In this document: positions 1 to 64,000 of the stretch, piece after piece | How positions within the stretch are numbered: the first letter of the stretch is position 1 | How the letters are laid out: each line of letters opens with the position of its first letter | Source: Hexactinellida sp. DTS-2022 | Lineage: Eukaryota > Porifera > Hexactinellida | DNA length: 64,000 bases | Direction of reading: 5' to 3' | Assembly (NCBI GenBank): GCA_028753945.1 | Contig: JAPNXP010000004.1 | Location: 3,348,001-3,412,000, forward strand | Notes under the pieces: model-generated | What the model was told of the DNA's origin: nothing | Seen by the model: the letters and a program-made list of their open reading frames with translations, nothing else | Databases searched by the model: none | Made by a program: the position numbers and the translations under genes

Positions 1-790
1 AGCTATAATATTACTAATGAGTTCACCTGTGGCTAGTGAATTACACGTACTCAATTCAGTATGCTGCTATTTGGGACCCCAGTATGTCAATATATTAATT
101 CATTCATTCATTCATGTTATTATTTACTAACCATGAAATTTTACTGCATAGTAAATTGTTTGTAAATAGTTGAATTACTTTGATATGTAATATTATGCTT
201 ATGAGATTGACGTAAGCTAAATACATCATGAATAGAAATAAACTGATGGAAGCCAAACGGATTAATCAAGTATGCAATTTCGGAAATAATGTAGGTGAAG
301 ATTAAATCGTCAAACCTCAATATGCGCTATGACGCAGCAATTGGAGGTTACATTTTTGTTATTGCCTGGCTCAGATTAAATGCGAAAATTATAAAAATTT
401 CCAGAGACATGCAATACATTCTGTTTTATAATGTGACAAAATTACTTGTCGATTGAACCAAAAGTGTAAGAGCTGAATCCAAATTAGTTCCCACGTGACG
501 TCACATTCCCATAAATCGGAACACCTGTGTCTCATTGTATGTTGTGTTATCATCTAAAATTGTGGGCGAATCGAATAAAAACTGAAAGAGTTATTCCCAA
601 ATATGTGCCTTTATGACGTCATAATCCCGTTATTTTGTTTCAAAAACCAATAGATCGTTGTCGCAGTACAAAATTACCCCTGTATACAAATTTTCAGCTT
701 TCTGGGACTCGTAGTCTTTCCAATTAATTCTGGACAAACACACACAAACACATCCACAACAATTCCGCTTTTAATATACAGATTAGTAAT
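1..790 (+). repeat. Dispersed repeat R1, copy A (RTE-like tail)
   Basis: The sequence recurs in the same orientation at 11452-11635, 22280-22500 plus 24040-24340, and 48110-49616. Landmarks shared by copies are GTATGCAATTTCGGAAAT, TAAGAGCTGATTCCAAAT and a tail of GGACAAACACACAAAC followed by TTTAATAT. A CAAA-rich tail ending in a short A/T motif is typical of the 3' ends of RTE-clade LINEs and SINEs that borrow them. No reverse transcriptase is visible, so the assignment to RTE is inference. The first 180 bases match 48115-48240, so this copy probably begins before the window. Confidence 0.6.
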
Positions 791-941
791 ATTATTTGTC
801 ATTCTTCAAAATTTGAAATCCTACAAGAATAGGATGTTATTAGCAATATGATCGTAATTCTGGGTATAATAGGGATTCGTTCCAGAACATTAACATAATT
901 CTTAACTATTAGTATTTTATAGTATTCTTACTTATTTCTTA

Positions 942-2795
942 ATGAATGGAATCAAGGCCGTAAAGATAAGGAAAGTTACTGATGAAGGCAGAACTTTTAA
1001 TCAAGATTGGACATTAGAGTACTTTTTCATAGAAGAGAAAGGAAAACCGATCTGTCTTATTTGTAATCAGAGTGTAAATGTAATGAAAGTCAGTAATGTA
1101 TCCAGACACTACGACACAATGCACAAAGATGAATTTGAAGAACTTCATGGTGAGGCCAGGAAACAAAGACTCGGCAAACTAATGAAGGGACTGAAAAGTC
1201 AACAGAATTCAATTTTTAGGCCTACAATAGACAAAGAAAAAGCTATGCTTTCTAGCTACATTGTATCACAGAAGATCGCCGAAAAATGCAAACCATTTTC
1301 AGATGGAGATTTTGTCAAACACTGTATGGTGGCATGTTCAATGAAACTTTGCCCGAAGGAAAAGCAGAAGTTCGAAGATGTCAGTTTGTCCCACCAAACA
1401 GTCACTCGGAGAATTGTTGATATGGCAGATGATAGTAGAGAACAATTAAAAATTGTTAGCAAGAAGTTGGAGTATTTTTCTCTTGCTCTTGACGAGAGCA
1501 CGGATATCTCTGATACATCACAGCTTTTGATCTTTGTTCGTGGAGTAAATGCTGACTTCGCAATAACAGAAAAATTGGTAGAAATGCGTTCGATGATGAG
1601 TACCACTACCGGAGCGGAAATTGCAGCAGAAACAATCAAAGGGCTTGAAAACATAGGATTAGGTGGTGCATGGGGAAAACTAAGTGGAGTAACTACTGAT
1701 GGTGCCCCTGCCATGATCGGCACAAGGGTAGGAGCAGTGACAAAACTGACTGAGCATGCTAAAGAACAGGGTGAAGCTTGTATGGGTGGAGTTTCGACTT
1801 CTGAATCCCATGAAATAATGAGGTATCACTGCATTATTCACCAAGAAGCACTATGCCCCAAAGCTATTGGGTTTGAAGAAGTCATGTCAGCTGTGATTAA
1901 AGACATGAACTTCATCCGATCACATGCTCTCAACCACAGACAATTCAAGATTGTCCTAGATGAGTTTAACGCCGAGTATTCCGACATATGTTTCTATACA
2001 GAAGTTCGATGGCTTAGCCGTGGGAAGGTTTTGGAACGTGTCTTTGAGTTAAGAAATGTCATTGCGGAGTTCTTGCTGAGCAAAGGCCGTGAATGCCTTT
2101 TGACCAATCCGGAGTTCGTGTCAGATGTTGGGTACCTTGCTGACATTACAAGCCACCTCAACAGTCTCAACACTCAACTGCAGGGGAAGTCAAAGAACAT
2201 CTTGGATATGATTGCCAGTGACGATGCCTTCACCTACAAATTGAGACTTCTAAACGCCAACTGGCACGAGAAGACATCACCCATTTCCCTTCACTAAAAT
2301 CTCTGGGAAAAGATTGCCTATCAGCACAGGAGTACATTCCGTCAATCGATCACCTGATAGAGCAATTTACAGAATGCTTCTTTGATTTTCGAAAGGTATC
2401 AGTCTGAGTTTGACTTGATATCCAATCCAATTATATTTGATATTGATACTGCATCTGCAAACCTACAGCTCGAACTGCTATCTCTCCAGAGCGATCCAAT
2501 CATCAAAGCGGACTTCCAAACTCAAATCATTAAAAGGGATTTGTTTGCGTTCTACAAAACACTTCCACGCGAACATTATCCAAACTTAAGGAGACGTGCG
2601 CAGAGAATGTTTTCTCTCTTTGGTAGCACCTCTATTTGTGAGCAAACCTTTTCATTTCTGAAGCTTACAAAATCGAAAGTACGATCAAGACTAACAGATG
2701 AACATGTGGCAGCATCACTTCGGTTGAGTACGACAGAGCTAAAGCCAGACCTTATGAAACTTGTCCATCAAAAACAACCTCAAAAGTCACATTAA
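942..2795 (+). pseudogene. hAT-superfamily transposase, GTF2IRD2/ZBED-like, frameshifted
   Basis: This is a DDE transposase of the hAT superfamily, related to the family that gave rise to vertebrate GTF2IRD2/ZBED proteins. The main frame (942-2297, 451 codons) has a BED-type zinc finger (C38, C41, H56, H61). The catalytic-core motifs LALDESTDIS (D184) and TTDGAPAMIG (D253) follow, and then the HCIIHQEALC segment. The C-terminal hAT dimerisation block, with the ICEQTFSFLKLTKSKVRSR signature, sits at 2382-2795 in the same frame. Between them the expected peptide (HFPSLKSLGKDCLS...) is read in the +2 frame from about 2280 to 2390. Two opposite indels therefore knock the frame out and restore it, leaving stops at 2295 and 2352. 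The rest is well preserved, so inactivation looks fairly recent. Homologues usually run to about 600 residues, which fits the repaired span. Confidence 0.88.
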
Positions 2796-2937
2796 TCTTA
2801 TAATTTTAAGTACAATAAACGTTTGTTCCCCTTGCCATAATTTTATGTATGAAAATGTTAAACATATTGGGGCGCTTGGATTAGTGAGGCCCGCCGAGGT
2901 CTTCAAATTACCTGAATGTGGCCCGCAGGGTGCAAAA

Positions 2938-2952
2938 GGTTGGCCACCCCTG
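2938..2952. repeat. Right terminal inverted repeat of the 942-2795 hAT element
   Basis: GGTTGGCCACCCCTG is the reverse complement of CAGGGGTGGCCAACC, the classic hAT terminus. The adjacent GCAAAAGGTTGG and GGCCCGCAGG are also typical of hAT ends. The next eight bases are ctctaaag, with the central TA seen in other TSDs in this window. I could not find the matching left end upstream of 942, so the element looks 5'-truncated. Confidence 0.75.
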
Positions 2953-2960
2953 CTCTAAAG

Positions 2961-3392
2961 TAACCTAGGAAACATGAAGAACTAACTTAAATTGGACAAA
3001 AGTCTAAAGTAGTATCCCTAGTGTTTAAAAAATATAGATCATCATATTTTGAGATGCACGAAAATTCATCTAATCGTAATAATTTCTAATCTATGAGAAT
3101 AAATATAAATCCCCTCACAGACGGGATGGGAGTGTGCTTCTTCTGGTTGCACAGGCCGCACCCAATATTTGATTTAAATGGAATTTAATATTCAAATTAC
3201 ATTTCATCTTAATTTAGAATAATAAATCAATGTTTGAGTTGTAAAATCTTTAATAATATTAAATATTACAATTAGCAATAGGAATACGCGTATTTACGCC
3301 TACTATTTGAATAATAGAATTTACATTATCATCAACTTGCACTTGTATGAAACACAACTTTACTTACAACCAATAAAAATCTCAAATTGCAG
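2961..3392. other. AT-rich stretch without recognised features
   Basis: AT-rich unique-looking sequence between the hAT relic and repeat R3. I see no coding or repeat signal on either strand. Confidence 0.5.
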
Positions 3393-4780
3393 CTATGCCG
3401 ACACATTTCCCTTTAGAAGCATTATCTTTGGTGGTTAGTGGTTGGGTAATTGATAGTTCCTCCAAGGAAATTGCTGTCGGTACAGCTGCAATTTTGGATT
3501 TATTTCGCCATGTCATCTTGACTAAGAAAGTGTTAAACCATTTCAAAACTGTGTTTCGGAATGTAACGACTCTTAGTGAGTTGGAAGTTTTGTTTTAGCT
3601 CACTCCAATTCAGAGATATTCAAGGTTCAGTAGAATATAATAGGTGATGAATGAGCATTTTTTATGTGCGTGATGGGTGTTCACCCAACCACAACCAGGC
3701 TTGTCAAAAGTCCATGTCATGACCTGAACTGACCAGAGTTTTGAGTGACCTGAGGCATTTTTTGTTAAAGACCTGAACTGACCTGAACTGACCTGACCAG
3801 AAGAATATTTTTAAAGACCTAACCTGAACTGATCTGAGTTAACAATTAGGGAATTTTTGACAAGCCTGACCACAACCAACCCATTCGAAATACATAATTA
3901 ACAAAATTGTACAAACAGATTTTTTGCCGATGTCATCATCACATCCAGGTGTCAAGACCCATTTGTAGAGGAGTTACGAGGCATAAGGATCCATTGATAA
4001 ATGGATGTATCTTGTATCATCTATGAGATTAATGCTATTTAGCAAATTATTTTAAATAATTATTAATATTTTAATAATTTAACACCTATTTCAAGAACAT
4101 CTTAAATTTATTACGTTTAATTATTTGTCATAAAGAGTAAATAAAATTAATTTGTCTACCAAATTTTTATCCCGCACACTCTACAACTCCGATATACAAA
4201 TAGGAGCGTCTCTGTATGTTAAATACTAATTGAATTAATTATAATTAATTACGTCAGTATATTAATAGTGCAAGAGTATTTTTGCAGAAGGAAATATATT
4301 CACATAATATGTCGTTATTATGGAATGCAAAATCTTGGTTTGCAATTGGAAAATAGAAGGCTACTCGATCTGACAATTTAAATCAATCACGAGTGAAACA
4401 ATTTAATTGGATTTAAAACTTTCAATTGAACCGACGTGTTTGTGAACAAAGGAAATTTGCACTCAATTGTGGCACAAACTAAATTAGTGCACTGTGAAAA
4501 GGTGTAGAATTAAATTCTCTATCCAATGCATATAAATTTAATATTCTCGCACTATTTATTTTTCAATTTCTAACAATAAATAGTTGTAAATGTGTCTAGA
4601 AAAATGTAATACAAAATCGTGACCCCAGGTGCACATCTGTGACCCATGAGACACATGTCCCGAAAATTTTAGTTCTTAGTTACTAAAACTCTGTTCTGTG
4701 GAGAGGATACGGACTAATAATCGGTAACCAAAGCAGTAAGAATAGAACTGGGCCACTATACTATAGCATAGTCGGCACAG
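3393..4780 (+). repeat. Dispersed repeat R3, copy 1 (about 1.4 kb)
   Basis: This is a direct-orientation relative of 56488-57478, collinear over its whole length. Both start ATTGCAGCT(A/G)TGCCGAC and end ACTATAG(C/T)ATAGTCGGCACAG. The outer ten bases form a short inverted repeat, CT(A/G)TGCCGAC versus GTCGGCACAG. An internal stem pairs the start with GTCGGTACAGCTGCAAT near 3478. The short frame at 3395-3598 lies in this repeat, is not conserved in copy 2 and is not a gene. A hAT MITE sits at 3696-3868. The class is undetermined; a non-autonomous DNA element is most likely. Confidence 0.7.
3696..3868. mobile_element. hAT MITE, 173 bp, 8-bp TSD
   Basis: The ends are CAGGCTTGTCAAAA and TTTTTGACAAGCCTG. 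The flanking duplication accacaac is present on both sides (3688-3695 and 3869-3876). The interior is a run of ACCTGAACTG-type decamers. The equivalent place in R3 copy 2 (near 56768) lacks this insert, giving an empty site. Confidence 0.9.
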
Positions 4781-5701
4781 CAATAACAGTCAACAGTTGG
4801 CTTATGTAATTAAATAAACTATAGTGTAATTACATTATGGAGATGGCTGATTTAAGTAAACCGTTAATATAAAGTAGAATTTGTTAACGACCTGTTAAAT
4901 TTTAATTGATATATAGAAAGAACATCCTTAGGAAAATACAAGCTCTATATTTTCAATTGTTAATTCGAAATATCAAAGAGTCAATAGACCAGAACACAAA
5001 TGAACTTAATTAAGTATTTACAAGTCACAGGTTAACTTATTTATTATTATTGATTTTTGAGGAGGGCAAGGTAGCAAAGCGGCCGTCAATTGGTTACGTA
5101 GTGTCTGACACAAACTTCCCAAGGTCGCTTTTCGACATTGGTGTAAAAGTTCTAATAATACTCTTTCCAATGAATTAATCTATATTGAAAAAACTTTTAA
5201 AGTGAAATTTTTTAATCGGAATTTCTTACCACACTAACAAGAAACAGAACACCTCTTGTCTTGACAAAATGAAAATTTGGTCTGTATCCTCCACACTATA
5301 GACTTTAATTATCTACAAACGAAATTTTCAAGATGGGTATCTCATGGTTTATTCACCTCGATGCTCAAATTCTCAATTTTATCTTTGTTCGTCAGTTATA
5401 TCGAGATTTGTATGTTGTATTTTGGAGACAAGGGATCTCAGTTTGGGTCCATCAGCTTAGTTCTATGGTGATTGATTACTAGCTTACGTCAATTACATAA
5501 GTACGTATATAAAATTACTATAAATGTTATTAACAAATTTATTATGAAAAGCAAAATCCTGGATTAGTAAAGAGAATTAATTGATTATAGTAGAAGGAAA
5601 GTAATCCGAAGATGATGGGACCGAGTGGGTTTGGAAAAAGTGAAATGTTCGGATAACTTACTTTATAAACTTATAATCAGTAATAGGTATTACAAAAAAT
5701 C
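4781..5701. other. AT-rich stretch with a weak R1-like patch
   Basis: Mostly unremarkable AT-rich DNA. Around 5060-5130 the string GCAAAGCGGCCGTCAATT resembles the CTTCGC/GCGGCCGTC patches near the R1 copies at 49670 and 58320. The short frame at 5277-5471 has no recognisable motif. Confidence 0.4.
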
Positions 5702-6049
5702 AAGGTTGAAACCGCTTCAACCAAATACCAATTCAACCGAATAATGGTTAAACCGAATAATTTGGTCAACCGAATAATTTGATCAACCGAATAATTTGGT
5801 AAACCGAATATTTTGGTCAACCAAATAATAGATGCGCAGTCTACATTTTGATCCCTCATTCTAGAACCAATAATGTAACATCATTTGCCAACAATCACAT
5901 GTTCACATGAAGTGATCTGAACACAAACAAATTAATAGGCCTACTTATACTTTATTATATTTTTATAAATGTCTATATTCAATATTCAATATTTATATAT
6001 CTTAATTAGTTGATTAGCTGCGTCCTTTGACTCAATGTCCCAATTCGAA

Positions 6050-9005
6050 GAATCTATCTTTGATCCAGGACCTGAAGTAATTCCTGCTAGTTTTACCCTT
6101 CAAAGTACGACCACAACTAGCCAAAATACACGTATTCTTGGTAATGCTCGCCCTATTCCTTCAAAATCAAAGTCCTGAATATTTGAAGGGCATTATTTTG
6201 GATTGATTCGTGATAAATGGGCCGACAATAGGTTTATTTGCAATCTATGTCACCCCTTAGACAGTCCTGATCCGACTGAAGATACTGTTAAACGAAGCCT
6301 AAAGGAGTGATTGTCTACTCCACCACTGTTGCAATTAACCACCTGAAGTCACAACATAATCTCACTAAAGATGACTTGCTTTTGAAAATAAGGGAACACG
6401 CTACTCAAATTTCACGATGTGATGAAAGTTATATTGGTAACACTGCTTTAGTAACCAGACAGACCATGATTGTTAATCATGCTGCAAACCTCCTACAAAA
6501 TTCGAACAATGTTGGCTTAATGTTTCTTATGTGCTAAATGTAAATTTGTCGTGATCTGCATGCACAATCACAAATAGAAGGGGAATGAATGCGTCAATTT
6601 TGGATGATCTAAATTCTTCATACGCAGCTACCAGGCCACACCTGGGTAGCCAAGATTTTAGAACTAGTTGGAGATCTAATCCGTGAAATAATTAAATAAA
6701 ACTTAAGACTCTATTTATTAAATACATGCTCCTTCAAGCTCGCGGGATCTATTGGTTTGTGGCACTCTGTAGGCAATGATGATTATATCGGTGTTTTGTT
6801 TCGTACATAGAGCCAGTTACTTTCAATCATTCAGGCTCTTTGTTACATACGATAGCTAATATGTCAGAATAGATATATAATTATTAAATATAATTTTTTG
6901 TTAGGGGTCAAGCAGCCTATTTCTTGGGGACGCGAAGCCTTCAATTATGATTATTGGAGTAGTGGAATTCACTGAATATCACAAGGGAGATTTGAGCATT
7001 AATAAAATTAATGATATTATATCATCATTAGAAATACTTGGATATGAGAATATAAATGATCTTTTCTATGCAATCTCCCACCATAATTTCCCTAAGATAG
7101 AAAAGGAATCAGGAATTATACTTCTGCTTTATATACACGTTGTGGCTGTCACACCATCCAATTGACTCCTTGTCACGTTTTAAATAGAGGAACGTCTAAA
7201 AAAGAGCATGATAACTTCATCTTATAAGTAAGTGAAATTGTTCAAAAAACTAGGAAAATAGTTGGCCATTTTCATCACAGTGCAGAAGCCAATCACGAAT
7301 TGAAATGCATTCATAGGCGCCAATGTTGGGGTTCTGGGGGGGGGGGTTCGTCACCCCCCCCAGGTCGGAAGGCTGGGGGGTGGTCTGGGGGTACTGGGGG
7401 GTCCACTGGGGGAATATAAACTAAATTTGTTAAAGTTGAATACTCACAGTGTATAAATTGTGCAATTATATTCGTGCAAAAGAAAATATATTAACATCAT
7501 CTGTAATTGTTATGGAATTATAATAGAAGCTACTCAATCTTACAAAGTGAGATCGAATAGCTTAAATTTGAAAACAAAGATTGTATATAAGATTATATAT
7601 ACTACCATACGCGTAAATGTACCTATCATGATGGGCTCTGGAGAGTTAGGATCCCCAAGGTCGTTGATGTGCTAGCATCCTCTGGAGTGAAGACTACCCA
7701 TGTCATAAGTTTGTAAATTTAATGTTCTATATTTGTTTAAACCATTAGTAGCATCATCATTGGCCTCCGGATGCTCAAGTGGCTCGATCTTGGAACGAAT
7801 TGACCTTTCTAATCAATCTTCGACCTTGGGCGGTAAGGTCGAAAAAAATTGTCCAAAAAAGTTGTCCTCTCTCCGGGAAATACCTCACTCCTACAAAGAT
7901 CGGCGCCTATGAATGCATTAGTGCTGGAATTAATGAATCAGAAACTCATCTCATTCAGGATAATTACACGAGGTGGGACTCGACACATTATTTAATTGGT
8001 AGTGTAACTTCCGAATTTAAATCCTTGAAAATATACTTATTACAATACCCTGGAAAAATTAGGGAATTCAATATGTTCGAAGAGGAATTTTTGGTTCACT
8101 GCTATGGAATATTATCACCCTTCAAATGGGTAACTAAAATGTTACAAGGTGATTACCCTACGATGTCCATTTATTACCCATGCATCAATCTTTTATTAAA
8201 ATCAATGCAACCTTCTCAGTCAGTATTTGTAAAACTTCCTAATGATGAGTCAGGTATAAAGATAGGCCATGATGAACTAAACAGTTTCGCTAAGGAAGTT
8301 CGAGAAAGTCTGCTTTCTGATTTAGAAAGTAATATCGATACCAAAATCACAGTTTCGCAAAAAGAGTTAATGATAATTTATAGTTTCCTCGATCCAAGAT
8401 GGAAAACACTGAGCTTTCTCGAAGGTTATGAAGGAGAGTTAATTAATTCGGCTGCGAATAAAGACCACTGGTGTCTATGAAATGGGAAACATACCTCCAA
8501 CAATTATTACAAGATAAGAGTTCTACACCCATATTTCAGCCACCTAAAATACCTAAATTGCACCAGAACCTGGGGAATTAAATAGATTTCCCTTTTGGAC
8601 TAAACCAATGAATTCACAACTTCACATTGCGGTATTGCTCCTGAAATTCCTGACATAGGACTACTTTTAAGCCTTGAAGAAGAAATCAAATATTACCAGG
8701 GATTAGCTAACATAGAAGTCAACACAGAGTTTATCCTACTTACATAGTGGAGAGAAAAAGGAGTGAAGTTTCATAAGCTTTATAGACTAGGATACATGGC
8801 TAGTATTGTACACGCTAATGTTGCATCGAGTTCTGTTGTTTAAAGGATTTTTAGTGCTGCGGGTAGGATTGTTAGTAGAGATAGAGCAAACACAAAACCA
8901 GAGAGAGTAGAAAATATCCTATTAGCACTCAAGAATTCAAACATATGGATGCAAAACTCATGGGAACAAACTAAAAGAAATTATGCTCTCTACTTCCATA
9001 TCTAA
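6050..9005 (+). pseudogene. hAT transposase (ZBED-like), heavily decayed and interrupted
   Basis: The coding relic is readable only in fragments. A BED finger is split between frames at about 6190-6370: ICNLCHPLDSP, then NHLKSQHNL. A core segment CHTIQLTPCHVLN at 7148 continues through IVQKTRKIVGHFHHS. The MITE at 7312-7911 interrupts there, and the next residues resume as NESETHLIQDNYTRWDSTHY at about 7930. The frame runs open to 8480 (PRWKTLSFLEGYE). The C-terminal dimerisation motif RIFSAAGRIVSRDRAN is at 8845-8895, where the usual glutamate codon before RIFS is a stop (TAA). Many stops and shifts rule out function. The first 45 or so codons of the long open frame at 7779 are MITE sequence, not transposase. 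Confidence 0.82.
7312..7911. mobile_element. hAT MITE, 600 bp, 8-bp TSD, G-rich, nested in a hAT transposase
   Basis: The ends are CATAGGCGCC and GGCGCCTATG. The TSD aatgcatt is at 7304-7311 and 7912-7919. Removing the insert rejoins the transposase reading, with HHSAEANHELKCI on one side and SAGINESETHLIQDN on the other. Near the left end are four G-runs of 5-6 bases (7375-7412) separated by 4-6 bases, a potential G-quadruplex. Confidence 0.9.
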
Positions 9006-10023
9006 ATTTTTTTAAAGAGGAAAGTGTTCGCAAGTTAGCTTACTTAAACAGAAACAAAAAGCTGATGGGAAATGGACCCCAAAGAAGCAATTTCCGGACT
9101 GAAATTTCTCCTTCTGGAAGAGAAGCTACTTTTTACACGATAAATTATTAGTTCCTTATATTAGATATGTAGTGCTAGTGGTGTCTGGTCAGGTGACTTC
9201 ACATACTTGCTACAACATGTATATCACAGTTTTCTTCCATTAATCTCTATCCTTCTTACACTGTTCCTCATCTTTTGCATTTCTGTTATACTTATTCTAA
9301 GAAACTGTCTTATAAAGCAGAATACAATGTGAGATTGGATTTTCTTATAACCGTCAATCACCTTATTTATTAATTATATTAAATACTTATTTTGCCATTT
9401 TTTATATTTTAACTTGGTATATTTCGGGAATTTTGACTAACTATTATATTTAATATACAATTTCAAATAGTATATTCCTGGATATATTACACAGGGGGCG
9501 AGCTGAATTTGTATACTCTTATATTTCAGTGATATCATTATATTGGCTAACATAGAGTTAGTTATCTTATGTAAACAAGTTTTATACTTTAGATATAATA
9601 ATGAATTGTCACATTGGTCATTTAGTTTGATATTTTATTGTAAAGAACAAGTTTTCTTTATATTGGTGAGTTACATTTGCTGCGATTTTAGCAATTTTAG
9701 TCAATATCAATACACACTATCAACAGAATTATGTTGGTTAAAACATTGTTTCTTATAAATAATTATACTAAGAGATATCTGTAATATTGTAGTTTTAAAA
9801 CTTCTGAATCTTATTCAGTTGTACAAATCCATAAAAATAGACCAATAATGTTATAGAATATACAAATTTAGCGTGTGATTGAGTACTGAACCCACACATG
9901 TAAATTGATGTATGGGCAATTAATTCAAACTTGTATCTTACAACAGTATGAAATATACATACAGTATAATAACACACAGATCCTATGTATTTGTTACCTT
10001 TATTCTGATATGTCAAAATGTAT
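9006..10023. other. 3' interior of the large hAT element
   Basis: AT-rich sequence between the transposase tail and the right subterminal cluster. The open frames at 9543-9758 and 9795-10016 (minus) have no recognisable motif or codon signature. Confidence 0.45.
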
Positions 10024-10344
10024 TTAGTTGATCAAATTATTCGGTTGACCAAATTATTTGGTTGCCAAATTATTCGATTGAATAAATTATTCGGTTGATC
10101 AAATTATTCGGATTTCAACCGAATAACAAATAAAGATATTTGGTTACAAACCGAATATCAACTAATCGCCAAATATTATTTGGTTCAACCGAATATTCAA
10201 CTATCCGGTTGCAACCTTTTTATATTTTTTGAAAAAATATAAATACTCACAAAGAAAATTAATGTAATGAAAAATTAATGAATACTTTAAAAAATAGTTA
10301 CTTTTTAGCTCTCGATTGCTTTAGACTATGAAACTTTTCATTGC

Positions 10345-10945
10345 AGTTTGATTAATCAAGGATCGCATTGATAATTACATTGATGCCAAAACTATATCGG
10401 GCTGCTCATCCAGATACGCAAGAACTGTTTGCAATGCCTCACATCTTGTACACGAGTCACACCCTGGGTAATTACATCGTCTTCTTCTTCGTCAATCTCC
10501 TTAATTCTTTTTGTAACATTTCACCACTACATATTTCCTCGTCAGTATATTCATGGCAGCCTTTGTCATTATTCTCTAGCATGATAAAATCCGATATTTT
10601 CCAGTTGGAACTTGAGGTACATCCATCATTGCATTTATCTCTATACTACTGGTATTGGTTCCTTCATATTCCGGGACATCCGGCAGAGAAAACAGCTTGC
10701 TCCAGCTTCAGCAATTATTGACTTATATCTCTCTCTCTCCAACATCTGTCAGACATCACAACAACATATCAGATAGTAGGGTTTTAGTGAACTCAGCTAT
10801 ATTCAATCCTTCATCTCATTGTTAAGAAGGCGAAGCAACAAATCACCTTTATAACGACGATTCTTGTTTTCGAATACCCCCTGATCAATTGTTGGATTAA
10901 AGACGTTGTATTATGAGGAAGGTAGATGAAATACATTTCTTCATC
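10345..10945 (-). pseudogene. pogo/Tigger (jerky-like) transposase C-terminal relic
   Basis: On the minus strand the motif LPHNTTSLIQQ (about 10940-10900) is followed, after a one-base shift, by IDQGVFENKNRRYKGDLLLR. This matches the LPPNTTSLIQPxDQGVI...YR block of DDE endonucleases of the pogo/Tigger/jerky group, in which the D of DQG is catalytic. Further along come ALQTVLAYLDEQPDIVLAS and several stops, resembling the acidic C-terminal tail of the group. Only the last third of the protein is visible. The plus-strand open frame at 10368-10721 is a shadow. Confidence 0.7.
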
Positions 10946-11070
10946 ACTTGAGCATAAATATTTTAACATTATGATAGAGGGAGCAAGGATGGGTAAGAAA
11001 TGCGTTCGGTTAACCGACGTGTTCGGATGAGTGAAGTTCGGATAACTAACGTTCTACAGTAGTTTGATTT

Positions 11071-11451
11071 CCTTATTATAGGAAATTAACGCGCCATGTA
11101 ATTTACGCGAAGGAAATTAACGCCCATAAAATTAACGCGAATTGGAGCTGAACATTTTCAAATACATGAAATTAACGCGAATAAATTTATAAAAAATATT
11201 CAGAATTATTAATCTCCTGATTTAATACTATTATTGTGCCCAAATAGGCTTCCAATCTACTTGATAGACGTGGTCTATCCTTTCAAACTAGTTGCACATC
11301 TGAAAATATGTAGCTCGGTAGTTTGTCCATCCATTGTATAATTTTGCTAAATAGCAGGAAATCAAGGTCATGGAAATTAACGCTCCATGAAATTAACGCG
11401 AAGGAAATTAACGCGATTTGGAGAAATTTGCGTTAATTTCCTATAATAAGG
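11071..11451. mobile_element. MITE with repeated GGAAATTAACGCG motif
   Basis: The ends CCTTATTATAGGAAATTAAC and GTTAATTTCCTATAATAAGG are inverted copies, with a further TTGAT...ATCAA outside. The motif GGAAATTAACGCG or close variants occurs at least seven times inside, in direct and inverted orientation near both ends. No transposase is encoded. The TSD is not clear, so the superfamily is undetermined. Confidence 0.7.
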
Positions 11452-11635
11452 TAATCAAAGTATGCAATTTCGCAAATAATGTAGGTGAAGAATAAATCAC
11501 CAAACGTTATTTGTGCATGAGGCAACCGTAGACGGTTACAATTTTTTTAACAACTGGCGGAGATTAATTGTGAAAATTATAAAAATTTGAAGAAATATTA
11601 AATACAATATGCTGAATCAAATTAGTTCCTATTAG
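11452..11635 (+). repeat. Dispersed repeat R1, copy B (partial)
   Basis: GTATGCAATTTCGCAAATAA and the following 170 bases match copy A at 290-480 and copy C at 22320-22490. It abuts the MITE at 11071-11451, which appears to have inserted at or near the beginning of this R1 segment. Confidence 0.65.
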
Positions 11636-11999
11636 TCAGGTCGCTTAACATCGATTTCGGGAAACGCTCGACAAAAGCACCAAATTTTTATACGTAATAT
11701 TTATGACCCCGGCATCAAATTTTTCCGCGGCCCCACGACGAACGGATACATTTTCGATGTTATCTTGGACTTTTAAAATTGCGGCTCTCTGCTAAATCGC
11801 CGGTATTACCCACAACGGGAACTTTCCAAAATCAACTCTGGTCGTGACCTTCGTTATACAAGGCCAATTCACGACTTTAAAAAAATGGACCCTGGATGTG
11901 TTCGAAGTCCATTCTGTTAGACTATTTAATTAAACTTTTTGTTACTCGAGTGATCATTTATTCTTTCAATTGATTTGTATAAATATCATTTGTGTTAAA

Positions 12000-14330
12000 T
12001 CAAATGAAAAAGTATAAGATACATACGAAATAACGTAAACTATATCTAAGCAATATCCTTTTATTTGATTTTAATTTCTTTAATTTCCTAATATTGTCAG
12101 TGTAGGATGCTTGAAGTGCGTTCATATTTTTTGTTTTATTCGATAAAAGACAGTTAGAAGTAGATGTAATCAATTTCCTTATAATGAACCATCCGATAGT
12201 TTCACAAGTTGGACATGTATTTCTCCAGTCTTCGCTTCTTTGGGTTTCTAATAACCGGATGGTCAATTCTACAAGTATTTTAAGAGAAGGTCCGATAAGA
12301 AAAGCATCCCACAACTCAGGAACTTGTTTATTTTCTTGAAGGTTGTCCATAGAATCAAAATAGATTCAATTACCGTATCAGAAGGCCATTTCAGTGACCC
12401 ATGATCAATTATTTCTACATGCTTGTATTTCGAGTCAGGAGGTTCTTCGATGTGTAGATCTTTGTCTTCTGTTATAAGAAGAAGCGACACTCAGACAGTT
12501 TTTGGACTTGATCAAATATTTATGCACAGCATAGCCAGCAATGAAAACTATAGACTGGAGAGAACTTATGTCAATCTCGATATCGTCAATATTCTGTATT
12601 TCCGATAGATAGTATTCGAGATCGATAGAACTGTCTGTCTGATAATCGAAGGATGAGAATGTTCCTAAAAATTATTTTAGTGAAAAGTGATCTATCGAAC
12701 GTTTTCTTGGTAGAAGTTTTATAATATTTGAAAGCTTGATTCGACGCTCAGTTTCTAGTATTTGAATAAGTGATATGATATTGTGCACCTGCCATCATTC
12801 TTTATAACCCAAAGTGATGTTCCAAGGGATCAGTCTGAAGGAAAGAAGAAAGAACAAAAGAAAAGCACAGTTTTGTGTGAGGTGGTTCACAATTTTTGGT
12901 AAAGCCTTACAAGAATGGCGTAGACTAGTAAATGTTTGGGCAGTTAATTTTCCTTTTTTCTCTGGATATCTTTCCATCGTCCAACCCAATTGACAATTCT
13001 ATCAAGGTAACAAAATCTCGGATCATTATTAACTAACGGGAGCGAGAGATCATCTTTTAATCGAATTCCTTTATTTGGGGTATTGACATTGAAGTTTTCC
13101 AAAGGTTGGAGATGATTGTAATTAATTCAGCAGTATCGGACTTAAATTCGGTACGCGAAGAGTTCTGGATGGTTAGTGCAGCAGCAGTTGATTCATTAAG
13201 AATACGCTGAGCTAAACTGACGTTTTGCCTCTCTAGATTTGATGGCCAACATGATTTGGCTGTAAGACGATGTTCTAGTTTTGCAACATAGTTCTGTTCA
13301 CTTCGAAATAGGAGGCGAATGTCTTCGAAAAGGGCTTTGTTAGTGCTATTAAAATCCTCAAAGTTTGGATACAGAAAAGTACAGTTATAATCAGTCTGAT
13401 TTAACTAGTTGTTTCGAATACTCTTTAAGATGTGTACAAAATCGAAGAGTAATACAATACATCGTTGTGAATTGAGAGGATGAGGGACTACAGTATCTAG
13501 TGTATTTGTTGGTGATAATAATTTGAAAAGAGATACATTCATCGGGTAATTATCTGTGCAAATGGCCTGAACCTTTAGATTTCAGTTTTCTATATCACCA
13601 ATAACTGTTTTAATGATAAGGAAAATTTCTTTGGCAGATGATTTTGAACAATAGTTGACCATTTTTTATATAGGCTTGAAACCATTATCGCGAAAACAGT
13701 TCTGGCAGGCTCATTTGATTGGATAGACGAACCGATTATCCTTCCACCTTTGTATGTGTAATCAGATTTAACATGGACTTCATCCATCTGAACAATAACG
13801 TTCCGCTCCATAGGATTAAATTCCAAGGTTGACTGTTTAAGATAACAAGCAAATTCACTGTCTAAACGAATGTTCGAATAGAGCCGTTGAAGAGTTGAAT
13901 GTTGGGGAATGAAACGTAGTCGAGGGATTGAAGATATCTGTAACATGATGGGGAGACCAACTGACACTTAAGCGCCATTACCAAAGTGATCAAATTATAT
14001 CTTCGATTATTTTTGGAAACAAGAATGTTCTCCAGTTGGTTAATAATGAATTGAAGGCGAGGTAATAATTTGGATTGATTAGTAGAGTCATTGACTGATT
14101 TGATCATAGGAATATGCTCAATATTATTCTCTTCCTCAATATTATAGGCTACAGCACGTAACTGATTGGTTGCATTACTAATCTGTTCTTTAATAGATTT
14201 GAAACCCAGTGATGATGGTTCTTCTACGTGTTCAAGTTTCTCAAACAAAACTTCTATCTGTCTAATATCGGTTATCGTACTTTGATCGAGCGAAATTTCA
14301 TTGGTATAAGTTTTGAGTAACCAACAACTA
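12000..14330 (-). pseudogene. P-element/THAP9-like transposase relic, minus strand
   Basis: This is a degenerate relative of the intact transposase at 28422-31448, collinear with most of it after the THAP domain. From the N-terminal side: VSKNNRRYNLITLVMALK at about 14010, the RNase-H core IVQMDEVHVKSDYTYKGGR at 13795-13735, CTDNYPMNVSLFKL near 13560-13510, CWPSNLERQNVSLAQRI at about 13245, KGKLTAQTFTSLRHSCKALP at 12950-12890, DHGSLKWPSDTVIES at 12400-12355, and a C-terminal block with NTCPTCETIGW and SNCLLSNKTKNM near 12120. Frameshifts and stops break it throughout, and the segment matching ALEHHFG is out of frame. No THAP domain is seen upstream on this strand, so the 5' end is missing. 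I could not identify terminal repeats. Confidence 0.87.
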
Positions 14331-15558
14331 ATATTTCAATGTCCCAGCTAATCAGCAACTTCATACATTTGGATACGAAATTCGTCGGAAAATTGCACAA
14401 AAGTTATTGATATTGATTAATTCATTAATCCAAACCTTAATTTGACTATATATTGACACTCATAAATGATTTATTAACTAATATGCACCAATCACAGCAC
14501 CCTTACATACAATTCGCCCCGTATAACGCTTCTTTGACACCTTTACCAACTCTGGGTTAATCCTAATAAAATATTTTAGTTTTTTCTTCAATATCACCAA
14601 TTGGAAGAATGAATTTGTCTATCAAAATCTTCTGTGTTGCACTCAGTAGTTTATCTATGAATTTCCGGCCCTACACTTAGTTATACTCATAGACCACTTT
14701 AATAAAGGACTGTAGGCTGCCAGCTCGGCTCCTGGAATTTGGGTCCATTGTGTACTTTTTGAAATCTCGTAATCCGCTAATGCTAGACACAGGAAATTTA
14801 TAATTATCATATTGGAAGTCATATATTTTTGGAGTTCATTGGTCATATTGCCTTATCTCAAATATTTGTGGAATGCGAGTTTTGCGGTTTTCACACCTTT
14901 TCCATATATAGTAATATTCTCAAATTCTAGGCTTCAGTTACAGTTAGACATAAGAAATGCATTATTGTCGTATAGGAAGTAATATGTGAGGAAGATATTG
15001 GCATTATTGGCATTATTGACTATCACTAATCTCTCTATTAATTACACAATTGTTCTTTTCTGTTAAATTTTAAACTTGTAGTCTCATTGTTTAACGAATA
15101 TTACAACTCAAAGTATGGTAAAATTTATTTTGTAACGAGTTAGAGAACTTAGAGTTCATATTTATGATATACATAAAGTCCAGTGTGATCATCATTCTGT
15201 TTGTTGTACACAACACATTATTTACAAAAACCAACCTACTATCTACAACTTCTTGTGAGAAGACATACATTGGGGGTTAGGGAGGGTTCCTGCTCACTTC
15301 TAGATGCGCTACTTAAAAGGATAAATTGAAGAATGTACAAATGATTTTGTTTACTCTTATTGAAAGTATAGTAATTGTAATAAGTCTATATTATATGAGA
15401 ACCAGATTGATTATTTAGCATTGATGCGTACATTTAGGAAATTATGTTAGACATTGATTTTACTAATTAGTTGAATTTATTTTGATTATTATTGTTCCGC
15501 TCTTTATATTAGTATTTTGTTTAGCTGTGTCTTAGAGACTGGTTACTTGAATACGAGG
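14331..15558. other. AT-rich stretch between two P-like relics
   Basis: I see no reliable coding or repeat signal. The minus frame at 14655-14846 is short and without motifs. Confidence 0.4.
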
Positions 15559-16110
15559 TATGCCAAAACATTGTGCAGCGTATAATTGTCGGGGCAATTA
15601 TAAAGGAGAGCCTTATACTCCAGTTATCAGTTTTCCTACTGACCACATTGTACCGAATAGGTGGTTTGAGGCAATGCCAAATGACAGGGATTCTCAAGGA
15701 TCGAAGAGAAATCTTTGTGTGTGCATCACATTTTGAATGTGAATAGGTCACTGTCAGTTGGACCTTTTACCTATTTTAAAGGAATAGCCAAATCTTGTAA
15801 GAATCAATTCTTCACGTATCCCAGACCAACAAACAAAGAAGGCTACTTCCGAAGTACGTAATCAATTACAAGAGGAATATTTTAAAAAATTGGATAATAT
15901 TGTTAGTTTTTCAACATTTACGGAGGAGGTTGAAGAACGCTATACATAATTCAGTGTAAAAAAACCAGTGCAGAAAAGTTACAATGTTTAAGTTGGATGA
16001 CGTAGGAAGAAATGTGCCCAATTTATTCACTTCATGGAAGTGCAATCCCATTTTGGATTCCTGCACTTGTTGGAGGCAGAGAAGGATGGCTTCGCAATAC
16101 CCAAAGTTAT
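15559..16110 (+). pseudogene. THAP-domain N-terminal fragment of a P-like transposase
   Basis: The frame starts MPKHCAAYNCRGNYKG and continues through VISFPTDH and RWFEAMP, a clear C2CH THAP domain opening (C5, C10). The closing CxxHF motif (VCASHFE) lies at about 15720 in the next frame, so there is at least one indel. Downstream, EVRNQLQEEYFKKLDNIVSF suggests the coil that follows the THAP domain. Readable sequence fades by about 16100. It is on the opposite strand from the 12000-14330 relic, so it belongs to a different insertion. Confidence 0.72.
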
Positions 16111-17140
16111 TTCAATCTAGACAAAAATAGCCTCCTTCTTAGAAGAAGCCTCCTTCTTTGAAGAATAATCCTGTCACGGATTCTTCTTCAAGGGCGGGTG
16201 CGGGTCACGGATTCTTCTTGCAGGGCGGGTGCGAGTCAGAGACTTCCTGCGGGTTGGTGCGGGTCAGCGCAGTGTTCTCTCTGAGTACTTTTGGGCCGCT
16301 CAGTGCTCCCCTATTGTAACAATATATATCCCGTCTATAGTTTCTAAATATACTTAATGATCAATATTATCATGAGATGGCAGAATTTTACTGTTAAATC
16401 ATCCCGTAATCCCGTGACTATACTCGGAATTCACTGTTCAAGTACCCACCCAAACACGTATTGCCTTCTTCCTTATTCCTTATGGCTGTAAATATTTTAT
16501 GCCCGCATTGTGTGACGAGTGTTTATACCTATTATATATCCTAGCGAGAATACTAGTTAGCTCGGGTTTTTCGGGTTACTGCGGATCGGGTGAGGGTTAT
16601 TGTGAGTTAGGTGCGGGTTAGTGGGTTCATTTCATTATAGCACTGCGTCTTGTGGGGCGGGTCGTGTGCGGGACCCGCATGCGACCCGCGCAGAGGACTA
16701 GTCGGATTAAATCACTATTTGAAGGAGATAAAATTTGTATGGAACACGAACAGGGGGTTGCCTCGAATTTTTGGCCAGCAAATCTGTAGTCTGTTAATGC
16801 CAACTTGACACCTAAATTGAGCCTCACTGCACGAAATCTGGTTCCACAACCGAAGCTGGGCTGTCACCTAGATAAACCCATGGTTGCATTGCAGGTTGTT
16901 ATTGGTCGACAAAGATTAATTGTTTTTGCATCAACTTTGGCCCATAATCCCCTGGCTGGGTCGCCATTCTAGTCAGTTTAAATTAATACAATTTTGGTAT
17001 ATAAATTATTCCTAAAAGATTAATTGTAAATGTTGTTATCATGTAACTAACTGATAACAGTGACCTTTTTGAGAATCTTTTTTGTGCTTCGACTCAACCG
17101 TTAGCCATATGGTCGTATGCACAAGTGTTACAAATACGTG
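16111..17140. repeat. CGGGT-rich degenerate repeats and flanking sequence
   Basis: From 16180 to 16690 the sequence is studded with GCGGGT and its complement ACCCGC, for example GGCGGGTGCGGGTCAC twice near 16190-16235 and a dense patch at 16560-16690. This pattern is usual in degenerate non-autonomous hAT elements, but I could not pair the ends. The remainder to 17140 shows nothing recognisable. Confidence 0.4.
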
Positions 17141-18345
17141 TAGGGAATGAAAGTTTCACGAACGGGCTGGTTAAACCTAATCCAGTTAATCTCAATTGAC
17201 TTACGTTCATTTCGTTCATGTTCACCTCCTAACTTCAACACTCCCAGCGTAGAGATGCACCGGATCCACTTTTTTTGGTTCCGGCCGGACCCGGATCTCG
17301 CTGGATCCTGGATCTACAGATCCTGCCGGAACCAGATTTCACCGGATCCGGGTCCGCTTTTGCATATTCCATCAGTATAATATGGACTTGTTAGATTATA
17401 TGAACACGATGTAGGGAATACAAGAGTATCTTACGATAAGATTAAAATATTATAGTTGTCACGTACACACTTAATCACAATACTAACTGAGACCAGCTGA
17501 CTGTTTTTAATTACGTACCAACCGAAATATGATAGATATATTTTTACTAGAGAATAGAAATCGGTAGGTCTTATCCGAGGAACTTCTTATCCGATTAGGT
17601 ATTAACCGGATTAATATAATGTGCATTTGATAGGGGTTAAAATCGATATTAGGGAATAGTCCGTATTATCCGAGAGTACGTCTTAAGCTGAGTAGTAACT
17701 AAGCGAGTTCCACTGTAAGTAATAGTCTATTCAAAATAATACATTTTTTAAGCAATCCAGATCAAACTTGAGTTCGAAGTTTCTTATCCATATTTTCCTC
17801 AATCTGTCAATCAAAGATATTTAAATAGTTTATGTCTCCATTACTTCATAAAATTAAAATAAATTTGAATTGGCGTAGAGTATGTCACTATTGAATAGTT
17901 TTTGTAAGTAATTAGAAGTTACTTATTGATTAATAGAATCAATTAAATAGTCCCAGATCCACCACAAATGGGGAAATCCGGCCGGATCCTGATCCAGGAT
18001 CCGGTGCACCTCTACACCAACGTTCATTCAGTTCGTTCAACGGGCTGACCCGCGTTCGTTCAATTCGTTCAGTTCCTTTTTTCAATTAATTCATTTCGTT
18101 CAGTTCAATTGAGTGGATGGTAGGGGATATTATTAGGTATGGCAAGCAGATAAGTAGTCATCTATTTATAACTTACTTTTATTGTGACCTATGTCTATTC
18201 TGCCGTATGGATTAATGATTATGTATTTCTGATTTATCGAGATTCAGTTTAGTTCTTTCCGAGCGTTCGTTCAGTTCGTTCAACAACTGCGTTTTGTTCG
18301 TTCAGTTTAAAGTAAATTATTTCGTTCTTCAATCTTTCCTACCCT
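17140..18345. mobile_element. Possible hAT-like element with GTTCGTTCA subterminal repeats
   Basis: The right part (18023-18345) has about ten GTTCGTTCA/GTTCAGTT units and ends CAATCTTTCCTACCCTGG. The left part starts near TAGGGAATGAAAGTTTCACG at 17141 and contains ACGTTCATTTCGTTCATG. The ends are only roughly inverted copies, and gttacaaa/gttacaat may be a worn TSD. The inner part is occupied by the element at 17250-18014. Confidence 0.4.
17250..18014. mobile_element. hAT-like MITE with GGATCC-rich ends
   Basis: The ends are TAGAGATGCACCGGATCC and GGATCCGGTGCACCTCTA, inverted repeats with one mismatch. GGATCC/GGATCCTG palindromes repeat inside both ends (17270-17350 and 17965-18003). The flanks tcccagcg and caccaacg agree at five of eight positions, so any TSD is eroded. 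It lies inside the GTTCGTTCA repeat region. Confidence 0.65.
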
Positions 18346-18569
18346 GGTTACAATCAATAACTACTATAGATAGGTAAAATATTATAGTATGACCTAGTTC
18401 GTAAGAAACAAGCTTATTTGATTTTTCGGTTATTACGAACACAATCTTTGGACCCTTCAAAGGATTTTCAATTCAATGACACCAGTTAGAACGATTTTCG
18501 GATAAAGCGAACAAATTTTGACGGTCCCTTCTTGTTCGTGTTAACTACATACTCTGTTGCTAGTAAATA

Positions 18570-18753
18570 CAGTAGAACCTCGTTAATACGAACTCCAACG
18601 GACGGTAAAAATATGTATGCTTTACCCTGAGTTCGTATTAACCGGAGTAATACCGTTTGTATAGCCATTATAGGGACCTGATTTTATGGAACTTTTTGTT
18701 CGTCTTATCCGGAAATTCATATTAACCGTGTTAAGACTAAGGACGTTCTGTTG
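18570..18753. mobile_element. pogo/Tigger-like MITE, TA target site
   Basis: It starts CAGTAGAACCTCGTTAATAC after TA and ends GACTAAGGACGTTCTGTTG before TA. CAGTAGAACC-type ends with a TA duplication are typical of Tigger/pogo MITEs. A single right-like end, TTAACGAGGTTCTACTG, is also present at about 62503-62519. Confidence 0.65.
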
Positions 18754-19089
18754 TATACCGATATTCCATTGAAAATATTCAACTAGAATGATTATACATC
18801 ATGTAACTCATACTACTTGTAAACTCCCTCCCATGTTGTGTTGTGGACCTTATACACTAACATTTCTTAAACTTAACCTAACCTTAAATTTTTTCAATAC
18901 AAACTCTAAACTAACTCCTCAGACTAACTTTCAGTGGTTCAACAACCATAATAATAAATCTCCTTGCGACCTGCAATTCTATATTTTATTTCCCTTCAAT
19001 GTAAATTATGTTCAAATGAAATATCTAAACACGATTCGTTACTAGCCAAACATTATAATTTACTAGTGTTTTGTATACAAGAATGATAT

Positions 19090-21780
19090 ATTGTTGGTAG
19101 TTAATACAGCTGAAGTCGTGTATGTATGCTCGAAGCATTTTAGAGAGGAAGATATCGAATACATATATGTATAGAGACCCGAATGGAGCCTGATGTTCTC
19201 GAGAGATGCCAATAAGTCGCCTAACCTGAAAGATGGAGCAGTGCCAGCTATACTACCAGGATTTCACTGCATTATTCATCTCACTCTACCAACAGACGCC
19301 GCCGTTTCTCTCGAGAATACAAGGATGACGAACTCCTCAATAAAGCGGTGACACCTAGTCTAAAGTCATAAGTTGAAGAAAATTAAAGATTTAAGATCCA
19401 AAGTTTCCAGGAGTTACAAGATAGGTTACCTTTTCTCTTTATACATAAAACATGGTCCTGATGAATGTATGTTCATTATTATGCCTCCTGGTTTTCTTAA
19501 TAAAATTGAAGGTTATTATAAAGGTGAAATTACTTCGTTTTATCAGCTCACTTTGAGTGATATTCGACAACTTGTATCTATCCTTGATGCAATTCCCAAT
19601 CCGCCACCATCTATAGACACTGAAAATGATCCCACTAGTTCTAATAATGCATCCCATATCGCTTCCGCAGACCGTCATCTCCAACAAATTATTAATATAT
19701 TCATTAAACCAAATCCGATGATGAACTGATTCCTAATTCAGAGGTTTCTAGAATCCAATTTATTATTTGCCATTGCCAACTTCAAATGAGTCTTGTTCCG
19801 AATAAGGCGGAGATATACCGTATTGGCCCAAATTTTATCTCCTAAACACATCCCAGTTCATATCATATGTATCATACCTGTATCTTCAGCGTATGTTCTG
19901 TATATCTCTTTCGCACCCCAGTATATTAAAACGTTGTATTCCTCCCCTGATCTTGAAAACGAGTTCATAAAATTTCTTAAACAGCCACACAAACTTTATA
20001 TCTCGAACAATGACATGTTATTTTCAAATTAATGAGATTCATGTCAATTCCGATATTTCATATAAAGGGGGTAACACTTTGTTCTAACCTTGATCATGGC
20101 CTACTTAATATACGGCTATATATGTCGCCGAGAAGGCCATAAAACAAAGGGCCAGTTTCTAATTTTCAAAATGGAGAATTGATCTTTATTCGAATAATTA
20201 GCAATGATAGAGCTGAAAGGGTATTATAACTATATAGGAATATGGTATCCAGGTATACATAGCACCCTCCAGAATTGTGATATGTCATCATCTTATGACG
20301 TTATGGTTATTTTGGTTGCGAATCATCAATAATACTTCAATAATCTTTGAGATAATGAGATAATTAACACTTAATTCATTATTAGGTAATGGGTAACTAT
20401 CTCAGAAATTATTGAAGTTAGGCATATAAAATGTATTATCGATGAATAGGAAGTTACTTATTCCGGACAGATCAGTACCAGTCTAGTTTACATAACATTC
20501 ATAGTTTTTGAGTTATGGCACATTTTAGGAAATATACATTTTACATGGCAACCGAGGAATGTGTCAACATTTCATTTATAATTTCGATATATTTTATTCT
20601 ACTCTTCTGGTTATAACCATGTTCCAATTTTGAACATTTATAAAGCGTTTTACTATGTTAAAAGTATGCTAGAAAAACAAGATGATTCGCAACCAAAATA
20701 ACCATAACGTCATCAGATGATGCATATCACAATTCTGGAGGGTGCTAGTATACCTGGATACCATATTCCTATATAGTTATAATACCCTTTCAGCTCTATC
20801 AATGCTAATTATTCGAATAAAGATCAATTCTCCATTTGAAAATTATAAACTGGCCTCTTTGTTTTATGGCCTTCTCGGCGACATATATAGCCGTACATTA
20901 AGTAGGCCATGCCTTGATCCAGATATTCCCACCAAGACTATTTTCGCTATTATGGTTTCCAGGTTGCATAAGAAATGGTCTTATATTGTTCGTCTTTTGC
21001 CATGTACTTCTCTAAAAGCTGAAAATTTATTCGAGACTATAAAATCTTGTAATTCGTGATGTCGAAGAATTTGGCTTATAAATTCAAATCATCTCTACGA
21101 CAACTATCCTCTTAGGGTAAAACTTTATAAATGTATTCCACTATTGGCAAACAGGGTGCAGAATTGCCACTTCCTTGTAATATCAATATAAATCTTTTCC
21201 TCGCGTTTGACTTTGACATATTCTCAAAGGTGTTCGAAATAATTGGTAATTCAACAATCTGATGGTAAACTGTTTTCTTATCCTGATTTGAATTGTATTT
21301 CTATTGACCAGTGTACCTATCCATTGACAAGATCTCCTTCTTTCCGTGACATCCGTATTCTACATAACTCCGAGAGAGATAGCTTGGCAAAACTCTCTCA
21401 ACGTTTGACAGCTAAATCTTGTTATCCATCCAGCCTTGAACGTCAGAATGTCAAGTTGGTTTTGAAAGTAGTTTATGAATCCACCATTACTGGTTTATCC
21501 ATACAGAATGAACATCGATCTCCCGCATTTAAACCCAACACTTCTGACTTTGTTGGGATTCTCCTATCTCTATGGAAAATCTTCAACTTCAACATGCCCT
21601 ATAAAGATGTTCGTTTGAACACGGACTACTATATTACCGGACGCAACAAAGCCAAACCACAGTCAAAAATGCATAGGCTTATTTATTTCTACATACTTGG
21701 TATTTAACACATATATTCGGCTAACGCATCCCTGGTCCAAAATCCACAAGTTACTCTTAGGCATTATGTATAGTAGGCTA
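19090..21780 (+). pseudogene. P-element/THAP9-like transposase relic split by a MITE
   Basis: The second half of a THAP domain is at 19109-19280 (VYVCSKHFREEDIEYI, later KDGAVPAILPGF). The helical region follows in the open frame 19373-19729. FRIRRRYTVLAQILSPK starts at 19793, and NEIHVNSDISYKGG, the first catalytic block, is at about 20033-20073. The MITE at 20095-20911 cuts in here. Beyond it the reading continues DPDIPTKTIFAIMVSRLHKK at 20928, and 21243-21707 holds LTAKSCYPSSLERQNVKL and later core sequence. Stops and shifts occur between blocks, and the protein ends well short of the full C-terminus. At 21728-21775 CCCTGGTCCAAAA and GGCATTATGTATAG resemble the right TIR of the intact element at 27900-32067, so this is a sister copy. 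Confidence 0.85.
20095..20911. mobile_element. P-like MITE (CATGGC ends), 817 bp, 7-bp TSD, nested
   Basis: The long inverted ends run about 230 bp. The left starts CATGGCCTACTTAATATACG, the right ends with its complement ATTAAGTAGGCCATG. The duplication ccttgat is at 20088-20094 and 20912-20918. Excising it joins the P-like transposase reading across GGNTL and DPDIPTKT, which lines up with the intact copy. It is related in sequence to 53946-54727. Confidence 0.88.
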
Positions 21781-22279
21781 CGACTTAGAGTAATTTGATC
21801 ATGTGGAATTCCAATCTTAAATCACAATTTGTATAATGTAATTGCCTCATAATTTTCAGAAATTATACATTTAATTAGATAATTATATAGGTAATGAATT
21901 CAACACCTCCATATAAATGTATATTCAAAAATTATGTTTTTTAATTATAGTTAAATAAACTTTTATGTAAAATTCTTTGTTAAAGCATATTAAGCATCTA
22001 CAAATATCATTATAATGCGTGAAGTTGAATATTATTCATGCAAGTTATTGTTGTCCAAATACTTTTGGCCGGTGGTATACTTATTAGTTGCTTAAAACTT
22101 AGTTTATGCACAAACAATGTTTAATAAATTATTGAAATAAGGTCCCCTGGATAAAGTCGGGCTATCCCATATCGGCTAATAATCGAGATACATTTCCTTT
22201 GTATTCAGAATTACCTAACCTGATTTCTTCGATTTGAGGCGTTTCACTTTTCCGCACTTGCTCAGAATAATAAATTACC
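21781..22279. other. AT-rich stretch with a lone Tc1-like end
   Basis: Near 22045-22085, GTCCAAATACTTTTGGCC followed by GGTGGTATAC resembles a single Tc1/mariner-type terminus. The partner is not visible. No other recognisable feature. Confidence 0.4.
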
Positions 22280-22529
22280 AATAGAAGTTGACTATTGGAA
22301 GCCAAAGTGGATCATCAAAGTATGCAATTTCGGAAATAATGTAAGTGAAGATTAAAGCACCAAGCCTTAATATGTGCTATGAGGCAGCAGTACAAAGTTA
22401 CATTTTTGTTAATACCTAGCGGAGATTAAATGTGAAACATATGAAAATTTAATGCGACATGTAATACAATTTCTTACTATTAAAACATGAACCTTAATAT
22501 ATGTATCTATGTATATATATATATATTTG

Positions 22530-23757
22530 TTTGTATGTTAAGAGTTGATTGAAGAACCTGGACGGTTTCCAAATCTCATTTTTGGCATATTTGGGTAACT
22601 TTTTGCACCCGCCAACAAGTTGAGGTTTCCACTCAAAATTTCTCACACCTCTCCAAGTTTCGATGTCATTGTCACGTTATTTGACGCATGAAAATTCTCT
22701 TAATCGCACATACTAATTCGTACCCTCTAAGAGATAAAATCTAATAGAACTTGCGCGCTTCGCTTGCTAGGTCGCTTCGCAGCGAACACAACCACACACA
22801 CCAACCGCTTCGCGGTTGGTATGTGTGGTTTATATACATCCAACAATGATTATGTAGTGTAAATAGGCCTAAATCAGGGGTGCCCAACCTGTGATTCGCG
22901 AATCAAATGTGATTCTTTTCCTGAAAAATTTTGTTGCTTCTTTTTTTAATATACTATAATTTTTGAAAACAGCATTTACTTATTTTATCGTAAATGCAAT
23001 TATTATTGAATACAGTTAAAATTGATGATTCTACAAATATAATTAAGTTATTTCAATATTTTAAATCGTTCGTTTATTTCTTCCAAAAATCTTTGAGTAA
23101 CTATTGTAACTTTATTCATGGAAGTCAAGTAAAATTGTGTGAGCGAAAATATATTTATTGGTATTTCTTTACAACATTTAATGGACTCATTGACAATTTT
23201 GTATCCAATTGCAAGCAGTACCAACCATCTCATTGATAATAATTCTATATTATGTATTTATTATAATAAAAATATTAGAAATACATTTGATAACACCTGC
23301 TTTTTGTTTATTAATATTAGTTGGTAAATTAGGGGGTTTATGGAACTTCGTTGTGGTCTATGATTCGAAAATTATATATCATTTGAAATGTGATTCACCA
23401 CATGAGAAAGGTTGGGCAGCCCTGGCCTAAATAGTAAAATTTAACAATGCGAAATTTTAGTGATTACGTCATCATGCGATAATGAGTTAGCATATTAGCA
23501 ATAAGGTGTTACCAACGTGTCCGCCTCATTAATGTGCATATTCTATTAATTTTTCAGATTTTTATCTCTTAGAGGTCGCGAATTATGTGCGATTAAGTTA
23601 TTTTTCAGGGTTCTCGATATGTGACAATGATTCCATAACTCGTCGAGTGTGAGAAATTTCGAGTGGAAACCTCAACTTGTTGGCGGGTGCCAAAGGTTAC
23701 CCCTATATGCCAAAAATCACATTTGGAAATCGTCCACTTTCTTCAATCAACTCGTCA
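22530..23757. repeat. Foldback repeat R2 with about 210-bp inverted arms
   Basis: 22530-22745 and 23545-23757 are inverted copies, sharing GAGTTGATTGAAGAA, GCACCCGCCAACAAGTTGAG and CCTCTAAGAGATAAAA. Next to the left arm is a CTTCGC-rich patch with a hairpin (22791-22829) whose stem is CACACACCAACCGC...GCGGTTGGTATGTG. A related segment with the same hairpin and with CATGCGATAATGAGT is at 60520-60790. The hAT MITE 22875-23424 sits between the arms. Confidence 0.7.
22875..23424. mobile_element. hAT MITE, 550 bp, perfect 8-bp TSD
   Basis: The ends are CAGGGGTGCCCAACC and GGTTGGGCAGCCCTG. The TSD gcctaaat is at 22867-22874 and 23425-23432. Subterminal GATTCG and AATGTGATTC occur near both ends. 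It has no coding capacity; the overlapping short frames at 22994-23430 are chance. Confidence 0.93.
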
Positions 23758-24340
23758 CATACAAATAAATATAGCACACACCCAGCCTTGTGTTTTATTA
23801 GTATAGATATGTGTATTAATGTTGCGGATACGTTGTTCACACCTGATTGCCGATGTGCATACCCATTATCACTTAATGACGTAATCATTAAAATTCATAT
23901 AGTTTACATTGACTATTATAGGCCTATTCGGTTTTAATTAACGTTAGAAGTATTAACTAAACCACGCACCTACCGCGAATCGGTTGGATTGTGGTTGTGT
24001 TCTGTCGCGTAGCCACCTAGCAAACGATGCGCGCTAGTGTTTTTAATGAGACAAAATTTTATGTCAACTCAATCAATATTGTAAGAGCTGATTCCAAATT
24101 GTTCCCTACGTGACTTCATAAACCCATAACCTTGTATTATTTTTTGTGGTCTTCACTTTTATGACATCTTATTTCCATTATTTCGTTTAGAAAACCAATT
24201 GATCGTTTTCAGTGTTAAAATTATCCCTACATGCCAATTTTGACATTTCTAGAGCATGTGGTCTTTCCTTTTAATTCTGGACACCACACAAACAAACAAA
24301 CAGACTGCATTTGTACATTTAATATTTATGAATTTCTATA

Positions 24341-25396
24341 AACAATTCAAATACTTATCACATGGGTAGGTTAATAACTTATTATACAAAGAACGAATGA
24401 AGCTATAATGACAAGATCTAAATTGCTCAAGTAATTTAATTATGTAAATAATTAACTTTTAATCCCGAATTTAATCTTACATGCCTGTCCATATGTATTT
24501 TACTGAACAGTACGTATTTAAGATTAGTTTTGAACCCGGGATGACCAAGTTGGTCATGGATTGATACTTTGGTAAATTTCATCCAACTGATCAAATACGA
24601 TGCATTGGAACTTTTAATAACGGCGAGCCAAAAACCTTATATTGGCCGTTATGTACACGTGACCACTATAGATTAGCCATTATGGAGAGGTTGTACTATA
24701 TTTTGTTAAATATTTTGTTAAATATTTTCTAATTGGAACATTTATTTGAATTAAGGTGTAATTTATATTTTTATAATTCAATCTCGCTTTCAAAAGTGTG
24801 GTTACTCTCCAATGAAATTGTTGGACAGTTCAACTTTGTAATATATCTTATGTCCTGCGAATCTTGTGCTTTCTTTACGAATGTAGTATTGTAATTGTTT
24901 CATGCACTTCTTAATTAATTTCTAAATGGGAAAATAAATGCTTGATTGATTTGTAATTAATTAGTCTGATTAATTGATTGAGTGGTGTGATAGTCCTGGA
25001 CAAGGAAAATGATTACCTTTCATTAAATACTTGCCCATTAAAATTCCACTGTATAAATAGTGGTCTATCATACAGAGCCTCAAAATACCAGGAAACACTT
25101 CCTTACTAAAAAGAAGGACAATAAATGCTCTAATTATTATATGAGTTTGTTATTCTATAATAATATAATGCGCCATATGATGTTACAAAATATCTCTCCA
25201 ATTAGCTGAAAAAGTAAGTATAATTGAAAATCTCTTTTGCTAAAATATTATGCTTTACTCCAAGCGTTATTTATCTCTTTCAGAGGGCTTGTATTATACG
25301 AAATTTACCTGTGTGATATTCATAAATTGCTTTTGCTCGTTCACTAAACTAACCTCTTTTGTATTTCGAATTTGCTTTATTTTCATTCATCTATAG
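24341..25396. other. AT-rich stretch, no firm feature
   Basis: A weak pogo-like patch (AATAACGGC...GGCCGTTATG near 24620-24655) is the only structure I see. There are no coding signals. Confidence 0.4.
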
Positions 25397-25577
25397 AGAA
25401 GATAGAGTGACTATTTGCTCAGACGAAATGAAAGATCAAGAATCTAAGAAGATTGAATTAGTTAAGCACATACAAATTGATGAAAGAAAAAGAGAATCTC
25501 ATCAGGTTGATTTAAATGCCTCACAACATTTTCATATTACCTGTATGTACCTCACTTTTGAATATATGTTGCAGTAG
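25397..25577 (+). pseudogene. Fragment of an unnamed protein, possibly a transposon tail
   Basis: A frame after a polypyrimidine/AG (TTTTCATTCATCTATAG) reads DEMKDQESKKIELVKHI, then DERKRESHQVDLNASQHF and FEYMLQ, ending at a stop. The charged helix followed by a short TF/FEYML segment recalls a repeated arthropod protein family often found in mobile DNA, but this is from memory of its general pattern. A host exon is the alternative. No neighbouring exon is visible. Confidence 0.35.
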
Positions 25578-26817
25578 AGTAGCACAAAAATACAATTTGT
25601 TCTAGATCCATCTGAGTAGAATAAAAATGGTTAAATCGGCTTGGATAGGGTTTCATGTGAAAATTTGAGCACTATATGATTATGTTTCGTCCAACCTGAT
25701 TCTGTATCTTCCAAATAAATAACATTATAAAATGGTCATCATTTCTAAGGTATGTGGCGGATTGAGGTACTTGCGGATAATGCGGCCACCCTGGCCAGGC
25801 TTAAAGTGGCTCTTCCAATTTATAGACATTGTGACAAATTTTCAATTCACAAAGCCTAGAAATAACTATCAACACTTACGATTCTAAACTAATAAGGCGT
25901 ACAGGGTGTTATCCAGGCGTGTTGGGCGCGCCTAAAGGAGAGTAATTTGGCAGGATTTTAATCTAGGCGTACAAAATCGAGTCTAGGCCTACAATATCGA
26001 AAGATGCTCCCATAGACTTAATACAAGAAGACTAATATCGGCATACAAAATGAAAACTGAACGAGCTCAAACTAAAACAAGGAGCGCGGTATTTTTCCTG
26101 GATGAAAGTTTGAGTCGTGTAATAACGTAAGTGCAATGCGTAAGTCAGGGACTACAAATAAAAAAGGGCACGAGTTATGGGATACAAAATTGGCTGTTTT
26201 CAATAAAACCCACTTCATTTCAGAGTTTTTCAAGTTTGTCAACAATATAATAGGTAATAAGTCAATTTTTTCTGTAGCGTTGAATAATCTCTAAACACCA
26301 ATCATAATTTACTATTAACATAATATAATTTTTTGATGATGTCACCTCAATTTGTTAAAATCCATTTATAAAGGTGTTACTTGCCAAAAGGATCAATTGA
26401 CTATTGTACTATGTTTCTATCATATTTAACTTGACCTAGCGAGAACTGGGTACCAGTGAGTGCCACGGACTGAACGCGTCTTATTTTGATAGTAGACCAA
26501 ATTTGGTTTCGGATTTTGCATGATGAACTTCTTACTTCTTAGAACAGGAGCTGAAGTATTATAAAATGTTGATTATTGCTACCTGAAGAATGTTTAAACT
26601 TCGATAAATTTTAACTCGAGCCATAGTCTACTCTTATCTGGTCTATCAGTGCAAAAAACTATGGATATTGCAGAAGTCATACCTAAGAATTTATACAATA
26701 TTCTGGTTACTACTATGCATAAAGATTTTGTGAATAAATACAACAATATATAATTACATTTTAATCAACAATGTATATGCTTCTTCGCGCACTTACCACT
26801 ATAGTTATTGCGAGATG
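25578..26817. other. AT-rich stretch with GGCGTACAAAAT patch
   Basis: 25890-26000 contains TTATCCAGGCGTG, CGCGCCTAAA and AGGCGTACAAAAT. Similar words recur at 37355-37475 (TTATCCAGGAGCGCGCC, AGGCGTACAAAAT), so the two patches may be worn copies of one non-autonomous element. No ends could be paired. Confidence 0.4.
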
Positions 26818-26825
26818 AGTTAGTT

Positions 26826-27342
26826 CAGGGATGGATCCAGCAGAAAATATTTGGGGGTGCAATGCCCTGGGTTGGGCCTTACAAGCCGTGGGAAGCGCCC
26901 GCGGGTCAACTGTGCCAGTTTTGGACGTTCTTTTTTGAAAGGCATTTGAGATGGCATCTTTCAAGAAAGTTGAAATATATTTAACGTCAAAGAAATCTAT
27001 TCTAAATTCATACATAACCATAAATTAATAATTAATTAATTATACTATCCATTAACCAACAATCACAATGAATCAACAGTTAACGATTAGTTAAAAATCT
27101 TTTCCTGACATTTGATATACAACGTTCCAAAGTATTCACAAAAAAGATAGGGAAGATAAATCTGATCTATTTCGCTCTACCAACCTCGGAAATTGTGCCA
27201 GTCCATAATCCCTATATATAATTTTGGGATTATATTATAATATTCTTGTGGGGGGGGGGGGGTTTCGTACTCCCCTTGAGCCATTTTGAGGGTGGGGGGG
27301 GGGTGCAACACCCCTGAACCCTCCCCGGTGGATCCATCCCTG
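26826..27342. mobile_element. hAT MITE, 517 bp, 8-bp TSD, with G-tracts
   Basis: The ends are CAGGGATGGATCCA and TGGATCCATCCCTG. The TSD agttagtt is at 26818-26825 and 27343-27350. G-runs of 12 and 10 bases lie at 27248-27302. The minus open frame at 26761-27021 overlaps the left end by chance. Confidence 0.92.
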
Positions 27343-27350
27343 AGTTAGTT

Positions 27351-27892
27351 TATTCAAGTTTTTTCTTGATTGGATTGTGACTGTAGAATTGAAATTCTTA
27401 ACTGTTTGAGATTATCCAGTTTAAAGTAATGCTTAAATTCCATTAAGGTAATTCACCCAAAAGGATTGCAACTGTGACATATATTTTCCAATGTTTACAT
27501 TGATAACGAAGAGATTTATTGAAAGTTCTACAACTTTTTTTCTCAGTGACGGACCCGACAATTCAGCAAATAGTATGTTACCTTGCTCAATAATTATAAA
27601 TATCTTCCACAGTGGCTTATCATATGGAAATAAGAAAATATTTGTGGTTATCAAAATGCTTCTAAATAGTATTAAATTCAAGTTATATAGTAACATTCAG
27701 AATCAAATTTCAATTGATTTGAACACAAACTCCGCATACCAAATTATACTTTTGAATTATATCAAATAGATTGTTCCATTTGTGGTTTTGAGAATTATAA
27801 AAATATAACATATTTCATTTCACTCTGATATACAATGTATGAGGAATCGTGGTTCTTTTGTATTCAAATATACGTATATACAAAATTAGTAT
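27351..27892. other. AT-rich stretch before the intact P-like element
   Basis: Two overlapping short frames on opposite strands (27433-27769) have no motifs. Nothing else is seen. Confidence 0.4.
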
Positions 27893-28421
27893 GCTAAATC
27901 ATAGCATTCTATACATAGGGCAATGGCGCGCTTATAAATTTTTGGACCAGGGATTGGTTAGTTACTTAGATTTAGTAAAATATGTTTTTCCAATTTCTTC
28001 TTCGCTAATTGGAAATTTGGATATGTGATTCATTTACCCCACCCCTTATACCCTTTTAAAGCATCTTAAGACTATAATATTTCTGAATCCATCCTCGAAT
28101 GTCTCACATTTACGTTTTTATAGCTTTCTAATATTCCACTAATATTTCAGAAATTTATGCCAATACGATATAATAAGTTTAGTAATCATCCGTCTTGAGA
28201 TGTATATAGTACGATGTAAATGCCAAATAAATAAGGTCTATTTTTAGAGATACACAATCATTGATTCAATCAAATTGCACCTTTGAATTTGTTAAATTTT
28301 TATATCCACCCATAATTGTTGTATACAAAATTTATATGAATACCATAGAAGTTCACTTTTCAGTGTAACTTTCAATTTCCACTACCTACATCACCTACTA
28401 CCACTTATTTTGACTATTCGG

Positions 28422-31400
28422 ATGTCCTGTCTTGTCCCAGGCTGCAGGTCGAACTATTTAGGCGAAGAAACTACTTCAACTTTCAATTTTCCCAAAGATG
28501 AGCAATTACGCGAACAATGGTTCAGAGCCATTCCTAGACCAAGGAAGGATTATGAAGCCAACAAACACATGAAGGTATTCAATTGGAAATTTCACATCCT
28601 TAAATATACTCAATTTCATTTTTATATTTAGGTATGCATACACCATTTCAGAGAAGGAGACATCGAGAGATCACACCAATATTTTGATGGACAGCGAACT
28701 ATGACTGTTCCCCGCGATAGAGTGTCTCTAAAGAAAGGTGCGGTTCCAAGCATATTTCCTAACTGTCCTTCCTACCTATCTGATTTGAATTCAAAACCGA
28801 AGAGACTTTCAAAAGATGACAAGGAACGATTGATGATGGAAAGTGCCTACACTCAGAGCTTAGCTGATAACGAAGAAACAGTAGATAAGTTTCTTATTCA
28901 TTCATTTTCTGACCTTCTTTCTAAGTTGCATTTGATTGATCTCAGGAACGGTTGGATTTCTCATCATTCCGAGGACAATTCTTTGCACTTTTTAAAAATT
29001 CTTATTACTGATTCCGGACCTATAATTGAACGTTCAGTTTTAATTGACCATGATTTGTTTATCAAAGCATTTGGCATTAACAATATTCCGATTTGTATTT
29101 CAAGAATTTCAATTAATGACACCCGCCAAATTGAAAGTTCACTTTATGAGGTAGATAACTTTTCCACACCAACTCATAGTGAACACGCATCTGAACATTC
29201 GATAAACAATTATGTCAAATTAGCTATCAATGAGCTACAAAACGCAATTAACCTCGTTGAATGTGACACACTAGATCTAGACGTAACTAACAATCTATTC
29301 ACCTGTACTGAATCCATAAAAATTTTGTTGTATTTTATTGTAGGACAACTGACAAATTTGATCCATTCAAAAAATAACCGGCGGTATGATATATTAACTC
29401 AAGTATTTTCACTTAAAATTCACGGATTATCACCAGCATGTTATAGAAATATCCAGTCATCTAGTTGTTTAATTTTGCCACATGAGCGAAACTTGCTTCA
29501 TATTAAAAACACTCTGGGGATAGATGGTGACTATTTTCGAATTCTTAAGGAAATAACCTCTAAGTTTAGTGACAGGGAACGTCATGTGATACTTCAAATG
29601 GATGAAGTTCATATACGAAGTGATGTATCATATAAAGGAGGTAGGATTTTGGGCGCAATTGATAATCCTAGAGATCCTGCAACAACCGTCTTTTCGCTGA
29701 TGGTTTCAAGTTTAATGAGAAAGTTTTCAACCATCGTGCGCCTCATTCCTTTGGGTTCTTCTACTGCTGCTTATTTACATCCAATAATTACCAAAGCTAT
29801 ATTTGATATCGAGACTTGTGGTCTCTTTGTCGAAGCTATTTGTACTGACAACTATCCGTTAAATGTTAACCTTTATAAGTTATTTTCAGATGACGGGAAA
29901 ACATTACATCCTAAGGTTGTACATCCTTGTAATCCAGATCGTAATCTTGTATTATTTTTTGACATTGTTCATATTATCAAGTCAATTCGTAATAATTGGC
30001 TGAATTTAAAAGATTTTGAAAAGACTTTTATATATCCCAAGTTTGATGAATGTACAACTGAAACCTCTAAATCCCTAAATCTACCTTGCACTCAGTTAAG
30101 AATTTCTATACCTACTGCCAACATTATTTTGAATCCCAGCCAGCTGACGGGGTCTAGATATCCTACAATATGTTATGCAGCATTTGACGATCTTCGGACC
30201 CTGTTCAAAGCTGACAAATTTTCTATTATCAAGAGGGCCCCAAAATTAACATCAAAAGCATGTTGGCCATCTCAGTTAGAGCGACAGAATGTGAACTTGG
30301 CTTTGAGAATTTTTCATGAATCTACAGCTGCAGGTCTTTCTAGTTTCATTAACCATGCTAACATTGGTAACTCCCTTCAAACTGTTGATTTTCTTAACTT
30401 CATAAATCATATTTGGAGCATCTTCAATGTTAATTGGGTCGGGAAAGACATACGTTTCAATAATCCATATCTAGCCCCACTCCACTATAACGACGAAAGA
30501 TTAGTGTTTTTGGTAAATGTTGTTAAATGGCTAGATTGTTGGAGAGCTATTCCATCAACTAGGGGTAAGCTTACACCTCAAACGTTTACCAGTTTCAGAC
30601 ACACTTGTCTAGCTCTTCCATTCTTAATTAATAGATTAACCTTAGAATGTGGTTATGAATATTTGCTGACATCCCGAATACAAAACGACGCATTAGAACA
30701 TCACTTTGGACTTTATCGCCAAATGTCTGGGTCCCACTATAACATATCATATTGTCAAATTTTAGAAAGTGAGCGTAAACTTCAGTTATCTAACCTTCTT
30801 AAGTTTCTATTTGTTGAACAAGCTGGTACCGATACGATATGTATTAAAGAATATTTAAAAAGTTTTGCAGATGATAATGTCGAAGAAAGACATTCAGAAA
30901 TTGATTTAGAATATTTTACAGATGAGTTGCTTTACATTACTAACCCTATATTTGATAACTCTCAAATTGAATGCCTTAACTATATTTCCGGGTATGCAGT
31001 ATTTTCTTATTTTAAACAAACCTCTGAATGTTCAGTCTGCCATGATTTTTTGACTTCTCCAAAAGATATTCAAATTAATAACGATACAGGGTTTTCATTA
31101 ATTAATCTGCTCGATAGAGGTTCCCTTAAATATCCATCAGAAAATGTTTATCAATCTGTCGTAACAATGTACGAAATATTTATTAAGATCGATAATCATC
31201 CTAATTTAAGTCGTCGATTTTATGAGGGACCTTGCCGTAGAAAATTAGTCTACATTTCATTGCTCGAAATTGAAAGAAATTCCAGTGAAATATGGAGGGG
31301 GTGGTGTATATGTATGGCATCAAAATGGGATATTCTTAAGAAATTGTTAACAACAGTGGCTAATTGCATTTTATCTAAGAAAGTTAAAAATTTTAATAAC

Positions 31401-31448
31401 ATTGTAGTTGGTCGCGATAATTCAAAAGTTCAGAAATTTTCTTCCTAA
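28422..31448 (+). CDS. P-element/THAP9-like transposase, intact, one intron
   Basis: The predicted protein has 989 residues, from exons 28422-28574 and 28632-31448. The chosen start gives MSCLVPGC, the usual M-x-C THAP opening; an ATG four codons upstream (28410) is possible. The THAP zinc finger uses C3, C8, C53 and H56 (CIHHF), with FPKD, W33 and the AVP box (88-90). The RNase-H-like core carries QMDEVHIRSD (D375) and CTDNYPLNVN (D457). A downstream block, QNDALEHHFGLYRQMSG, has D737 and E740 as candidate third acids. The segment between (residues 460-730, with CWPSQLERQNVNLALRIF) occupies the place of the GTP-binding insertion in Drosophila P transposase, but I could not confirm nucleotide-binding motifs. 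The C-terminus has CSVCHDF and NLLDRGSLKYPS, conserved in the broken copies. It should cut and paste this element and possibly the related MITEs. Confidence 0.9.
28575..28631 (+). other. 57-bp GT-AG intron in the THAP transposase
   Basis: The boundaries are CATGAAG|GTATTCAATT and TTTATATTTAG|GTATGCATAC. Splicing is phase 0 and joins HMK to VCIHHF, completing the THAP zinc site. The intron is 19 codons long but ends in an in-frame TAG, so retention would truncate the protein inside the THAP domain. Confidence 0.85.
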
Positions 31449-31501
31449 TACTTCTTAACCTTCTAGAAATTCAACTAAAATTACTCCAGAAGTTTGCATC
31501 A

Positions 31502-31726
31502 TTACTATAACAACTAGACGAGGAGACGAGGAGCGGTGACACCAGCCAGTTAAGACGCAGCTCTCACAGATTTACTATAACAACTAGACGAGGAGACGAG
31601 GAGACGAGGAGACGAGGAGCGGTGACACCAACCAGTTAAGACGCAGCTCTCACAGATTTACTATAACAACTAGACGAGGAGACGAGGAGCGGTGACACCA
31701 ACCAGTTAATAACGCGGCTCTCACTG
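31502..31726. repeat. Tandem repeat, three units of about 70-86 bp
   Basis: The units start TTACTATAACAACTAGACG at 31502, 31572 and 31658. Each has GGTGACACCA(G/A)CCAGTTAA and GCTCTCAC. The second unit is longer because the decamer GACGAGGAGA is repeated four times instead of two. It lies inside the transposon, between the stop codon and the right TIR. Confidence 0.9.
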
Positions 31727-32074
31727 CTAGGCAAAGGAACGCTAATTTATATTTCAAGACAATATTACTTGTATATTTTACTACATACTACATCTTTGTT
31801 ACTACTTGTTTTATTATTATAGATATTTATTTTATTCTTCATTTCTTGTAAGTGTTTAGAAATACATTATACTGTCTCTTATTTGATTCTAAATAGTCTA
31901 AACTAATCGTATGCAATACTATGCATTAGAAACCTAGATATTATTATGGAATATTCAGCATAAACATTATAAAACCACAATAGTAATAATAGATTCTCTA
32001 AGTAACTAACCAATCCCTGGTCCAAAAATTTATAAGCGCGCCATTGCCTTATGTATAGAATGCTATGGCTAAAT

Positions 32075-32756
32075 ATATATTTCTATACTGATCCATTTTA
32101 ATTTTAACAAGGGATAAAAACTCTATGTCGAAAATTGTTCAAAATTATTAAAATTGAATTATCAGGTTAGCGAAATCTCACTTCCCGAAACAGTGCGCAA
32201 CTTTGAATATTTTAGCAAATTCCCTTGTCACTTTGTGTTGCTATGAATATGCGAAAACGAATTATTCGCTAGCATTCAGTAGTTTATCTTATTGGTTACG
32301 CAAATTTATGGGAAATATTGTATATTACGAACAACTGAGCACTTATGGATAATTTATCAATCAGAGCAAAGTACTATGATCTCATATTGGTTTATTGAAA
32401 TTGAAGTAAGTTAGTTTTGTACAATCCGGAGGTTATTTAGTTTGATGCACCAGAGACAGCTATGCTAGAAAAAGTGATCTAAGGTTTCTATGAGTTCTAA
32501 TACACATTATAATTACATTCAGTAGACACTAACCCCTCTACATGAGTGTATAAATCCTTCTATTCCTTGGCAACTGGACAGTTACGAAATCTTCCCCATG
32601 TTCAAGATATTTGAACAATAATAATGGGTGAATATTAAAAGATAGTTAACAAACCAAACATTTTGTATTTAATTGATTACAACAAATCACCTATAACTAA
32701 CCTTAAGAGACTGCATACATCATTTTTGATGATGCCATTCAATTCTCAGCTATCAA
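32075..32756. other. AT-rich stretch, no recognised feature
   Basis: No coding or repeat signal was found on either strand. Confidence 0.4.
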
Positions 32757-33150
32757 TAACCTATATGTCAGTACCTGCAACCCAAATGCCTATTTCCTAT
32801 AAACGAAGTTTTATGCCACTGTGTCTTTGAAGCTAGTACCACGGCATCTAGAACGATATCAGATGGCCATTTCAGGTTTTGTACTTTGACACACCATACA
32901 CTCCTCGCAAGGAGTAAAATGCTTCCGTATCTGATATACAGCATATCCCCAAATGGAAGCAAAACTATAGAGTGGAAGTATCTAGGCAAACATCAAGCAA
33001 ATTTAAGCTGACAGATGAGTAAATACTGATATAATTGGAACTATTAACATCAGAGTCTACAGTTGAGACTTTGAGCAGTCGTTCACTCTCGGGAACTTGA
33101 TAGTGAAATGTGGTAGTTGACTTCTGACATCATTCGTTATACACCGAATT
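32757..33150 (-). pseudogene. P-like transposase C-terminal fragment
   Basis: On the minus strand, SERLLKVSTVDSDV (about 33095-33050) matches ESERKLQLSNLL of the intact protein. Then come GYAVYQIRKHFTPCEECMVC (about 32950-32890) and LKWPSDIVLDAVVLA (about 32870-32830), matching GYAVFSYFKQTSECSVC and LKYPSENVYQSVVT. Frames shift between blocks. No ends are visible. This is a decayed third of another copy. Confidence 0.75.
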
Positions 33151-33717
33151 CATTATTTGGTAGGATAGTTAACTACTCTGGATAAAGCAAGACACCAGTG
33201 TTTATGCTAGTTTTAACTTCTTATATAGTCTAAAATTATAATACATTCCTTCCAGAATTTTATGATTCGGACGCATTTACTAATTTCCAATATTGTTCAA
33301 GAACTTTTGAGAGCAATCATGAGCAATTGGTTTTTACATTTTAAATGAAAGGTCATGATGATACCTTCAAATTAAAAAGCATTCTAGATGCGCGAAAGTC
33401 GCGACTTGTGTCATTTAATGACTTTTAAACATGATATATTCGGATTTTAACCATTTTTGAAAAATTATATCAGGTTCAAGAATTATAATCAATGATCATG
33501 GTTGAACAATAAATCTTTGTTAACAAACCTAAAATATAATTTATTACTTATTTATCAATAATCGTCTAGAACTGCGTTTAGGAGACTACATATATCATTT
33601 TTGATATTGCCATTCAGTTTGCAGCTACCGATAACCTATATGTCAATAATACATACTTCATTAGATTCTATCTAGCATAGTTTTTCCTATTTCCACTTAC
33701 ACCCCTGAAAATTCCAA

Positions 33718-33879
33718 CTGTGTAGAAGCCGCTTACTTGGGAAATTCGGTTAATCGGGACGAGGCTTTGGAAACCAATTCGTATCAAATTGTTTAATTGT
33801 ATATCGTTTAATCGGGAGAGCCGGATATTTGGGACTAAATGCCTACTTCCGAGGCGTAACGATAAAGCGGCTTCTACTG
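33718..33879. mobile_element. pogo-like MITE (GAAGCCGCTTA family)
   Basis: The ends are TAGAAGCCGCTTAC and AAAGCGGCTTCTACTG, followed by TA. The interior has TTAATCGGGA in both orientations. It is a relative of 49130-49286, and a worn partial relative lies near 37140-37270. Confidence 0.65.
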
Positions 33880-34891
33880 TATTTTTGGTAAATTTTGGTG
33901 CGCGATTATAAAGTAAACATCAACTAGCGCGCGAGGATCTCTTAGGACTAGATGAAGGCCTGTTTCGAACCTAGAGAACGATCGCCAAACTCTTGAGATC
34001 TTATCTATTATTGAAAATCTAGATTATTCTATTCGCAGTGAAGTTGGCTGTAAGGTGGATAATCGTTGTCATTCCAAATCATTGGTTCCTCCCTCAATAA
34101 CTTCACAGTCAAACTGAAATTATTTGAACCTCGACGCGGAAAAACTTTGTAACAGTCACCTTTTATGGTGATATTTGTAAATGTGGGAGTTATGTGGAAA
34201 ATCACGATGAAACATTATGTAGAATATTATATACCATCCCAAAATCTCTTACAAAGCTGGTAAACCTTTCGATGAGATTGTAGAAGCTGGAGGTTTTACA
34301 AGCAAAGTTGCAACTGAAATCCTTAAACATCCATTGGAAGAAGACAATAATATTCTTAACTCGAATTCTGCCAAGCCTCCAGTGATTCTCAACCTTCCTT
34401 TTGACTCTAATATGCTAGCTGTAACAGTTGGATATACAGTATAGATATAAATGCTGTACTTAATCAATTGAGCGTTAAACTGCTCGGGATTTACAGAGGC
34501 TTGGACATCTTGGCAAACAGGTGTATTAGGAATTAGCCAGAATTTCCGTCGAGATGGGACCTCTTTTCCCCATGATAAATTAAAGAAGACATGGGTTGAA
34601 AAATGGTCTATTTTGGAAGCATTTTTCTCCAGTTACCCTTCCTATAATTCGAGAAAATCATACTATTCCCCCACAACCTACTCCATTCGTATTTGTACAG
34701 ATGTTTAAGTATCTTCTGATTATCATCACACACACAATCAATCGAATCACATTTCTAGACTGAAGTTGCAAGTTGATGGAGGTAAGGAATTCCGGAAAGT
34801 TTCTTTCAACATTGTTTCAATGAAGGTTGTTTTCATTTATTCTCCTACGCTTTTTATTTATTCTCCTTTTGTTATCGCAATGGGTCATGGT
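33880..34891. other. Unassigned sequence with a weak plus-strand frame
   Basis: A plus-strand reading without stops runs about 34243-34442 (SYKAGKPFDEIVEAGG, later KPPVILNLPFDSN). I do not recognise it. The minus frame annotated over it is no better. Nothing else stands out. Confidence 0.3.
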
Positions 34892-34900
34892 CCAGAGAAC

Positions 34901-35449
34901 TGAATGGCGGACACATCGTCGCTGGACATTTCGTCGCTTGGACTTTTCGTCGCTTGGACTTTTCGTCGCTTGGACATTTCGTCGCTTGGACATTTCGTCG
35001 CATGGAGTTTTCGTAGCTGCATAGTCAACATCCGCTATCTCGAATGTCTGTTAATTCAAACTAAGACCGAAGAATAAGTCCATTGGTTCGTTAAGTTGTC
35101 GTTTATAGATCACTTCTACCAAGAGCCTAAAAAATCAATTGTTAACAATTGTTTTTATTTCACAATTTAATTCAAGCTCTCATTCTTTAAATCTTTTCTT
35201 CATTCAATATTAAAGTTTCCAATCTCGTATATGTTCATTTATATTCTATATGAATCATGGTTATCATACACTCAACATCCAGTATCTCGAAACTTTAGGG
35301 CATATCAAAATCTGTTCAAGAAGTTTGAGTTAACGGACATTCGAGATAGCGGATGTTGACTATGCAGCGACGAAATGTCCAAGCGACGAAAATGTCCAAG
35401 CGACGAAATGTCCGGCGACGAAATGTCCAGCGACGATGTGTCCGACTAC
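34901..35449. mobile_element. Foldback MITE with 15-16 bp tandem units, 9-bp TSD (MULE-like)
   Basis: The arms contain tandem units of the form TTGGACATTTCGTCGC: about six at 34915-35010 and about four inverted at 35366-35440. The outer ends share GGACACATCGTCGCTGG. Next inside both arms is GACTATGCAG/CTGCATAGTC plus ACATCCGCTATCTCGAATGT. The flanking ccagagaac is at 34892-34900 and 35450-35458. A 9-bp TSD suggests the Mutator-like group. The open frame at 34827-35024 is an artefact of the tandem units. Confidence 0.82.
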
Positions 35450-35458
35450 CCAGAGAAC

Positions 35459-36745
35459 TATCATACTCTGAGGGAATTATTTAGTTTCCATCTATAAGCA
35501 AAATATTTTTCTCGAGAGTCATGTGCAAATATATTGTAACTTTAACTGGACTGCCTACTGATACACGTTGTGCCAGGAGCAAAACAGGTCGATCAAATAA
35601 TTCAAATTTCATGAAAATTGGGATTTAGACATGGTTTTGTACTCTCTATCGATTTCATTCAAAAAATCAAAATTTTCAGAAATTGTTATGATGACGTAGC
35701 ATAAAAGTGAAATGCTCCACTTGCCCGCCACTTGCTATTCTAAATTATAAATGTTATAATTTCACCGTCGAAATACAAGAAAGAAGATACTAGACTAAAT
35801 AATATCTATTTTATATATTTGGTTTGACTAATACAGAGTTGTGATAGATATAACTCAAATATATGTAATTTTTCGTAATCCATGGTTCATCAAAAACAAA
35901 TTTGCCGATTTTTTAAAAAAGATGTAACTTTCGTTTAGTGAATCGGATTTGTTCAATTTTTGAGATCTGATGACTAATAAGATAGTCGTCATTATTCAAG
36001 TTTAAAAACAAAGGATCACTTACATGTTAACGGCGTTATATCGATTTAAAGAGAAAGTATGTGACATCACTTTTTGTCGAAATCCTTTGGTAATTTTTTC
36101 AAAAATTCTAGAATGTTGATATATTATTGTGCTCTTGTTGGATTTCAAATTTTTAGGTTCTAAATATTAAATTCGAAGAACTACAGGGTATGCTATTTTC
36201 CTGAAATCACTCCGGCAGTCTACGGTTAAGGTTGCAACATTACTTGTCGGTATTCGGCAAGCATCGAGCAAATACCCTACGGCGTAATAATATTATATGC
36301 ACAGGCTTACCTGAACAATCTAGGATAAGAGAAGAAATAATAGTAAATCATGAAAATAGCGTATCAATGTTATCATTCACTGGTCCGAGTCATCATTCAC
36401 TGTTCCGAGTCGGTTGCTTTAGCGCCATTGCATATTCTTCTTGGTTTGGTGGATAGGCTTTTTCCGGAAGCAAAACCTGCTCACGTATCATCAAATTGAA
36501 ATGGTCGTCAGTTCTACAAGCTTCATTGTTTAGCATTATGTAAATATAATATTTTATCGTTCTGAGTATTGGAATGGTTCTCTCGAGGGTATTACATTGC
36601 CCACATAATTTGCTAATAAAGATACTTTAGTGTCTCAATGAGATATATATTAATTTTTGACCAATGCTAAAAATGTCAAGGGAATTTACAATTTAGAAAG
36701 TATATTAATAAATACCATCTAGGATGGTTATTAATAATTGCAAAA
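35459..36745. other. AT-rich stretch, no recognised feature
   Basis: I found no convincing gene or repeat. The short frame at 36232-36456 has no motif. Confidence 0.4.
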
Positions 36746-37125
36746 CAAATTTTGGTACAATTTCACAATCTTACCTCACCTAGATATTTTTGTGATTTGT
36801 TAGAGGTTATACGTATTTTTATTGGATTGAACTTTGAAAATAATGATTATTGGTCGAATCAGGGGGAAATCGGATATTCATTAAAAGCAAGTGTTTAACC
36901 ACAAAATTCGATATTCCAAATAACCATGCTATATTTTAAATTTCCCATAGACTTTGGCTTATAACACAAAATTTGGCCTTACTATGTCAATTTTTATCCG
37001 ATTTCTCCCTGTACCGACCAATACTCATTATTTTCAAAGTTCTATCCAATAAAAATACTTATAACCTCTAACTAAGCACAAACATATCTAGGTGAGGTAG
37101 GATTGTGAAATTGTATCCAAATTTG
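36746..37125. repeat. Foldback repeat with about 130-bp arms
   Basis: 36746-36880 and 36995-37125 are inverted copies: ACAATTTCACAATC(T/C)TACCTC and CACCTAGATAT(T/G)TTTGTG, then the ATTGGATTGAACTTTGAAAA type words. The arms diverge by roughly 10-15 percent by eye. No TSD was identified. Confidence 0.75.
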
Positions 37126-37809
37126 CACATATAAATACTACAGAACACTCTGCTTATTTGGGATACCGGTTAATTGGGGCAACTTCCCAGGAACCAAATG
37201 CTTTTCATAGAAGCTAATACTAAAAAATTTGGTTAATTGAGACAAACTCCGCTTAATCGGGACAAGCTCAACAAATTGGGTTCAAATTTATGCTAGCTCA
37301 ATCAAAAATTCATACTGATAAGAACAAATTTTAACTATCATGATTAACAGGGGTTTATCCAGGAGCGCGCCATACGCCTAGAGGCGTATAAATTTGGCTA
37401 TGTTTGCGTTTAGGAGCGCGAAAACTGCCGAAACTCCCCGTAGAGTAATACAAAACCAACCTTTTAGGCGTACAAAATACATACTCTAGTGACCTTAGGG
37501 AAATTAGGAGCGTTCAATTTGTGTCCTGTATAATTCCCTGATGATTAATTCTGATAAAGGTACAACATAATTTCTAAATAGGGTAAATAGGGGTGAATTA
37601 ATTCCCTTCCGGTGTAAACGCGTACCTATGATTAATTATATGTACATACGTACGTATATGATTAAAACTCGATTGTTATATATTTGTGTGTTTGTTTGCC
37701 CGGATTGGATTTAAGTGATGGAACATAGAAACTGCATTTATAATTTTTATATATCTTCCAAAGGTTATAATAGGTAAACAAGTAGGCTGATTACGATTTC
37801 GCATTTACA

Positions 37810-38065
37810 AATTTATAATATGAATATTTATGTTGTTGTTTACCGAAATTAGGTAAATAAATTGATGAAAATTGAAAATTAACCTAGAAGTTAGCTTTCA
37901 ACGGGTATTATAAGTTAAGAATTATGCTGATTTCAAATTTTGAAATTATAAATTTCTTTTATGAATTTTATTGTTGTTGTTTACATAAATCGGTCTACAA
38001 ATTATTAAGTATCAAAATGAACCCATAAGCCAGCTTTCAACGGGTATTATAGGAAACAAGTTAAA
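37810..38065 (+). repeat. Imperfect two-unit direct repeat of about 130 bp
   Basis: GTTGTTGTTTAC, then CAGCTTTCAACGGGTATTAT or TAGCTTTCAACGGGTATT, occurs twice at about 130-bp spacing (37832-37915 and 37972-38052). It is surrounded by AT-rich sequence without genes from 37126 to 39220, apart from a worn pogo-like patch (37140-37270) and the GGCGTACAAAAT patch near 37460. Confidence 0.55.
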
Positions 38066-39232
38066 AGTATAGAAAAGACCCTGTATTGATATTTTGACAC
38101 CCGACGACCTAATGTTTTTATTGCGTTTTTGGATAGTACTAATATATCTAAGATATCCCTGAAAATATTAGAGTTCTACTATGTATATATCCTTAGTTAT
38201 GAACTAGACAATGTCAATATAGGCCTAATCCATACTAGCCAAAGAATTACATAAAAATTTTATTTTAGTTTTTAGCCCGAAACATGTCAATTATAAATTA
38301 TACCTGAGTCAATACTCAATGTTTTCAATCAGACCTAAATGTGCTTTTTCTTTAATCTACTCTATGTTATTGTCATTTTTGTGAAATTGGTCAAAAAATC
38401 CCACTTTTTTGCATTAAAAGTTTACTAATTCAATTTTTTTGTATTATAATGCCCTTACAACCGCGATTGAAAACATGCGCCTACATATACTGAGCATTTT
38501 TAAAAAAGTTTGACTTTCTAGGATAAAAATTAAATTTTTTAGATTTTTATGCCCAAAGTGTCTTTTTGGAAAAAAATTCGAATTTAGAAATGACGTAATA
38601 GGATCGTTTCTTCTGCAAAATAATTAAAATAAAGACTATTACTGCGAAGAAATAGTCTTCTAATAATATGTTGAAAATTTCAAAAAGATTCAACAATTTT
38701 GAAAAATTTCCATATATGGGAGATTACGTCATATTTTATTAAAAAACGCCATCATTTATTGAAAATTAAGAAAAAAAAATCATAGAAGTCAATCTCTACA
38801 TCATCTAGAGTATTCCTAGTAGTAAATTATGCAATTCTGAGATTCACCATATATGCCTAAATATCAGTACAGGATACCCTTAAAGAAGATAATGTATCTT
38901 TCAATAGTATATATTCTCCGAGTTTCTATCATATAAATTGGGTCCTCATCTTGCATTGCCCACTAAATTTTCGCCACATTCTTTACAATAACAAACAATG
39001 CATAATATTTATAGCACTCTTTTAGTTACTTGAAGAAATAATTTGTCTGGAGAAACAAATGGAACAGGGTGGTAAGTAAATTGGTTTTGTAATTTCATTT
39101 TAAAAAGTTAACCATAGGCGTTGTTTGCCATCTATTGTGCGTTATCAATTGTAATGCATTATGTATACGTATACTAAAAGTATTGCTGCTTGTCAATTAT
39201 GGTTTCCTCTTTTAAGGCTGAAACGATTATTC

Positions 39233-39501
39233 CGAATATTCGAATATTCGTTTTAAATGATTGAACGAATCTTCTTTGATTACTTTTGGCCAACAAAACA
39301 TTACTTTTTTTTTGCTTGGAGAGATTGTATATAAAAATCCTTACCTAAACTAGATGATTATTAGTTAACTTGTGTATAATACACTTTGTAACTATTTTGG
39401 AACCATTCTAACTATAACAAAAAGCTATTTTCCAATGTTCTTTGTGTCTTGAAATTGAATTAATGCTTAGTCATCCAAATCAACGAATATTCGAATATTC
39501 G
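39233..39501. repeat. Pair of 18-bp palindromes, probable ends of a small hAT-like repeat
   Basis: CGAATATTCGAATATTCG occurs at 39233-39250 and again at 39484-39501, flanked by AAACGATTATTC and by GTTCGTTCG-type words. Each is a perfect palindrome. Paired palindromic subterminal motifs suggest a non-autonomous element, but the outer ends are unresolved. The sequence up to 40014 holds nothing else clear. Confidence 0.45.
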
Positions 39502-40014
39502 TTTGTTTAGAAAAGGTTCGTTCGTTGCAAGTCGAATGCAAGGTTAATCTAAGGATCATGGATTTCATAGACGAGGGTGCGCAGCGAGCGTTGATAATTA
39601 TTAGGGTGAAGAGGACTTTTTAATATCATTGATATTACTAAATAATTTTAGGACAACAATATTTACTGATTTAGGGGAGATAAAATATGAGGTGCACGAA
39701 ATATTGTCGGGGGGGAGCAAATGATCGCATCTCGTATTGTGTCGTCTCGAATTGGCGGCATCCCGTAAGCTTGAAACTCATAGGTAGTAGTTAACATTAA
39801 AAAGAGTAGGGCTGAAACGAATGTTATTACTACTGACGCTTTTCATTCTAATGAGACCATATGTTGTTTGCCCCTCCCAGTCTGGTTTTCAAATCTACGC
39901 CCCTGTTTGCAAGTATAATTCCAAATTAATAACATCAAGTTATATTCACAATCCGGAATTAATTGGTAATTAATGGTAAATTGAGCAATGTTTCGGCGGG
40001 AAAGGCCCGTTGCA

Positions 40015-40183
40015 TAGGATTCTGACCCGCAATATAAAATTGTAATAGCAAATCCATGGTGCGATTCAAATCCTACGGTAGTCAAGAGCGTAGGATTCTG
40101 ACCCGCAATACAAAATTAATATAGTGAATCCATGGTGCGGGTCAAAATCCTACTAAAATAATCCGTAGGATTTTGACCCGTAT
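40015..40183. repeat. Tandem 60-bp mini-foldbacks (TAGGATTYTGACCCG)
   Basis: Units at 40015-40074 and 40091-40153 each start TAGGATTCTGACCCGCAATA and end ATTCAAATCCTA or GGGTCAAAATCCTA, so each unit folds on itself. Both contain AATCCATGGTGCG. A third start, TAGGATTTTGACCCG, is at 40166-40180. The class is unknown. 40190-40797 is otherwise featureless. Confidence 0.7.
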
Positions 40184-40797
40184 TGATTATATTACATTAA
40201 TTATGATTTTATTATCAAGCCTATCTCGGTTTTCACAATAACATAGTTGAATTGCTATACGTAGGCATAGCTTATTTTACGAATATTTTTTGCTTGTTTA
40301 ACTTGGATAATTTGGTAAATTAGTGAAGTCGATAATTATCCAACGTGGTTATGTGAACCAATCTTCCCCAAGATATCTCTAATTTCAGATCCATCCACTC
40401 TCTTTGGAATACATTTAGAAAAAGTAATGATTCTATTCGCATTGTTAATCAGATTCGACTTAAGTTTAATTAATTAATAATAATGCAAAATTCATTGACA
40501 AAGAAAATAGTAATGAATACATTACTTTATTAAGAATAAAGAAAATCTAAATTAAACTGTGTCGAATAGGATGTAAAAAGTAGAAGCTTGTCCCTTTGGT
40601 TTCTGTAACCACAATCTATATTCATACGTACATCCAACTCTCTAAGTGAGCAATTAATGAATTTGTGAGCTAAATCTTCTACACTATTTACCAATAACTC
40701 CATGTGAAAGACATAATCTAGAAAGAAAACAAGTAATGTGTGGTCTACTCCACCCCTACAGACACATTCCATTCCTCTCCATTTATAATATTATATA

Positions 40798-40982
40798 CAG
40801 TAGAACTCGGATTGTTCGTACCTGGTTTAGTCCGTACTTCGGCTTAATACGTACTAACTTGTATTAACAATGTTTGTCAATTTATATATGTATCTCTATG
40901 TGTCAACTCGGTTAGTACGTAAACTCCGATAATACGTACTAATTCTCTCCTCCGAGGGGTACGTACTAACCAAGTTCTAATG
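40798..40982. mobile_element. pogo/Tigger-like MITE, 185 bp, TA target site
   Basis: The ends are CAGTAGAACTCGGATTG and CTAACCAAGTTCTAATG, flanked by TA. AATACGTACTAA is repeated in both orientations inside. It directly abuts the 21-bp satellite. Confidence 0.72.
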
Positions 40983-40989
40983 TATTATA

Positions 40990-41249
40990 AGACCGTACTG
41001 CTATATTAACATACCGTACTGCTATATTAACAGACCGTACTGCTATATTAACATACCGTACTGCTATACTAACAGACCTCACTAGTATATAAAGTATAAA
41101 CGGACCGCACTAGTAACTAACAGACCGTACTAGTATATTAACAGACCGCACTAGTATACTAACATACCGCACTAGTATACTAACAGACCACACCAGTATA
41201 TTAACAGACCGTACTGCTATATTAACAGACCGTACTTGTTACACTAATC
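40990..41249. repeat. 21-bp tandem satellite, about 12 units
   Basis: The unit is close to AGACCGTACTGCTATATTAAC. The first four units alternate AGACC and ATACC starts, later ones use CACTAGTATA, and the last two revert to GTACTGCTATA. One unit is longer (AGTATATAAAGTATAAAC). Units are contiguous with no unique spacers, so this is a minisatellite and not a CRISPR array. Confidence 0.9.
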
Positions 41250-41408
41250 ATTAAAACTGTTAATAACGGCTACCCAAGGGACTGTTAAAAAATGGCCATT
41301 ATGACAGATGACAGCTAGTATATACAGGTTTATTTTAATATGGGAAGTCATGTGGAGACCTATTCTAAGATCCCGTTATACTAGACAGTTCTAGAGTATA
41401 CTTTAATG

Positions 41409-41686
41409 CAGTGGTTTTCAACCTTTTTTGTACTACGGAACCCCTAATTGTTTGTGACAGCACGGGGAACCCTACACTTCTAATTCCTCTCCGAATATAT
41501 TTCTTACAAATTTAATTACGTTTATTTTTAACTAGTATAGTCAGGTACACTTTTGCATATTTCTTAAATTCGTGGTCTGATAGTCATTAAGCTACTAAAG
41601 ATTGTATTTTCGATTGACTATCATGAGTCTCTGTGTATTTGCATCGATTTGCCTATAATCCGCGGAATCCCGGTTGAAAACCACTG
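41409..41686. mobile_element. hAT MITE, 278 bp, 8-bp TSD
   Basis: The ends are CAGTGGTTTTCAACC and GGTTGAAAACCACTG, perfect inverted repeats. The TSD ctttaatg is at 41401-41408 and 41687-41694. The minus open frame at 41595-41789 is partly this MITE. Confidence 0.94.
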
Positions 41687-41769
41687 CTTTAATGTTATAG
41701 TCATTAAATAAGTCTAGAAACTCACTTGCTTCTGGTTCCAATCTTGTGTTTCGTCCCGGCCCGGGCTCG

Positions 41770-43870
41770 TAAGTTGCGTTGCCTTTCACTCAATACACTT
41801 GAGATGGTTGAGTGTTGCAAGTGTTAAGGTGTAATTCACCACTGGGGACATGCCGTTGCAGGTCGCGTTTCCATTATCTGGGATCACCATGATAGGGATT
41901 GCATTGCCTGAATAGCCTCTAGCAGAGGTCCTCACAAAGTTCAATGTACCTTGCCTTTGATCGCTTTCGACTGAATAAGAAGATTTAGTCAGAAGAGTGC
42001 AAGAGGTAGAATACAGTATTGAGTGATCCGATGAAGTGTTTACAGTCCCATAGTTCGACAGTAAGTTTTCTCATGCCGTCATATTTATAAAATTGTCCCT
42101 TGTCACATCGGATAGAGTAAAAGTGGTTGCTAACGAAGTTGGATAAGCCAGCTAGAGTATAATGTAATGTCCATTGTTGATGACTGATGGTAAATTGTTG
42201 GTCGATGTCAGATATTAATACTTGTTTGCTTCGTGGTAGAATGTGTCCAATTTCAATTGTTAGCAGTATAGGAATGGTTTGAAAATGCCCCGATAACCTC
42301 TCACAGATTGCATCACTTGATCCACAGGACTTTACATTTAGTTTGAATTAGTTTTCGGTTTATAGAAAACTCCAGATTAGTGAATACGCTGCCAATATTT
42401 CCTATCTTAGTCGTGGTGTTAAATTGTTGGTGCAGTGGTGGCATTTGAAGTTGGTAATGTATCTATCGTTACATAGATCTCCTGGGGCCTTATTCACTAA
42501 ACTACTTAAACTTATACTTATACTTAAACTAAGTAAAAACTAAGTATATAGCCAAAACCTTGGTAAAAACTAAGTATTATTCCTTATACTTAGCAAAAAA
42601 CTAAGTCGGTATTCACAAAGCAAAACTAAGAAAAAATACTTAGTTTTTGTACAATACTTAGTTTAATACTTAGTTTTGTCTAAAACTAAGTATAATACTA
42701 GTTTTTTGTCCAAATTTACTTAAGATTTTAAGTCAAAATTGGAGGACACTTAGGTCTACGTATTCATTAAATTATTAACTTATCGAAGAAATTTATAAAG
42801 ATATTTGTGTAAATGCATCAAGTTTGAATCTTAAATACTATAATATTGATAAGCATATCAAAAGTTCAACCAATTTCAGAATAAAACTTAGTTTTATGGC
42901 AAACTAAATAAAAAGCTAAGTATTCTACTTAGTTTTTGCATATATGTATACTAAGTAAACTAAGTATACAGTTAAGTTTAAGAAGTATACTTATACTTAA
43001 TGAAAACTAAGTAATTGCTTAGTTTAAGTATAAGTATAAGTTTAAGTTTAAGTTTAAGTAGTTTAGTGAATAAGGCCCCTGCTCCAAAGAATTTGTTCTG
43101 ATCAAAAGAAATTGTATAATGCATCAAACCAATTGAATCACATTGAATTTCCAGCCCGTATTGTTTGGTAACATAATCTCGCAGTTCTTCGAATTTATTA
43201 CTAGCAGCCAGTTTGAACAGATTGTATAATTTGGTGTCAGTTGGTGAGGTTCCGATTGAGTTCAGTGCTTCGATTATGTTTGTTTTCTTAGAACTTATGA
43301 TGGCTAGGATGTTGTCCACTGAGCAGGTATTTAATTGCATGATGTCGTTGTACTCCCCCCCACATAGGATATGCTATTGGTAGTGATGCAATCTGTGTGA
43401 TGGTATACAGTTGGTTTGATGGTGATGGATTGGTGTCGATGGTAATTATCTCTTCTACCTGATGCTTAAGTGATAACTTATTAACTGAATCACAACAGGT
43501 AACAAAAATGCGAATGGATAGTCATAGTCTTTCTGATTTGTATTGGATCGTTACAGGGATGGCTATTGCGATATTCGTTGTACTAATTAGAGGTAGCGAT
43601 GGCGATTGTTTCTTTGGTCGTAAAATCAAGTTCAGTAGATGGATGTAACCGTATAATAATTTTTGTGATGTTAGTTATTCAGTTTTGATGGCGAGCGTTT
43701 TATGTAGTGGGGTTAGAAAGGTACGATTGTTAAGGGCTGTTAATATTTGAGGTTTTATGGTGGTTAGTGTAGCATCAATACTTTCTTCTGTTCTTCGTTG
43801 TTCAGGGAATTCATAGATTTCTTCAGTTGCTCCTAAAGTCAGGGTCACCTCAAATGGTTCTAAATGAATT
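41770..43870 (-). pseudogene. Unidentified minus-strand coding remnants downstream of the integrase
   Basis: Several long stop-poor readings follow the integrase on the same strand: PFEVTLTLGATEEIYEFPE (43860-43800), a stretch around 43480-43330, then 43340-43090 (SVDNILAIISSKKTNIIEAL, about 85 codons), and readings at 42290-42030 and about 41980-41790. Codon use and composition look coding, but frames shift. A palindromic MITE (42482-43081) splits the block. By position this could be the C-terminal part of the integrase polyprotein or a third frame of a gypsy-type element; I recognise no domain and do not assign a function. Confidence 0.5.
42482..43081. mobile_element. Palindromic MITE with ACTAAGT repeats
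   Basis: The ends GGGGCCTTATTCACTAAACT and AGTTTAGTGAATAAGGCCCC are inverted repeats that continue as TTAAACTTA(TACTTA)n. ACTTAGT/ACTAAGT or near variants recur more than 20 times, mostly near the two ends. No clear TSD. It interrupts minus-strand coding sequence (the frame ending QNKFFGAG at its right edge). Confidence 0.8.
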
Positions 43871-43936
43871 CAAATAAAATGTGTTATAAAATTTTAGGAT
43901 CGAAATAGTTCGAATAGTATGTAGAATTATCATGAC

Positions 43937-44063
43937 TAGTGTTGTAAATCAAATCAATTATTTCAAATATTTGATTTGATATAAGATCATTTTGAGTCGC
44001 TAATTATTTGATTACATTTTATTTGAAAAGATTTGAAAAATCAATGATTTATTTACAACCCTG
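43937..44063. mobile_element. Possible small hAT-like MITE
   Basis: The ends TAGTGTTGTAAATC and GATTTATTTACAACCCTG are roughly inverted, with TTTGATT-type words repeated inside. No TSD could be seen. It lies in the AT-rich stretch between unidentified coding remnants and the integrase C-terminus. Confidence 0.45.
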
Positions 44064-44329
44064 CTGTCTGATTCATAACCGTGCTTTTAATATAGCAGTA
44101 AACAATCGAAAATACTTAACAATTGCATGCGAAATAGTAAATCCAGTTGATGTGATGTTGGTGTTTGATTCTTCGTTCGTGTAACCAAAAATGTATTAGG
44201 AATGAGTCATTAGTAAGAAGTAAGATTGTAAACAATCAACCATAGTTAACTAACCGCTTGTTTGCGTGAGTAATATTTTCGAAAGAGATGGAGAGGTAAT
44301 TTTGTTACTTTTTTGCTGTTGGGATCTTT

Positions 44330-46830
44330 TCGTGCTAAGAATTGGCTTGGTGTTACTTTCACTACTGAATATGGGCCTTAGTATTTCTTTGCTCCTTTTG
44401 TTCCTGGAAGTCTCTTTGATTTCTTGATATTGTGTACAATAACCTGATCTCCTTCTTTAAATTCTGACCTAAATCATTACACTAAATGAATTGCACTATA
44501 AGAAGTTCGGAAGTTGCGTAATTAAACCAGAACTTTCGCAATAACAATAACACATTCAAATACCTATGGTTACTATTTTTAGACATCACATGATAGTATT
44601 ACTGACTCATTTATGTTCGCAAGATGTTATGTCGGATACAACAAGCAACACAATACATTTGAAACTTGAAAGGAATTCTAAAAATTGTTTATATTATAAT
44701 TTACAATAGCAAGTGAAACATATTACAATTGACGTATCAAGTAAGTTGATATCAACACACCTATTGCGTTAGACTTTGCGGTCGTAGTTTTTCTATTGGA
44801 CTTCTGCTCTTATTTGATGTTTTGTCTGGCATTTTTCTTGTGTCTTACGGGTTGCGCTATTATTTCTATCCATTCGTTGTCGTTATATGGGAGTTCGTAA
44901 GGATCTGTAATTTCATCAATGTCCATTGGAGTAATATTAGGGTGGGCTAATTCTGTTCTGTTTCAATAATTGTTTGTGATTTGAAGCCGTGGTTATTTGG
45001 AGTGGTGATAAGATTGAGTAGATTATAGGAATCGAAATCTCTACCGAACTTGAGATAAAATGGCGTGTAGCCTGTGGATCGTTTCGTCTGAGTATTGGTT
45101 GGTAGTACTACTAGCTGTAATTTATCTACCCATTCTTTGTCCCCATTGCAAATTAAAACTCAAAGCTTAATAATTATTGTAAGCATTGAATCTGAAGCGT
45201 TTGGAATAATATTTGAAATTTAAGCAAATTTAATTGAGTTAATTAAATTAAGTCTAGTTTTGAAGAATAAATATAATTATCAGAGAATGTAAGGTTCGTT
45301 CGGTTAGATAGTCCAGTTCATAAGTTCGTCCGTGAATCTTTAATTCCCTGATTATTATAATTATTATATTTAGCATCTAATTGGGATTTATAATTTCAAC
45401 ATTCAATAAATTAAGTAATAATTTGTTGGTTATTTAAATTTTAAGAATTATTAGTTGACTACAGAACTTAGGTTTTCAAAATTGTATTGTGAACTTCGAC
45501 AAGTCCGTTACCCTGCGGGTGGTAGGCAGTGGTTCTTCGGGTATCGACATTTAATTTCTTGTGGAAATCCCGAAATTCCTAAGGAACAGTATTTTTAAGA
45601 TTAATTTAAATCAGCTACTGTCAGCTACGCCGCCACTCTCACAAATCCAATGAAATCGTAATAAAAAAGTCGAAGTATTTGTATACATTTGTAAATAAAC
45701 ACATTATTTGTTCATGAAGGTAGTACATAGTTATTTATCCTATATATTATATTATTAGTAGAGAATATATTGATAACTAACAATAATATTCACAATTTGG
45801 AAAGCATCAAAACTTCATTAGGATATAACCTTGCTTGAGAATTCAGTTCCTTGATCATGATGGAGGATTTTGGTTACACCAAATGATATATAGATATCCT
45901 GTACAGTGTTTTTTTAAGGCAAATTAGAGGCCCAAAATGGTCTTCTAATTTTTATCAATGGGCCTCTAATTTTTAACGTGCTAAGTACTCAATATCATGA
46001 AATGTAGAGTGAGGGCCTCTAATTGTTGGGGTGAGGGCCTCTAATTGTTGGTAGGGCCCTCTAAGCAAATCCTTAAAAAAAACACTGATCCTGTAGACCA
46101 ATATTTCCCTTGATGTCTTGGTTTTGAGGGTTCGTGCGATTACAAATTTGCTCAAGTTGCATACGAATACCAAAATATGCTGAAATCCTAATGTTGTGCG
46201 GGACATATTGCAGACAAGATCTATGCCGCAATGATACCATCTTTCTTCTGGTGGGGGTGGGGGGGGGGGGAATTTTGTTGGAGTTCGCGCTGAGGCTGTG
46301 GTAGCAGAGCGGCAGAAGTCTAGCCGGTGTGTCAAGTTTTGATCTAAATGACGAACACTGATTATATATGAATTCTTTTCAAATTAATGCGAAATATACC
46401 TTACAAATTCCCCGATGTCGTTGTAAATGCCACTCCAATCGTATATGTTTCGATTCCGTCAGAGTCGTATTGATTTCGGGGCGAGTGACATTGTGGTAGA
46501 GCCAATAATGTCTTTGATTTTTGTGTGAATTGGAATCTCGAGGTATTTCAATGTTCCGTTCTTCTTCCTCAGGATCTAAATAAAATATTGATTAGAAATA
46601 CCAATCTGAAAATAATTTCAGAAATTATTACTTTGATCAGTTTTTGGTCTTGAACGCAAATCCCCTTGCACTTCCTGATAAATTTCTTCTTCTATAGCGA
46701 TCATTCTTGATTTCGCTGGGAATCTCTTGAGTCTGGAGGTATCCAGGAATTGACTGATACTCGCTCGCATGAGTCGCATCCTTAATAATCGTCAATGTCA
46801 AAATGATCTAGAAACAATAATACAATTAAT
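44330..46830 (-). pseudogene. Gypsy-type integrase with GT-AG introns (Ginger-like or retroelement relic)
   Basis: The minus strand encodes, in order: an H2C2-like region around 46540-46395 (YHNVTRPEINTTLT, then YDWSGIYNDIGEFV after a shift); the catalytic core with GIDLV (first D, about 46225), HHDQGTEF (second D, about 45855) and AYHPQGNGLVEVHN (E, about 45500); YTPFYLKFGRDF (about 45060); and a GPY/F-type module GPYSVVKV (about 44370) preceded by FKEGDQVIVHN. Blocks are separated by AT-rich gaps with splice-like edges: AAA|GTAATA..ATTTAG| near 46630-46575, GTAAG|GTATAT..CATTTAG| near 46395-46345, and GCAAG|GTTATA..CCTTAG| at 45829-45579, which is phase 0. A stop before GPY, a shift in H2C2 and a MITE in the core make it non-functional. 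No reverse transcriptase, RNase H or LTR is visible. Confidence 0.75.
45904..46087. mobile_element. hAT MITE, 184 bp, 8-bp TSD, inside the integrase core
   Basis: The ends are CAGTGTTTTTTTAAGG and CCTTAAAAAAAACACTG. The TSD atcctgta is at 45896-45903 and 46088-46095. AGGGCCTCTAATT repeats inside. It separates the first and second catalytic aspartate regions. Confidence 0.92.
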
Positions 46831-47440
46831 GTAAGTGCAATCTTAGAATTAGCTTTTTTATAAGTACCGAGATACTAGGGCTAGAACACAGATTTCACAA
46901 AAATGAAATTGCGACTTGCGAGTCAGAATCATATGCAACATACCTTTAACTTGAGGTATGCAGACACTGACTTCTTGAGGAAGATATGAATACTAACTAG
47001 CGCGCCACGCTTGCTCGTTCGCTTCGCGACGTGTGGCACCCCATATAACAACCGCTTCACCGTTGTTTTGTGTTACACTTTGATGTTTGCATTCGAAAAT
47101 AATCTAGAAAATTTATGAAATTGCCTGTCTATAGGCCAATAATATCCAATTGTTTTGGTAATAGAGGCCATTGACTCATTGACATGAGCGGGATGAATCG
47201 TGTTGAAAATATGTCTCCTGATGGGAAAACTCCCTATACATTCTTATTGATTTATACACTAACCGGCCAAAGGTATTTGAACAGCAATAATTGGTATTCC
47301 GACATTTGAGGTTATACCAGCATAATTACATTAGTAGATGTTACAAAATGGCTATTTACATGAAACGATGTGTAAAGTATAATATAACAGCAAAGCTTTC
47401 GTTTTACATTTTTATGGAGGCGTTAATCTCATTAAACATA
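46831..47440. other. CTTCGC-rich patch and a lone Tc1-like end
   Basis: 46990-47080 has GCGCGCCACGCTTGCTCG, GCTTCGCGACGTG and ACAACCGCTTCACCGTTG, related to the R2 hairpin patch. At 47263, TACACTAACCGGCCAAAGG followed by TATTTGAACA is a Tc1/mariner-type terminus without a visible partner. Confidence 0.45.
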
Positions 47441-47882
47441 CACTGCCCTTCCAAAAGTATTCGTACTCCATAAGCATACCCATATAAAATAGTAATATAG
47501 TGTGTCAATAATAATGTTTATTGTACACTAAATACATGGAATATTGCAATTTAGATTTCATATTCGTAATCTACGCATTCGAAATATACATTTAAAGAAG
47601 CTTCCTATGCCACCATGTACCACTTATTCCCATCTTGAACCATGGGGACAAATGGAAGAAGTGGTACATGGTGACACCGGATGATAATTTTCAAACTAAT
47701 AAATATGTAATTGAGTTGAAAGCTTCTACAATGGTCAATTCGGTGCCGTAGAATACGATTCTGATACCAAAGTGGCGACATCTCATAGGATTTGTATACA
47801 TTAGCGATAAATATTAGAGTAATATAGTACTATTTCCATAGGAAATTTTTGGGTGTACGAATACTTTTGGTAGGGGAGGGTA
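47441..47882. mobile_element. Tc1/mariner-like MITE, family T, copy 1
   Basis: The ends are CACTGCCCTTCCAAAAGTA and TACTTTTGGTAGGGGAGGG next to TA, and TTCGTACTC/GTGTACGAA follow inside. An internal stem pairs CACCATGTACCACTT (about 47611) with AAGTGGTACATGGTG (about 47660). This stem also occurs in 48254-49066, so the two are one family. Confidence 0.75.
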
Positions 47883-48253
47883 TAATTAGCACACCACACC
47901 AAACTTGCCTCTACACTGCAACATATATACGTATACACGTATATAAAGATTAATTACGTTTTAATAGTACGAGCCCTTCCTTCTCGTAGCTTCGCGACGG
48001 ATTTCTCTCTCACTAAGTTCGCTTTGTGACCTTTGTTCGTTCGGGTTGGATACTACGCAACACAATTAACGGCCGCATCTCGGCCTTACCTTTCTCAAAA
48101 TATCACAAGTAATAAATAAGTTAAACCTGTGACTTGTAAATTACACGTACTAATTTTGTTCAGTATACGGTATTGTTATTTACTAACCCAGGATTTAGCT
48201 TCTGCAACAGTAAATTGTTTAATTTTTAATTCGCTCCATTACTCTCATCTATA

Positions 48254-49066
48254 CACTACCCGGACAAAAGTATTCGACCACCCAACATTTTCCCAATGAA
48301 AATACAGTACACCCTCGCTAATCCTAACAGAGGTGTTCCGATTCAAAAATCTTCTGTTCCGATTAGTGAATTCGTTCGGATTAGTGAAGTAGTGCATTAT
48401 CTATGGGCATCTATTAATGAGAATCTCGATAATCCGAACCAAACTTATACAAACCTTGTTAATCCGCACTAAACATCTAGTGTACTCCTTAAAATACTTA
48501 CCTGAGACTTATTTTTTATACTTCCATTGCAATTTACGATTTTTTCCCACATTTATTAGAAGAATATTTTGTTTCTCCTGTTCGGATTAGCGAGGGTTCG
48601 GATTAGCGGGGTTCGGATTAGCGAGGGTGTACTGTAGTACTATAGTAGGTTTAACAATGGAAGATAGTGTATTCAAATTACATGAGATATTGCTAATTCG
48701 ATTACAAATTCGTATTCTGCGGCAATCGAATTATCAATTGTAGGAGGTTTCAATTCAATCCCTTTTTTATTCTGTTAAATTTTTAATCCTGTGCCACTAT
48801 GCACCACTTTTCCCAAATTGCCACTATGGGAGAAATGGGAACAGGTGGCACATGTTGCCATTTCATGATAATTTTCAACCGAATTAATATGTAATAATTT
48901 TGAAAGCATCTACAATGGGTAATTAGAATGCGTAGAATACAAATCTGAATTCAAAATAGCAATACGTCATAAAGTTTTGATACATTGAACAATATTATTA
49001 GGCCTACTATAGTACTATTTTCAAAGGGAAAATGTTGGGTGGTCGAATATTTTTCTCCGGGTACTG
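48254..49066. mobile_element. Tc1/mariner-like MITE, family T, copy 2, with nested MITE
   Basis: The ends are CACTACCCGGACAAAAGT and TTTTTCTCCGGGTACTG, flanked by TA. GACCACCCAACATTTTCCC is mirrored by GGGAAAATGTTGGGTGGTC. The internal CACCACTTTTCCC/GGGAACAGGTGG stem matches copy 1. Confidence 0.85.
48305..48634. mobile_element. pogo/Tigger-like MITE, 330 bp, nested
   Basis: The ends are CAGTACACCCTCGCTAATCC and GGATTAGCGAGGGTGTACTG, perfect 20-bp inverted repeats, with TA on both sides. The unit GTTCGGATTAGCG repeats three times at the right end. Confidence 0.9.
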
Positions 49067-49129
49067 TATATGTCATTTATTATGCAGAAGATATTGATAT
49101 TAATTCGTTGAATAACTATGATAGTAATA

Positions 49130-49286
49130 CAGTGGAAGCCGCTTAATCGGGACGCCTCGGGAGTAGGCATTTAGTCCCTTTTATCCTGTTCTTTCGATTA
49201 TACAATATACATTATACTATTTGAAACGAATTGGTTTTTATAGCCTCTTCCCGATTTATTGTCTCCTGATTAAGCGGATTGTAGTG
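49130..49286. mobile_element. pogo-like MITE (GAAGCCGCTTA family), 157 bp
   Basis: The ends are CAGTGGAAGCCGCTTAATC and GATTAAGCGGATTGTAGTG, flanked by TA. Relative of 33718-33879. Confidence 0.75.
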
Positions 49287-49715
49287 TATTATGCATACTT
49301 ATGCGGATTAACGTTAACTAATATTACATCACCAATAGATGGAAGCCAAAATCCCATAAATCGGTGTATGTGTGTCTCATTTGTTGTTGTCTAATTGTGG
49401 GCGATTCGGATAAAAACTTAAAGAATTATTCCCAAATATGTGCTTTTACAACCGTTATTTCGTTTATAAAACCAATACATCGTTGTCAACGTGTAGAATT
49501 TCCCCTGGATGCCAATTTTCAAATTTCTAGAGCTTGTGGTCTTTCCTATTAATTCTGGACAAACACACAAACAAACAAATCCAGAACATTGTGTTTTTAA
49601 TATTTAGATACCTAGATATACCACCAAGATTGTTACTTCTAAATAACTGGATATAATGCGTTGAAGTCCGCACAGCGGCCGTCGATTAATGTGAGGAGTG
49701 ACGAACGTCGCAAAG

Positions 49716-49768
49716 CGACCGCTTCCGAAGGGCTCGTATATATACGACGAGCCCTTCGGAAGCGGTCG
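49716..49768. repeat. Perfect 22-bp hairpin
   Basis: CGACCGCTTCCGAAGGGCTC plus GT (49716-49737) is exactly complementary to 49747-49768, with a 9-base AT-rich loop. It lies in a CGAC/GCGACC-rich patch following R1 copy D. Confidence 0.92.
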
Positions 49769-51013
49769 ATTGTTATTTTTGTGTTTGTAAGTTTGACAAG
49801 ATTTATTGGACTACGAGTCCCACAACCTTAAGGTTAAATTACCCCAGGTGAATGAAATTTCGTGTATCAATCTGTAATTGTGAGAAATATATCCCTGTAC
49901 TATACAATGCAATAAAGCGAAAAGAAAATGTCTCTATCCATTATACTTTTTATTTTTTGTCGGTTTCAAAATTTGGCTTATACAAATCTCTCATAGGGCG
50001 ATTTCCAAAAGTAGTGGTAGATATTATGCGGTGTTTTGGCAATGCGGCCATCAATGTTTGTTATCAGAATCAATATTGAAAGATTATATGCGTACGGAGT
50101 TGTTAGACGGTTTACATTTCTGAATTAAGACTCCAAATTATTATTTTCAAACATTTCATAAAATATCGCATATAAAGGTGACATTTTATTCATTTTTTTG
50201 CCTTCAAAAGGTCGCAATTCTTTTGAAATAGGTCAAATCAAAATTCTAAACCAGTCACCAACCGCCCATAACGATGATCTATGTGATACATAGCTCAGAA
50301 TATGTCTATAACAAATATTGATTCCCAAAACCACTTTCCTATCAAGTGGAGTCCTAAGAAATCCCCCTAGGGTACTTTTGTATTAGCATAAAACTGCACG
50401 GCCCAAAAAATCGAGATTATAGAAGATAATGTAATTTCGTCTTCAGATTGGATCTACCTATAATGTCTTCTAACATATATGTAGAAATCAAACACCTAAC
50501 TTCAAAACGAAATTTATGTGTTTTTTGCCCGAATCTGCCGTAATTTAACCTTAAAATTTGTATCCATGGGTAATATTTCATACCTACAACGATCAATTGG
50601 TTTTTGAAGCGGAATTTGGTATTACGTATTACGTTTATCAGATATGTTAATTTTGGCAAAACTCCTTCCATTCCGACCGGACTGAATCTATATTTCATAG
50701 AACAGCTTAACTATTGTAAACACCTATTTACACATTCTGGTTACATAATTACATGACGTTACTAAATTACAAATTAAGTTATAACTCCAACAGTTTCCTT
50801 CAATCGCTCCCAAATTGTCATTATATAAACCTTGTTTACTCCTCGGAGCCAATTTTCTATTTTTCCTGTAATTTTGCGATTGGTATTATAAAAAGATTAT
50901 ACTCTAATTTTCATTTACACATTGTGTGAGGTATGTAGATTCAATTATAGGGACAAACGAGCTATTTAGTATTCGATTATAATGTAGCTATTAGGCTGTG
51001 ATCACATATAATT
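49769..51013. other. AT-rich stretch, no recognised feature
   Basis: Short frames at 49852-50079 and 50417-50698 (minus) have no motifs I recognise. Nothing repetitive stands out. Confidence 0.4.
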
Positions 51014-51092
51014 CACAGGCCAACAAAAAAATATTTTTGTCTCTTGGCTCAGATTGTTGGAGCGGTGTAGGGTATATCGGGGGTGCTTAATC

Positions 51093-51276
51093 CAGGCACG
51101 TAGCTACGGGGGGGGCGAGGGGGGGCGATCGCCCCCCCCCCAAAATACTTCTCGCCCCCCCTCCCAAGAGAATTAGGAAGTGTTCGTTATAGTAAATAGA
51201 GTGATTCGTCCCCCACTTGCCCCCCCCGACTCCCTGCACTTGCCCCCCTGAATTACATACTCTAGCTACGTGCCTG
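51093..51276. mobile_element. hAT MITE, 184 bp, 8-bp TSD, in the left TIR
   Basis: The ends are CAGGCACGTAGCTA and TAGCTACGTGCCTG. The TSD gcttaatc is at 51085-51092 and 51277-51284. The interior is G- and C-tract rich (GGGGGGGCGAGGGGGGGCG and CGCCCCCCCCCC). Confidence 0.94.
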
Positions 51277-51439
51277 GCTTAATCCGAAAATACTATTAGT
51301 TTTGTTGAATTGGCTCTAGTTTACCAGATATTACACAACATTAAATTTTGAGGTAATAATACAAATATATGCGATTTGTAGGTTTATTACAACATTTACA
51401 ACTATTGTTCACTCTATTTCCAGCATATTAGAACCTTTC

Positions 51440-53157
51440 ATGGAATCAAAGCGCATTAGACGTTGTTGCCTCAATGATCCTGATGTATTTTGCTATATTT
51501 GTGGTGAATATACGGCAAAGGAACATCGTTTTAATGTTGGAGATGTCACCAAAAAAGCTTATCAGGCTTACTTTGGTATGAAGTTAGGCGATCAGGATAA
51601 GTCATGGAGCCCTCACAAAGTGTGCAAGTATTGCACAGAAACCCTCCGCTTATGGACCCAAGGAAAAGCCAAATCCATGAAGTTTGGGGTACCAATGGTT
51701 TGGCGAGAGCCCAAGAACCATCACGATGACTGTTACTTCTGCATGGTTAACATGCCTGGATGGAACCGACAGAAAAAGAATTCGTGGCAATATCCTGACA
51801 TAGATTCTGCAAGACGGCCAATTCCACACTGCAGCGAAATTCAGGTGCCTGTTTTTAAGTCCTTTACTGATCTAGTTCATGATACTGCGTTTGCTGAGGC
51901 AATTGATGAATCGTCGGACAGCACTTACAGCAGCAATAGCTGTATTGAGTCGTTGCAGCTAAGTAAAGCGGAGCCTTTCACACAGGGCAGCTCAACGACT
52001 TAGTGAGAGACTTAGGCTTGTCAAAAGATGCTTCCGAGATCCTGGCTTCCCGTCTCAGTGAACACCATGTTCTCCACAGTGAAGCTATGATATCTTATTA
52101 CCGACGCAGAGACGAAGAACTTATTCGCTATTTCAGTGAAGAAGGCGATTTCGTGTTTTGTAATAACATCCCAGGACTTCTCTCAGCAATGGGACTGTCT
52201 CAATACAATCCGAATGAGTGGCGTTTATTTATCGACAGCTCTAAACGGAGTCTAAAGTGTGTGTTGCTCATAATGGTAACAAGTTTTCCTGCGTTCCGAT
52301 CGGCCATTCAGTAATCTTGAAATAGCACTACGCAACTGTAAAGATGGCCCTACAAAAGCTGTGTTATGATGAACATAACTGGATCGCGTGTGTGGACTTG
52401 AAAATGGTCAACATTCTGTTAGGACAGCAAAGTGGTTACACTAAATACCCATGCTTTGTTTGTTTGTGGGACAGCAGAGCGGATGAGGTGCACTGGGAAA
52501 AGAAGAACTGGCCCGTTCGTCAAGAGCTTGACGTGGGGGAAAAGAATATCGTTAACGAGCCACTAGTTAGCCGTGACCGTATCATCCTACGGATTCCTAC
52601 CCCCACTACATATCAAGTTGGGGCTGATGAAACAATTCGTAAAGGCATTGAACAAAGATGGTACCTGTTTCAGCTACCTCTGCTCAGTATATCCCGGTCT
52701 GAGTAGCGAAAAACTTAAGGCAGGAATTTTTGATGGGCCACAAATCAGAAAACTGATAAAATATGAAGATTTCGCTACACACATGACTGGGGTTGAGGCT
52801 GCCGCGTGGTATTCCTTTGTCGATGTTGTAAAGGGATTTTTAGGCAACACCAAAGTAGCTGACTACCAGAATCTGGTCGAAAGCATGCTCAAGAACTTCC
52901 ACAGTCTGGGAACCAGAATGAGCATAAAACTTCACTACATCTATAGCCATTTAGAGAGATTCCCTGAAAATCTTGGTGATTTAAGCGAAGAACAGGGCGA
53001 GCGATTCCACCAAGACATCAGGACTATGGAGGAACGGTACCAAGGACGATGGGACGCTCACATGTTGTCAGATTACTGCTGGAGCCTTATGCGTGATTGC
53101 GCCCAGGAACCTCACAAGAGGAAATCGTATAAGAGAAAGTTCGTCCATGATTTATAA
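51440..53157 (+). pseudogene. Conserved unnamed animal protein, probable DDE-type transposase, frameshifted
   Basis: I recognise this as a multi-copy, uncharacterised protein family seen in many invertebrate genomes, without a settled name. The N-terminus has paired cysteines (CYICGE, CKYC, CYFC) and SARRPIPHCSEI. The middle reads WRLFIDSSKRSLKCVLL (D at 52234), then WIACVDLKMVNILLG (D at 52395) and YPCFVCLWDSR, and the C-terminal part has GERFHQDIRTMEERYQG (E at 52999). That D...D...E order on beta-strand-like segments fits an RNase-H fold, which is inference. One-base losses at about 51987 and 52267, a shift near 52592 and a TAG near 52328 break one frame of roughly 570 codons. The pieces are otherwise intact to the stop at 53155. 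Confidence 0.75.
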
Positions 53158-53408
53158 TTATTCAGATCATATTATATCTCTAATTATCTGCTTATTACGT
53201 ACGTTCAATTCTAGTTATAAGGTAATACATACATACTGTATAGTATCAGTGAACACAGATTCACGGATGCTGAAAAACACATAATTTTACAATATCACAA
53301 AAAGTAGAGCCAATTGGCCAGAATTAGTGCCATTTTCGAACTCAGTGACCCCGATATACCCTAGAAATAGTCTCAACTTATCAGCCAAGAAAATGTTGTT
53401 GGTCAGTG

Positions 53409-53936
53409 TAATGAATTAGGTTGTAATACTCTTAGGTGGTAATACTCTTGAATAATTAAACTTTTTATAATTGTTGACGAGTTTGTTCCTTGTACATTAT
53501 ATATTAAGAAAAATAATCTTATAGTTTTTCATGTAGAAGCCAATTTGCTATTTGAATATCTTATATTACTCTATACCATAGCCTACTATACTCAGGCCTG
53601 ACAATAGAATACAAAATGTTGACCAAGGATGGAAAAGAAGTCATTGGCCATAATTTCCCATTTTTTATTGCAAAGTTTAATTTATTTTCCTCTCCATTTT
53701 TATCATTATGGTTGAGAATTAATGACTACAAATATTTTAGTGCACCCATAATCTTGATATTCTTGTCAATAATGTAGTCAAATCATGTCCTATTTCTTTA
53801 TTTCTATGCCAATTAGACTTGAATCTGTTTTTCTAATTGTTAATTTATGTCCCTTATTCAATAACTATATACTAATAGTAACTACGTTCTGTAATTAGCC
53901 AATTTATCACATTATTTTATTGCTAGCTGCTTGACT
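53409..53936. other. AT-rich stretch, no recognised feature
   Basis: Lies upstream of the THAP relic. I looked for the missing left TIR of that relic and did not find it. Confidence 0.4.
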
Positions 53937-56337
53937 ATGCCGAACCATGTCTTACTATATATATACGGCTGTGTATGTTCCCGACTTGGCCTTCAAACAA
54001 GAAGGCCAGTTTTAATTTAATTCAAAGCTAAACATGCCTTCTATTGTGGTTTATTGGATAGTATATGGGGTAATCAACCAATGTGAATCCATTGGAACCA
54101 CTTTTGAGAATTTCAGATTTGTGGTTAAGCTATTTAGGCACCATTTAATGATGACGGTAACAATTTTTGGTAAAATGAAAAAAAATTCAAATATCATAAA
54201 TTTCAGTTACTTCCTACTTTCTAATAATTTTGTAATAGGAATACTAAAATAGGGATATATTTCATACCCCAAAGGCTACTAAATCACAAAATGGCCACAT
54301 TATAAATTTTTTAAATTATTAAGCAACCACATGCTAAAATACAAGTATTATCCGAATTGCAACTTACTATTTTCGTCAATTAAACGTATATAATTGCTGG
54401 TTTATTTATTTTCATTCTCATTGTATATTCGGAAAATGTATTCTAAGTATATTAGCAAATTATTTTCATTTTCTTGTTTCTTTAGACTCGAATTGTCTAT
54501 TTTTGTATATTTGTGGTGTCATCATTAAATGGCGCATAAATAGCTTGGCCACAAATCTGAGATTCTCAAAAGTGGTTCCAATGGACTCACAATGGTTGAT
54601 TACCCTATATACTATCCAATAAACCACAATAGAAGGCATGATTTAGCTTTGAATGAAATTTAAAACTGGCCTTCTTGTTTGAAGGCCAAGTCGGGAACAT
54701 ACACAGCCGTATATATAGTAAGCCATGGCCGAACAAGTGTTCTGCACCGAATTGTACGAGTAATTATTACCCTAGTAGAGATCCTTTTGTTCCAGTGTTT
54801 ACTTCCTTCCAATCCCCCTGAATTACGCCACGAGTGGATAAAAGCTCTTCACCGAGAGAACGTAACTGACCTTAAACATATATTCGTTTGTGTTAACCAT
54901 TTCCGTGCATATGAAGTACCGAATCCTGATGGCACATTTCAAGAAATACCTCGAGGTCATTCCAAATTCCGCACTGGGGCTGTCCATCTATCCTACCTGG
55001 TTGCCCTTCTTACTATTCACCACCAGTTCCTATGCATCGTTTATCCCTCGAGGCTAAGGAGGCAGAACAATTTACGAAGGTAATACAACTTAGCCGCACT
55101 TCACACATGGAAGACACAGAAAGAAATAGTGTTAAAACTTTGATTGAATTGAAACTGAAGTTATCTACACAAAATATTCCTTCTAATTGGTTATCTTGGT
55201 GTCCAACTTATGATGAACTCCATTTCATATCACTTTCTAAAACACATCGCCAAATTTCAGTCAGTTCTTCTTTCACTATCGATTCATGTCTAAATCTAAC
55301 AGCATACCATGGTGAAGAACCTGTAACACTATCCTTAACCGCGATAAATGACATAAGACAAATTGAACTTCTACTCTGTGAAATTTTTAATGAATCTAAA
55401 GTTCTCTCTTCCTTGCACATTACGAAAGCTTGCAAATACATTAACAAAGCTATTATTAAGCTTGAAGAGGGTATCTCAGGATCTTTTGACAAAAATTATA
55501 CTTCCAATGATACTTACACGCTAGCTCGACTCCAGTTTATCGTATGTCAAGTCGAAAATGCAACTATACCAAAAACCAAAGAAGATACAACATCCTTACT
55601 CAAGTTTTGGCGCTGAAATCCCATATCATATCTGCTAGTTGATATAAGTATCTACAATCTCTCGAATGTTTAGCTCTCCCTCATTTCCATACACTTGAGA
55701 AACTGTATTCCTCAATTGGGTTAGAGAGTGACTACATAAGTTACCTAAATTAGGCAACTGCAAACTTTTCTCCCCAAGAGAGAAATCTAATCGTTCAAAT
55801 GGACGAAATTCACGTAACATCCGATGTTTCCTACAAGGGTGGGCGAATCATTGGTTTGTGTGTTAACCCTGAAAATCCCATTAGAACGGTTTTTGCGTTA
55901 ATGGCTTCTAGTTTACACAAAAAATGGTCAACTGTTGTACGTTTAGTCCCACTCTCTACAACTAGTGCTAGAGATATTTATCCCATCATTGTGCAGGTAA
56001 TTGCTGACATTGAACGTTGTGGACTTTCAGTTCAGGTCTTATGCACAGACAACTATCCCTAAATGTATCTCTTTTTAAGTTATTCTCTTCGGATCAGAAA
56101 AAACCTCAAAAACCTCGCGCAATTCTAATAGAATTGTCAATTAGAACCGTTGAAGATACCTCGAGCGAAACATGGCGTAACGGATGCTTGCTTTGCAATT
56201 CTGATGTTTGGGAAGTGTTACGGAAATTAGTTTCAGTGGCTTCAAACTGCCTTATCTCTAACTTTGTGAAGAATTTTAACTCACAAGTAGCTTCACGAGA
56301 AGATAGCCGTGAATTAAAGAAGTTTAAAGTTCAATAA
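53937..56337 (+). pseudogene. P-like THAP transposase, split at its start codon and internally deleted
   Basis: ATGCCGAAC at 53937-53945 is the start (MPN), interrupted by the MITE 53946-54727. Reading resumes through the repeated gccgaac as NKCSAPNCTSNYYPS, a THAP opening. After a one-base shift come ELRHEWIKALHRENVTDL and VCVNHF (THAP close), and GAV near 54980. The next frame is open at 55032-55616 (INDIRQIELLLCEI). The core is at 55799-56062, with QMDEIHVTSDVSYKGGR and CTDNYP. Just past SLFKLFSSDQK the sequence jumps to IELSIRTVEDTSSETWRNG, which in the intact copy lies some 450 residues further on. So the middle of the protein, including the region of the third acidic residue, is deleted. 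The C-terminus (VASNCLISNFVKNFN) is complete to the stop. Confidence 0.88.
53946..54727. mobile_element. P-like MITE (CATG ends), 782 bp, 7-bp TSD
   Basis: The inverted arms are about 210 bp: the left begins CATGTCTTACTATATATATA, the right ends TATATATAGTAAGCCATG. The target duplication gccgaac is at 53939-53945 and 54728-54734. Both arms contain GGCCTTCAAACAAGAAGGCC. It is a relative of 20095-20911 and of the single arm at 57555-57770. The short frame 54034-54252 is chance. Confidence 0.92.
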
Positions 56338-56487
56338 TATGTTAATTAACGATTCGAGGCAAGTAGTATATTCGTAGTGTATTGGCTCTGTGTTGCGAAA
56401 ATATCTGTTGATTATTGGTTTACTATGTTTATTTCCTTTATTAATTGTAGAATACCGATTGTCATCAGTAGAATAATAGAATTGCAG

Positions 56488-57478
56488 CTGTGCCGACGCA
56501 TTTCCCTTTGGTGGCTACTGGTTGGGTAATTGACATTGCCTCCAAGGAAAATGCTGTCGGTACAGCTGCAATTTAGGATTTATTTCACCATGTCATCATC
56601 ATTATGGAGGTATTAATTTATTTCAGAAAGGTGTTTCAAAAGGCAACGACCCTTAGAGTGGTGGAAGTTTCGTTTTAGCTCACTTCATTTTAGAGATATT
56701 CAAGTTTCAGTAGAATCTAATATGTGATGAGTCATCATTTCTTGTGTCCGTGTTTGGTGAACCCAAACAACCCATTCGAAATATAAAATTCCCTAAATTG
56801 TAAAAGCACATTTTTATAACATTGTCATCATCACCTCAAGGTGTCAAGACCCATTTGTAGAGATGTTACGTGGCATAAAGTTAAATTGATAAATTGGAAG
56901 TTTGTTTATATATTGTATCATCTCTGAGATTAATGATATTTAGCTAATTAGTATTAATTATTATTAAAAATTATTAATATTTTAACACCAATTTCAAGAT
57001 AACTAAACTTATTAAGTTTAATTATTTGTTATAAATAGTAATTTAAAATTAATCCGACCATCATTTTTTAATTCCGCACACTCGATAACCCCTATTACAA
57101 AATTGGAAGCATCTCTATATGTTAAACACTAACTGAATTAATTGTAATTAAATGCGTCAGTATATTTATAAGTGCAAGAGTATTCTTGCAGAAGGAAATA
57201 TACTCATTTTATGATGAATCCAATGGTCTAAAAATATTATCATTAGTATCTCCTCTTTTGAGTTATGGCCCAGACAAATTTTAAAAGGTATCAAAGTGGT
57301 ATTAAAAATTGTTTTTCAAAAATTTGGCTCGAGATGCACATCTATAACATATGGGACTCAGATGCTAAAATCTTGAGTTCCGGTGTAACTCTGGCCTGTA
57401 GAGCGGATTCGGACTAAAAATAAAACCAAGGCAGTAAGATTAGAAGTGGGCCACTATACTATAGTATAGTCGGCACAG
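56488..57478 (+). repeat. Dispersed repeat R3, copy 2 (about 1 kb)
   Basis: Collinear with 3393-4780 from ATTGCAGCTGTGCCGAC to ATAGTCGGCACAG. It lacks the hAT MITE present in copy 1 and some internal segments. It lies directly after the P-like relic. Confidence 0.7.
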
Positions 57479-57554
57479 TAATAAATAATCCGAATGGTGT
57501 ACAAGTACATTTTAATACATTGTAAATACATATATGTCAATTTAATATAAAACT

Positions 57555-57770
57555 AGAAGTTGCTGACGTCATCATTAAAAGGCGCCTAAACTGCAGTTCT
57601 GAGAATCTCATAAATACTACTAATGGATTTACCATACTCTATTACCCAATATTATATCGAATTCACAAATTCTATAATCATAGATTGTATTAGAGTGAAA
57701 ATCAGAAACTGGCCTCTCTTTTTTATTCGTTGTCGGCTGCTTTCCCATCTGTATTATATACGTAGTAGTA
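57555..57770. mobile_element. Single arm of the P-like MITE family
   Basis: GACGTCATCATTAAAAGGCG, GAGAATCTCATAA and AGAAACTGGCCTCT, ending ATATACGTAGTAGTATG, follow the right arm of 53946-54727 in order. The left arm is not visible nearby. This could be a truncated MITE or the right end of a larger element. Confidence 0.6.
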
Positions 57771-57977
57771 TGGTTCAACTAATCTATTTTATTTCTATTC
57801 TATTTCCACCTTAATGAATTTGAATCGAATGTTTGATTTGATGAAATTTGATGACTATGCCTCTAAAACGGAAACCAGGCTTTCAGGGGAGGAATGCGTT
57901 AAGAAATGAAATTGTGCTTTCGTTTGCTATGCGAAGTGAAACTAGAGAAATAATGCCAGTTAAATCAAAGCATAAGC

Positions 57978-58112
57978 CAGGCGTGTCAAACTGGTGGCCC
58001 GCCGGTTGCTCAGATGTGGCCCGCTATTCATTAAAATATCTGGAATATGGCCCGGGTAAAGGGCTGGGGTTATGAAATTGGCCCACTATTCGAATCGAGT
58101 TTGACACTCCTG
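57978..58112. mobile_element. hAT MITE, 135 bp, 8-bp TSD
   Basis: The ends are CAGGCGTGTCAAACT and AGTTTGACACTCCTG. The TSD gcataagc is at 57970-57977 and 58113-58120. The interior has repeated GTGGCCCGC/TGGCCC words. The open frame 57848-58075 overlaps it by chance. Confidence 0.93.
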
Positions 58113-58120
58113 GCATAAGC

Positions 58121-60519
58121 TATCTGTAACTGATGATACAGAACCGTACTATCCTTATGGTGCAGCTGAAATATATTGAGTTATTTAGATGAAAATTTGA
58201 ATTACCAAAACAAATTTCATTGTGTAACATTATTTTAGGGGACTCCCTACGGAATAGTTTTAATACACCACATAAATTTACTATTCCTATTAATTAGTTT
58301 CTTGGCGTAGTAAGGCCACGGAGCGGTTGTCAATTGATCGTCAAGCGATTTAAGTAGTCCTGAATAATTTCAGGGAGAAACTCAATAATAATTTTGAGTT
58401 TCTCCCTAAAGTTGCCATTTGATCTGTTTAGTAGTTTTCGCCCCTGATAGGAAGTCCATTTGTTTACTTCCACAATGCTCTGTTCAGATTTTAATGCTTG
58501 GATAAATTTCCAAATAGTCGGGTTATGACAATCAACAGTAGATTAGAAAAAGAAGTGCCAGGCCTCCACTGTATTGGTTGTCGGGGTATCCTGCGAAACC
58601 TTCTGGATTGTAATATCATAATAAAATGGGAAATATTGGTTGTTGAAGAACAATGCCAAAGGGTCCTTCCAATGCCTCAAACCTTCAGTTACTCACACGG
58701 GGAGATTCTGAACTACACTCGGGAAGAGTGTTTAAACATCAATTGGAGGCGAGACTGCAAGAGCTGGAAAAACTATTTATTGCTGCCTTTTCTAAACACG
58801 TCAACATATGGGTTAGAACTATGCTAGTAGACATAGTTCTTGAAATGCTTCCCACATCCAGTTTTGTCAACAAAAAAATAAATATTGAGGTATATTTACT
58901 ATATTAACATTTCGTAGTGGCTCTGGTCCACGTATGATGTAAACTTGTTCAAATAGTAAAGGAGCAGTCTTAAATATGTCATCGGCAACCAAATGTGAGC
59001 TAACTCTGAGTACCAGAAGTTATAACCCTCCGAAATTCTGATATTTCTATTTCTATGCATAATTAATTCGATTTTTATTTACAATATGATATTTTATGCT
59101 CCCTTGTATTTACTTTTAGAGTAGGAACAAAAACTTAGAGTATGAACAAATCTTTATTTGAAATTTTTGAAACTTTAGGTTGAACTGGAATTCGAATTTT
59201 AAATGGAACGCTTGCGTTGAATATAACTATTAATCTGTCTTGGTTTAACAGCTGTCATCTCAGAAAACAGTCAGAAATTAGCAACGAACAGTGACCTTAC
59301 TTTGGAATGTATTTGTATAATGGAAATAATTCAATAATTACAAAATTCGTGCGGGAGTGAATCCCGAGTGATATCTGAAACGGGCGGTAGAGCTGAACAA
59401 GATTACAACTAATAGTGACATAAAAATTAGCTACCGACAGTGTGAAATCATGCTTGGCAGTCATACGTTTTTACATTTCCATTATTAACTTTCCGTTTCT
59501 AATAGTTTTTAGTAGATAATAATTATCAAAACATAAGCTTGGTTATCTTTTATAGTATCAATTTGACACCATTTCATTATTGGACACGCAATATTTTGCA
59601 AAATATTATTCCATAATACGTATCGAATTTTCGGTATCGGAATCTCGAATATTGAAATTTCGCTTCTCGATTTGTTATGTCAAAATATTATTCTTGATGT
59701 CTTTACTTTCTAAAATAAATTTTGCTTTATACATTCACTTCCCTTTTAGTTGACTTTAGCTCATTATAATTTCTATAGAACCAAAGATTATATTTACTTG
59801 CATTAATTTTGCCCTTTTCATAGTATGTATAATTCGAAAAGTGTTATGTCTTTTACCGAATTTTAGCTCCTAATACAGATGGTATTTTTCTCACTGATGA
59901 TGAAAATGATGAAATTGAGGTATGATCTCTTTGAGTTGATTTATATCTTAATTTACTACCAATGACTGTTGGCCTTAGTCAGGCTCACAAAAAATATTTT
60001 TCACTATCGACTTCCAGTAATCAAATCTGAGATATTAATTACAAACATTGCTACAAAGATGTTATTCATAATAGGATAGCGGTGTACATGTCAGGAATAC
60101 TTTGGTTCCGGTCCAAAACTGGTATCACATTATAATAGTGTGGGGGAAAACATATATTTTATCTTCTCGTTGCGACTAAAATGATATTTTCGAACCTGTC
60201 TATAGTTGAACATCATGACGCTGAATTTATGTTCAATACCTGTGTATGCACTCAATTTCTGAAAGTATTTCCACAAAAAATATCAATATCTAGCTACTGC
60301 TTAATGGACAATTGCACAAGTAGCAAAATAGAATTGTGTCTGTAACTGTGTGCTGTAACAAATGTGTCGGTATGCTTATTGAAATCGCTGTAATTCATAT
60401 GTATGTCGAAAATAATAATGTGTTCACAATTGTTTATTAATAAAATGGGATGTAAGTGTAACTGTCAATTGTGTTCGTTTAATAGTTGTCATATGCAGAT
60501 TACACTGCATTTTGTATTA
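58121..60519. other. AT-rich stretch with a hairpin and weak exon-like frames
   Basis: A hairpin at 58374-58409 has stem AGGGAGAAACTCA...TGAGTTTCTCCCT. A frame at 58653-58885 (SGRVFKHQLEARLQELEKLF, ending KINIE before GTATAT) and a short AG/GT-bounded stretch at 59865-59919 (GIFLTDDENDEIE) look exon-like but do not connect in phase. I cannot name a gene. Confidence 0.3.
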
Positions 60520-60790
60520 ATCCAAGCCCGCTTCGTTTGCTTGTTCGCTTCGCATGTAGAACACAACCACGCGCCAACCGCTTCGCGGTTGGTGTGCGGT
60601 TATTGCTTTTAAAATTAATTAAATATTAATGATTTCGTCGTCATGCGATAATGAGTAAGCAGATTGGCAATCTGTTCTGAACAACGTGTCCGTGTTATAA
60701 ATGTACACATCGATTATTTTTTAAATTTTATTTCCTAGATGGTATGAATTATGTGCAATTAAGTGACTTTTCAAAATGTGTGAATTATCT
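60520..60790. repeat. R2-related segment with hairpin
   Basis: The hairpin AACCACGCGCCAACCGC/GCGGTTGGTGTGCGGTT is at 60565-60601, and CATGCGATAATGAGTAAGC and ACGTGTCCG follow as at 23475-23525. Only one arm of the foldback is present. A TA microsatellite follows at 60798-60822. Confidence 0.65.
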
Positions 60791-60822
60791 ATATAGTAAA
60801 TATATATATATATATATATATA

Positions 60823-61083
60823 CCGTATTTTCCCGAATAAGCGCCCAGGCGCTTATTGTTTTCGTGACCCAAAATTATCCTGAAATTTTTGTGAAAAATC
60901 AAGAATATAATATTCACTTCGGTATCAAATTGTTTCCACCGCCAGTATACCTACCGAAGTTGCCAAAATCAATGGAATTACATTACAGTGGTCAAATAAT
61001 GTGTTTAGATTTTATCATACCAATGTCATCTTTATTGACCCGGCTCTCATTCAAGTCTCCGGCGCTTATTTGGGGAAATACGG
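60823..61083. mobile_element. mariner/pogo-like MITE (CCGTATTTTCCCGAATAAGC), 261 bp
   Basis: The ends are CCGTATTTTCCCGAATAAGC and GCTTATTTGGGGAAATACGG, flanked by TA. A second copy, in the opposite orientation, starts at 63875 and runs off the window. The open frame 60744-61094 is this MITE. Confidence 0.88.
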
Positions 61084-63872
61084 TATATATATAGATATAC
61101 CGTATATTGTAGATACGAATATAGAACTCGTGCTTATAGACCTGCCCTGTATTTTGAGAAATTTTTAAAAAGTTTTATCCTTAATGTTTTTTAATTTAGC
61201 TGGTGAAGTAATTGTTCTTGATCAGAGAATGATCGAACTTATGAATTTACTCACACTTAGCTAAATTATAGTTTCTATTTCGCTCGCTATCATGTACACT
61301 TAACAACTGATAGGAACACTTTAATATACTTACTTATTGAATGCTAGGCAAATAATTACTTTGATATTTGAACTTGTTTTTATATATTCTTACTTGTTGC
61401 TCAATCAATTCAGGACAAACCGACAAAAATAATTGTCTTCGTAATACTATTGCACAAGATTATTACTCATTATTGAGTTAATACCAATCATTTACTATAT
61501 TTCCCTTTGTTTACTTTTACTATTATAACCTGTTTACGCTGTAGTCAGCGTTTAAGTATGAACAAACATTGACCCTGAAACATTTAAAACATCATTTATA
61601 GGGGCTGGAGGAATGCTGCAGTGGTTTATATCGAATGGAAGCTATTAGAATTGAAATCTGTATGCTCCCAGATATTCATAATTATTGAGTATAGTGTTTG
61701 AGTCTATATGGTCTGCTAAAAAGGCATTGTAGGGAATATCTCTATTTGCACCTTTTATTCCAAATGATGATTCATTTTTTATGACCCACAGTTTCAACTT
61801 TGCTTGGTTTAGACAATCTATTATAACCTCTTTTATGCGAGGAACAAGACTCGTACACGTGATGCTTTGGAATATTGTATATGGAAATATCGCAGTCAGA
61901 GTTTCTTACGACTCTTAATCGTTTGGGTATCTCAGTTAGTTAGTACATTGAGGTGAAGTCAGCTCGCAACCTTCTTGCAGGCTACGCAGTGTATTCTTTG
62001 ATCTATGCAGATTCCTATACCCTCTCATTTCACTGGGATATCTTCCAGCTGACTTCCCGAGGAAGGGTGTATCCGGGGAAAAAGTCCCGGATTAAACATT
62101 CTCTGAGCCCAGGTTGTTAATTTAATTGCACGGGGCATGTCCCGTATTTATACTAAAGCTCCTCCCCTGCCCCGGCTGGCCAGATCCTGCGACCACCCCT
62201 TATGTCATCATTGGGGCTTTCGACCATGCAGATTGTGCTCATAAATATTCTCTCCCTAGCAGCGACAGCCGCCATTACCCTACAAGTTGCGGTTTAACGA
62301 TGTTCTTAACCATGTGAAACCCATATTTCCCATTATTTGTTTGTGTTACTCACAACTTATTTTATTGTCATATTAAGTCACCTCACCCAAAACAACTGGT
62401 AAGACCCACTTTACCACCGAAAATGCTAATATCACTTTATTCAAATGTACAGAGAGCCTGGAATATCTCTAGCAGTTTCCAGGCTCTCTGTTGGTGTTAT
62501 GTATTAACGAGGTTCTACTGTATAGCAATATATTTAAAGTCATTTTAGAGTAGTTTAAACAGCCGTCAACAAACTATTAGATGCATATTGTGTCAGGAAT
62601 AGAATTCCTATTGTTCAAATACTTTTGTGCTGGTCAGTGTATATTGAGACAAATAACCAACTGTGCTAATATTACAACGTACACTGCTAATAAACGGATA
62701 TCCGGATATCTAAATGCAATAGTATCCGGCATCCGGATATTTACGAATGACGGATAATTCCAAGCCTAGTAGCGCCTATGAAACAGTCAACAAGTTTTGG
62801 TCTATTCGAATACAAGTAACTGCAGTAAAGTTGGTGTTATTTAACCGTTTTGAGACTCCGGTTACGATAAAATATGTAACCGTTGACCGACATTAGCAGC
62901 GGCTTTCCGATTAACTGGTTGATCTTATAAAGTATTACACCAGGTCATGCCTGTGTGGTCAAGTGGACGCGTTTTTTGCTTCAACTGTTTTCGAATTAAC
63001 TATTCTGATTCAAATGTACTCTTTCAGCGACAATTTACAATTTATGAGCCCGTTGCATGATATTTGAGAAATTATACATGATATTTTTACTTTTTATGAT
63101 GAATTTAAGTTTGTATATTATTATATAGTTTTCAGTTCACATCACATTTTTTATTTAAATTATCCCTTATAATATATGCAAACATTACATTAATTAAATA
63201 TATTTAACTAATCTTGGTCAGAAAGATTAAAGTGAGGCATGTGAAAGGAAGATGGGGAAATAACCTTGGTGCTGGGTTAAATGAAGGGAGCGTTTATTGA
63301 ACCAATATAGAGTATAGTTTCGCTTGATCACCAGCATTCCGCTCCAGTATACCGAACACTTCGTCGAATTTAGAATCTAAACTTTCATTATTGCAATCTA
63401 TTCCGCTTAGCAGTGCCTTCTCTTGATTAAGCTTCTTTTTATGTCATCTTAGCCTTCTTCATAGCAACTATTTTCTTTTTAGAATTTTGTGAACCAAGTG
63501 AAGGAGTTGGGCTAAAAACCATCGGATCTTAATCCCCAAACCCAAATGTACCCATCGCAAGATCTATTCCTGATCTGTATCCTCAATCCATTCCTTCCCC
63601 TTGATGCTGCTTATTTTTATTTCGAGCTCATCAAACTGGACATCTGTGGACCTCCTCCAGTCCTTTTGGCAGATGCTAATTTGTCAGCTTTGGGAGGCTT
63701 GTGCTTACTTAGTAAATTATACCATTTTTTGAAGACTTAATCTCTAGTTCTCAATTGCTCGTGCTGCTCAGAGAGTTTCCTCGCTATATCCTGTAATACT
63801 TTATTTCTTGTCAACCATCACACAGTGGTTTATATGGACAATTCAGGAGAAATTGTTATTTACGATTGAAAT
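61084..63872. other. AT-rich stretch with small inverted repeats
   Basis: A hairpin at 62450-62490 has stem CAGAGAGCCTGGAA/TTCCAGGCTCTCTG. A pogo-like end is at 62503-62519 and a Tc1-like end (TACTTTTGTGCTGGTCAGTG) at 62620-62640, both without partners. GGATATCCGGATAT repeats are near 62695-62750. The short frames at 62126-62317 and 63546-63740 show no motif. Confidence 0.4.
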
Positions 63873-63874
63873 AT

Positions 63875-64000
63875 ACCGTATTTCCCCGAATATGCGCCGG
63901 GGACTTGAATGAGCGCCGGGTCAATAAAGATGACATTGGCATGATAAAATCTAAACACATTATTTGACCACTGTAATGTAATTCCATTGTTTTTGGCAAC
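63875..64000. mobile_element. mariner/pogo-like MITE, second copy, cut by the window edge
   Basis: It starts CCGTATTTCCCCGAATATGC after TA. The following 120 bases match the reverse complement of 60823-61083 (GAGCGCCGGGTCAATAAAGA, GACATTGGCATGATAAAATC). Confidence 0.85.

Follow-up and report, generated by a model that had tools for sequence, protein, structure and literature searches.

The locus analysed here raises the question of whether a complete-looking P-like transposon, residing in a 64-kb window (the whole stretch of DNA that was analysed), is a recently mobile element or merely a remnant of past transposition. The element, hereafter W, belongs to the P superfamily and occupies 4,168 bp (positions 27900-32067 of the window). 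Judging from its structure and from its copies, we consider it very probable that W is an autonomous-looking, recently mobile cut-and-paste transposon, representing a subgroup with 7-bp target site duplications (TSDs) and long symmetric ends. An earlier, sequence-only reading had described terminal inverted repeats (TIRs) of 71 bp with one mismatch and a perfect 7-bp flanking duplication, and both were recovered on re-examination: positions 27900-27970 and 31997-32067 pair at 70 of 71 sites, and GCTAAAT is present on both sides, while none of the other lengths tried for the duplication of W (6, 8 and 9 bp) fits. The element and its flanks comprise the following features:

27893..27899, no strand: left target site duplication GCTAAAT, exactly 7 bp
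27900..27970, plus strand: 5' TIR, 71 bp, with the tip CATAGCATTC, 70/71 matched
27946..27954, plus strand: ACCAGGGAT at 47 bp from the 5' tip, a putative THAP site predicted to be bound by the transposase
28422..28574, plus strand: exon 1 (153 bp, by conceptual splicing), codons 1-51, first half of the THAP domain
28575..28631, plus strand: GT...AG intron of 57 bp within the THAP codons, predicted to be spliced
28632..31448, plus strand: exon 2 (2,817 bp), codons 52-989 and the stop codon
29517..29882, plus strand: N-terminal part of the RNase H domain (PF21787), amino acids 347-468, with D375 and D457 (E 1.4e-12, above the Pfam cut-off)
30180..30431, plus strand: candidate GTP-binding insertion domain (PF21788), amino acids 568-651 (24.2 bits, slightly below the cut-off of 24.8)
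30696..30698, plus strand: codon of E740, the third catalytic residue, aligned to E531 of 6p5a
31508..31735, plus strand: 3' subterminal G+C-rich minisatellite, three unit cores in W
31997..32067, minus strand: 3' TIR, 71 bp, pairing with the 5' repeat (99% complementary)
32013..32021, minus strand: ACCAGGGAT at 47 bp from the 3' tip, a putative THAP site predicted to be bound by the transposase
32068..32074, strand not assigned: right target site duplication GCTAAAT, exactly 7 bp

The genome searched comprises 112.4 Mb in 18 contigs, with a G+C content of 38.4% over 20 sampled stretches (4,000 bases). The 32-bp tip of the TIR occurs in it 117 times at up to two mismatches, compared with zero occurrences of the reversed control pattern. 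No known RNA families were detected in the window at gathering thresholds. Among the other copies with a fetched 3' end, the minisatellite has between 1 and 10 unit cores, and this variation accounts for much of the difference in length between near-identical copies (e.g. between W and L011, C7:1843481-1848142).

Conceptual splicing of the two exons yields a protein of 989 amino acids followed by a stop codon, whereas retention of the intron would end the product after 69 amino acids, at the terminal TAG of the intron itself. We infer that the intron is spliced from the continuity of the THAP domain and from the fact that families F2, F3 and F7 also have an intron at this position; the remaining families are uninterrupted there. 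The THAP domain (PF05485) spans amino acids 3-93 of the spliced protein (E 1.2e-16, above the Pfam cut-off). A profile built from 11 such proteins of this genome matched the Drosophila P transposase 6p5a with an E value of 1.6e-23, and the alignment passes through the region of the GTP-binding insertion. Residues D230, D303 and E531 of 6p5a, which we take to be the catalytic residues of the fly P transposase, align to D375, D457 and E740 of W, and the three DDE positions are invariant in all 11 families. The equivalents named for zebrafish THAP9 agree with this assignment in the available part of PMC10983969. W also carries the D(2)H motif (D495-x2-H498). The 989-codon THAP transposase with one short intron and the P-like identity of the element, both proposed beforehand from the sequence, are thus upheld by the Pfam matches to THAP and RNase H and by the aligned P-type DDE residues, and the junction 28574/28632 was placed correctly.

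DNA searches with the two ends of W identified at least 44 and at least 52 matching stretches, and 21 loci (W and 20 further fetched loci) were compared. Perfect 7-bp TSDs flank 12 of the 21, three more show duplications matching at 6 of 7 positions, and an 8-bp duplication was found in none of the 21. Among the remaining loci, TSDs are exchanged between L018 and L019, none was seen at the ends set for L023, and a single end was fetched for L026-L028. The coding region was aligned for ten copies, the other 11 being judged by their longest frame (at most 360 amino acids). Among the ten, three (W, L011 and L016) have an uninterrupted frame of 989 codons, L012 stops after 956 codons and L013 after 981, and the other five are broken; in total, frames are broken or incomplete in 18 of the 21 loci. 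With the minisatellite set aside, 17 of 3,940 positions separate W from L011 (0.43%); its divergence from L009, L010, L012 and L013 is 0.53-0.99%, and that from L016 is 2.03%. A search for further near-identical copies, suggested as a check by the sequence-only reading, was therefore productive (five other loci at 0.43-0.99% from W). The recent insertion postulated there is corroborated by these copies, which have their own TSDs, and by the 70/71 match between the TIRs. In pairwise comparisons of W, L011 and L016 the dN/dS ratios are 0.22, 0.31 and 0.30, and amino acid changes fall below expectation in all three pairs (binomial p 0.025, 1.2e-4 and 1.3e-4, with site numbers entered by hand). 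Ratios near 1 were obtained against some of the broken copies (1.10 for W and L010, 0.81 for W and L017). This pattern fits a lineage that has been kept functional and has given rise to dying side branches. In L016, a 264-bp insertion with the ends ATACCGTAT and ATACGGTAT lies inside the transposase intron, and its 989 codons are still open.

Another phenomenon observed among the copies was connected with two opposed members of the W family, L018 (C2:3565039-3571329) and L019 (C2:3514639-3519338), whose TSDs, GTATAAC and GATGAAT, are swapped. Such an exchange would be the signature of a 45.7-kb inversion between them, generated by ectopic recombination or by aberrant transposition. Alternatively, it may reflect a misassembly across the repeat, given that the two copies are identical over 2,757 bp.

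Elements of W type are accompanied by short non-autonomous relatives, the W tip being common to MITEs of several subtypes. Ten short elements with this tip had both ends read, and all ten are flanked by 7-bp TSDs, although the boundary search accepted exact 7- or 8-bp duplications and 9-bp TSDs were invisible to it. In their terminal 56-65 bp, 84-89% of positions match W. Their W-like tips and this terminal match indicate that they are probably mobilised by the W transposase or by that of a close relative sharing the tip, for instance F7.

The sharing of ends has consequences for W itself. The tip and the site recur in at least one other family, F7 (L046), whose tip, CATAGCATTCTATACATAAGGCAATGGC, is the same 27-bp tip as in W, with ACCAGGGAT at the same distance, so that W copies might be moved by another transposase. 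W could then be intact in structure while its own protein is idle, the movement being provided in trans by a related family such as F7, whose protein is 55% identical to that of W; the MITEs bearing the same tip speak in the same direction. We regard this as improbable, as all 989 codons remain open in three copies, whose differences are mainly synonymous, which is not expected of idle passengers. Considerably less probable is the idea that W is a fixed dead remnant whose copies look young through gene conversion. Conversion can indeed lower divergence, and most copies are broken, but the near-identical ones are found at separate sites and are each flanked by a perfect 7-bp TSD of their own, and the two TIRs of W, L009, L010, L012 and L013 have no more than one mismatch in 71 positions. 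The fixed-remnant reading was rejected on the grounds of these loci, which are less than 1% divergent and have individual TSDs. The domain order, which is as in THAP9 (available parts of PMC10983969 and PMC7776569), could also point to a THAP9-like single-copy host gene and to no transposon at all; this was ruled out by the copy number and by the TIRs and TSDs present at both ends of each structurally complete copy, and we assign it a negligible probability.

The preferred reading, that of a recently mobile and probably autonomous P-type transposon, leads to the following predicted course of transposition. The pre-mRNA of W would be spliced once inside the THAP codons to give the 989-amino-acid transposase, the THAP domain of which would bind the ACCAKGGAT block located 47 bp inside each tip. 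The two ends would then be paired by the transposase, and its DDE RNase H domain would cut at CATAGC and join the ends 7 bp apart at a palindrome resembling GYTNARC. The 69-amino-acid product made when the intron is kept, containing half a THAP domain, could limit transposase output.

We also found that W is one of many P-like elements in its genome. The search for P-type RNase H domains gave 928 candidates, of which 150 were scored and all 150 exceeded the cut-off; 40 of these 150 (counted from the result table) lie in stop-to-stop frames of at least 900 amino acids, a count that includes some duplicates of one another (L046/L047 and the palindrome in L038). For THAP there were 1,052 candidates, and again 150 of the 150 scored were above the cut-off. 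The sequence-only reading had held intact autonomous P elements outside flies to be uncommon, which misdescribes a genome so rich in long P-type frames. Twenty loci were fetched. Two fetched stretches that are arbitrary places, L085 and L086, were left out. Copies more than 99% identical exist in several families (L034/L035, one mismatch in 3,391 bp; L042/L043, three in 3,928 bp). In the tree, W, F2, F3 and F7 constitute one clade with 100/100 support. Viral or prokaryotic relatives were sought in IMG/VR and GTDB contigs and none was confirmed there. In one F3 element, L041 (C7:1575000-1582000), the THAP intron can be read without a stop, giving a single frame of 1,021 amino acids, in contrast to the W intron with its terminal TAG. 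Locus L038 (C1:15251000-15260999) contains 9,638 bp identical to their own reverse complement, with two opposed F2 copies, and this palindrome is either real or an assembly artefact.

The comparison of families revealed that the length of the target duplication is not uniform. Thirty perfect 7-bp TSDs (12 from W copies, eight from other families and ten from short elements) gave the consensus GYTNARC, a palindrome with a free centre; its single positions have p values of 6e-5 to 8e-7 against backgrounds that were assumed and entered by hand. Left out of this set were L014, L017, L025 and L023 (imperfect), L018 and L019 (exchanged), L038 (8 bp) and the MITE at 20095-20911 of the window; in L045 a TSD was not found. 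The 8-bp duplication of L038, a member of the 7-bp group, has a counterpart in the few Galileo copies with TSDs of this length described in part of PMC4168063. A sister group with the tips CACAG(A/C)CTACGT has perfect 9-bp TSDs, found through comparison of copies, in 14 of 17 elements, the other three having one duplication matching at 8 of 9 positions, one of 8 bp and one matching at 6 of 9. In the tree, on which TSD lengths were read in families other than F7 and L037, the three 9-bp families and the long-branched L048 are separated from the seven others with a split support of 96/96. The proteins of the 9-bp clade contain 13-18 additional residues shortly after the first catalytic aspartate. 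A 9-bp TSD for the P superfamily was not found in a limited search of open-licence literature.

The ends differ between these groups as well. A scan of 12 elements on both strands (69,906 bases) gave 22 occurrences of the motif AC[CA]A[TG]GGA[TC], compared with 1.64 in shuffles, the block ACCAKGGAT having been derived from the same elements on which the occurrences were counted. It is present once near each end, and nowhere else, in 11 of the 12 elements; F6 (L048) is without it. The start of the site lies 47 bp from both tips in W, F4, F5 and three MITEs, 49 bp in F2 and 48 bp in F3. Among the 21 loci of the W family, the arrangement 47/47 was found in 11, one end is shifted by 1-4 bp in four, a single end was available for three, and in L017, L019 and L024, with both ends read, it is missing at one or both. 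In the 9-bp clade, by comparison, it starts 47 bp from the 5' tip and 37 or 38 bp from the 3' tip (7/7). By analogy with the fly P transposase, which binds an internal site at each end, the ACCAKGGAT block would be the THAP site. The motif alone is not specific, as only three of its 13 matches in the window are at P-type ends and ten lie elsewhere.

The pattern CATAGC-N(25-55)-ACCAKGGAT occurs 1,390 times in the whole genome (5 times for the reversed control), with 454 gaps of 28-33 and 862 of 38-43, i.e. 1,316 of the 1,390 in 12 of 31 possible gaps; these counts are wider in coverage, yet they are not independent of the families that supplied the motif, and the copies are related. Within the first 100 places listed, all in contig C1, site starts peak at 37 and 47-48, with none at 41, 42, 44 or 45, and for opposed pairs within 11 kb the two spacings agree to within 3 bp in 21 of 28 cases, including one of 39/39. 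Of the other seven pairs, three combine matching tips with clearly unequal spacings (50/40, 38/47 and 38/48). The two spacing classes are one helical turn (about 10 bp) apart, which suggests a phase requirement. We tentatively propose, at slightly less than even confidence, that the P superfamily has split within this one genome into end architectures obeying a helical-phase rule (a site about 37 or 47 bp from the tip, in the combinations long/long, long/short and perhaps short/short), with transposases that have diverged in stagger (7 bp in the W clade, 9 bp in the sister clade with its 13-18-residue insertion). If so, the 9/21 asymmetry of the fly P element would be one of several solutions and no requirement. 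The association of asymmetry with TSD length comes from a single clade and could be coincidental. Alternatively, the block might have been kept by shared descent alone, in two old lineages, with no functional helical phase. The relatedness of the families, the non-independence of the counts, a motif read off the same families and shifted sites in some old copies (43 in L021) are in favour of this explanation, which we nevertheless find rather unlikely: the site keeps to two narrow classes despite wide variation in the intervening sequence, and both classes occur within single elements.

The position of W among known P-type systems can be defined from descriptions of four of them. Like the P element of Drosophila melanogaster, W has a THAP domain and an RNase H domain (with a candidate GTP-binding insertion in W), aligned catalytic residues, and an internal site (putative in W) about 40-55 bp inside each end. 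According to the available part of PMC7776569, THAP domains are restricted to animals, from which it follows that W resides in the genome of an animal. By the same source, fly P has 31-bp TIRs, 8-bp TSDs, a regulated third intron and, at each end, an internal 10-bp transposase site located 9 and 21 bp from the TIR, an arrangement that has been compared with the 12/23 recombination signals of V(D)J. W, unlike fly P, has 71-bp TIRs and a single intron inside the THAP codons; it departs from the canonical element in its TSD of 7 bp (not 8) and in the equal spacing of its putative sites (47 and 47). Unequal spacing is a trait that the 9-bp clade, but not the W clade, has in common with fly P. Galileo of Drosophila shares with W, by description and not by sequence, 7-bp TSDs with a palindromic consensus (GTANTAC in Galileo), a THAP transposase of the 905-amino-acid class, and inversions with exchanged TSDs, of which the W family has a possible case (parts of PMC4168063 and PMC2775673). 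Its TIRs are much longer and variable, and D. willistoni yielded no functional copy (part of PMC4168063). The P families and P-MITEs of Anopheles gambiae are similar in that several diverged families and MITEs with common ends coexist in one genome, but they have 27-31-bp TIRs and 8-bp TSDs, with nine subfamilies making up 0.49% of the genome (part of PMC1562414). In zebrafish, THAP9 and Pdre2 provide an active non-insect P-type transposase and its elements; Pdre2 differs from W in its 13-bp TIRs, 8-bp TSDs and one full-length copy (part of PMC10983969).

W is thus an ordinary-looking but intact and young P-type transposon, which is not rare in its own genome. It is the setting that is of interest: a single genome contains dozens of long open frames for P-type transposases, and its elements vary naturally in two respects in which the fly element that has been studied is fixed, namely the stagger (7 versus 9 bp) and the equal or unequal spacing of sites. 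Two open questions, what determines the TSD length and whether pairing requires unequal ends, become comparisons among natural sequences, and the variation of ends among the relatives of W could help explain DNA recognition and cutting by P-type transposons.

The window itself contains at least five P-type elements. The sequence-only reading had considered all its other large elements broken, and as far as the P-like ones were checked this held for three relics of other families, at 11843-14335 (an F5-like end and frame), 21243-21736 and 53577-55616 (two F4-like ends and frames), which have short frames at 13862-14335, 21243-21707 and 54930-55616, respectively. A short non-autonomous element of 817 bp at 20095-20911, however, keeps both of its F6-type ends (CATGGCCTAC) and a perfect 7-bp TSD, CCTTGAT.
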